From an uncultured Oscillibacter sp. (GTDB lineage: Bacteria > Bacillota > Clostridia > Oscillospirales > Oscillospiraceae): a DNA stretch of 35,153 nt. Positions 1 to 35,153 of the stretch are shown here, one piece after another (position 1 is the first letter of the stretch; each line of letters starts with the position of its first letter). Both the position numbers and the translations under genes were made by a program. Location: positions 1-35,153 of the forward strand of contig CANDBG010000026.1 in the NCBI GenBank assembly GCA_947382875.1. Reading direction: 5' to 3'. The notes below the pieces were generated by a model. That model did no database searches. It saw only the letters and a list, made by a program, of their open reading frames with translations, and was not told where the DNA came from.

Positions 1-45
1 ACACAGTAGAGAACACTCTTTCCCTACACGACGCTCTTCCGATCT
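1..45 (+). other. Illumina TruSeq dual-index adapter (contaminant)
   Basis: Bases 13-45 are identical to the 33-nt TruSeq read-1 adapter that begins ACACTCTTTCCC and ends CTCTTCCGATCT. Bases 1-4 (ACAC) match the end of the flow-cell P5 segment, and bases 5-12 (AGTAGAGA) occupy exactly the place of an 8-base i5 index. The order P5 end, index, read-1 adapter is that of a library molecule, not of a genome. Real sequence begins at about base 46 in the middle of an ABC transporter gene. This marks a contig end that was not adapter-trimmed. Confidence 0.97.
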
Positions 46-969
46 AAGCTGATGACCTACTTCACCTATATCACCCAGATTATAATGTCTCTTATGATGG
101 TCTCCATGATGTTCATGATGCTGACCCGTTCCGTTGCCTGCGCAAAGCGGATTGTGGAAGTTCTGGACGAAACGCCCGCCATTACCGACCGCGCCGCTGA
201 GAAAGGCGCAGCGGTTTCCGATGGCCGCGTTGACTTTGAGCATGTTTCGTTCAAGTACAGCCCTGAAAGTCCGGAATGGATTCTGGATGACGTGACGCTG
301 CACATCCAAGCCGGTCAGACCGTAGGCGTTCTGGGCGGCACCGGCAGCGGCAAGACGACGCTGGTTTCCCTCATTCCGCGGCTCTACGAGGCGGACCGCG
401 GCACGGTATCGGTGGGCGGGCGTCCGGTGAACGCCTACACCATGGAGCATCTGCGGGATGCGGTCAGCGTGGTTTTGCAGAAAAACACACTCTTTTCCGG
501 TACAATCCGGGAGAATCTTCTTTGGGGAAATCCCGATGCCTCGGAAGAAGAACTTTGGGCCGCGTGCCGCGCCGCCTGCGCCGACGAATTTTTGTCACGG
601 ATGCCTGAGGGCCTGGACACCGATTTGGGGCAGGGCGGCGTGAACGTCTCCGGCGGACAGAAACAGCGGCTTTGCATTGCGCGGGCGATTTTGAAAAAGC
701 CCCAGGTGCTGATTCTGGACGACTCCACCAGCGCTGTGGACACTGCTACAGACGCCAAGATCCGTGCAGCGTTCGCCAGCGAGCTGAAAGACACGACCAA
801 GTTTATCATTGCCCAGCGGGTGGCTTCCGTCTGCGAGGCAGACGTGATTCTCGTGATGGACGGCGGGAAAATCGTCGCCCAGGGCAAGCATGGGGAGCTT
901 ATGAATACCTGTGAAATCTACCGCGAGGTTTATCAATCCCAACAGGAAGGAGCGAGTATTGATGGCTAA
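46..969 (+). CDS. ABC exporter half-transporter with degenerate ATPase site (5'-truncated)
   Basis: C-terminal half of a TMD-NBD ABC exporter of the inner membrane, probably pairing with the next gene to export an unknown, possibly hydrophobic, compound. The frame is open into the adapter, so roughly the first 250 residues are missing and the ATG at 52 is only an internal Met. Visible are the last transmembrane helix (Met-rich, about codons 8-25), Walker A GGTGSGKTT, signature VSGGQKQR and Walker B LILDD. The catalytic Glu after Walker B is Asp (DDSTSAVD) and the H-loop His is Gln (IIAQRVASV). This is the pattern of the degenerate-site subunit of heterodimeric exporters such as TM287/288. The stop overlaps the start of the next gene by 8 bp, indicating translational coupling. 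The substrate cannot be told. Confidence 0.93.
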   Translation, partial: KLMTYFTYITQIIMSLMMVSMMFMMLTRSVACAKRIVEVLDETPAITDRAAEKGAAVSDGRVDFEHVSFKYSPESPEWILDDVTLHIQAGQTVGVLGGTGSGKTTLVSLIPRLYEADRGTVSVGGRPVNAYTMEHLRDAVSVVLQKNTLFSGTIRENLLWGNPDASEEELWAACRAACADEFLSRMPEGLDTDLGQGGVNVSGGQKQRLCIARAILKKPQVLILDDSTSAVDTATDAKIRAAFASELKDTTKFIIAQRVASVCEADVILVMDGGKIVAQGKHGELMNTCEIYREVYQSQQEGASIDG

Positions 970-2836
970 ACACCCCGGTCCCGGAGGCCCCCCGCACGGC
1001 GGCTTCGGAAAGCCGAAAGAGCTGCGCAAAACCCTTGGAAAACTGATGAAGTATCTGGGCCGCTATAAGCTGGCGCTGTGTCTGGTGGCGGTACTGCTGG
1101 TAATCAGTTCTGCCTGCACCGTGGGCGGTTCCTATTTAATCAAGCCGTTGATCAACGACTATATTCTCCCCGGCGACTTCCCCGGCCTGGCAAGAATGCT
1201 GGCGGTTATGGCGGCGGTTTATATCGCCGGCGCGGCCTGCTCGTTTGGCTACGCCCGCATTATGGTTCACATTTCGCAAACCACCGTTGCAAAAATCCGC
1301 GCCGATTTGTTTGACAAAATGCAGGCTTTGCCGCTGAAGTTTTTCGACGCGCATACCCACGGCGAACTGATGAGCCGTTACACGAACGATATTGAAACGG
1401 TTTCCGAAGCGCTCAACAACAGCTTCGGCAGTTTGATTTCCTGTGCGCTGAACTTTACCGGCACCATTTTAATGATGTTGGTGCTCAGCCCTCCTCTGAC
1501 ACTGATTACTTTCGCCATTTTAGGGGTCATGCTTCTGGTGGTGAAGAACATCGGAGGCCGCAGCCGTCGTTATTTTGCACAGCAGCAAAAGGCCCTCGGC
1601 GAGGTCAACGGCTACATCGAGGAGATGATTGAGGGCCAGAAGGTTATCAAGGTATTCAACCATGAAACTGCCGCCAGAGAAGGGTTTTATATCCGTAACG
1701 AGACTTATCGCCACGCGGGCACCCGTGCGCAGATTTTCGCCGGAATGATGATGCCTGCCATGGGCAACCTGAATTATATCAACTATGCCATAACTTGTTG
1801 TGTGGGCGCAATGTTTGCGGTACGGGGCGGCGGTTTTTATCTGGGTGATTTGGGCGCGTTTTTGCAGTACACGCGGCAGGTGGGCCAGCCAATTACCCAG
1901 ATTTCCCAGCAGGTCAATACGATTCTATCCGCCGCAGCGGGCGCGGAGCGGATTTTCGAGGTCATGGAAACCGAACCGGAACAGGATACAGGTAAGGTGG
2001 AGCTGGTCCGCGTGGCGGAGAACCGCGACGGCACGCTCGTGGAAGCCAATTATGATACGGGAGCCTGGGCCTGGAAAAAACCAAGTGGCGAACTGCTGCC
2101 CCTCCGCGGCGACGTGCGTTTTGATCATGTGGTATTCGGCTACGACCCGGAACGTGTGATTTTGAAGGATGTGTCTTTGTTTGCGAAGCCGGGGCAAAAA
2201 ATAGCCTTTGTTGGTTCCACCGGCGCGGGCAAGACGACAATTACCAGTCTGATCAACCGGTTTTATGAAATTCAGAGCGGAACGATCACGTACGACGGGA
2301 TTGATGTGCGGGATATTGCAAAGGATTCCCTGCGCCGTTCTCTGGGCGTGGTGCTGCAAGACACGCACCTGTTTACCGGCACCGTAGCGGATAATATACG
2401 GTATGGCCGTTTGGATGCGACGGATGAAGAAGTTGAAGCCGCGGCGCGTTTGGCAGGCGCAGACACGTTTATCCGGCACTTGCCCCAGGGCTACCAGACG
2501 ACGCTCTCCGGCGACGGCGGCAGTTTAAGCCAGGGTGAGCGTCAGCTTTTGAACATTGCCCGTGCAGCCTGTGCGAACCCGCCGGTATTGATTCTCGACG
2601 AAGCCACCAGCTCCATTGACACGCGGACGGAAAAGCTCATTGAACGCGGCATGGACCGTCTCATGGCAGGCCGCACGGTCTTTGTCATTGCGCACCGTCT
2701 TTCTACGGTCCGCAACGCCAAAGCGATCATGGTTCTGGAGCAAGGCGAGATTATCGAGCGCGGCGACCACGACGATCTGTTGAACCAGAAAGGCCGCTAT
2801 TTCCACCTCTACACCGGTCAGGCGGAACTGGCATAA
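962..2836 (+). CDS. ABC exporter half-transporter, catalytic partner
   Basis: Full-length (624 aa) ABC half-exporter: a six-helix transmembrane domain (about residues 35-340) followed by an ATPase domain (about 385-620). I place the start at ATG 962, 9 nt behind an AGGAAGG ribosome-binding site. An earlier in-frame ATG at 911 lies inside the previous gene and would add a hydrophilic tail. Motifs: Walker A GSTGAGKTT (about 417-425), signature variant LSQGERQ (about 522), Walker B VLILDEATSSID with the catalytic Glu, and H-loop VIAHRLSTV. The non-canonical LSQGE signature here and the Asp/Gln changes in the upstream partner together make one degenerate and one active ATP site. A 40-residue Trp/Lys-rich insert separates the two domains. 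A multidrug or lipid substrate is possible but unproven. Confidence 0.95.
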   Translation: MAKHPGPGGPPHGGFGKPKELRKTLGKLMKYLGRYKLALCLVAVLLVISSACTVGGSYLIKPLINDYILPGDFPGLARMLAVMAAVYIAGAACSFGYARIMVHISQTTVAKIRADLFDKMQALPLKFFDAHTHGELMSRYTNDIETVSEALNNSFGSLISCALNFTGTILMMLVLSPPLTLITFAILGVMLLVVKNIGGRSRRYFAQQQKALGEVNGYIEEMIEGQKVIKVFNHETAAREGFYIRNETYRHAGTRAQIFAGMMMPAMGNLNYINYAITCCVGAMFAVRGGGFYLGDLGAFLQYTRQVGQPITQISQQVNTILSAAAGAERIFEVMETEPEQDTGKVELVRVAENRDGTLVEANYDTGAWAWKKPSGELLPLRGDVRFDHVVFGYDPERVILKDVSLFAKPGQKIAFVGSTGAGKTTITSLINRFYEIQSGTITYDGIDVRDIAKDSLRRSLGVVLQDTHLFTGTVADNIRYGRLDATDEEVEAAARLAGADTFIRHLPQGYQTTLSGDGGSLSQGERQLLNIARAACANPPVLILDEATSSIDTRTEKLIERGMDRLMAGRTVFVIAHRLSTVRNAKAIMVLEQGEIIERGDHDDLLNQKGRYFHLYTGQAELA

Positions 2837-2844
2837 CGGGGGAT

Positions 2845-2874
2845 GTTCCTTTTTTCTCGAGAGAAAAAAGGAAC
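2845..2874 (+). terminator. Hairpin after the ABC exporter pair
   Basis: A 14-bp perfect inverted repeat (GTTCCTTTTTTCTC / GAGAAAAAAGGAAC) starts 9 nt after the exporter stop. It probably acts as a transcript 3' end or stabilising hairpin. The arms themselves carry the A/T runs and no clean U-tract follows, so it is not a classic terminator. Confidence 0.5.
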
Positions 2875-2894
2875 CGAAAAAAGAGCTTTCACAA

Positions 2895-2918
2895 GGGGCT
2901 GACTATATAGTCAGCCCC
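2895..2918. promoter_or_regulatory. Perfect 24-bp palindrome upstream of XRE gene
   Basis: GGGGCTGACTAT followed directly by its exact reverse complement, 27 nt before the start of the small XRE regulator. As DNA it would suit a dimeric repressor operator (autoregulation). As RNA it would form a strong hairpin. No T-run follows on the + strand, which favours the operator or attenuator reading over a terminator. The role is inferred. Confidence 0.5.
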
Positions 2919-2945
2919 AATGAGTTGTAAAGGAGGAGTGAGTGT

Positions 2946-3173
2946 ATGAAGGAAGAATACAAACCGCTCTATGAAAAATTCGGCCTGAATGTGGTATATT
3001 ATCGGAAACGCAAACGCCTGACACAGCTCCAGCTGGCGGAATTGGCAGACATTGACCGCACTCACATCAGCGCCATTGAATTAGGAAAGGTAGGCGTTTC
3101 TTTCGACGTAATCTTCAAAATGTGCGAAGTTCTGGAAGTCACTCCTAAGGAGCTTTTTGATTTCCGGGACTGA
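2946..3173 (+). CDS. Small XRE-family HTH transcriptional regulator
   Basis: A 75-residue protein that is almost entirely a Cro/C1-type helix-turn-helix domain. The recognition segment is TQLQLAELADIDRTHISAIELGKVGVSFDVI (about residues 26-56; helices QLAELAD and RTHISAIE), followed by the family's closing LEVTPKELF. A strong AGGAGG lies about 10 nt before the ATG. It lies downstream of the exporter pair and could control it or itself through the palindrome just upstream; that link is only positional. There is no ligand-binding domain. Single-domain regulators of this kind are common in Clostridia and in mobile DNA. Confidence 0.88.
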   Translation: MKEEYKPLYEKFGLNVVYYRKRKRLTQLQLAELADIDRTHISAIELGKVGVSFDVIFKMCEVLEVTPKELFDFRD

Positions 3174-3180
3174 TTCTTCT

Positions 3181-3220
3181 GCAAAACGGCCCCCCGGTTT
3201 TCACCGAAGGGCCGTTTTGC
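3181..3220. terminator. Convergent terminator between XRE gene and cobalamin operon
   Basis: A 12-bp stem (GCAAAACGGCCC / GGGCCGTTTTGC) encloses a smaller inner hairpin (CGGT TTTC ACCG). It lies between two convergent genes, 7 nt after the XRE stop and 3 nt beyond the cbiC stop, and would serve both strands. The TTTT is part of the stem and no longer U-tract follows, so efficiency is uncertain. Confidence 0.65.
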
Positions 3221-3223
3221 ACC

Positions 3224-3880
3224 TTAATTTCGGCTGGACGGGTCCAGCAGCCCCGCTGCCGTATAGAGCAGGGCATTGCAGATGGCCGCCGCAACATTGC
3301 TTCCGCCCTTGCGCCCCAGCGCCACAATTGCCGGAACGTCCAGACGGGTGCATACCTCCAGGATTCGCTCTTTGCTTTCCACGACGTTCACAAACCCCAC
3401 CGGCGCCCCGATTACCAACGCCGGACGCCATCCCATCTCCATGCGTTCCGCGATGCGAAGCAAGGCAGTGGGGGCGTTTCCGACCGCCAACACAGCGTTT
3501 GGGGCCTCCGCCTCCGCACGCAGCACTGCTGCTGCTGCACGCGTGGTTCCAGCGGCTTTCGCCTGTTCCGCCGTTTCCGGGTCGGCCATAAAACAACGGG
3601 CCGTACCGCTCAGACGGGTCAGCGCAGGCCTGCTCACACCCGCAAGGGCCATATTGGTGTCTGTCACGATCACGCCGCCCCGCAGGGCTTCGACGCCCCG
3701 TTCCACTGCCCGGGATGTAAAACGCAGGTTATCCGCGTAGTCAAAGTCCGCGGTTGTGTGAATTACCCGCTTGATTACCGCCGCCGTTTCCGGATTCAGC
3801 GCGATTCCCCGGACGGTCAATTCCGCCTCAATAATCTTCATGCTTTCCCGTTCGATCTCCGCCGGTTTAATATGCGCCAT
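3224..3880 (-). CDS. cbiC: Cobalt-precorrin-8 methylmutase
   Basis: Moves the methyl group of cobalt-precorrin-8 from C-11 to C-12, giving cobyrinic acid, the last ring-forming step of anaerobic B12 synthesis. It is 218 aa, the normal length. The CbiC/CobH signature is clear: the catalytic His lies in VIHTTADFDYADNLRF (H41, matching CobH His43), followed by VTDTNMALAGV and the conserved VGNAPTALL and GAPVGFVNVVESKE blocks. Start ATG 3880 has an AAAGGG site 8 nt upstream. It is the last gene of the operon, 5 nt behind cbiP, and is followed by the convergent terminator. Cytosolic. Confidence 0.96.
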   Translation of the reverse strand: MAHIKPAEIERESMKIIEAELTVRGIALNPETAAVIKRVIHTTADFDYADNLRFTSRAVERGVEALRGGVIVTDTNMALAGVSRPALTRLSGTARCFMADPETAEQAKAAGTTRAAAAVLRAEAEAPNAVLAVGNAPTALLRIAERMEMGWRPALVIGAPVGFVNVVESKERILEVCTRLDVPAIVALGRKGGSNVAAAICNALLYTAAGLLDPSSRN

Positions 3881-3885
3881 AATGC

Positions 3886-5367
3886 TTACCCTTTCTCACT
3901 TTCTTCCAGAATCCGATAAATCTCCGGCAGGTTCACGGACTGCCGTACCCCTTCGGCTAACCGGTCATATTGGGTTTCCTGATATGCCCGGTGAGACAGC
4001 GGCGCAGCGTCTCCGGGAGAAATCCCCTTCCGTTCGCAAAGCCACGCCGCCAGTTTTACGGTCAGCTCACCAGTATCAAACAGCCCATGAAGGTAGGTTC
4101 CAAAAACGGCGCCTCGCTGACAGCCGTCCAGACGGCCGTCTTCCAGGACGCAGAAGGGCAGTTCCTGCGGGTCCGTTGTGCCCATATGGATTTCGTAGCC
4201 CTCCAGGGCCGCGCCGCCGAAAGGTCCCTGTGCCACGACCGCCTTTCGGTTTGTGCGGATTTTTTCCGCCGCAAAGACCGTACGCCCCGGCAGCAGCCCG
4301 ATTCCCCGCATGGATGTCTGCATTCCCTCCACGCCCGCCGGGTCCTCCAGAACCTCGCACAACATCTGGTAGCCGCCGCAGACGCCCAGTACCGGCGTCC
4401 CGGACGCCGCACGTTTTTGAATCGCGGTTTCCAAGCCGTTTTCCCGCAGCCAGAGCAGGTCGGACATGGTACTCTTGGTGCCTGGCAGAATGATGAGGTC
4501 GGGCGCGCCAAACGCCGCCGCACGGTCCACGTAGCGTACGCCAAGCGCGGGATGTGTCTCCAAGGGGGAAAAATCGGTGAAGTTGGAAATTCGCGGCAGA
4601 CGTATGACGGCAATGTCCACCGCCCGATGGCTTTCGGTCCGAGAGAGGCTGGGGGCTAAGGAGTCCTCGTCGTCCAGCTCTATCGGAAGGTACGGCACGA
4701 CGCCTAAAACCGGAATTTTACATTTTTCTTCCAGCATCGCCAAACCAGGACGCAGAATTTCCGGGTCTCCCCGGAATTTGTTGATGAAAAGGCCCCGGAT
4801 TCTGGCGCGTTCGTCCGGTTCCAGGAGGGCCGTGGTACCGTAGAGCTGGGCGAAGACGCCGCCCCGGTCGATATCTCCGGCCAGCAGAACCGGCGCGTCG
4901 GTTTTGGCCGCCAGACCCATATTTACGATGTCCTCGTCTTTCAGGTTAATCTCCGCCGGACTCCCCGCGCCCTCGATTACGATAATATCGTATTCTTCCG
5001 CCAGACTTTCGTAAGCCGCCATAATTTCCGGAACCAGCGTTTTTTTGTACGCATAGTATTCCTTTGCCGTCATATGTCCGCGGGGTTCGCCCCGGACGAT
5101 CACCTGACTGCCTGTGTCGCTGGAAGGCTTGAGAAGAACCGGATTCATCCGCACATCCGGTTCGATGCCCGCCGCCTGCGCCTGCATGACCTGTGCGCGG
5201 CCCATTTCCAGCCCCTCACGGGTGACATAACTGTTCAAGGCCATGTTCTGGCTCTTGAACGGAGCCACCCGGTAGCCGTCCTGCCGGAAAATACGGCACA
5301 ACGCCGCACACAGAGCGCTCTTGCCCGCGCCGGACATGGTACCTTGAATCATAATACGCCGTTTCAT
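3886..5367 (-). CDS. cbiP: Cobyric acid synthase, glutamine-hydrolysing
   Basis: ATP- and glutamine-dependent amidation of side chains b, d, e and g of adenosylcobyrinic a,c-diamide to adenosylcobyric acid. It is 493 aa, as expected for CbiP/CobQ. The N-terminal dethiobiotin-synthetase-like ATP-binding domain begins MIQGTMSGAGKS (residues 6-17). The C-terminal class I glutamine amidotransferase domain carries the nucleophile C330 in GVCGGYQML. I chose ATG 5367 (AGGAGG 8 nt before) over an upstream in-frame start at 5439, because 5367 overlaps the stop of cobD by 4 bp (ATGA) and the extra 24 residues lie inside cobD and match nothing in the family. Confidence 0.97.
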   Translation of the reverse strand: MKRRIMIQGTMSGAGKSALCAALCRIFRQDGYRVAPFKSQNMALNSYVTREGLEMGRAQVMQAQAAGIEPDVRMNPVLLKPSSDTGSQVIVRGEPRGHMTAKEYYAYKKTLVPEIMAAYESLAEEYDIIVIEGAGSPAEINLKDEDIVNMGLAAKTDAPVLLAGDIDRGGVFAQLYGTTALLEPDERARIRGLFINKFRGDPEILRPGLAMLEEKCKIPVLGVVPYLPIELDDEDSLAPSLSRTESHRAVDIAVIRLPRISNFTDFSPLETHPALGVRYVDRAAAFGAPDLIILPGTKSTMSDLLWLRENGLETAIQKRAASGTPVLGVCGGYQMLCEVLEDPAGVEGMQTSMRGIGLLPGRTVFAAEKIRTNRKAVVAQGPFGGAALEGYEIHMGTTDPQELPFCVLEDGRLDGCQRGAVFGTYLHGLFDTGELTVKLAAWLCERKGISPGDAAPLSHRAYQETQYDRLAEGVRQSVNLPEIYRILEESEKG

Positions 5368-6416
5368 TGTAAAACCTCCTTCAGCGCGGCAAGCAGCCGC
5401 TCGTTTTCTTCGCGGGTACGGATTGCCGTACGATACCATGTGTCGTTCAGACCCTCGTAGCTGGCGCAGCTCCGCAGCAGAATTCCCCGCTTTTGCAAAA
5501 GCCCCACAAGGGGTATCCAGCTTTGAAACAGGAGGTAATTGGCTTCACCGGGAATCACCCCCAGTCCTTTCTGCTGCAAGGCTTTCCGCAAGCGGGGGCG
5601 TTCGGTCTGAATGAGTTTTCGCAGACGCTGAACATAGCCTGTTTCCTGCAATGCCGCAACTCCGGCGGCCTGCGCCAGTCCAGAGACATTCCAGGGAGGC
5701 CCTGCCTGCCGCAGGCTGTCCAGCCAATCTGCATCACTGCAAAGGGCATAGCCCAGACGTACGCCCGCCATGGCGTAGAGCTTTGTGAACGCTTTGAGAA
5801 TCAGCAGGTTCGGGAATTCGTTCAGCCAGGGACGAAGGGTGTGTTCCTCCGGTTCATCAAGGAAATCGTTGAAGCATTCGTCGGCAATCAGGTTCGCTCC
5901 AACAGCCCGGCAGCGTTCCAGAATTTCCAGCAGCAGCGGACGAGACGTCGTAAGGCCGGTGGGATTGTTCGGCTCGCAAAGAAAAACGACATCTGTTTCC
6001 GGCGTGATGAATTCCAGAAAATTCCTGCCGATGCGAAACTCGTTTTCCGGCTTCAAGGGATAAGAGGCCACCATACAGCCCACCGTCTGCAAGGCGGCTC
6101 CGTACTCGCTGAACGTGGGAGCCGTCACCAACGCCCGCCGGGGCTTCATGGCCCAGGCAATCCGGTAAATCAAATCCGCCGCACCGTTTCCACATAGAAT
6201 TTGTCCGGCGGCGCATCGTTCCTGTTCCGCAAGAGCGTCCCGCAGAGCGCGGCAAAACGGGTCCGGGTAACGGTCCGCGTTTTCAGCGGTGTTCCTCAGA
6301 GCCGCCTTGACACTCTCCGGCACACCCAAAGGGCTGACATTGGCGGAGAAATCCAGGGGCGGCACGCCGAATTCCTGTTCAAAGCCCGCCCAGTCTCCGC
6401 CATGCTTCCACTCCAT
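5364..6416 (-). CDS. cobD: L-threonine-O-3-phosphate decarboxylase (PLP)
   Basis: Makes (R)-1-amino-2-propanol phosphate, the linker of the nucleotide loop, by PLP-dependent decarboxylation of threonine phosphate. It is 350 aa with an aminotransferase class I/II fold. LDFSANVSPLGVP at the N-terminus and CEPNNPTGL (about 148-155) are typical, as is IADECFNDF with the PLP-contacting Asp. The Schiff-base lysine is K212 in AFTKLYAMAGVRLGY. Start ATG 6416 has GGAGG 5 nt upstream; an in-frame ATG at 6446 would overlap cbiB. Its product is the substrate for the next pathway enzyme CbiB, encoded immediately upstream. Histidinol-phosphate aminotransferase is the nearest alternative, but the context settles it. 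Confidence 0.94.
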   Translation of the reverse strand: MEWKHGGDWAGFEQEFGVPPLDFSANVSPLGVPESVKAALRNTAENADRYPDPFCRALRDALAEQERCAAGQILCGNGAADLIYRIAWAMKPRRALVTAPTFSEYGAALQTVGCMVASYPLKPENEFRIGRNFLEFITPETDVVFLCEPNNPTGLTTSRPLLLEILERCRAVGANLIADECFNDFLDEPEEHTLRPWLNEFPNLLILKAFTKLYAMAGVRLGYALCSDADWLDSLRQAGPPWNVSGLAQAAGVAALQETGYVQRLRKLIQTERPRLRKALQQKGLGVIPGEANYLLFQSWIPLVGLLQKRGILLRSCASYEGLNDTWYRTAIRTREENERLLAALKEVLQ

Positions 6417-6418
6417 GT

Positions 6419-7372
6419 CTACCTCCAAATTCCACCCAACATACATACCGCCATCAGCGCCGCACTCGCAATATACAGCATATCGTTTGCCCGCCGGATG
6501 TCCTCCGGCTCTGGAAGACGCAGGGCGTCGCCAATGGTGGGCTTTTCGTGACGCTCACCGAAGTAATACGCCGGACCGCCCAACTGAATTCCTAATGCGC
6601 CTGCGCAGGCCGCCTCCGTCTGGGCCGAGTTCGGACTGGCATGATTCCGGCGGTCCCGACGCCAGATGCGGTACGCGCCTTTTGCGTCCTGCCCGGTGAC
6701 GCCCGCGGAAAGCATCCAGAAAAACGCCGCGATCCGGGCGGGGATGTAATTGGCAATGTCGTCCAGCCGCGCCGCCGCTCGTCCGAAATACAGGTAACGG
6801 TCGTTTTTGTATCCAACCATGCTGTCCATCGTGTTAATGGCCTTGTATGCCAGGGCTAAGGGCGCGCCGCCCAGGAACATATACAGCATCGGAGCCGCTG
6901 CGCCGTCGGCAAAGTTCTCCGCCACCGTCTCCACCGCCGCCCGAATGACGCCCGCTTCGTCCAGCGCGTCGGTGTCGCGGCCTACAATGCGTCCAACCGC
7001 CTTCCGGGCGGCAGGAAGATCGTCGTTTTCCAGGGCCTCGCAGACGCGGCGGCTTTCGGAAGATAAACCCTTCACCGCCAAAGCCTGCCAGCACCAGAGC
7101 GTTTGCAGCCCAAAGCCCAAAGCCGGGTGCATCCGCGCCGCCAGGATGCAGGCGGTTCCGGAAACTGCCAGCGTGAGCAGCGGAAGCGCCGCCGCTAAAA
7201 GAACGCCGCCCCAGAATTCCCCTTTTTGCGTTTTCGGCAGGCCTGCCCGGAGCGCTTTTTCCAGAAGGGATATCAGTTTTCCCATATATACCACCGGATG
7301 CGGCATCCACGACGGATCACCCAGCAGCAGGTCCAGCACAAAGCCGCAAAATGCGGCGTATACCATCAGCAT
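6419..7372 (-). CDS. cbiB: Adenosylcobinamide-phosphate synthase (membrane)
   Basis: Attaches aminopropanol (phosphate) to adenosylcobyric acid. It is a 317-aa integral membrane protein with the CbiB/CobD opening FVLDLLLGDPSWMPHPVVYMG, then the GKAVNTMDSM-type block (here AYKAINTMDSMVGYKND) and several hydrophobic helices. Two nearby starts are possible: ATG 7372 (AAAGGA 9 nt upstream, chosen) and ATG 7366, which overlaps the cobC stop as TGATG. Either gives the usual N-terminus. A longer in-frame start at 7468 lies inside cobC and is unlikely. It sits 2 nt upstream of cobD, fitting with the enzyme using that gene's product. Confidence 0.95.
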   Translation of the reverse strand: MLMVYAAFCGFVLDLLLGDPSWMPHPVVYMGKLISLLEKALRAGLPKTQKGEFWGGVLLAAALPLLTLAVSGTACILAARMHPALGFGLQTLWCWQALAVKGLSSESRRVCEALENDDLPAARKAVGRIVGRDTDALDEAGVIRAAVETVAENFADGAAAPMLYMFLGGAPLALAYKAINTMDSMVGYKNDRYLYFGRAAARLDDIANYIPARIAAFFWMLSAGVTGQDAKGAYRIWRRDRRNHASPNSAQTEAACAGALGIQLGGPAYYFGERHEKPTIGDALRLPEPEDIRRANDMLYIASAALMAVCMLGGIWR

Positions 7373-7950
7373 GACGCTCCGTCCTTTGTGCAGCAAACCG
7401 GCTGCAAAACCCGCAGACTTCCATCTGCCGTTTCCAGAAGCCACCCGCCGCCGTTCGGAGCCTGCCATGCGAAAAAGTCATGGTGCGGTTCCGCGTACCG
7501 GGACAAAATGCCCATCAGCGTCCCGCCATGCGCGACGATTACAAGCGGGTCCTCTTCCCTGGTGTTTTCAAGAAGACGTGTAAATGTACGGCAAACTCGT
7601 TCGGTAAATTCCTCCACGCTCTCACCGCCGGGAACCTTGCCCATACAGCCGCCGTCCACCCAGGCGCGGTAGGCAGAATCCTTTTCCATTTCCTGGGCGT
7701 TCCGGCCCTCAAATACTCCGAAATCCATTTCCTGTAAGCCCGGCTCCGCTTTCAGAACCGCGTCCGGAAACAAAATCGCGGCGGTCTGTCGTGCCCGCAG
7801 AAGCGGCGAAACATACACCGTTTTGGCTGAAAAATCTGCGGGTCTCAACGCAGACATTCCCTCCTGAGACAGCGGAATGTCCGAAAGGCCCTGATAACGG
7901 CCTTCGTTGTTCCAGGACGTTTTTCCATGGCGCAGAAGATAAACCTTCAT
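7366..7950 (-). CDS. cobC: Alpha-ribazole-5'-phosphate phosphatase (histidine phosphatase family)
   Basis: A 194-aa phosphoglycerate-mutase-like phosphatase, inferred to dephosphorylate alpha-ribazole phosphate or the final cobalamin phosphate. The phosphohistidine motif LLRHGKTSWN is at the N-terminus (H8), followed by GRYQGLSDIPLSQEG, the acid residue region MDFGVFEGRNAQEME, and the second catalytic His in VAHGGTLMGIL. Start ATG 7950 is preceded by AAAGGAGA and overlaps the mini-CobU stop by 4 bp. Histidine phosphatases are broad, so the specific assignment rests on position between CobS/CobU and CbiB genes. Confidence 0.88.
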   Translation of the reverse strand: MKVYLLRHGKTSWNNEGRYQGLSDIPLSQEGMSALRPADFSAKTVYVSPLLRARQTAAILFPDAVLKAEPGLQEMDFGVFEGRNAQEMEKDSAYRAWVDGGCMGKVPGGESVEEFTERVCRTFTRLLENTREEDPLVIVAHGGTLMGILSRYAEPHHDFFAWQAPNGGGWLLETADGSLRVLQPVCCTKDGASC

Positions 7951-8282
7951 GGCAGCTCTCCTTTCAGTACCGTGGGCAGACCGCAGAAAACCCGTACAAC
8001 GGTCTCCGCCCGTTCCGCCAGCAGGCACGCCAGACGCCCCGCCGCTTCCCGCGCGGCCCGTTCCGCCGGGTCAACCGGCACCACGCCGCCGCCGGTCTCC
8101 ACGGCAATCACAATCTCCCGACAGCTGAGTTCCTCCGTCAATTTTTCCAGGTTCGGACAATCCCGCGCCAAGTCCTGCACGTCCTGAACTGCCCGCCGGT
8201 TCAGCTCCTCCGGCGTACAACCCAGCAGCTTTTGTGCAAACGTCCGCTTGCCGCTGTACAGCGGGCCGGTAATGAATATCAT
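7947..8282 (-). CDS. Short CobU-like protein (mini adenosylcobinamide kinase/guanylyltransferase)
   Basis: A 111-aa protein, against about 175-185 aa for CobU. It keeps the N-terminal P-loop (MIFITGPLYSGKRTFA) and a C-terminal part resembling CobU's NEVG-x-GIVP region (VIAVETGGGVVPVDPAERAAR, split here at VIAVETGGGVVP) plus the closing FCGLPTVLKGE. The central nucleotide-binding part with the guanylylated His is absent. There is no frameshift or stop: start (ATG 8282) and stop both make clean 4-bp overlaps with cobS and cobC, so the short form is an intact gene. A normal-length CobU lies two genes upstream (9052-9582). It may assist CobU, bind nucleotide in a regulatory role, or carry part of the activity; function is unproven. 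Confidence 0.8.
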   Translation of the reverse strand: MIFITGPLYSGKRTFAQKLLGCTPEELNRRAVQDVQDLARDCPNLEKLTEELSCREIVIAVETGGGVVPVDPAERAAREAAGRLACLLAERAETVVRVFCGLPTVLKGELP

Positions 8283-9055
8283 AGCAGCGCCTCCCCATAC
8301 TGGCACAGCGTCAGAGCCGCCAGCATCCACAATTCCGCCCGTACCAGAAACCATCCCGCGAGATCGCCCGAAATACCGCCGAATTCTTTTTGCGCCGTAC
8401 GGGCGTAGTGCAGAAACACGATCAACGCCGCCAGAAGCATGGCCTCGCCGGTAAAAAGTCCGCACCAAAGGAGAACCAACGCGCTTGCCGCCGCGAGGAT
8501 TGCCAGAATCAGCCGCGACCGTTTTCGATTCGCTCCAGAGGCAAAGGTGTGGGCCAGACCTGTATTTTTTGCCAGCGGCAGCGACACAATGGCTAGTCCG
8601 GACAGCGACCGGGACAGTACAAACGACGCCCCCACGCTCCAAAGCGCCGCGGACGTTGGCCGCAGGGCGCAGCATAACGCCCAGTACAAAACGAAATAGC
8701 CGCACAGCCGTATGACCGCAAACGCGCCGCAGCGGGAGTCCTGTAAAATTTCCCGTTTTTTCTCCGGCGGGGCATGACTGGCTAACGCGTCGCTGGTGTC
8801 CGCAAAGCCGTCCAGGTGAACGCCGCCCGTCGCCAAAACCGGCAGCAGGCAAAAGCCTGCGCCCCGCAGCAGCTCCGGAAGAACCAAAAACCGGCATAGC
8901 TCCGCCCATACCCACCAGAAAACTCCGCACACAATTCCTACCAGCGGAAACGCGCACAGGGCATAACGCATATTTTTCTCGTTCCAGACCGGCTGCGGCA
9001 CCGGTACGGCGGAAAACATCCCAAACGCGACCGCGATGGTTTCCAGAAACATCAT
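8279..9055 (-). CDS. cobS: Adenosylcobinamide-GDP ribazoletransferase (cobalamin synthase)
   Basis: Final condensation of adenosylcobinamide-GDP with alpha-ribazole (phosphate) in the membrane. It is 258 aa with about six or seven hydrophobic helices. The CobS signature is unmistakable: PLVGIVCGVFWW near the N-terminus and the acidic, metal-binding GGVHLDGFADTSDAL at about 77-91. Start ATG 9055 overlaps the cobU stop by 4 bp, behind GGGAGG 10 nt upstream. A much longer in-frame extension to 9340 lies over cobU and is not translated. It sits between full-length CobU, which makes its GDP-activated substrate, and the mini-CobU. Confidence 0.96.
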   Translation of the reverse strand: MMFLETIAVAFGMFSAVPVPQPVWNEKNMRYALCAFPLVGIVCGVFWWVWAELCRFLVLPELLRGAGFCLLPVLATGGVHLDGFADTSDALASHAPPEKKREILQDSRCGAFAVIRLCGYFVLYWALCCALRPTSAALWSVGASFVLSRSLSGLAIVSLPLAKNTGLAHTFASGANRKRSRLILAILAAASALVLLWCGLFTGEAMLLAALIVFLHYARTAQKEFGGISGDLAGWFLVRAELWMLAALTLCQYGEALL

Positions 9056-9582
9056 TGCGGCTCGCCTCCCTTGTGGTAAACCGGCAGGCCGCAGACCACT
9101 TCGCACACGTTGTCCGCCTGGACCGCCAAACGGCGGTGCAGAAACGCCAGAAGCTGCATATATTCCAGCGTATCGCCCGCGTAGTCCCTGCCTCCGGAAC
9201 AGACTTCGTTGGAAACGATCACCAGATCCCGGCACTGCGCCGCAAGGTGGAATATGCCGTTCCGTATAGCGTCGGCGGCACGGTCCGGCCCGGCGCCATT
9301 CGGGGCGTACCGCTCGTTTGCGCAGAGGTTCCCCAGGCATTCCAGCAAAACCGCGGAACCGGCCGGAACCTCCGCGTTTATCAGGCCCGTGTAACGCTCC
9401 AACGTCTGAAAGTCTTTCGCGGCGCGCATGGCACGGTGCTTCTCTATCCGCCTGCGGCCCTCCGCGCCGAAGGGTTCCATTGTCGCCAGATAAATCCGGG
9501 GACGCGCCGCCGATTTCATAATCAGACGCTCCGCATATTCACTTTTTCCGCTGGCCGCGCCGCCGATTACCAGCGTAATCAT
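9052..9582 (-). CDS. cobU: Adenosylcobinamide kinase / adenosylcobinamide-phosphate guanylyltransferase
   Basis: Phosphorylates adenosylcobinamide and transfers GMP to it, activating it for CobS. It is 176 aa, the normal length. Motifs: P-loop VIGGAASGKSEYAE (5-18), YLATMEPFGAEGRRRIEKHR with the His expected to carry GMP (about H49), LLECLGNLCANE (79-90) and VIVSNEVCSGG (121-131), ending in CGLPVYHKGG. The usual SNEVGxGIVP motif is altered to SNEVCSGGRDYAG, whereas the mini-CobU two genes downstream retains a GGGVVP version. Start ATG 9582 overlaps the cobT stop by 4 bp. Confidence 0.93.
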   Translation of the reverse strand: MITLVIGGAASGKSEYAERLIMKSAARPRIYLATMEPFGAEGRRRIEKHRAMRAAKDFQTLERYTGLINAEVPAGSAVLLECLGNLCANERYAPNGAGPDRAADAIRNGIFHLAAQCRDLVIVSNEVCSGGRDYAGDTLEYMQLLAFLHRRLAVQADNVCEVVCGLPVYHKGGEPQ

Positions 9583-10640
9583 AAAAAGCCTCCCAACGGC
9601 TGGTACGGCTCCACGCCGCAGCCGTCGAAGGTGTAGCCGCTGGCGTACACGGACAGGGCCATGTCCAAAAGCGGCATAGCCGCCACCGCGCCGGTTCCCT
9701 CTCCCAAACGAAGGCCCGCCGTCAGCAGCGGCGTTTTGCCCAGCGCCTCCAAAACATACCGCGCCGCCGGTTCCGCGGAAACGTGACTTGCCAGCATCGC
9801 CTTTCCTGCGTTCGGGCACATCCGCAGAGCGCACAGCGCCGCCGTGCCGCTGATGAAGCCGTCGACCAGAACCGGAATCCGGTACAATGCGCCGCCCAGA
9901 AATACACCGCACAATCCTGCCAAGTCCAAACCGCCTACCTTCGCCAGTACATCTACCGGGTCCGCAGGGTTGGGCCTGTTAACAGCAATCGCCTGTTCCA
10001 CTGCTCGAATTTTACGAAACAGCCCTTCGTCCGTCAGACCGGAACCGCGGCCCGTCATCTCCGACGCCGGACGGCCTAACAAAACACTGGCTGCCGCACT
10101 GGACGTTGTGGTGTTGCCAATGCCCATTTCACCGGTCGCCAAGAGACGAAAGCCTAGTTCTTTTTGTTCCCGTACCAGCTCTATGCCGGTGAGAATGGCC
10201 TGTTCGGTTTCTGCGCGGGTCATGGCGGGTCCTTGGCTGATATCCTTTGTTCCGTTTGCCGCCCGACGGCTGAGAACTCCTTCGGTCTCCGGGAAATCCA
10301 GAATTCCCATGTCCACCGGAATGACCTGGCAATCCGCTACCGCCGCCATGCGGCACACCGACGTAATTCCCGCCGCCAGATTCCGGGCGACGATGCCCGT
10401 CATTTCGCTGCCGCACTGGGTCACGCCTTGGGCTACAACGCCGTTGTCCGCGCACAAAACCAATACAGCCCGTTTTTTCAGATGGATTTCGGCGCTGCCT
10501 GTGAGCGCCGCGATGTCCTCCAGTGCCTTTTCCAGCAGCCCCAGGCTTCCCAGAGGCTTCATACAGGCATTCCAATTCCGCCGGGCCTCCCGGCGCGCCG
10601 TTTCGTCCGCCGGACCGATTTGCTGCAAGAGTTCTTTCAT
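9579..10640 (-). CDS. cobT: Nicotinate-nucleotide:dimethylbenzimidazole phosphoribosyltransferase
   Basis: Activates the lower-ligand base to its alpha-ribotide. It is 353 aa, close to Salmonella CobT (356). Conserved blocks: KPLGSLGLLE at about 28-37, CADNGVVAQGVTQ, GEMGIGNTTTSSA, FISGTAALCA, and the catalytic Glu (E314) in GLRLGEGTGAVAAMPLLD. Start ATG 10640 behind AAAGGAA overlaps the cbiA stop by 4 bp. An in-frame extension to 11015 lies wholly inside cbiA. No lower-ligand synthesis genes (bzaA-F or bluB) are in the window, so the base used cannot be told. Confidence 0.96.
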   Translation of the reverse strand: MKELLQQIGPADETARREARRNWNACMKPLGSLGLLEKALEDIAALTGSAEIHLKKRAVLVLCADNGVVAQGVTQCGSEMTGIVARNLAAGITSVCRMAAVADCQVIPVDMGILDFPETEGVLSRRAANGTKDISQGPAMTRAETEQAILTGIELVREQKELGFRLLATGEMGIGNTTTSSAAASVLLGRPASEMTGRGSGLTDEGLFRKIRAVEQAIAVNRPNPADPVDVLAKVGGLDLAGLCGVFLGGALYRIPVLVDGFISGTAALCALRMCPNAGKAMLASHVSAEPAARYVLEALGKTPLLTAGLRLGEGTGAVAAMPLLDMALSVYASGYTFDGCGVEPYQPLGGFL

Positions 10641-11986
10641 GTTCCGTGTTCCTTTCCGTACGCCGCTGCCTTTGTTGTAAAACGTTCCGCAAGCTCCGGC
10701 TTTCCTGCAAAATAGAGGTGTGGGAATGCGGCGTGCAGCGCTGCGCTGGTATAGCCGCAGTTCCAGCGTCTTGCGCCCTTTTCCGATGTGAAAGCGCTGC
10801 CGTTGGCGGTGCTGTCCCAGTAGTGAAATTCGTGAACGGGGATCGTTTCGCCTGCCCGCAGAAGGAGACCGTCTTCCCGGGCCGCAAGGCGGTGATAGCC
10901 AAAACGGACAAGCCGTTCCGTTTTGACCCCTTCCCCCGGCAGTACCCCCGCCATTACCCACGGCTTTCCATTGGAATCTTGCAGGGTTTGCCCCAGATAC
11001 AAAAAACCGCCGCACTCCGCCACTGTGGGAAGCCCGTTTTCAACCGCGCTGCGGATTGCCGTCCGCATGGCGGCGTTTTTTGACAATTCCCTTGCGTACA
11101 GTTCCGGATAACCGCCGGGCAAATACAGGCCGCAGGTTCCATCCGGGAGTCCGCCGTCGGCAATTGGGCTGAAAAAGTGCAGCTCCGCTCCTGCCGCTTC
11201 CAATGTCTCAAGGGTTTCCGCATAAGCAAAACAGAACGCCGCATCCCGGGCCACCGCAATTTTGACCGTCTTTTTCCGGGCCGCTGCGGCTTGTGGCGGC
11301 ACGTCCTCAAAGGTGCAGAGTGAAAACAGACGGTCCAGGTCCGCATTGGCTTCCAGCGCTTCTGCCAGACAGGTCATCCGTTCCGGAAGATTTCGGATCT
11401 CCCCGGCGGTCTGAAGACCCAAATGACGGCTCTCGAAATCAGCTTCCGGCAGGTGCGGCAGACAGCCAATGACTGGAAGTCCTGTTTCCGCTTCCAGCAT
11501 TGGCGCAAGGCTTTTGCACAGCGCGGGTGAAGTATCTGTAAGAAGAAGGGCCGTGATGCGGCTGTTTTCGCGGAACGCCTGCAAGCCGCGTACCTGCGCC
11601 GCCAGCGTCAGGCTCGCGCCTTTGGGCCGGACGGCCAGCAGTACCGGAAGCCCCAGTACGTCCGCCACGTGCCACGCACTGGCTTGCGGCGTTGTTCCGC
11701 CTACGCCGTCGTAAAACCCCATTGCCCCCTCGCAGACCGCCGCCCCATGTCCGGCAACGCACCGTTTGAACAGATTCCGCAGGGCCGTTTCCTCCGAGAG
11801 AAACAAATCCAGATTATGGCTCTCCACGCCGAGAACCGCACGGTGAAACATCGGGTCAATGTAGTCCGGCCCGCACTTGAACGCACAGGGCGTCCGCTCC
11901 CGACGCTTCAAGGCCGCCAGAAGCGCGCACGTCAAAACCGTTTTGCCTTCGCCGGAACGCGGGGCTGTGATTAACAGACGAATCAT
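10637..11986 (-). CDS. cbiA: Cobyrinate a,c-diamide synthase, glutamine-hydrolysing
   Basis: ATP- and glutamine-dependent amidation of the a and c carboxylates of cobyrinic acid. It is 449 aa. The N-terminal ATP-binding domain opens with LLITAPRSGEGKTVLTC (P-loop 8-16) and has CGPDYIDPMFH and EGAMGFYDG. The C-terminal class I amidotransferase domain has the family's LPGGYPELYA and the nucleophile C325 in VAECGGFLYLG. Start ATG 11986 behind GGGAGG overlaps the cbiET stop by 4 bp; the longer in-frame reading to 12313 is inside cbiET. CobB of the aerobic pathway is homologous, but the surrounding cbi genes support the anaerobic route. Confidence 0.96.
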   Translation of the reverse strand: MIRLLITAPRSGEGKTVLTCALLAALKRRERTPCAFKCGPDYIDPMFHRAVLGVESHNLDLFLSEETALRNLFKRCVAGHGAAVCEGAMGFYDGVGGTTPQASAWHVADVLGLPVLLAVRPKGASLTLAAQVRGLQAFRENSRITALLLTDTSPALCKSLAPMLEAETGLPVIGCLPHLPEADFESRHLGLQTAGEIRNLPERMTCLAEALEANADLDRLFSLCTFEDVPPQAAAARKKTVKIAVARDAAFCFAYAETLETLEAAGAELHFFSPIADGGLPDGTCGLYLPGGYPELYARELSKNAAMRTAIRSAVENGLPTVAECGGFLYLGQTLQDSNGKPWVMAGVLPGEGVKTERLVRFGYHRLAAREDGLLLRAGETIPVHEFHYWDSTANGSAFTSEKGARRWNCGYTSAALHAAFPHLYFAGKPELAERFTTKAAAYGKEHGT

Positions 11987-13173
11987 GCGTCCTCCCTTTG
12001 TCCGGTGATGAGAAATACCGGATTGTTTGCCATAAATAAGTGTAATTTCCCCGCCGGTTTCGTCCGGCTGACGGCAATCTGTACGACCTCCGGCGAAATA
12101 CCGTGCGCGTCCAGCGCCGCAGCAGCGGCGGAAAGCGTTTCCAGGGCAATTGCAGATATGCAAAGTCGGACAGCGGGATTTTTTTCCAGCGCCGCACAAA
12201 TCACAGGCGCCATTTCCCCTTTGGTTCCGCCAATGAATACGGCGTCCGGCGGCGGCAGGGCCTCCAGAGCCTCCGGGGCTTTCCCCTCGATCAGCGTCAG
12301 GTTCCACGCACAAAAACGCGCCCGGTTCTGACGGATTAAATCACAGGCTTCCGCGCCGCACTCAACGGCGTAGACCCGATGGGCCTGTCCGCTCAATTCA
12401 ACCGAAACGCTGCCGGTTCCCGCGCCTACGTCCCAGACGGTTTCCGTCGGTCCCGCGGACAGCTTGGCAGAAATTACCGCCCGAACCTCCTGTTTTGTCA
12501 TGGGAACTTTTCCACGTATAAACGCGTCGTCCGGCAGACCGGCGCGGCGGTCCGCCAGGGGGGCCGCCTCTATAAGCAGCACCGTCAGGGGCGCAAACGT
12601 ACGCGCTGCAAATTCCTCCGCGCGGCCTTGGGAAACCCGTTCGTCGGGATACGAAAGGCGCTCGCCTGCGGTTACGCTCAGGAAACCCAAACCCGCCTCC
12701 GTCAGTTGAGCACAGATTTCCGCCGGGTTGCCGCCTGTAAGGAAAAACGCCGGTTTTCCCTGGCATACCGCTTCTACCGGGTCCCCGTCCACGCCATGGG
12801 CCGAGACCAGGTTCCAATCCTGCCAGGGGCGTCCCAGGCGAGCCGACAGCAGCTGTACGCTGGAAATTCCAGGAAGAACCTCAAAGGCAATTCCCGCCGT
12901 TTCCAGAAGCGGAAGCAGCTTTTTTACGCCGGAATAAAATCCGGTGTCTCCGCTGAAAACAACGCAGGGCCGTTCCGCGCCGGAGCTTTGCAGAATGTTT
13001 GAAATTTCCAGGGGCCGCGCGGCCGCCCGACGGTTTTCCGTACAGCCCTGCGGCAGCGTTTCCAGAAGCCGCGCCGCGCCGATCAGCAGGTCCGCCCGGG
13101 TAAGCGCGGCAAGCGCTTCCGCCGTCAGAACCGCCGGGGTTCCACCGCCGCAGCCCGCCAAGGTCACTCGCAT
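11983..13173 (-). CDS. cbiET: Cobalt-precorrin-7 C5-methyltransferase / C15-methyltransferase (decarboxylating), fused
   Basis: A CbiE-CbiT fusion (396 aa), architecturally like aerobic CobL. The N-terminal domain (1 to about 200) is a corrin SAM methyltransferase: LAGCGGGTPAVLTAEAL, FSGDTGFYSG and VLPGISSVQLL. The C-terminal domain (about 205-396) is a class I methyltransferase with the SAM loop WDVGAGTGSVSVEL, GKVPMTKQEVRA at its start and AVFIGGTKGEM. Together they methylate C-5 and C-15 and decarboxylate the C-12 acetate. I use ATG 13173 (GGGAGA about 8 nt upstream, 10-bp overlap with cbiJ) rather than 13191, which has no good ribosome-binding site. Confidence 0.94.
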   Translation of the reverse strand: MRVTLAGCGGGTPAVLTAEALAALTRADLLIGAARLLETLPQGCTENRRAAARPLEISNILQSSGAERPCVVFSGDTGFYSGVKKLLPLLETAGIAFEVLPGISSVQLLSARLGRPWQDWNLVSAHGVDGDPVEAVCQGKPAFFLTGGNPAEICAQLTEAGLGFLSVTAGERLSYPDERVSQGRAEEFAARTFAPLTVLLIEAAPLADRRAGLPDDAFIRGKVPMTKQEVRAVISAKLSAGPTETVWDVGAGTGSVSVELSGQAHRVYAVECGAEACDLIRQNRARFCAWNLTLIEGKAPEALEALPPPDAVFIGGTKGEMAPVICAALEKNPAVRLCISAIALETLSAAAAALDAHGISPEVVQIAVSRTKPAGKLHLFMANNPVFLITGQREDA

Positions 13174-13901
13174 GGAATCATCTCCCTGCACTGTTGTAAA
13201 ATCGTTTCGTAGGAATTGCCGGTCTCCGGCCTGCGCTGAATAACGATCAATTCCACGCCAACGGACTCCGCCGCCAATGCTTTTTCGGTGAAGCCGCCGG
13301 CTTTGCCGCCGTCCTTTGTTACCAGATATGAAATCTCAAACTGACGCAAAATCGCTTCGTTCAGCGCCTGGCTGAACGGCCCCTGCATCGCTATGATATT
13401 TCGATGGGGAATCCCCGCTGCCTCACAGGCCGTAAGGCCCTCGTGACTGGGCAGAACACGGGGATAGAGCCGTTCCGGGGATAAAATAGAAAATACTTCC
13501 AATTCTTTTGCACCGGTAGCAAGCAAAATATTTCCAGAATAATTCTTCAAATAATTCGCCGCTTCACGGGCGCTGGCGACGGTCACACCCTTGTAAGCGC
13601 TCCCCTCCCGCAGCAGACGGCGGTACGGAACACCCGCCGTTTCACACGCAGAGCGGATGTTCTCTGTCGCCGCTATCGCGTAAGGATGGGTTGCGTCAAT
13701 GCAGAGACGGTAATTGGGAAGCAGCTCCACCATTTCTGAGACGGTCTTGCGGCCCGTCAGCACCGTCACGCCGGAGCACGCTCCCTGTTCTTCCCGGCCG
13801 TAGTCGGTAGCCACGCAGACCGTCACGGCAAATCCTTCCGCCGCAAGCTGTCGGGACAGTTCCCGGCCTTCGGTGGTACCGCCAAACAATAAGATATTCA
13901 C
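13164..13901 (-). CDS. cbiJ: Cobalt-precorrin-6A reductase
   Basis: NADH-dependent reduction of the macrocycle of cobalt-precorrin-6A. It is 245 aa with the CbiJ/CobK opening ILLFGGTTEGRELS, the block IDATHPYA and the C-terminal VTKDGGKAGGFTEKALAAE. It starts with GTG (13901), overlapping the cbiH stop as GTGA. Its stop runs 10 bp into cbiET, whose product acts after it in the pathway. Confidence 0.95.
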   Translation of the reverse strand: MNILLFGGTTEGRELSRQLAAEGFAVTVCVATDYGREEQGACSGVTVLTGRKTVSEMVELLPNYRLCIDATHPYAIAATENIRSACETAGVPYRRLLREGSAYKGVTVASAREAANYLKNYSGNILLATGAKELEVFSILSPERLYPRVLPSHEGLTACEAAGIPHRNIIAMQGPFSQALNEAILRQFEISYLVTKDGGKAGGFTEKALAAESVGVELIVIQRRPETGNSYETILQQCREMIPCE

Positions 13902-14629
13902 TTTTTTTCGTACCCCCGGGGCGTAACCATCCAGCCCGCTGTCATTTGGGTCGTACTGGAACCGATAAATACTGTAGCGAACATATCCAGCGCTTCATCC
14001 CGCAGTTCCCGCAGCGTCAGGAGACGGCGGCTCTGCCCTTCCCGGCCGATGTTCCGCACCCAGCCGCAGACCGTTTCCGGATCCTTGTAACGCAGAAGAA
14101 TGTCACAGGCTTTTTGCAGATAATCAATCCGTTTTTTGGAAGCTGGATTGTAAAGGCAAATGGCAAAATCTCCCATCGCCGCACATTCCAGACGTTTTCC
14201 GATCTGTTCCCAAGGCGTCAGCAGGTCGGAAAGGGAGATCACACAAAAATCGTGTCCCAGAGGCGCACCCAGCGCCGCCCCGCCCGACAGCGCCGCCGTC
14301 ACGCCAGGCACAACCTCCACCTCCACCTCCGGAAACGCTTCCGCAAGCTGAAGAACCGGTCCCGCCATGCCATATACGCCCGCGTCGCCGCTGCACACCA
14401 TGGCTACGGTTTTCCCGCTCCGCGCCGTATCCAGCGCCCAGCGGCACCGGTCGATTTCCTTTGTCATCGGAGTGGTGTACTGCTCTTTTTCCGGGTACAG
14501 CGGCGCAACCAGGTCCACATAGACCGTATATCCACACAACACGTCGGACCGTTCCAGGGCGGCCCTGGCGGAAGCCGTCATAAACTCCGCACCGCCGGGG
14601 CCAAGGCCCACCACATACACTTTATTCAT
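13898..14629 (-). CDS. cbiH: Cobalt-precorrin-3B C17-methyltransferase
   Basis: SAM-dependent C-17 methylation with ring contraction. It is 243 aa, a tetrapyrrole-methylase fold with VYVVGLGPGGAEFMT at the N-terminus, LCGYTVYVDLV, CSGDAGVYGMAG and the family's VVPGVTAALSGGAALGAPLGHDF (two adjacent blocks). CLYNPASKKR and VFIGSS near the end are specific to CbiH/CobJ. Start ATG 14629 has GGAGA 8 nt upstream and overlaps the cbiG stop by 8 bp. An upstream in-frame ATG at 14653 adds eight residues without a ribosome-binding site. Confidence 0.95.
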   Translation of the reverse strand: MNKVYVVGLGPGGAEFMTASARAALERSDVLCGYTVYVDLVAPLYPEKEQYTTPMTKEIDRCRWALDTARSGKTVAMVCSGDAGVYGMAGPVLQLAEAFPEVEVEVVPGVTAALSGGAALGAPLGHDFCVISLSDLLTPWEQIGKRLECAAMGDFAICLYNPASKKRIDYLQKACDILLRYKDPETVCGWVRNIGREGQSRRLLTLRELRDEALDMFATVFIGSSTTQMTAGWMVTPRGYEKK

Positions 14630-15629
14630 TCTGCCATCTCCAATCCAGGCCATACGGACTCAGCGCCAATGCCAGCGTCACGCCGTTCCAGGCCCGCTTT
14701 TTCGCCGCCAGCACACCGCCGGAGGCCCATACCGCGCTTCGCTCGCACACGTTGTCCACGCCGGTCGTACGCTGCACGAACTCCGAAGCGGCAAAGGTTC
14801 CGGGAATTGCCGCAAGGGCTTCCGCAGAAGCGGTTTTCAGCGGCAAACCGCAGGACTTGCAAAAAGCCAGCAAGCCCGGTTCGTCTTTTTTCAGGTCGAT
14901 GCTGGCGGCAGCGCAGATTGACTCCGCGCATAGGTTCTCTGCGTCCAAAAATTGTAAAAAGGCCGCTTCCAGGGTTTCCAGCCGCGTGCCCCTCCGGCAC
15001 CCGACGCCCAGCACCGCGATTTTCGGCGCAAGATGCAGCGGCGTCCCGACAGGGCGGCGGACGCCGCAGTATACATCCCAGTCCGGTCCGTCCGTCCAGG
15101 CGACGCCCTCCGGCGGTGTTCCGCTGACAGGAAATTCTCCGCCAACAAAAACCGTTCTTCCTTCCAGAATTTTCCCGGAAACCGCCTTGATGCGTTCCGG
15201 GTTGACCACCGTACAGTTTTGACGTTTTGCCCACTCGTCTGCGGCAAACCGGTTGTTGATATCCGTTGCGGTGGTAATCACCGCCGTACCGCCGCAAAAA
15301 GCCGCCAGTTTCCGCGCCAGAGCGTTTGCACCGCCCAGGTGTCCCGAGAGAATCGGGATGACAAACCGTCCCGCTTCGTCCACCACAACGACCGCCGGAT
15401 CTGTGGTTTTGCTCCGGACGTGCGGTGCAATCGCCCGTACGGCAATGCCCGCCGCGCCGATAAATACCAAGGCGTCCGCCGACGCAAACGACTCCGCTGT
15501 CCAGGCAGCGAGGGAAAACGGCGCGTCCCGCCGGGCGTTGGAGGCGTTGCCGCCGAATTCGCCTTGCAGACGTTCCGCCAGTTTTGCGCCCCGGTCTGTG
15601 AAAGACACAAACGCAATGGAAGCGGTCAC
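14622..15629 (-). CDS. cbiG: Cobalt-precorrin-5A hydrolase
   Basis: Opens the delta-lactone of cobalt-precorrin-5A with loss of acetaldehyde, a step unique to the anaerobic pathway. It is 335 aa. The N-terminal domain has AFVSFTDRGAKLAERL, FIGAAGIAVRAIAPHVRSKTTDPAVVV (two blocks) and ILSGHLGGANALA with ITTATDINNRFAADEWA. The C-terminal CobE-like domain has LGVGCRRGT and ends YGLDWRWQNE. It starts with GTG (15629), overlapping the cbiF stop as GTGA. This gene, with cbiD and cbiP, firmly identifies the operon as the oxygen-independent route. Confidence 0.95.
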   Translation of the reverse strand: MTASIAFVSFTDRGAKLAERLQGEFGGNASNARRDAPFSLAAWTAESFASADALVFIGAAGIAVRAIAPHVRSKTTDPAVVVVDEAGRFVIPILSGHLGGANALARKLAAFCGGTAVITTATDINNRFAADEWAKRQNCTVVNPERIKAVSGKILEGRTVFVGGEFPVSGTPPEGVAWTDGPDWDVYCGVRRPVGTPLHLAPKIAVLGVGCRRGTRLETLEAAFLQFLDAENLCAESICAAASIDLKKDEPGLLAFCKSCGLPLKTASAEALAAIPGTFAASEFVQRTTGVDNVCERSAVWASGGVLAAKKRAWNGVTLALALSPYGLDWRWQNE

Positions 15630-16381
15630 GGCGTCCCCTTCCGGAACTCCGTCGTAAAAGACGGATCATAGAGCTTGCTGCGTTCATAAGCGCTGTCCAG
15701 AAAGCCGCCCACCAGTACCAACGCCGTCTTGCGAATCCCCTCCCGCCGTCCGGCATCGGCCAGGGTGCCGACGGTGCAGCGGACCGTTTTTTCATCCGGC
15801 CAGGTCGCTTTGCAGACCAACGCTGCGGGCGTATCCGGCGTATAAGCGCCTTGCAGCAATTCCGCCTGTACCTGTTCCAGCATCCCCGACGACAAAAAGA
15901 TCGCCATAGACGCGCCGTGCTTCGCCAGAGACGCAAGATTTTCCGCCTCCGGCACCGGCGTCCGGCCCGCGAGACGGGTGATGATCACGCTCTGGCTGAC
16001 ACCGGGAAGGGTGTATTCGGCCCCCAGCGCCGCCGCCGCACCGCAAAAGCTGGACACGCCCGGCGTGTCATCATAAGGGATTTTCCGTTCGTCCAGAGCG
16101 TCCATTTGCTCCCGGATGGCCCCGTAGAGACAAGGGTCGCCGGTGTGCAGGCGGACGGCGGTTTTGCCCTCCGCCTCCGCCTGAACCATGACGGCAAGGA
16201 CTTCCTCCAACGTCATTTCCGCGCTGTTGTAAACCGCGCAGTCCGGACGCGCCAGCGCCAGAAGCGCCGGATTGACAAGGCTTCCAGCATAGATCACAAC
16301 GTCGGCCGTTTTCAAAAGCTCCGCACCCCGGAGGGTTATCAAATCCGGCGCGCCGGGTCCTGCTCCTACAAAATGAACCAC
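15626..16381 (-). CDS. cbiF: Cobalt-precorrin-4 C11-methyltransferase
   Basis: SAM-dependent methylation at C-11. It is 251 aa with the CbiF/CobM signature VHFVGAGPGAPDLITLRGAELL, YAGSLVNPALL, LHTGDPSxYG-like LHTGDPCLYGA and IPYDDTPGVSSFCGAAAALG. It starts with GTG (16381), 7 nt after AAAGGAG; that ribosome-binding site also contains the cbiL stop codon (GAG TAA), so termination of cbiL and initiation here are tightly linked. CbiF precedes CbiG both in the operon and in the pathway. Confidence 0.96.
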   Translation of the reverse strand: MVHFVGAGPGAPDLITLRGAELLKTADVVIYAGSLVNPALLALARPDCAVYNSAEMTLEEVLAVMVQAEAEGKTAVRLHTGDPCLYGAIREQMDALDERKIPYDDTPGVSSFCGAAAALGAEYTLPGVSQSVIITRLAGRTPVPEAENLASLAKHGASMAIFLSSGMLEQVQAELLQGAYTPDTPAALVCKATWPDEKTVRCTVGTLADAGRREGIRKTALVLVGGFLDSAYERSKLYDPSFTTEFRKGTP

Positions 16382-16385
16382 TTTG

Positions 16386-17069
16386 TTACTCCTTTACAAT
16401 CAACGTTGCAAAATACCCGCCGGCTTCCGGCGCATCTTTGGACAGATCCGGAAACAGCCGCTCGCCGGGCAGGCCGCAGTTTTCCGCCAGGGAACTCGTA
16501 CCCAGTTTTCCGCGAACCCGCAGGGCTTCCAGGGCGTTTGGCAGGCGTTTTCCGGACTTCATCAGCACTTTCGTCCCCGGCAGGTCTAAGACGGCCTCCT
16601 CCGGACCGGGCGCAATGTGGAGAGGGGTATGCATTTCCGTCAGGCTGATGTTCAGCCGCGCCGCCGCCGCGCAGAAGCTGGGCACGCCGGGTACCAGTTC
16701 CGTCCGCCAGCCCCTGGGACGCAGAATGTCTGTCAAATAGGCGCAGGTAGAATAAATGGATACGTCTCCCAGGCTCAGCATGGCGACATCCCGGCCCGCC
16801 GCCAGATGCGCCTCAACCTGTTCCGCCGCCGCCAGGTGCGCCGCCCGCAGAGCATCCTGATCCCGTTCCATGGGAAAGTAAAGCGGCACAATGGTTTTAT
16901 TTTCCATTGGGACCGCCCCCGACGCAATTTTCAACGCTAACATTTCGCCGTTTTTCGTCTGCGGCGCGGCAATGACTGTACATTGCTCCAAAATCCGCAC
17001 CGCTTTTTGCGTCAACAGTTCCGGGTCTCCCGGTCCGACGCTGACGCCGTAAAAGATTCCTTGTTCCAT
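16386..17069 (-). CDS. cbiL: Cobalt-factor II (precorrin-2) C20-methyltransferase
   Basis: SAM-dependent C-20 methylation, the first ring methylation after cobalt insertion. It is 227 aa with GVSVGPGDPELLTQKAVRIL at the N-terminus, YFPMERD, LSLGDVSIYSTCAYL and ELVPGVPSFCAAAA, all diagnostic. Start ATG 17069 lies 58 bp inside the end of cbiD, and its ribosome-binding site (GGAGG, 13 nt before the ATG) is part of the cbiD coding sequence. The longer in-frame reading to 17477 lies over cbiD and is not expected to be used. Confidence 0.95.
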   Translation of the reverse strand: MEQGIFYGVSVGPGDPELLTQKAVRILEQCTVIAAPQTKNGEMLALKIASGAVPMENKTIVPLYFPMERDQDALRAAHLAAAEQVEAHLAAGRDVAMLSLGDVSIYSTCAYLTDILRPRGWRTELVPGVPSFCAAAARLNISLTEMHTPLHIAPGPEEAVLDLPGTKVLMKSGKRLPNALEALRVRGKLGTSSLAENCGLPGERLFPDLSKDAPEAGGYFATLIVKE

Positions 17070-18190
17070 AAGCGAATGATTTCCTCCACAGTTTTCGTCT
17101 GGCCCAACACGCCGTATTGATTGGAAAATATTACCGCGCCAACCCGAAACGCGCCTCCGGCACGGCGCTCCAGGTGCTGCTGTATGGCGTCCAGGAGACG
17201 CAACAGCACAGGTTTCCGCAGTCCGGCGCAGTCCAGGGCTTCGATGGCTCCATCCGTCGTGGCGCACTGCATCAGGGCGCGGCAGGTATCCGCATCTGCG
17301 CCGCAGAGCGCCGCGTGCGCGCAAAAAAGTTCCAGGCGGCAATCCGCGTATTTGGAATGCGTGTTCATCACGCCTCCCGCCAGCTTGACCAATTTTCCGA
17401 TGTGTCCCACCAGCAGGACGCTGACAAAACGCTCCACTGCCGCAATGTCCAAGGCGTCGCCGATAAAATTGCTGCATTTGATCCAGGGAACCGCCTGTAA
17501 ATCCGTCCGGCTTTGCAGGAAATCCAGACCATAATTCCCCGGCGTTAAAATGATGTGCTCTGCACCCGAAGCGGCGGCCTGCCGCTGGGCGGCGGCAATG
17601 GTGTCCACAATGGCCTGCTCGCTCATTGGCTCCACAATGCCGGAGGTCCCCAGAATCGAAAGGCCGCCCTCGATTCCAAGGCCAGGGTTGAAGGTCTTAC
17701 GGGCCAACGCCTCCCCGCCGGGGGCGGAAATCACAACCTTCAAGCCGCCCGCGTATCCCGCCGCCGCGCACTCCGTATTTACGGCCTCCGCAATCATCCG
17801 CCGCGGAACACGGTTAATGGCCGCCGCGCCTACCGGCTGATCCAGGCCGGGCCTGGTCACGCGGCCCACGCCCTCGCCGCCGTCAATGACGACTTCTGTT
17901 CCGTCCGTGCGGGAAACCGCTGCGTAAATCCGCAGTCCCGCCGTGACGTCGGCATCATCCCCCGCGTCTTTCTCCACCGCCGCACGGGCCGTCCGACCGC
18001 TGCGGGATACATCCAGCAGCGGCGCTTCTACGCGAAGTCCTTTTGGGGTCAAAAGCGCCATTCGGTTTGGGACCTTTCCCGTCAACAGAAGCCGCGCCGC
18101 TCCCGCCGCCGCCAAAGCGGCACACGTCCCGGTGGTATAGCCGCACCGCAGCTGCTTTTGTCCGCTGCGGATGTAATGCGCAAAGGCCAT
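17012..18190 (-). CDS. cbiD: Cobalt-precorrin-5B C1-methyltransferase
   Basis: Methylates C-1 of cobalt-precorrin-5B. It is 392 aa with the CbiD signature RCGYTTGTCAALAA near the N-terminus, IDGGEGVGRVTRPGL, AINRVPRRMI, LSILGTSGIVEPMSE and HIGKLVKLAGGVMNTHSKYAD. Start ATG 18190 follows AGGAA and lies 2 nt after the stop of the Cys-rich gene. The C-terminus runs 58 bp into cbiL, adding about 20 residues (LWNKESFTASASDRETRNC) beyond the usual CbiD end near FSNQYGVLG; this tail is read in a different frame from cbiL and looks unconserved. Confidence 0.95.
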   Translation of the reverse strand: MAFAHYIRSGQKQLRCGYTTGTCAALAAAGAARLLLTGKVPNRMALLTPKGLRVEAPLLDVSRSGRTARAAVEKDAGDDADVTAGLRIYAAVSRTDGTEVVIDGGEGVGRVTRPGLDQPVGAAAINRVPRRMIAEAVNTECAAAGYAGGLKVVISAPGGEALARKTFNPGLGIEGGLSILGTSGIVEPMSEQAIVDTIAAAQRQAAASGAEHIILTPGNYGLDFLQSRTDLQAVPWIKCSNFIGDALDIAAVERFVSVLLVGHIGKLVKLAGGVMNTHSKYADCRLELFCAHAALCGADADTCRALMQCATTDGAIEALDCAGLRKPVLLRLLDAIQQHLERRAGGAFRVGAVIFSNQYGVLGQTKTVEEIIRLWNKESFTASASDRETRNC

Positions 18191-18192
18191 GG

Positions 18193-18474
18193 TTATTCCT
18201 CGTCAGTCTTTCGCCGTACCAGCTCGAGAATTTCCGGATACCGCCGGATAATGGCATCATAGCTCTCCCGCCGGTGCGGAAACAGGCAGGCGCTGCAATC
18301 CTTAATTCCGCCCGGCGTATAGACGAAATTTCCTCCGCATTTTTCCCCCAGAGCGTACAGCGGGCAATAGCAGAACAGACAGTTATATTCTTCCTCCGGG
18401 ATTCCCGGGTGGCAGGGAAACATCTCACATTCCCGGTTGCAGAAATAAGCGTAATGACGACCTTCCTCGTGCAA
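18193..18474 (-). CDS. Cysteine-rich small domain protein, first gene of the cobalamin operon
   Basis: A 93-aa protein with nine Cys (C12, C16, C21, C32, C35, C37, C46, C60, C63) in a pattern recognised as the Cys-rich small domain family (probably Pfam PF04071): CEMFPCHPG, CLFCYCPLYALGEKCGG, KDCSACLFPHRRESY. Presumably metal-binding and cytosolic; members are often found with cobalamin genes, but no activity is established. The start is inferred: TTG at 18474 with AGAGGAG 9 nt upstream. An in-frame ATG at 18549 lies upstream of the promoter -10 box and so cannot be in the mRNA made from that promoter. It leads the operon, 2 nt before cbiD. A role in cobalt handling is speculation. Confidence 0.85.
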   Translation of the reverse strand: MHEEGRHYAYFCNRECEMFPCHPGIPEEEYNCLFCYCPLYALGEKCGGNFVYTPGGIKDCSACLFPHRRESYDAIIRRYPEILELVRRKTDEE

Positions 18475-18528
18475 AGCAATCAACTCCTCTGTCAAGTCAA
18501 GCAGCCTGCTTCGTACAGGCTCTTTTTT

Positions 18529-18556
18529 AGTATACCATATATTGTACAATTTGCAA
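18529..18556 (-). promoter_or_regulatory. Promoter of the cobalamin operon
   Basis: On the minus strand: -35 TTGCAA (18551-18556), 16-bp spacer, extended -10 TGG-TATACT (TATACT at 18529-18534). The start point would fall near 18522, giving a leader of only about 48 nt. That leader begins with a small hairpin (AGCCTG / CAGGCT, 18503-18521) and is too short for a B12 riboswitch. Confidence 0.75.
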
Positions 18557-18590
18557 AGCCTATCCGGAGAGAATTGGAATGCGGTGGGAC

Positions 18591-18628
18591 AAAAATTGCG
18601 GCGTGCTGGGAACTTGCCAACACGCCGC
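18591..18628 (-). terminator. Intrinsic terminator of thiW-thiM operon
   Basis: An 8-bp GC stem (GCGGCGTG 18598-18605 / CACGCCGC 18621-18628) is followed on the minus strand by AATTTTTG. It lies 5 nt after the thiM stop and before the cobalamin promoter, so it separates the two operons. Confidence 0.85.
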
Positions 18629-18632
18629 CGGT

Positions 18633-19430
18633 TTACAGTTTTTCAATTTGCGCTTCGGATTGCAGGTCCTCCGGCGTCAGCATGGATGCCGTGTCCAGCA
18701 AAGCCGCGCGAAAGCTGCCGGAACCTTTGGTGTTTGTCTCCGCACGGCGGGCGCAGGTCTTCCAGAATACGGACGCCAAAAGAGCGGCTGTTTCCGGGTC
18801 CGGCTCCACCGCGGCAAAGACGCCGCAGAGGATCGAGAGCATACAGCCTGTGCCCGTCACCTGGGTCATCCACGCGCTTCCCCCGCGGACGCACCATACG
18901 CCGCCGGGTCCGCACACAAGGTCTTCCGTCCCGGAGAGCAGAACGGTTGTCTGGCATTGCCTGGAAAGACGTACGGCAGTGTCCAGACGCTGTGCAAGAC
19001 TGGCCTCAGGGCTGTCGACGCCCCGCGCAACGCTTTCAAGTCCTGCCAGGGCCTGCGCCTCACCCAGATTCACCCGCAGAATGGCCGGCGTAAACGCCTC
19101 CAGCATTTCCAGCACGCAGGACCGCCTCCAGACACTCGCGCCCACGCCCACCGGGTCCAGCGTCACCGGACGGCCAAGACGTTCCGCCTCCTGGCCACAG
19201 ATACGGCAGGCACGAAATGTTTCCGCATTTGGTGTGCCGGTATTCAGGACGGTTGCCGCACTGGCAGCCGTGATTTCCAGCATTTCCGGCGGCGCGTCCG
19301 CCATCACCGGACTGGCTCCCGCAGCAAGTGTCAGGTTTGCGCAGTCGTTCGCCGCAACCATGTTGGAAATGCAATGAATGAGCGGTCTTTTTTCCCGCAC
19401 CTTGTCCAGGCGGTTCCATGCAAGACGCAT
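18633..19430 (-). CDS. thiM: Hydroxyethylthiazole kinase
   Basis: Phosphorylates 4-methyl-5-(2-hydroxyethyl)thiazole for thiamin salvage. It is 265 aa with the ThiM signature PLIHCISNMVAANDCANLTL, GASPVMADAPPEM, LDPVGVGAS, RVNLGEAQALAG and the catalytic VTGTGCMLSIL. Two starts are possible: ATG 19436 overlaps the thiW stop (TGATG) but sits only 3 nt from the GGGAGG, while ATG 19430 is 9 nt from it and is preferred. Second gene of a TPP-riboswitch operon with thiW, which imports its substrate. Confidence 0.95.
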   Translation of the reverse strand: MRLAWNRLDKVREKRPLIHCISNMVAANDCANLTLAAGASPVMADAPPEMLEITAASAATVLNTGTPNAETFRACRICGQEAERLGRPVTLDPVGVGASVWRRSCVLEMLEAFTPAILRVNLGEAQALAGLESVARGVDSPEASLAQRLDTAVRLSRQCQTTVLLSGTEDLVCGPGGVWCVRGGSAWMTQVTGTGCMLSILCGVFAAVEPDPETAALLASVFWKTCARRAETNTKGSGSFRAALLDTASMLTPEDLQSEAQIEKL

Positions 19431-19435
19431 TTTCA

Positions 19436-19957
19436 TCAGCCTCCCAAAGCGGCCTGCATGGATTTCAATGCGCCGCTGCGCCGGAGGGCAAAGGTCAAGG
19501 CTCCCGCAAGAACGGACCCGGCCACCGTAGAGATCAGGAACGGAATGATGTAAGCGTAATAAGCCACCTGTCCCGCATCGGCGCCCAGAAAGGCAATGGC
19601 AGCGGGGTAAGCCGCAAGGCCGCCCAGGAGACTGGTCCCCAGCACTTCCGCAGCAAGGACAGCGGAAAGGCTTTTGCTTTTCCAATAGACGAGTCCGCAG
19701 AGCAGCGCGCCGCACATACTTCCAGGAAAGGCCAGCAGGCTCCCGACGCCCAGCAAGTTCCGCAGAAGGCTGGCGGTAAAGGCCACCGCGACGCCGTACC
19801 AAGGCCCGAGGAAAACGGCGCACAGAACGTTCACCATATGCTGTACGGGCGCGCACTTGCTTCCAAAAACAGGAAATGATACGAACACGCTTCCCACAAC
19901 TGCGACGGCACACAAGACGCCGGCGAGGGCTAATTTTTTGATGGATTTGTTTTGCAT
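19436..19957 (-). CDS. thiW: Thiazole-specific ECF transporter substrate-binding subunit
   Basis: A 173-aa membrane protein with about five or six hydrophobic helices, the S-component that captures hydroxyethylthiazole for an energy-coupling-factor transporter. ThiW-like features are VLCAVAVVGSVFVSFPVFGS, then PVQHMVNVLCAVFLGPWYGV and NLLGVGSLLAFPGSMCGALL. Start ATG 19957 is preceded by AAGGAG. The ATPase and T-subunits are not in this window and are presumably encoded elsewhere. TPP-riboswitch control and adjacency to thiM confirm the thiamin-salvage role. Confidence 0.93.
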   Translation of the reverse strand: MQNKSIKKLALAGVLCAVAVVGSVFVSFPVFGSKCAPVQHMVNVLCAVFLGPWYGVAVAFTASLLRNLLGVGSLLAFPGSMCGALLCGLVYWKSKSLSAVLAAEVLGTSLLGGLAAYPAAIAFLGADAGQVAYYAYIIPFLISTVAGSVLAGALTFALRRSGALKSMQAALGG

Positions 19958-20185
19958 AATACGGCTCCTTTGTCTGTAAAGAGTGGCAGGGAGAAAAAAC
20001 AGCGTGTTTCTCCCCGGCGGGGAAAAGCGGTCGAGGCTTTCTGGCCTCCTCTCACGCCGGAACACGGCTTCCCATCGCTGTTTTTACGGCCCGGATGCAG
20101 GGCGCTCCCCCTCCGTCCGCTCCCGGCATAGCCGGGGCGCCGTGAAATCGACTCCCATACCTCCTTCCCATACAAAAATGAGCAT
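19958..20185 (-). other. Long untranslated leader between TPP attenuator and thiW
   Basis: About 230 nt between the riboswitch terminator and thiW. A reading frame covers it, but its start lies in the terminator hairpin and it has no recognisable protein features, so I do not call a gene. It holds an inverted repeat GGGAGAAA / TTTCTCCC (19989-20014) just upstream of the thiW ribosome-binding site, and GC-rich potential stems around 20012-20022 and 20100-20140. Confidence 0.5.
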
Positions 20186-20225
20186 AAAAAACAGGCGGTA
20201 AGCATTTCCGCGAAATGCCGCCGCC
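20186..20225 (-). terminator. Riboswitch-controlled attenuator terminator
   Basis: On the minus strand GGCGG and GCATTT pair with AAATGC and CCGCC, followed by TGTTTTTT (20186-20193). It starts just after the TPP aptamer, as expected for TPP-dependent premature termination of thiW-thiM. Confidence 0.85.
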
Positions 20226-20241
20226 CTCAGAGGTCTTTTGC

Positions 20242-20324
20242 AGACTTCCCTACGGCGGCATGATCCGCATCAGGTTCGAGGGTCGAAGCAAGTGCTTCCT
20301 CTCAGCCTTTCGGCTCCCCTGTCT
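20242..20324 (-). ncRNA. TPP riboswitch (THI element)
   Basis: On the minus strand the conserved blocks appear in order: AGAC (P1), GGGGAGCC, GGCTGAGAGG, ACCCTCGAACCTGAT, GCGGATCATGCCGCCGTAGGGAA and GTCT closing P1 (longest block read here as GGATCATGCC + CGTAGGGAA). The CTGAGA and CCTGAT elements bind the pyrimidine and diphosphate parts of thiamin diphosphate. It lies between a strong promoter and an intrinsic terminator, upstream of thiazole-salvage genes, so TPP should switch transcription off. Confidence 0.97.
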
Positions 20325-20333
20325 TTGCGGGTT

Positions 20334-20362
20334 ATTATGCCACAGGGAATTGGTTTTGTCAA
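20334..20362 (-). promoter_or_regulatory. Promoter of the TPP-regulated thiW-thiM operon
   Basis: Minus strand -35 TTGACA (20357-20362), 17-bp spacer, -10 CATAAT (20334-20339). Transcription would start a few bases before the aptamer P1 stem. The IS element target duplication begins only 7 bp upstream of the -35 box. Confidence 0.85.
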
Positions 20363-20369
20363 GCAGGGG

Positions 20370-20377
20370 CGGAACTG
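20370..20377. repeat. Left 8-bp target-site duplication of the IS element
   Basis: CGGAACTG at 20370-20377, repeated exactly at 21234-21241 on the other side of the element. Eight base pairs is within the range for IS1-family insertions. Confidence 0.88.
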
Positions 20378-21233
20378 GGGAGTGTCCAAACAAGCAGTTA
20401 AAAGAAATCAAAGAGAGAAAAAGGGACAGAGAGACCTGGGTGTTTGGAACGATACAGTTCCTTATGAATTCCAAAGCGGTTGTAGGCCTGAACAAAAAAG
20501 CCAAAACGGCCTGGAGATTCTCCAGCTTTCTTGGAAAACACCGGCTTCTCCTTGCCAGTGTCGGGATATAATGGCGCAAATCAGCGTTGACACTTTCTGC
20601 GGTGAAAGTGTCATTTTTGTTGTGCACATTGTAGATGTGCTTCCCAAGAAAAACGACATCCAAGTACTCACAATAGCCGTCCGTGCAATAATATTCTGCC
20701 TCCGGAGCCGCGTCTACCATCCTCTGGATTGTTTTGGACGTTTTATCCCGGCTTGCCGCGTGGCCTGCGATCTGCCGGGGCTTCCGGCTTACCATTGTCA
20801 TAACGTAAACATTTTCCCGTGTTTCTGTCCGTGGTTTATATTCCAAGTACCAGTACAGCTCATCCAGCTCCACAATGTTCGCTCCCTGGGTGGATTCTTC
20901 CTCAGCGTTCCTCTGATTGACCTTTTTTTATCCAATTGACCACATTTGATTTGTTCATCCCAAGGATTTTCCCTACACCTCGCCCACTGACTCCGCCATA
21001 GTACATTTTGATTGCCAGTTCTCTGGTTTCTTCCGGGTATGCGTACCGTTTCGGCTCGATCGTGTAATATTTGCCGCACTCCTTACACTTGCAGCGTTGA
21101 CTTCCTGATCCGTTATACCCTGCCTTTACCTGGTTTTCTGCTTTTCCTCATCTTGGGCACTTTTTCCATCCCTCTATCGTCTGCTTTCTCATATCTCCTA
21201 TTTTCCCATTATATCTTTATTTTGGCCACTCCC
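20378..21233 (-). mobile_element. IS1-family insertion sequence, 856 bp
   Basis: Bounded by imperfect terminal inverted repeats, GGGAGTGTCCAAA at the left (20378-20390) and GGGAGTGGCCAAA on the opposite strand at the right (21221-21233), with one mismatch, and by 8-bp duplications CGGAACTG. It carries one transposase gene on the minus strand, now broken. It sits between the divergent thi promoter and the tRNA-Leu promoter without damaging either. Confidence 0.9.
20398..21192 (-). pseudogene. IS1-family transposase (InsAB-like), inactivated
   Basis: Start ATG 21192; canonical stop TAA 20398-20400. The N-terminal zinc-finger/HTH part reads CPR(stop)GK, AGYNGSGSQRCKCKECGKYY, GGVSGRGVGKILGMNKSNV; the second Cys codon is TGA at 21148-21150. 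An A7 tract (20923-20929) joins this frame to the catalytic part by a -1 shift, as in IS1 InsA/InsB; frame 0 ends at TGA 20902-20904. The catalytic part has ELDELYWYLE, CTDGYCEYLD and FTAESVNADLR, giving the D, D, E residues. A second lesion, one base missing in a six-base tract at 20494-20499, throws the C-terminus out of frame; restoring it gives AYNRFGIHKELYRSKHPGLS and the normal end FSLFDFF. Two inactivating lesions make this a pseudogene. Confidence 0.9.
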
Positions 21234-21241
21234 CGGAACTG
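21234..21241. repeat. Right 8-bp target-site duplication of the IS element
   Basis: CGGAACTG, an exact copy of 20370-20377, directly after the right inverted repeat. Confidence 0.88.
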
Positions 21242-21281
21242 TGTGTTTGCTTGTTCTGGTGTCAATCCGGCAAAATAAAGG

Positions 21282-21310
21282 TAGACGGCGGCAGGGGGAT
21301 GTGATATAAT
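21282..21310 (+). promoter_or_regulatory. Promoter of tRNA-Leu
   Basis: -10 TATAAT at 21305-21310 with a weaker -35-like TAGACG at 21282-21287, spacer 17 bp, 38 nt before the mature tRNA start. Confidence 0.6.
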
Positions 21311-21348
21311 AAGTAATGAAACAGCAAAGGGTGTGCTGTTGAAAAGAG

Positions 21349-21433
21349 GCGGGTATGGCGGAATTGGCAGACGCGCAGGATTTAGGTTCCTGTGAAGCAA
21401 TTCGTGTGGGTTCGACCCCCACTACCCGTACCA
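21349..21433 (+). tRNA. tRNA-Leu (anticodon UAG)
   Basis: 85 nt. Acceptor GCGGGTA pairs with TACCCGT (one G-U), and CCA is encoded at 21431-21433. The anticodon stem CAGGA / TCCTG encloses loop TTTAGGT with anticodon TAG. There is a class II long variable arm, and the T arm is GTGGG-TTCGACC-CCCAC. It reads leucine CUA/CUN codons. Confidence 0.96.
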
Positions 21434-21507
21434 GCTCAGAAACTCCCAACACCGTTCCGTTTCCGCCCCTGGCGAAAACTGCACTCTGTTGGGAATTTCT
21501 TCGCATT

Positions 21508-21542
21508 TCGGCCTCGACTCGCTTCGCTGGACTCGAGGCCGA
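21508..21542 (+). other. GC-rich hairpin downstream of tRNA-Leu
   Basis: 10-bp stem TCGGCCTCGA (21508-21517) / TCGAGGCCGA (21533-21542) in the 180-nt transcript tail of the tRNA. No U-run follows. It may be a processing or stability element; function unknown. Confidence 0.4.
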
Positions 21543-21615
21543 GCAGGGGAACGCGGGGACGGGGGACGCGTGTCCCTTGAAGAAGTCTACGCACAACAAA
21601 AAGCGACACTGACTG

Positions 21616-21653
21616 GAATCCGCAAGCATTTTGCCTGCGGATTCTGCATTTTT
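21616..21653 (+). terminator. Intrinsic terminator of tRNA-Leu transcript
   Basis: 9-bp stem GAATCCGCA / TGCGGATTC followed by TGCATTTTT. The only clear + strand terminator after the tRNA. Between it and the next gene (21654-21827) I see no gene. Confidence 0.82.
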
Positions 21654-21827
21654 GAGGCGGTTCCGGCAAAGCAAAAAGGTACGAAAACGTAATTTTCTTT
21701 TTATGCAAAAAGCACCTGGATTTTACGGTTTCAAAACGATAAAATAGAACATAAAATCGAAGCCGTTTGCCATAAGACGGCTTTTCCCTACTTTTCAGAA
21801 CCAGAAAATCAATAAGCGGAATGCAAT

Positions 21828-22415
21828 ATGAGCAGCAAAGAAGATTTTTACATTACGGACGGCGTTTTGACCAAATACGTCGGCCCCGGCGGGGAGGTTG
21901 TTATCCCGGAGGGCGTCACAAAAATCGGCAGTCACGCGTTCTATGGCTGCACGGGCCTGCAAAGCGTGACGGTCCCCGCGGGCGTCACGAAACTGGATTG
22001 CCGGACGTTCTTTGGCTGCAAGGGGCTGAAAAGCGTGACCATTTTGGGGCCTGTCGGAAAAATCGACCAGTCGGTGTTTGAAGATTGCCGGCCCCTCATT
22101 ACCGCGCCCTGTACGCCGATTGCTGATTTTGTAACGGGAAACAAGCCCGGCGCGGTCCTGGGTTACGCAAAGTGGTACATGGCAAAGGGAGAAATTGACA
22201 AAGAAGTTCTTGCCGCGAATCTCAAGTACATCAAGGGCCAGAAAAAGCGGCTCTACCCCCTCGCTCTCGAACACGAGGACCTTCTGCAATTGATGTTTGC
22301 GGAAAAAATTATCCCTAAGAAAGACATTGACCTGATTATGGATGAAGCCGACAAACAGCGCAACTACGCCGCCAAAGCCGCCATCATGCAATACAACCAC
22401 GAGAATTTCCAGTAA
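21828..22415 (+). CDS. BspA-type leucine-rich repeat protein, cytosolic
   Basis: 195 aa. Residues about 20-90 are LRR_5/BspA-like repeats with the pattern VVIPEGVTKIGSHAFYGCTG, LQSVTVPAGVTKLDCRTFFGCKG, LKSVTILGPVGKIDQSVFEDC (repeat cores IPEGV, VPAGV, LGPVG; AFYGC, TFFGC, VFEDC). The rest (about 95-195) is a helical, charged tail containing GYAKWYMAKGEIDKEVLAAN and IIPKKDIDLIMDEADKQ. No signal peptide or membrane segment, so unlike secreted BspA proteins it should stay in the cytoplasm. The ribosome-binding site is weak. Such short LRR proteins are frequent in gut Clostridia and their function is unknown; a protein-binding role is inferred from the repeats only. Confidence 0.85.
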   Translation: MSSKEDFYITDGVLTKYVGPGGEVVIPEGVTKIGSHAFYGCTGLQSVTVPAGVTKLDCRTFFGCKGLKSVTILGPVGKIDQSVFEDCRPLITAPCTPIADFVTGNKPGAVLGYAKWYMAKGEIDKEVLAANLKYIKGQKKRLYPLALEHEDLLQLMFAEKIIPKKDIDLIMDEADKQRNYAAKAAIMQYNHENFQ

Positions 22416-22465
22416 GACGCTGCGGACAGAAATGCAATCCATAATCCGACGTTTTCCGATACAAA

Positions 22466-22497
22466 AAAGGGATTCATGCAACTGAATGAATCCCTTT
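22466..22497. terminator. Bidirectional-looking hairpin after the LRR gene
   Basis: 12-bp perfect stem AAAGGGATTCAT / ATGAATCCCTTT, loop 8 nt, 50 nt after the LRR stop. An A6 run precedes it (T-run on the minus strand) and TTTCC follows on the plus strand. Confidence 0.65.
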
Positions 22498-22997
22498 CCG
22501 TGTCAATCAACTGTCATTCTCCCTTTTATTTCGCACTCTTTCTCCCTCCCATTTTGATACACCTACGGCTTTCAGCAGTATGTAAACGAGAGAAAAATTA
22601 GAAAAACGGCTTCCGGCTTCTTTTGGATTGCAGCCTGTAAAAAGAAAGAAAAAAGACAGATACAGCGGCGGCTTTCAGCCGCCGCTTAGGACTTTTCATC
22701 CGTATGCGGGCTGAATGAGAGCCGTGGACGGGGTGGCTGAAAGCCGCATGAAAGCCGCATGAAAGCCGTATGGAACAAAAAGAAAAGGCCCGGGGCAACC
22801 AGTCGTTACCTCGGACCTTTTCGGTCATTTTCGTTGGGATACTCTGTCGGTTTTGCGGGGGAGGGGGAGAAAGTATCTCAAGGCAACGTCTTATTGAGGC
22901 TCGATTCTACCATGTGAAGACCTGCATTGCAAGTACTTTTCAGAGGATTTACGCTTTGTTCACAAAATTATATGACAATAAGAAATACCTGGAAGTT
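22498..22997. other. Repeat-rich intergenic region without a convincing gene
   Basis: About 500 bp with no supported coding gene. Contents: a 10-bp GC hairpin AGCGGCGGCT-ttc-AGCCGCCGCT (22664-22686); three tandem 11-bp units GAAAGCCGCAT (22739-22771, the last with one change); and an imperfect hairpin AAAAGGCCCGGGG / CCTCGGACCTTTT (about 22785-22823) that could be a terminator. Short frames here are low complexity and lack ribosome-binding sites. Confidence 0.5.
22739..22771. repeat. Tandem repeat, 3 x 11 bp
   Basis: GAAAGCCGCAT GAAAGCCGCAT GAAAGCCGTAT, in a noncoding stretch. The unit GAAAGCCGC is partly complementary to the GCGGCTTTC of the hairpin about 65 bp upstream. Confidence 0.8.
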
Positions 22998-23327
22998 CTA
23001 GCCATGGCTCTCATTTTCATTTGAAAAGACGTTGTCCGTCTCCGCCCGACAGTCGAATACAGCATCCAGATATACAACGCTGTTTGAAACAGAAAACACT
23101 GCCTTATACCATCTCGCAAAGAAAGCGCCTCTATAAACACCTTTTGGAAGATTTGGGTCTTCATACGGCGGAAATTGAAACGGGTTCTCTGACAGCCTTT
23201 TCAGAACATCGGCAAATTCTTCCCGGAACCGTTTTGCCGCAGGAATGCTTACTCTTGCGATAAATTCAGTGTGCTGCAACAGCATTGTATGGATACAGTG
23301 CGCGGCAACCACCTTGTATTTAGACAC
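22998..23327 (-). CDS. RelE/ParE-family toxin
   Basis: 109-aa toxin of a type II toxin-antitoxin pair. The family pattern is visible: an N-terminal amphipathic helix region SIPAAKRFREEFADVLKRL, then FPPYEDPNLPKGVYRGAFFARWYKAVFSV (core YRGAFFARWYKAVFSV) and strand SVVYLDAVFDCR. RelE-type members cleave mRNA at the ribosome while ParE-type poison gyrase; which applies cannot be told. The start is GTG 23327, read from the frame overlapping the last 8 bp of the antitoxin gene, so translation is coupled. Longer in-frame readings to 23435 lie inside the antitoxin gene. Confidence 0.82.
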   Translation of the reverse strand: MSKYKVVAAHCIHTMLLQHTEFIARVSIPAAKRFREEFADVLKRLSENPFQFPPYEDPNLPKGVYRGAFFARWYKAVFSVSNSVVYLDAVFDCRAETDNVFSNENESHG

Positions 23328-23610
23328 CTTGCTCTGCCTCCTCAATGACCCGGTCCATGTCTGCCAAGAGTTGGTTTGCTGGAATCCCCTCAATACCCTG
23401 CTCACGTTCCGCTCTGGCCCGCAGCAAATCAGCATAAAGAGACTGCTCAGAACTCAAAGAAAGGGAAAGGGGAACCGCCCGGTCCCGGACAATTTGCCTC
23501 AAAAACATATTGATAGCGCCAGTCATATTCATGCCAAGCTGAGACAGAACCTGCTCGGCCTGCGCCTTCAGCTCGGAGTCTGTACGGATACTCATATTGA
23601 TGCTGCTCAT
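23320..23610 (-). CDS. RelB/DinJ-family antitoxin
   Basis: 96-aa antitoxin. The N-terminal ribbon-helix-helix segment INMSIRTDSELKAQAEQVLS followed by LGMNMTGAINMFLRQIV is the hallmark of RelB/DinJ. The acidic C-terminus (ADMDRVIEEAEQGV) would wrap the toxin. Start ATG 23610 has AAGGAG 10 nt upstream; an in-frame ATG at 23661 falls inside the -35/-10 region. It precedes and overlaps the toxin gene, the usual order, and should autoregulate the promoter together with the toxin. Confidence 0.9.
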   Translation of the reverse strand: MSSINMSIRTDSELKAQAEQVLSQLGMNMTGAINMFLRQIVRDRAVPLSLSLSSEQSLYADLLRARAEREQGIEGIPANQLLADMDRVIEEAEQGV

Positions 23611-23632
23611 TATTATCACACTCCTTGGAAGC

Positions 23633-23661
23633 ATTTTACCATTCAGCTCGTGCAATGTCAA
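23633..23661 (-). promoter_or_regulatory. Promoter of the toxin-antitoxin operon
   Basis: Minus strand -35 TTGACA (23656-23661), 17-bp spacer, -10 TAAAAT (23633-23638), 23 nt before the antitoxin ATG. Confidence 0.8.
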
Positions 23662-23989
23662 TGCAAATGCACTATTTTACAGCTGATGATGGAAAGCATA
23701 AACGCGCTTTCCATTCAGTCGCGAGGATATGATTTACATATTAGCTGCATATTAAAAGAATATTATGACCGGGGTTTGATATAAATTGCTTATTATTGTG
23801 ATATTAACCGCATATTAGGCACGGTTTTGGGATGAAGTGAGCCTGTCTGCTATGCCTGTAAGTCGATGGTAACAATCCACGCACCCTGGCTCCCCCTTAT
23901 GAACTTTCTTCCCGCAGAATCCATAATAGGAAGCGCGGATTCAAACTGTATTTACCGTAAGATTAGGGTGTGATTCAGTCTGAATCAGG
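23662..23989. other. AT-rich gap between toxin-antitoxin pair and XRE gene
   Basis: About 330 bp, noticeably more AT-rich than the chromosomal operons. No gene is supported. A short perfect palindrome-like element GATTCAG-T-CTGAATC (23972-23986) lies 4 bp beyond the XRE stop and may end that transcript. Confidence 0.45.
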
Positions 23990-24340
23990 CTATTCTCCAT
24001 ATTCCGCATCTAACACTCTCAGCATTTCCTCACTCATAGCTGTGATGACTCGGAGTTGTTTGGGTGTGGCCTTTTTCACAACGGCCTCCAAGGAATCCAG
24101 ATAATGGCTTCGCTCTTGGGATAGGGAGTCATATACCAAGGAGTCAACCGTAACGCCCAGCACCTCAGCAATATCAACTACCGCTTTTAAGCTGGGTTTG
24201 GTGATTCTCCGTTCCACATTGCTAATATGAGAGGGCTCTACTCCTATTTTTTCGGCTACCTGCTGTTGGGTAAGCCTTTTCTTCTTTCTGGCGTCACGGA
24301 TTCGTTTGCCAAGAGCATCATAGCGCAGCTCCAAATTCAT
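23990..24340 (-). CDS. XRE-family HTH transcriptional regulator
   Basis: 116 aa. The N-terminal Cro/C1 helix-turn-helix domain (about 8-65) reads GKRIRDARKKKRLTQQQVAE, KIGVEPSHISNVERRITKPS, LKAVVDIAEVLGVTVDSL. The C-terminal 45 residues form a likely helical dimerisation or effector segment (KKATPKQLRVITAMSEEML). ATG 24340 is preceded directly by GTG, either could start; AGGA lies 6 nt upstream of the ATG. It is divergent from the SLH protein gene and shares a 180-bp regulatory region containing inverted repeats that may be its operator. Confidence 0.9.
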   Translation of the reverse strand: MNLELRYDALGKRIRDARKKKRLTQQQVAEKIGVEPSHISNVERRITKPSLKAVVDIAEVLGVTVDSLVYDSLSQERSHYLDSLEAVVKKATPKQLRVITAMSEEMLRVLDAEYGE

Positions 24341-24343
24341 CAC

Positions 24344-24419
24344 ATCCTATAACCCATAGTCTAACGGTCACAAGCCCCGTAAGTACACGTTGTATATGCT
24401 ATTTTGTAAGTTATAGGAT
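24344..24419. promoter_or_regulatory. Widely spaced 10-bp inverted repeat, candidate XRE operator
   Basis: ATCCTATAAC (24344-24353) and its exact reverse complement GTTATAGGAT (24410-24419), 56 bp apart. One copy covers the XRE ribosome-binding site, the other the XRE -10 box, which would suit autorepression by a DNA-looping dimer. Role inferred. Confidence 0.45.
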
Positions 24420-24439
24420 TCGTTTTGAAAATTTGTCAA
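24410..24439 (-). promoter_or_regulatory. Promoter of the XRE regulator
   Basis: Minus strand -35 TTGACA (24434-24439), 18-bp spacer, -10 TATAAC (24410-24415). Confidence 0.65.
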
Positions 24440-24456
24440 ATAAAATGGAACATTAC

Positions 24457-24485
24457 TTGCAAAATACATTGTATAAGAATATAAT
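24457..24485 (+). promoter_or_regulatory. Promoter of the SLH protein gene
   Basis: Plus strand -35 TTGCAA (24457-24462), 17-bp spacer, -10 TATAAT (24480-24485), about 40 nt before the ATG. Back-to-back with the XRE promoter, so one regulator could affect both. Confidence 0.75.
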
Positions 24486-24524
24486 ATACACCAAATTTAT
24501 GACGATAAAGGAGTTGCTTTTGAT

Positions 24525-25760
24525 ATGAATAGATATATTTCATCGCTTATGGCACTTTGCCTGGCGTTTGCCCTTGTACTGCCTGTGGAAGCCAAGGAAG
24601 CTGAAAGCTTCCGTGATGTCCCCACCAACTACTGGGCCTATTCCCAGATTAACGAGATGGTCAACCAGGGCATCGTCGGCGGCTATAAGGACGGGACCTT
24701 CAAGCCCGAAGCACCGGTTTCCTATGGCGCCTTCTCCCTCATGCTGGCTAGAGTTTTCTACCCGAACGAATTAGCTGACGGCAGTATTGCTGTGGGTGAT
24801 GCCATCATGGAACAGCATGGCATTTCTAAGGATTCTGAGCGACAGAGAACCGCCACGGTTGGTCAAGCTATGTCTCGCGAGGATATGTCGTTGTATATGT
24901 ACAATATCCTGCAGGACCTGGGAATTCCTGTCCCCAATAGCAATGAATATAACCAGTCTAAAGCCAACATTATTGATTTCTTTGACATCAGTCCCTTTAA
25001 CCGGCAGGCCGTGCTCGTGTGCTATACACTTGGCCTGCTGGGCGGCCGGAGCGACGGAACCTTTGGGCCCAAAGCAAACATGACCCGGGCCCAGGCTGCG
25101 GTGGTGCTCAGCCGGCTGCAAAAGTACATCAGCGAGAATGGCGGGACTGCTACCCCCTCTACTCCTTCTACGCCCAGCACGCCCACTACCCCGACGACTC
25201 CCACTACTCCTGCTCCGGAAGTAACCGAACTTCCCGCGTTCAAGCTGCAGGATGGTGAGAATGTTGAGCAGATGATGAGTCGTATCAATGCCGCCACCCC
25301 TGCCTATCGCGCCGGTTATCTCTCTAATGGTAAGCCTATTACAGAGGAAAACATCAAGGAGATGCTGGAGCAGATGAAGGAGGATATGCCAGAAGGAACG
25401 AGGTGGGATGAGGATGGTATTTTCCACTATTCCTCTCCTAAATTTGGTGGAGGTGGCGGATGTAATGCCTTTGAGTATGCATGCTCTGACTACATCTTTG
25501 GTGAGGACGCTCCTATGACAAAGCATCAGAACTTTGACCAGCTGAAGGTTGGTGATGTGGTATATGTGAAAAACAGTGAGAATGGATATAGCCACGTAAT
25601 CGTTATCACGTCTATGACGAATCCTCGGGGGGCTGGGTGCTACTCTTATTGTAGTGGAAATTCAAGTGGACAAGTTTCATGGGAAGGATGGGGAAGGTTT
25701 GCAACACTTAATGAGCCGGTAATTGCTAACTCTGGCTCCTATGTTTATTCTCGATACTAA
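24525..25760 (+). CDS. Secreted SLH-domain protein with C-terminal Cys/His peptidase-like domain
   Basis: 411 aa, exported and probably held to the cell wall. Signal peptide at residues 1-23 (MNRYISSLMALCLAFALVLP, cleavage near VEA). SLH motifs: FRDVPTNYWAYSQINEMVNQ with GYKDGTFKPEAPVSY (about 29-75), and a later one with GLLGGRSDGTFGPKANMTRA (about 165-190). A Thr/Pro/Ser linker (about 205-230) follows. The C-terminal domain has GGGGGCNAFEYACSDYIFG and LKVGDVVYVKNSENGYSHVI, an NlpC/P60-CHAP-like Cys (C313) and His (H357) pair that suggests amidase or peptidase activity. AAAGGAG lies 11 nt before the ATG. The catalytic reading is inference from motif spacing. Confidence 0.88.
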   Translation: MNRYISSLMALCLAFALVLPVEAKEAESFRDVPTNYWAYSQINEMVNQGIVGGYKDGTFKPEAPVSYGAFSLMLARVFYPNELADGSIAVGDAIMEQHGISKDSERQRTATVGQAMSREDMSLYMYNILQDLGIPVPNSNEYNQSKANIIDFFDISPFNRQAVLVCYTLGLLGGRSDGTFGPKANMTRAQAAVVLSRLQKYISENGGTATPSTPSTPSTPTTPTTPTTPAPEVTELPAFKLQDGENVEQMMSRINAATPAYRAGYLSNGKPITEENIKEMLEQMKEDMPEGTRWDEDGIFHYSSPKFGGGGGCNAFEYACSDYIFGEDAPMTKHQNFDQLKVGDVVYVKNSENGYSHVIVITSMTNPRGAGCYSYCSGNSSGQVSWEGWGRFATLNEPVIANSGSYVYSRY

Positions 25761-25842
25761 AAAAAATCAGCCCCAGGGAATTAGCCGGGTGGTCGTAAAA
25801 CAGTATTACAACAAAATCTGAAAACCTCATGTTTTCAAGGAG

Positions 25843-25864
25843 CGGCGTGACTTCGGTCACGCCG
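25843..25864 (+). terminator. Terminator hairpin overlapping the recombinase stop
   Basis: 9-bp stem CGGCGTGAC / GTCACGCCG with a TTCG tetraloop, then TTTCCCTTTT on the plus strand. It can end the SLH transcript. The recombinase stop codon (25857-25859) is inside the right arm. Confidence 0.7.
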
Positions 25865-27494
25865 TTTCCCTTTTCATCAGTTCATTCAGAGGGATAAAGC
25901 CCATGCCGTCATACTTGATGTGGATGCTCTGGCGGCGCTTGCCGCTGGACTTGTCCGGGGCCTCTACATAGATGGCCTGCACAAGTTCCCGCAAGGCATA
26001 GGGGTCAAGGGTTTCAATGTCCACATACTTGTGCGCTTTCTGGATGAACTTTTCAATGTTGTCGTTCTGGCGTTCCTGTACCTCAATCTCCTGCCGCAGG
26101 CGGATGACCTCGGCCTCCAACTGCTTTTGCTCCGTCTCGTAGTTCTGGCTCAGCATATCGAACCGCTCATCGCTCAGCCGCCCGCTGGCGTTGTCCTCGT
26201 AAATCTTGACGAAGAGCCGCTTCAACTCGGCAATACGCTTCTCATCCCGACTGAACTGCTTACGGATGGTCTGCAACTTCTCCGCACTCTCCAGCTTCAT
26301 CTGCTGTTCCATGACTTCCCGGAAGTGGGCCTCGTACCGCAGGATATAGCCCATCACCAGCTGCATGTGCTTCAGCACCAGTTGCTCCAGGACCTTGACC
26401 CGGATGAAGTGACCGCCGCATTTCTCCCTGTGCTTCTTGTGCAGAGAGCAGTCAAAGAAGTCTTGAGCGAAGTCGCCATTGTTGGAAGAACCGTACTGCA
26501 TCTTGGAGCCACAGTCGGCGCAGTAGACCAGCCCGGAGAAGATACTGCTCCTGCCGGTGCGGGTCATGCGGTGGCGCTGCTGGCGGATCACCTGGACTTT
26601 CTCAAACACATCGTCCTCGATAATGCGCTCGTGAGTGTCGGGGAAGATGGCCTGCTTCTCGACCGGGTTCTCCCGCTGCTTCTTGTCCCAGATGGAGTTG
26701 GTGTAAGTCTTGAAGTTGACCGTGCAACCTGTGTATTCCCGCCGTTCCAGAATGTTGACAACGGAACTGTCACACCAACTGTAGGGATTTTCCGGGTCAG
26801 AGTGGGGCGTATTGCGGCCTTGCAGTTTCTTGTAGGCGGTGGGTGTCAGCACCTTGTCTGCTTTGAGCTGATTGGCGATTTGCTGGGGTCCCCGGCCCTC
26901 CATGCACATCTGAAAAATTCGCCTCACCACCTGAGCGGCCTCCGGGTCGATCAGCCAGTGCCTTGGATTGTCCGGGTCCTTCACATAACCGTAGGGAACA
27001 TTAACCGTCAGCGGTACACCGCGCTCACCCTTCGCTTTCTGAACCGCCCGAATTTTCCGGCTTGTATCTCGTGCAAAAAATTCGTTGAACCAGTTCTTTA
27101 TGCCTGCAAAATCGTTGTTGACGCTGTTGGGGTCTGCGCTGTCAAACCCGTCATTGATGGCGATGAACCGGACGCCATTCTGCGGGAAGATGAAGTTGGT
27201 GTAAAGCCCGGTCAGGGCGGAGTTGCGGCCCAGCCTTGAGAGGTCTTTCGTAAGGCAGACCGCCACGTTTCCCGCTTCGATTTCAGCCAGCATCGCTTGG
27301 AAGCCGGGGCGGTCGTATGTGACGCCGCTCACCCCATCGTCCACGAAGAAAACCGGATTGGGGAAGTGGTGGTCTTTCACATAGCTGAGCAAGATAGCCT
27401 TTTGATTCTCAATCGACAAGGACTCCCCAGCTCTCTCATCCTCCTGGGACAAACGGCAGTAACAGGCCGTGATTTTGTTCGTTGCTCCCGACAT
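25857..27494 (-). CDS. Large serine site-specific recombinase of the mobilizable element
   Basis: 545 aa, inferred to excise and integrate the element. The resolvase domain starts ITACYCRLSQEDERAGESLS with nucleophile S16, and has FFVDDGVSGVTYDRPGF and LTKDLSRLGRN. Next come the recombinase domain (VPYGYVKDP to about 300), a zinc ribbon (YCADCGSKM with CSLHKKHREKCGG), a long coiled coil (about 375-480) and a DUF4368-like end IHIKYDGMGFIPL. The family is TnpX-like. ATG 27494 is preferred because of its strong AAGGAGGA 8 nt upstream; a GTG at 27575 overlapping tnpW as GTGA would add 27 residues. Last gene of the mob operon; the element end is expected just beyond its stop. Confidence 0.94.
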   Translation of the reverse strand: MSGATNKITACYCRLSQEDERAGESLSIENQKAILLSYVKDHHFPNPVFFVDDGVSGVTYDRPGFQAMLAEIEAGNVAVCLTKDLSRLGRNSALTGLYTNFIFPQNGVRFIAINDGFDSADPNSVNNDFAGIKNWFNEFFARDTSRKIRAVQKAKGERGVPLTVNVPYGYVKDPDNPRHWLIDPEAAQVVRRIFQMCMEGRGPQQIANQLKADKVLTPTAYKKLQGRNTPHSDPENPYSWCDSSVVNILERREYTGCTVNFKTYTNSIWDKKQRENPVEKQAIFPDTHERIIEDDVFEKVQVIRQQRHRMTRTGRSSIFSGLVYCADCGSKMQYGSSNNGDFAQDFFDCSLHKKHREKCGGHFIRVKVLEQLVLKHMQLVMGYILRYEAHFREVMEQQMKLESAEKLQTIRKQFSRDEKRIAELKRLFVKIYEDNASGRLSDERFDMLSQNYETEQKQLEAEVIRLRQEIEVQERQNDNIEKFIQKAHKYVDIETLDPYALRELVQAIYVEAPDKSSGKRRQSIHIKYDGMGFIPLNELMKRETA

Positions 27495-27571
27495 TTCTGT
27501 CTCCTCCTTTTTCGGAGCAACTGTCAGTACAGGATTGGTTGCCTCCATATTAACATAACTTTCTGCGTTTG

Positions 27572-27787
27572 TCACCGGCCCGCCTCCATGTTTTCTGTGA
27601 ATTTCCTTGCGGCGATGCGCTCCAGCCGCCGGACGAAGTTTTCCGTCCCCTCGTAGCTACCCGTGACCGTGTAGACGGTGCCGCCGATTTCCTCCGTAAC
27701 GGTCAGCTCCGGTATCCAATAGGCGGACAGGTTCCGGACATGGATGCGCCCGGTCTCGTCAAAACAAAATCGGATTTCTTTCTCCAT
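27572..27787 (-). CDS. TnpW-family transposon-encoded protein
   Basis: 71 aa, resembling TnpW proteins of clostridial mobilizable transposons: a central GGTVYTVTGSYEG strand pair followed by a basic helix FVRRLERIAARKFTENM. Function unknown; always a small companion of the recombinase and relaxase. Start ATG 27787 with GGAG 10 nt upstream, 17 nt after the relaxase stop; its own stop overlaps a possible GTG start of the recombinase. The family assignment rests on pattern and position. Confidence 0.75.
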   Translation of the reverse strand: MEKEIRFCFDETGRIHVRNLSAYWIPELTVTEEIGGTVYTVTGSYEGTENFVRRLERIAARKFTENMEAGR

Positions 27788-27804
27788 TCATATCACGCTC
27801 CATT

Positions 27805-29277
27805 TCAAAGTTCGGTTTGATGTTTTCTGGTCTGCTGCTGACGCTGCTGGTCATGGATGGCGGTATCCACTTTGTATTGAATATCCCGCAGTTTCTTCAA
27901 ATCAGCATAGACGGGTTTCAGCTCAGCAGTCTCGGCGGCGTACTGCTCCATAAGCCGCTCCAATTCCGCCTGCCATTGCTTCGGGGTCAACTTTTTGCCG
28001 GGAAGTCCGGCGTTGTCCAGCTTGCGCTTCACGACGTAGAACTGCCTGATCTCGCTGTCATGTTCCGCCTGATATTTCTCCCGTTTCTTTCCAAAACCGC
28101 CCTTAGCGGGGATGGCGTCAACGATGGGCTTCAAGCGGGTGTAGTCCTCTGCAAGACGGATCAGGTCTTTCAATTTCTTCATCTGTGCCGACTTCGCCTT
28201 GATGGAATCGTTCAAATCAAACACCTGGTTACTCATAGCGGAAACAAATTCGTGTAGCTGGTCGATAGAGAAGATGCCCTTGGATTCCAGAAAAGAGAAG
28301 TCCTCCGTGTACCGCTTCAGGTTGCCTACCTTGGCTTTCTGGGAGTACGCCCCGGCGTTGCGGGCAGAGTAATACTGCGCCAGAGCCTGAGCCAAATCCG
28401 GAGTCTGCGCCGCGCTCAATTTCTCTTTGATCTCCGCCAGCCACTCCAGCAGACCGGCGATTTTTGTTTTGACGCTGCGGAGCATATCATTGGTGGCTTT
28501 GATCCAGCGGTTGAGGTCGCCCTTGTCGGTGCGGATGCTCCTGACCTCCATTTGCCGGACAGCGGGGCCTTCGTGGACGGTGGGCAACTGCTCTACGCCT
28601 TGACGCTCGTAGCTGCGATGATCGACACAGCACAAAAGGCCCTTTTCCTCAAAGCGGGCATTACACAAATCTGCCCATGCCCTGCGCCATTCCTCCAGCG
28701 TCTTCGGCCTGCCCCAGTCTGTGGTGGGGACTGCGTTGAACACATAGTTTCCTGCTTCGTCCCGAACACGGTTGCCGTTCTCGTCCAGCACATAGACCCG
28801 GTGCTGCTTGGCGTCCCACTCCCCGTTCTCTTTCAAAGGCCGGATGGGACACATGACATGAAAATGCGGATTGGGGATGCCGCCGTCCTCTTTGCCGGGC
28901 AAGTGGACAGCAAAATCGCAGATCATACCACGGCTGACAAACTGCTCCAACAAAAATTGCCTTGCAAGGGCGATGTTTTCCTCCAAGGAAAACTCGTTCT
29001 GCAAGGCAATGTCAAAACTGTATGCAAGCTGGGCTTTCGGATGTGGCTCCGCTTTCTCCACGGCATTCCACAGCGTCTGGCGGTCTGCGTATGACCGTGG
29101 GACGTGGGCGGGCAGCAGAATTTCGGAGTGGGCGATGCCGCCCTTGCGGGTGTAGTCACTGGCCTCGCCGTAGTAGTCGCTGAACAGCTTCTCCCCGGCA
29201 CGGTAGGCGGCAGAGGCGATGGCGGACTGCGCCGCACTCCGCTTGATCTGCGTTGCGTGGAAATGAAACAGGGCGAT
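27805..29277 (-). CDS. MobA/MobL (MOBQ) relaxase with non-canonical start
   Basis: Nicks oriT and pilots the DNA strand during mobilization by a helper conjugation system. About 490 aa. The N-terminal relaxase domain reads ALFHFHATQIKRSAAQSAIA, SAAYRAGEKLFSDYYGE, with Y25 as likely nicking Tyr, and metal-binding H138 and H140 in NPHFHVMCPIRPL. The C-terminal half is a coiled-coil/helical region (KQWQAELERLMEQYAAE). The conserved N-terminus has no ATG, GTG or TTG between its upstream in-frame stop (29284-29286) and a GTG at 29061, which would delete the active Tyr. I place the start at ATC 29277, 9 nt after AGGAGG where relatives would have ATG; CTG 29283 is the alternative but is only 3 nt from it. 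Confidence 0.88.
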   Translation of the reverse strand: MALFHFHATQIKRSAAQSAIASAAYRAGEKLFSDYYGEASDYTRKGGIAHSEILLPAHVPRSYADRQTLWNAVEKAEPHPKAQLAYSFDIALQNEFSLEENIALARQFLLEQFVSRGMICDFAVHLPGKEDGGIPNPHFHVMCPIRPLKENGEWDAKQHRVYVLDENGNRVRDEAGNYVFNAVPTTDWGRPKTLEEWRRAWADLCNARFEEKGLLCCVDHRSYERQGVEQLPTVHEGPAVRQMEVRSIRTDKGDLNRWIKATNDMLRSVKTKIAGLLEWLAEIKEKLSAAQTPDLAQALAQYYSARNAGAYSQKAKVGNLKRYTEDFSFLESKGIFSIDQLHEFVSAMSNQVFDLNDSIKAKSAQMKKLKDLIRLAEDYTRLKPIVDAIPAKGGFGKKREKYQAEHDSEIRQFYVVKRKLDNAGLPGKKLTPKQWQAELERLMEQYAAETAELKPVYADLKKLRDIQYKVDTAIHDQQRQQQTRKHQTEL

Positions 29278-29279
29278 GG

Positions 29280-29600
29280 TCAGTCACCTCCTGACCGCTC
29301 GGCGATATTGTGAGCGTTGACGGCCTCCATCACCATGCCCTTAACCTCCGGCATGGAGAAGATGCGCTCAGCGAGAGAGTAGAACTCAACCTCACCCAGC
29401 ACCCTTACCAGTGGCGACACGCTCTCGACTGCCGCCCCACGAGTAATAAGCCTGTGCGCTCTGGCAGTGCGCTCCCGCTTTTTGTAATACTGCTCCCGGT
29501 TGCACAGACGCTGGTACTTGTGCTGCTCCCGCATAAGCTGTTGTTCAGCTTCGACTTTCTCGGCTTCAAGCCTTTTGAGTTCCGGACTCGGTTGATACAT
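29280..29600 (-). CDS. DUF3847-family mobilization-associated protein
   Basis: 106 aa, recognised as DUF3847 by ELKRLEAEKVEAEQQLMREQ, HKYQRLCNREQYYKKRERTA and RAHRLITRGAAVES. It is basic and helical, probably DNA-binding; its constant place just before MobA/MobL suggests an oriT accessory role, comparable to MobC-like helpers, but this is unproven. Strong AAGGAGG 8 nt before ATG 29600. Its last codons contain the ribosome-binding site of the relaxase gene. Confidence 0.87.
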   Translation of the reverse strand: MYQPSPELKRLEAEKVEAEQQLMREQHKYQRLCNREQYYKKRERTARAHRLITRGAAVESVSPLVRVLGEVEFYSLAERIFSMPEVKGMVMEAVNAHNIAERSGGD

Positions 29601-29635
29601 TCAGATGGCCTCCTTCAAATTTTGATTAAGATAAG

Positions 29636-29667
29636 AAAACCGCCTGTCAGCATTGACAAGCGGTTTT
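29636..29667. promoter_or_regulatory. Hairpin upstream of DUF3847-mob operon
   Basis: Stem AAAACCGC-c-TGTC / GACA-a-GCGGTTTT around a short loop, 36 nt before the DUF3847 start. On the minus strand GCGGTTTTC follows, so it may attenuate transcription entering the mob operon, or be an accessory binding site of the transfer region. Confidence 0.5.
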
Positions 29668-29690
29668 GAGAAACTATGAAACTGGGGATA

Positions 29691-29725
29691 GCCGCGAAGC
29701 GGCGCAAGGGGCGGACAGCCCCTTG
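29691..29725. repeat. Two adjacent small inverted repeats in the transfer region
   Basis: GCCGC-gaa-GCGGC (29691-29703) and CAAGGGGC-ggaca-GCCCCTTG (29705-29725). Clustered stems of this kind are usual next to oriT of mobilizable elements. Confidence 0.6.
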
Positions 29726-29745
29726 TTTGGAACGCAGTGACGGAA

Positions 29746-29777
29746 AACGGCCCGGACTTTCAGAAGTCCGGGCCGTT
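29746..29777 (-). terminator. Terminator of the restriction-modification operon
   Basis: 14-bp perfect stem AACGGCCCGGACTT / AAGTCCGGGCCGTT with a 4-nt loop, followed on the minus strand by TTCCGTC directly after the TT of the stem (TTTTCC). It lies about 75 nt after the helicase stop and before the mob operon. Confidence 0.75.
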
Positions 29778-29790
29778 CAGCCTCGCAGAG

Positions 29791-29827
29791 CGCACATACG
29801 GGGGACACCCCGTATAGAAGTGCGCCA
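29791..29827. other. Candidate oriT with MOBQ-type nic region
   Basis: Inverted repeat ATACGGGG-gaca-CCCCGTAT (29796-29815), with outer CGCAC (29791-29795) able to pair with GTGCG (29820-29824), followed by AGAAGTGCGCCATT. RSF1010/R1162-type MOBQ origins have an inverted repeat just before a nic core AAGTGCG^CCCT, so the predicted cut is after G29824. It lies upstream of DUF3847 and the relaxase, the usual oriT place. The exact nick is inferred. Confidence 0.72.
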
Positions 29828-29852
29828 TTCCCAGGAATGGATTTTTGAATAG

Positions 29853-32800
29853 TCAGGACAAACCGCCGAAATGTTGATCTACCAGTTCGCCCAATGTTCC
29901 GGCCTTCGCCGCTTCCGCCGCGTCAGCCTGAACAAAATTGTGGGTGCTGTCCTTCAACTCCTCATCAAATCCCAGCATGTAGTTTGTGGCAATCAGATAG
30001 ATGATGCGGGTCGGGGCCATGCCGTAGACCTGCTTTTGCAGGATGTGGCGGGCGCGCTCTTTCTCATCGGGGAACGCCGCTTTCAGCCCCTCACTCCGGT
30101 AGAGCCGCTTGACGATCTCCGTGATGTAGAGGCCGGATTTCATATACAAATCGGCAAAGGTTTTATCCGGATCATCAAAGCAGCCCGGATTATTTTCCTC
30201 CAGCTGATCCACCATCATGGACACTACCCAGCGGGGCGTGAAAATCTGATTGGTCTTTTGCGGCGGGATGTAGTCAAAAATGTCCTCGTCCTGGCTTTCG
30301 TCAAAATAATCGGCCAACTGCTGTTTCTTCTTCCAAAATTCTTCCACAGAGTCGTTGAACACCACTTCATCAAAGAGATGCCCTGCAAAGTGTCGGCTTT
30401 CCCCGGTTTCCGGGTCAGCGTATTCGCCGCCGTCCCGCAGAAAGCGGAAATCAGCCATCGTAATGCCGGTCACTTCCAAAAACACATCTTCCTCGGTGTA
30501 GGCATCAAAATTTGCCAATGTCAGATTGCCATCGCCATAGGCCATGATGAAACTGGGGATGGTGCGGGAAAACCCCCGCAGGTGGGCGCGGACTTCCTCT
30601 TCCACAGACAGTTTCTCCTGCTCCGCCTTGTTCCGCTCCGCCTGCTCCACGATCTCCTTCGGCTTTTCCACAACAGTCTGCTGGACCGTCTCCTGCACCG
30701 TTTCCACGAAAGATTTCAGTGCGCTGTCCATCGCCGCGGTGTATTCCGTTTGAGCCTGTTCCGCCTCCTGAACAGTAGCGGCGGTCTGCTGTTTCCGTTC
30801 CAGTTCCGCCTGGGCGATGCGGGCCTGCTGTTCATAATCGCCCTGTATCTTCTGGAAGGTTCGGTCGATTTCCTGGTCTACCTGCTTCTCCAGACGGTTC
30901 TGCGCAGCCTTTCTCATCCCGTAGCCCTCAACGGTGGGGGCTACCACATTTTCCTTGATGTGCGCCTTGACCGTTTCCGTCAGCGTCCTGATACGCTGAT
31001 CCACTGTGTCAATGGAACCGCTCTCCGCCACGGCCTCCACCTGAGATTGGATATCCGGTGTAACGTCATAAATCTTAGGGCCAAACAAATCCTGCGTCCT
31101 GCCAATGATCGTTTCGTTTGGAATTTCCACCTCGCCGTTTTCGTCCACTGTCACCGTTTCCATGCCGTCCAGCCGCTTCGGGTCTGTCTTTTTGCCCTCC
31201 TCATGGGCGGGGGTCAGCTTCTCAACGATTTCCCGGACAACAGCGGGCGCGCCGAAAATATTGCTGATATTCTGGAACAGAAAGTTGGACATAAAGCCCC
31301 GCCGCACAACTTCCTGACTTTTCAGCCGCCGGGGGATGAACAGGACGGAAGCGGCATCCAGTTCCACCATCTGGCCCTCGCTGTCCTCGCCCAGAACCGG
31401 AAAGAAATTCAGCAGCCGTCGGATATTCTCTTTCCGGCCATCGGACGTGCCGCGCCCGCCCACGGTGTCGGCGGACAGGTTGTTGGCGAACTCGTCAAAA
31501 ATAATCAGCGTCCGGGCGGGGTCAAAGTCAAAGACGTAGGCCGTCTCCTTGCGGAATCGCTGTCCATCACGGGTCATGATGCAGGGGTTCTGCGCCCGGA
31601 AAGCCGCCTGCATATAAGAGGACGGGCTTTTCATGTTGCACAGCATAAGAACGCCGCTCCACTCCGGAATGGTGACACCCACAGTAAGCTGGCCCACGGT
31701 CAGGGTGATGGTCTTGTCGTAATTGGCAATAGCTGCCTTCACCTGATCAAATGCCTTTGCCGCCTGGGTGTCATCGTCCTCACTGCGGCCGTCCCCCGCC
31801 GCCACGACCACCTTGTAATCCCGGAAAACCTCGTTCTCCCGCAGCAGCTTTTCCAACGCCTTGGCGCTGGCCACCCGGTTTAGATACCACATGGTGTGGG
31901 ACAGCTCCTGCCGCAATTCCGGGGTGGAGAACGGATATTTTTCCTGGGTGGTCAGGGCATGGAGAAACTTTTTGATCTCGTCTTCATGGACAAATTTCCC
32001 GCTTTCATTGGTGGAAAAAAACTCGTTGAGGTCAAAGGTGTAGTCCACCACCCCGTCCTCGCCGGACAGGTCCAGACCCTTTTCGATCTTCTCCCGGATC
32101 ATGCCGGACAGCTGATAGGTGAACATGGCAAGCCGGGGCAGCGTCTCGTAAGGGTTGCCATCCTCGCCGCTCCATCCGGCCTTGGCCTCCTGTTCGTCAG
32201 CGTAGGACCAGTTAAAGATCTGCTCCCTGGAAAACTGCTCGCTGGCAAGCTGCTTGAAGGGCGTGCCGGATAAATACAGCGTGTGCTTCCGCTTGATATT
32301 GCGAAAGGCCCGCTCGGTCTTCATGGTGTCCACGCCCTCCTGGGCCTCGTCCACGATCAGCAGGTCAAATTCCAATTCGCTCATCCAGCGCAGCTTGTCG
32401 TACTGCCCGCCAAAGTAGACGGAACCCTTCAAGCCTTGCAGGGACTCGAATGCAATCATGCTCTTGGGAAATTCGTCCTCCCTGTGCCGCATGGCCGAAA
32501 GGAAATCCTCCCGCGAGAGCACGCCGGGCTTGTCCTTCAATGCGTCTGTGTCGGAGACAAAGGAAAACTCGCCCCGCCAGCCGATGAATTTGAAGAAATC
32601 ATCCGCCCAGGAGTTGGCGATGCTGGGCCGGTTGGTGACGATCAGCACCTTGGTAAAGCCCATCTGCCGGATCAGGTCATAGGAAGTCAGCGTCTTGCCG
32701 AACCGGGGCTTTGCGTTCCAGAGAAATTCCTCTCCGCCGCTTTCAAAGTACGCCTTTGTCATAGCGACCGCTTCCCGCTGTTCCTTCCGGAGTTCATAGG

Positions 32801-33179
32801 TCAGCCGATCTTCACTGACTGCCGTCAACTCCCGCCGGGAAAAGGTGTCGAAATGCTGGTGGGACGTTGGCCCGTCCACATGGAACCACTCTGTGCCGGG
32901 GGTGCGCTCCACACCCGCCTGGGACTCCAGAAAGGCGTGGAAATCGTGGTCGGTGAAATACTCCCCGGAGCCGTCCTTGAACATGGCGTTGTCCTGCCAA
33001 GCCAGCACATACTGGATGCCGGCGGTGTGGGTCTGCTGCTTGATGCGTTGGGCGACTGTCTGCTTTTCGGTGTAGCCGATTTTCGTCCAGCCCTCGTGGT
33101 AGAAAACGCCGGGGGTGTTGTAGGCGTAGATCATGGGGACGACACGGGAGAAAGATTGGATTTTTGCCGATTCCATCAT
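29853..33179 (-). CDS. GIY-YIG-like / SF2 helicase protein with degenerate methyltransferase C-terminus
   Basis: 1108 aa. Residues about 15-110 look like a GIY-YIG/T5orf172 nuclease: IYAY (17-20), WTKIGYTEKQTVAQRI (31-46, with R45) and GSGEYF (E73). An SF2 helicase core follows: Walker A NAKPRFGKT (155-163), DEAQ box LLIVDEAQEG (273-282), SGTPFK (304-309), and a motif VI-like QAAFRAQNP. A long charged helical region (about 730-890, Gln/Glu-rich) links to a C-terminal part with QIFTPRWVV (978-986) and FADLYMKSGLYITE (1008-1021), which matches the FTP and motif I positions of N6-adenine methylases but lacks the CGxG core and any NPPY. ATG 33179 overlaps the methylase stop by 4 bp. Likely the cutting/translocating subunit of a restriction system. 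Confidence 0.85.
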   Translation of the reverse strand: MMESAKIQSFSRVVPMIYAYNTPGVFYHEGWTKIGYTEKQTVAQRIKQQTHTAGIQYVLAWQDNAMFKDGSGEYFTDHDFHAFLESQAGVERTPGTEWFHVDGPTSHQHFDTFSRRELTAVSEDRLTYELRKEQREAVAMTKAYFESGGEEFLWNAKPRFGKTLTSYDLIRQMGFTKVLIVTNRPSIANSWADDFFKFIGWRGEFSFVSDTDALKDKPGVLSREDFLSAMRHREDEFPKSMIAFESLQGLKGSVYFGGQYDKLRWMSELEFDLLIVDEAQEGVDTMKTERAFRNIKRKHTLYLSGTPFKQLASEQFSREQIFNWSYADEQEAKAGWSGEDGNPYETLPRLAMFTYQLSGMIREKIEKGLDLSGEDGVVDYTFDLNEFFSTNESGKFVHEDEIKKFLHALTTQEKYPFSTPELRQELSHTMWYLNRVASAKALEKLLRENEVFRDYKVVVAAGDGRSEDDDTQAAKAFDQVKAAIANYDKTITLTVGQLTVGVTIPEWSGVLMLCNMKSPSSYMQAAFRAQNPCIMTRDGQRFRKETAYVFDFDPARTLIIFDEFANNLSADTVGGRGTSDGRKENIRRLLNFFPVLGEDSEGQMVELDAASVLFIPRRLKSQEVVRRGFMSNFLFQNISNIFGAPAVVREIVEKLTPAHEEGKKTDPKRLDGMETVTVDENGEVEIPNETIIGRTQDLFGPKIYDVTPDIQSQVEAVAESGSIDTVDQRIRTLTETVKAHIKENVVAPTVEGYGMRKAAQNRLEKQVDQEIDRTFQKIQGDYEQQARIAQAELERKQQTAATVQEAEQAQTEYTAAMDSALKSFVETVQETVQQTVVEKPKEIVEQAERNKAEQEKLSVEEEVRAHLRGFSRTIPSFIMAYGDGNLTLANFDAYTEEDVFLEVTGITMADFRFLRDGGEYADPETGESRHFAGHLFDEVVFNDSVEEFWKKKQQLADYFDESQDEDIFDYIPPQKTNQIFTPRWVVSMMVDQLEENNPGCFDDPDKTFADLYMKSGLYITEIVKRLYRSEGLKAAFPDEKERARHILQKQVYGMAPTRIIYLIATNYMLGFDEELKDSTHNFVQADAAEAAKAGTLGELVDQHFGGLS

Positions 33180-35153
33180 GCCATCTCCTTTGCTCGTTTT
33201 CCAGATTTCCTTAAATTATTAACAGTAGACTCAACGTGCTGGATTTCTTTTTTTGTAAGGTCGAGCAAATTGTATAGTTGCTCGTCCAAATTTTCACTAA
33301 AATCAATCATTTGATTGCTGCCTGAATAATCCGTTAAGTCAGGTACACGTTTCCCCAATGATGTCAATGCCTCATCTGTCATAAGAAACAGAAATCTGAC
33401 AATGTATGTTTGAACATACTTGAAAAAATTTTGGGCCTCTTCGTAGGTCTTAAACGATGCCAATGCAACACGCGCACGACCAAAGGCGGAATGATTGTCG
33501 ATTATTTCCAATTGATTATCTCTCTTTTGACCACCTGCATTTGCACTGGAAACAACTACCTGCCATTCATCAATGAACTGTGTATTGCTGGTTATAATAT
33601 TTCTGTTTGCGACAAACCATTTGGCACGTCCGGCTTTTCCCGCTTTGTCATTGGTAAACAATTTGATTTCGGTAGAATAATCAGGAATTTCTACATCCTC
33701 TAATGGTTTGACTACACCAGGATTATCTTGCACAAAGCTACTTTCAATGCCAAACAAGGAACGAGGTAAAATTCTATCATGGAGATATGTCAGATGAAAT
33801 CTCTGCACAAATAGGTCCGCTTTTTGGGTCACGACCAAATCGTTCGGATTTAGTGGTATCAATTCCACGCCGGGACATTTCATGGTAACACATACAGTTT
33901 CTTCGCCCTTGCGATAAATATATTCAAATTCTTTTTCACTTTTCTTCATATCTTTGATTACAATTCCGATTCCGTCGGCAATCGCAACCCCTGTAAAAAC
34001 ATCGTTTGAATTGGGATAAAAGATAACCTTTTTCAATCTTGGGTCATTTATCTGCTGTAGTCCAAACTCTTCCATCCCTTTGCCTGATCTATGTATCCAA
34101 CGCCCGGCCGGATAAATTAAGACCGTTGCCTGCGCTGCCACTTTATCGGCCCCAAGTTGGTAATAGTGGAATATGTTTTTTCTGGGAGCTTGTCCGTTCG
34201 TCTTGGACACTTCTTGGACAGTTTCCTCTTGATATGGCGGATTTCCAATCACAAAATCAAACTTCATCGCACGTTTCCCCCTTACTGGCAAGGCCAAATA
34301 TTCCACGCTCCCGCCGCCTGTCCAGTTGCGGACAAGGCAACGGGGCTGTTTGTTTTCTGGATCAACTTCGGACGCTCCGCCTAAAAATTCAAATAAGTTG
34401 AATTGCTGAAATTCTTCTTCCGCTGTCCCATAGGGGATCGTCCCCCGCAGGCCATCCATCTGCCAGATGTTCCAGACGATCACGGTGGTCAACCGCTCAT
34501 ATTCGGAAACGGTCGGCTTTCGTTTCCATCGCTCCCAAAGGTATTCCTCAAAGGTCATCAGCAGATTGACGCGGGAGATCAGCAGGTTGTCCCCCTGAAA
34601 CTCATACCCATAAGTTGCCCAAAACGCCCGGAACGCCCATTTCAGCCACTCTTCTTCGGTTTGGGTGTTCTCGTTCACCGCCCGCAGTTTCCGATCCAGC
34701 AGCCCAACGCGGTCGGGAATGGGGATATATTCGCCCGTCTCCACATCGTAGCGGCTGACCAGAAACGGGGCCTCCCCGCAGGTGATCTCCAGCACCCGGC
34801 TGTCCACATACTTCTGCCAATTCGCCTTTTTGCTCCGCATTTCATCGGCATAGCCACACATTTTCCGGCAGACCCAAAGGGGCGTAAAAACTTCGCCATG
34901 CTGCCGCGTCCGGCTGAATTGCTGCTCCATCTCTTTCCGGGCGCGGGTCTTGATGATGCCGGAGTTGGGGCCGGTAATCAACTCCGGCGTGATCTCCTCG
35001 TTCCGCTCGTACCGCAGACCGAGAGCGGAATAGGCATCCGCAGCCCACATGATACGGCGTTTGGTGGTCTTGTCCGCCAGCAGCTTGTCCAGAAGGCCCA
35101 TCGCCTGGATTTTCAGTATGTCGTCCTGGATGTTAATGACCAAGGCGTGCCTC
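33176..35153 (-). CDS. Eco57I-like N6-adenine DNA methyltransferase (5' end beyond window)
   Basis: At least 655 aa; the frame stays open to the window edge, the first possible start is TTG 35143, and the true start is probably outside. Predicted SAM-dependent adenine methylation for self-protection. Seen: GEVFTPLWVCRKM (83-95), a motif I variant VLEITCGEAPFL (117-128), and motif IV FDFVIGNPPYQEE (295-307, catalytic NPPY). The C-terminal 330 residues, including YLHDRILPRSLFG and FKTYEEAQNFFKYVQT, probably hold the target-recognition region, since no separate specificity gene is visible. It overlaps the helicase gene by 4 bp (ATGA) and so is co-translated with it. Family membership is confident, the biological role (restriction against foreign DNA) is inferred. 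Confidence 0.88.
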   Translation of the reverse strand, partial: RHALVINIQDDILKIQAMGLLDKLLADKTTKRRIMWAADAYSALGLRYERNEEITPELITGPNSGIIKTRARKEMEQQFSRTRQHGEVFTPLWVCRKMCGYADEMRSKKANWQKYVDSRVLEITCGEAPFLVSRYDVETGEYIPIPDRVGLLDRKLRAVNENTQTEEEWLKWAFRAFWATYGYEFQGDNLLISRVNLLMTFEEYLWERWKRKPTVSEYERLTTVIVWNIWQMDGLRGTIPYGTAEEEFQQFNLFEFLGGASEVDPENKQPRCLVRNWTGGGSVEYLALPVRGKRAMKFDFVIGNPPYQEETVQEVSKTNGQAPRKNIFHYYQLGADKVAAQATVLIYPAGRWIHRSGKGMEEFGLQQINDPRLKKVIFYPNSNDVFTGVAIADGIGIVIKDMKKSEKEFEYIYRKGEETVCVTMKCPGVELIPLNPNDLVVTQKADLFVQRFHLTYLHDRILPRSLFGIESSFVQDNPGVVKPLEDVEIPDYSTEIKLFTNDKAGKAGRAKWFVANRNIITSNTQFIDEWQVVVSSANAGGQKRDNQLEIIDNHSAFGRARVALASFKTYEEAQNFFKYVQTYIVRFLFLMTDEALTSLGKRVPDLTDYSGSNQMIDFSENLDEQLYNLLDLTKKEIQHVESTVNNLRKSGKRAKEMA

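Follow-up and report, generated by a model that had tools for sequence, protein, structure and literature searches.

A rearranged DrdVI-like restriction-modification operon carried by a mobilizable element, with a conserved start codon inside fused methylase genes

The stretch of DNA analysed here (the window, 35,153 nucleotides) is the whole contig C26 of an uncultured Oscillibacter sp. and carries a two-gene operon which we are inclined, on balance, to read as an ATP-driven m6A restriction-modification system, that is, a rearranged form of the DrdVI "split methylase" borne as cargo by a mobile element, in which a free catalytic half (MC) would be shared by two front halves, MN and RX. Judged from homology, the M protein is not one ordinary methylase and the last ~150 residues of R are a methylase front half, the methylase being cut just before the NPPY motif (motif IV), so that each of the two proteins carries parts of it (Table 1). 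What appears new here is a conserved start codon, mostly accompanied by a Shine-Dalgarno (SD) site, at the place where MC begins in fused genes, and this internal start probably makes MC as a separate protein as well.

Both reading frames are uninterrupted, and they share 4 nt (ATGA). R was assigned by Pfam to ResIII (8e-11, above cut-off) and M to the Eco57I methylases (7e-14), and NPPY is invariant in 37/37 M proteins. Regarding the head of R, MUG113 scored 19 bits in the whole-protein scan, below its cut-off of 22.3, and 22.5 bits, just over the cut-off, when the head was scanned alone. Among 34 heads scanned (E up to 0.1), T5orf172 was recovered in 30 and MUG113 in 25, with best values of 3e-8 and 5e-7, respectively; both presumably belong to the GIY-YIG clan. 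At profile level, the head thus shows the GIY-YIG core with its catalytic Tyr, Arg and Glu; Y18, K33-x-G35, R45, H81 and E97 are invariant in the R alignment (n = 38), as are Walker A, the DE box, GTP and QAAFR in the motor. The Pfam matches and invariant motifs confirm what an earlier note had described, namely overlapping genes that distribute an NPPY methylase, an SF2 motor and a GIY-YIG head over two polypeptides. As a side observation, the head profile compared with the PDB matched a fimbrial anchor (5nfi, E 0.0013).

Table 1. Positions of the operon, its modules and the mobile-element genes in the window
Feature	Position	Strand	Description
Mobile-element end	25788-25806	-	same end sequence in L030, L045, L046, flanks differ
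Large serine recombinase	25857-27575	-	Resolvase, Recombinase, Zn ribbon, DUF4368
MobA/MobL relaxase	27805-29061 (listed ORF)	-	conserved frame extends up to 29283
DUF3847 gene of mobile element	29280-29600	-	
R gene, 1108 aa	29853-33179	-	GIY-YIG, SF2 motor, coupler, RX
RX module, R 956-1108	29856-30314	-	front half of M2.DrdVI; FTP, DLYMKSG, YGMAPT; without NPPY
Coupler segment, R ~862-945	30345-30596	-	conserved
SF2 helicase-like motor, R ~124-640	31260-32810	-	PRFGKT, DEAQ, SGTP, QAAFR
GIY-YIG nuclease head, R ~12-112	32844-33146	-	T5orf172/MUG113-type
M gene, 655 aa	33176-35143	-	TTG start; fusion of MN (M1.DrdVI-like) with MC (M2.DrdVI back half)
MC module, M 293-655	33176-34267	-	catalytic NPPY half and presumed target recognition; swappable cassette
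NPPY (motif IV), M 301-304	34232-34243	-	
Internal ATG (M293, MKFDFVIGNPPYQ)	34265-34267	-	conserved; start point of relatives' free MC genes
Shine-Dalgarno-like AAGGGGG	34277-34283	-	upstream of internal ATG; anti-SD energy -11.2
MN module, M 1-292	34268-35143	-	methylase front half; motif X (EVFTP), motif I (EITCGEAPF), motif II acid (YGYE); without NPPY

DrdVI is encoded by plasmid pDrdVI of Deinococcus wulumuqiensis NEB 479, where the type IIG M1-2.DrdVI recognizes GCAGCC and marks one adenine as m6A (PMC6430315), and it is described in another paper as a fused GIY-YIG endonuclease and translocase (PMC4996451). Residues 15-640 of R match the GIY-helicase gene of this plasmid (2e-83) and residues 956-1064 match positions 7-119 of its second methylase gene (4e-12), which is also matched by MC at 201-292 (4e-11) and 403-537 (1e-8), while MN matches the first methylase gene (6e-12). 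By homology, MN corresponds to M1, RX-MC to M2 and the GIY-YIG-motor to R in both operons. The window thus has the two methylase genes of a DrdVI-type system, with an M1 front half devoid of NPPY and an M2 that is here cut in two, as well as the fused GIY-YIG endonuclease and translocase. The covalent order differs, since in DrdVI a single chain carries both RX and MC while R is devoid of RX, whereas in the window R ends with RX and MC follows MN on the M protein. DrdVI also presents an internal ATG, with an SD energy of -6.4, before MQFDVIIGNPPY.

The same modules occur in at least six covalent arrangements among relatives, loci cut by contig ends being included as partial layouts. The fusion of MN with MC is the commonest layout (42/102 loci). 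Separate MN, RX-MC and GIY-HEL genes were seen in L126, L127, L128, L130, L135 and L139, a layout that is under-counted in the survey because short duplicates of some genome loci were counted, and single-chain relatives also exist (e.g., L060, L078 and L154). In the loci whose gene order was laid out and where MN and R are both complete, MN comes first, with the exception of L158, where it is last.

MC follows a course of its own. Over 36 loci, the identity correlation with the motor reached 0.93 for MN and 0.91 for RX, against 0.11 and 0.03 for MC, indicating that MC is evolving as an exchangeable cassette whose divergence is decoupled from that of the motor. The GC content of MC is 0.40 in the window, versus 0.56 for MN and R. 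The second half of M, which varies independently of MN and R, behaves as a specificity cassette, and its variable region presumably reads the target; the previous suggestion that the operon has no specificity part was rejected, as a specificity-like part lies inside M.

The two front halves differ in their SAM motifs. In MN, motif I was found in 98/100 proteins when Phe, Tyr or Leu was allowed (54/100 with Phe required) and the acid of motif II in 93/100. No NPP[YFW] was present in stand-alone MN (0/54) and no additional one in the 46 fused MN. Between motif III and the MC start, MN contains a further stretch proper to itself, a point against the reading favoured here. RX is degenerate, with a Lys for a motif I Gly and no acidic residue where motif II should have one. 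Motif I was matched in 96 of 101 RX (Lys 91, Thr 5) by a pattern that required S, T or K, so that a canonical Gly might have gone unnoticed in the five unmatched ones; four of these were accounted for, three carrying K by eye and one being cut at a contig end. Five RX motif II strings, of the FEMSHN type, harbor a Glu two residues ahead of the acid position. RX looks SAM-dead on these grounds, and its conserved Lys might replace the charge of the cofactor in the SAM loop. MN gave a motif X/I match in hhalign (E 2e-7) with a profile that contained some MC residues and whose other matches were left unused.

It is possible, albeit unlikely, that RX-MC is the actual methylase, with a front half that only seems degenerate, and that MN, devoid of NPPY, serves as its accessory partner, a situation known from heterodimeric methylases in which one subunit is inactive; M and R of the window would then have to assemble before any methylation. 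RX and MC indeed stand on one chain in DrdVI, in Rhizobium, in the phage-record and in the single-chain layouts, and this complete-methylase order, found in several layouts including DrdVI, fits RX rather than MN as the catalytic partner of MC. Similarly, a profile built from RX+MC rows aligns to a solved adenine methylase (7lo5, E 0.0016) from motif X through NPPY, and RX ranks with the best-conserved regions of R, at a mean pairwise identity of 0.75 vs 0.69 for the motor. Against this, RX has lost the motif II acid and shows Lys or Thr in motif I wherever the motif was matched, whereas MN keeps both motifs and is most commonly the half fused to MC. M1 and M2 are named jointly in the published accounts of DrdVI and MaeIV, whose relevant passages therefore do not tell which half supplies SAM.

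Internal starts were counted at one fixed codon, codon 8 before NPPY, with an SD threshold set at an anti-SD energy of -6 or below. An ATG occupies this codon in 37/37 MN-MC genes and a start codon in 28/28 RX-MC genes (25 ATG, 2 TTG, 1 GTG), so that all 65 fused genes have a start codon where MC begins, and 55/65 an SD site (32/37 MN-MC and 23/28 RX-MC). The sequences being related, these counts overstate independence and those obtained after thinning to <60% identity are fairer (13/16 and 12/15). The SD was stronger than expected from synonymous codons in 31/37 MN-MC and 27/28 RX-MC genes; in the window it reaches the energy given in Table 1 for a synonymous expectation of -5.2 (p 0.007). 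Ten of the 65 fusions miss the threshold, including the Bacteroidota L036, L038 and L039 without any SD and seven others with a weak one. The control values at other in-frame Met codons of the same genes were 6% of 453 and 11% of 198, and unrelated Eco57I methylases exhibited a start codon at the same codon in 1/52 and within one or two codons in 4/52, but never together with an SD at that codon (0/52).

Free MC genes in many loci begin at the same start, and the loss of one stop codon would be enough to produce a fusion; the start codon and SD might thus be relics of recent gene fusion, or simply follow from the peptide sequence, in genes that give no free MC. We hold this to be rather improbable. 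The protein itself may favour a Met here, but the idea that M293 is kept merely as a structural residue is weakened by relatives in which ATG is replaced by other start codons, GTG in L078 and TTG in L154 and L155. Moreover, the SD exceeds the synonymous expectation in 58/65 genes, and the pattern is seen in both MN-MC and RX-MC fusions across several phyla while being absent from the 52 unrelated methylases. The long and short forms of McrB, in the passages that treat them, are comparable in that an internal translation start within a restriction gene yields a shorter subunit; however, the proteins are unrelated and the short form corresponds to an AAA+ domain rather than a specificity or catalytic half (PMC12707154).

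In the mechanism that we favour, free MC would be produced by internal initiation in the fused genes. MN, whose SAM motifs can still be recognised, would form with MC a methylase modifying a single strand at a short asymmetric site, whereas RX would keep a second MC attached to the nuclease-motor, providing the restriction complex with the target of the methylase. At an unmethylated site, the motor would translocate or remodel DNA and the GIY-YIG domain would cut. Three products would accordingly come from the window genes, namely the MN-MC methylase, MC on its own, and R to which a free MC is bound. That MC, which would be made in every layout from its own gene or from an internal start, is shared by a live SAM-binding MN and by a SAM-dead mimic, RX, on the nuclease-motor is a more tentative proposition, which we put forward with reserve.

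The operon is, as far as gene content and flanks indicate, cargo of a mobilizable serine-recombinase element with a recombinase, a relaxase, defined ends and several insertion sites. The window, L030, L045 and L046 share the element block and the same end with different flanks, in agreement with the horizontal spread proposed earlier; for the left end, L046 is the only clear case and L030 a weak one. A decayed or silent copy giving no protection is improbable. The TTG start of M could point to it, as could broken or incomplete relatives (L027, L098, L099 and L151), but both frames are intact with their motifs, and RX is 96-98% identical to the four closest relatives, L030, L045, L046 and L047. 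The TTG is located 10 bases from the contig end and is aligned with an ATG start in L030 and L046 and a GTG start in L045 and L047.

Regarding known classes, HsdR, HsdM and a separate HsdS with two TRDs were not found beside M and R in the visible part of the element, excluding a type I arrangement there. Type III systems combine a complete-methylase Mod with a Res ending in PD-(D/E)XK, and type ISP enzymes gather an Mrr-type nuclease, motor, coupler, methylase and TRD on one chain, whereas the window has two chains, a GIY-YIG head and an R that ends in RX; the earlier note was right that none of these layouts fits. A strict type IIG enzyme, with nuclease and methylase on a single chain, does not fit either. 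The same note saw the best candidate for a little-described defence system: the assignment check that was run leaves it little-studied, but not unassigned or new, since its modules match the pDrdVI genes and it belongs with a type IIG split-methylase already named, and existing PADLOC models also match the parts (MTase_II twice, REase_MTase_IIG). A type III or type ISP system with a changed nuclease, despite the ResIII-like motor, the one-strand m6A expected, and single-chain relatives ordered nuclease-motor-methylase-TRD as in the type ISP passages of PMC4666363, is improbable and was rejected, as no type ISP match appeared among solved chains (R alone, R profile and RX-MC profile, ISP chains being assumed present), the nuclease is an N-terminal GIY-YIG instead of Mrr or a C-terminal PD-(D/E)XK, and the additional MN gene has no counterpart.

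Several described systems approach this organization, as far as the passages on each of them go. MaeIV of the archaeon Methanococcus aeolicus (M1-M2.MaeIV, GCACY, one-strand m6A) is described as belonging to a "split methylase/RM" family similar to DrdVI (PMC10113651). Btr188ORF1790/1760 of Bibersteinia trehalosi is described as fragmented and inactive, and the passages on it do not mention an MN-MC / RX split (PMC4996451). Compared by description, the OspHL35III group resembles the window in its type IIG-like GIY-YIG endonuclease, translocase and separate methylase-TRD, but comprises three proteins with an MmeI-like methylase and no methylase split described in those passages (Blow et al., 2016, PMC4752239). 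The type ISP enzymes LlaGI and LlaBIII follow the nuclease-motor-coupler-methylase-TRD order of our single-chain relatives, but differ by their Mrr nuclease, single chain, absence of an MN partner and lack of any sequence match found (PMC4872093).

DrdVI-like systems occur in many phyla, and the literature searched mentions them only in short methylome notes, while automatic labels (two "type II methyltransferases" and a "type IIG enzyme") misread one enzyme in pieces. Should the internal start prove real, a subunit is concealed in fused gene models and has been carried unknowingly in clones and methylome assignments. The cassette rule predicts that an exchange at NPPY should alter what both activities recognise, suggesting a simple read-out of specificity codes. 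If the shared-half reading holds true, the same physical subunit would give restriction and modification their common target and a single cassette swap would alter both at once. A live half and a dead half with a common partner would be a new way of tying modification to restriction.

The window spans one complete contig (C26), and the two genes of interest, M and R, overlap in ATGA (see table). In Pfam, M scores for an Eco57I methylase domain, R scores for a ResIII motor, and the R head on its own gives a weak MUG113 match. The GIY-YIG nuclease head claimed in the earlier note holds at the profile level, as 30/34 family heads match T5orf172 and 25/34 match MUG113 (E up to 0.1), with Tyr, Lys-x-Gly, Arg, His and Glu conserved; on these profiles we accept the R head as a putative GIY-YIG domain (GIY). 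R extends past its motor, and its final ~150 residues form a methylase front half, RX (FTPRWVV...FADLYMKSGLYITEIV...QVYGMAPT...), which has motif X, a degenerate motif I and the motif II place and stops ahead of NPPY. A second front half, MN (EVFTPLWV...LEITCGEAPFL...YGYEFQGD), opens M and is followed from residue 293 by MC, that is, MKFDFVIGNPPYQ and then a variable back half.

Coordinates of features in the window
Feature	Position	Strand	Description
M	33176-35143	-	655 aa, right end of window
R	29853-33179	-	1108 aa, right end of window
RX	29856-30314		motif I DLYMKSG
Relaxase frame	27805-29283	-	MobA/MobL
S-layer-homology protein gene	24525-25760	+	ends just outside the element's right end
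Shared block	25788-35134		common to L045 and L046

The named relative is the split-methylase type IIG system DrdVI of plasmid pDrdVI (L148; Deinococcus wulumuqiensis NEB 479), whose three genes we read, from the papers and the gene order, as M1, M2 and R. In blastp, the two motors match at 2e-83 and MN matches M1 at 6e-12, while M2 matches RX over its front (4e-12) and MC over its back (4e-11). By these module-by-module matches, M and R form a DrdVI-family system in which M2 has been cut at NPPY, with its front on R and its back on M. PADLOC, proposed as a check in the earlier note, confirmed that the parts match existing models, with MTase_II called for MN and MC separately, as well as REase_MTase_IIG. 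The M/R system is real and looks intact, and it belongs to a named family, in rearranged form. DrdVI-type M2 (L113 8621-10237, L148 2822-4441) carries a Cys-pair insert between the front half and NPPY, whereas the RX-MC junctions of L057, L060, L078 and L079 have none. A Corynebacterium plasmid (L151) keeps the M1 and M2 genes and has a Tn3 transposase at the expected GIY-motor position.

Relatives were surveyed in 75 genome loci and in further plasmid, phage-record and genome loci; they join the same modules (GIY, motor, coupler, RX, MN and MC) covalently in many different ways. Over 102 distinct loci, contig-cut ones included, the two-gene layout MN-MC / GIY-motor-RX was found in 42, and MN / MC / GIY-motor-RX (three genes) in 13, plus variants. 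MN / GIY-motor-RX-MC (two genes) and MN / GIY-motor-RX / MC (three genes) each occur in four and MN / GIY-motor / RX-MC (three genes) in one, while MN / RX-MC / GIY-motor (three genes) was seen in at least two loci, with more outside this count; the remainder are partial or variants. L073 (6037-13312) encodes a diverged single-chain GIY-motor-MC protein, and immediately downstream comes a second gene, GIY-motor-RX, as if one MN served two systems. Frames are broken within MC in L027 and between GIY and motor in L063, and R has an in-frame TGA in L098 and L099. A phage record (L116) and an unverified phage-like record (L117, with R modules split over two frames) hold full module sets, and an Enterococcus faecalis plasmid (L079) carries a single-chain relative near optrA and erm genes. 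Contig C74 of the window's own genome (L159) has two further Eco57I-type methylase matches.

MN and RX align over motifs X and I at E 2e-7 (hhalign), which supports homology. MN keeps motif I in 98/100 and the motif II acid in 93/100; NPP[YFW] is absent from the 54 stand-alone MN sequences examined. A motif I pattern whose variable position had to be S, T or K was matched by 96/101 RX sequences, with Lys in 91 and Thr in five; in active enzymes of this class, that position is usually Gly or a small residue. None of the RX motif II strings listed has an acid at the motif II position, and five have Glu two residues before. Judged by retention in MN and degeneration in RX, RX appears to be a SAM-dead front-half copy, and MN would be the SAM-capable one, with the catalytic motif in MC. 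In the window, the RX Lys falls in the SAM-binding loop as K-S/T-G, as in 91/96 matched family members. The reverse assignment, RX-MC as methylase and MN as helper, fits the standing of RX and MC in one chain: in natural RX-MC chains, the stretch between motif X and NPPY follows complete-methylase order, and a profile built from RX and MC rows matches the solved adenine methylase 7lo5 over all of it (E 0.0016). Weighed with the RX motifs, we consider it somewhat unlikely.

Free MC genes start MKFDxxIGNPPY, and all 65 fused genes examined have a start codon at the same place, eight codons ahead of NPPY: ATG in 37/37 MN-MC fusions, and 25 ATG, two TTG and one GTG in the 28 RX-MC fusions. At a duplex energy of -6 or below, a Shine-Dalgarno (SD) sequence precedes it in 32/37 and 23/28 genes, respectively, the mean at true free MC starts being -8.55 (n=17); for the remaining in-frame Met codons in these genes, the share at -6 or below is 6% of 453 and 11% of 198. 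In 11 plasmid genes scored later, 7/10 scored internal-start sites are at -6 or below, against 15/183 other in-frame Met. Among 56 NPP[YF] frames from genome loci found by a PF07669 search, the 52 controls that are not DrdVI-like have a start codon at that codon in 1/52 and within one or two codons in 4/52, with SD there in 0/52, and the DrdVI-like ones have both in 4/4, one (L193) repeating L135. Three loci from Bacteroidota MAGs (L036, L038, L039) are clear exceptions without any SD; Bacteroidota rarely use SD. The pattern could be a relic of gene fusion, as its position at the free MC start would allow, yet SD was weaker than observed in 58/65 cases of synonymous-codon resampling, and its excess persisted when the sequences were thinned to below 60% identity, which left 16 and 15 (p 0.001 and 0.0002), and we consider a relic unlikely. 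Start codon and SD together are evidence, short of proof, for internal initiation at MC.

Pairwise identities across 36 loci with fused MN-MC correlate with those of the motor for MN (r 0.93) and RX (0.91), versus 0.11 for the NPPY part of MC and 0.03 for its remainder. Between the window and its close relative L030, identity is 92-96% for the R modules and 80% for MN, as against 39% for the NPPY part and 23% for the rest of MC; at the DNA level, alignment is lost at 34220 and regained at 33190, and MC has 40% GC vs 56% in MN and R. This uncoupled divergence, alignment break and GC shift indicate that the NPPY and variable regions are exchanged together.

The shared block (82% nt in L045 and L046) is also found in L030 at 84% nt, and 80% for MN, MC excepted, and comprises M, R, DUF3847, a MobA/MobL relaxase, a 71-aa ORF and a large serine recombinase. 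The window, L030, L045 and L046 have the same end sequence past the recombinase and differ beyond it, so the element occupies different sites. Upstream, L046 has a matching inverted end (2/18 mismatches, about 15.6 kb away) and L030 a weak one (5/18); none was found in L045 or L047, and the other end in the window lies beyond the contig. The relaxase frame lacks an ATG, GTG or TTG before 29061, and relaxase-like sequence extends to a CTG just past an in-frame stop, near the DUF3847 gene end, as in L030, L045 and L046; a CTG start or translational coupling is possible. Close or distant relatives occur in 8/398 genomes sampled from the phylum at E up to 1e-20, and in 18/300 of the same family at E up to 1e-50, with the window's own genome counted.

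The portion of the open-licence literature searched yielded no account of either the RX/MC cut or the internal start in the DrdVI family. Three points are new and testable: M2 is divided between two proteins, MC behaves as a cassette, and the internal start is conserved. We infer that MC would be needed twice, with MN as methylase and with RX as target reader on the nuclease-motor, whose translocation or remodelling and place of GIY-YIG cutting are suggested by related systems. The window would provide fused MN-MC and an internally started MC for R, fused RX-MC layouts an internally started MC for MN, and free-MC layouts the same MC for both. If MC is needed twice, every layout could supply both pairings.
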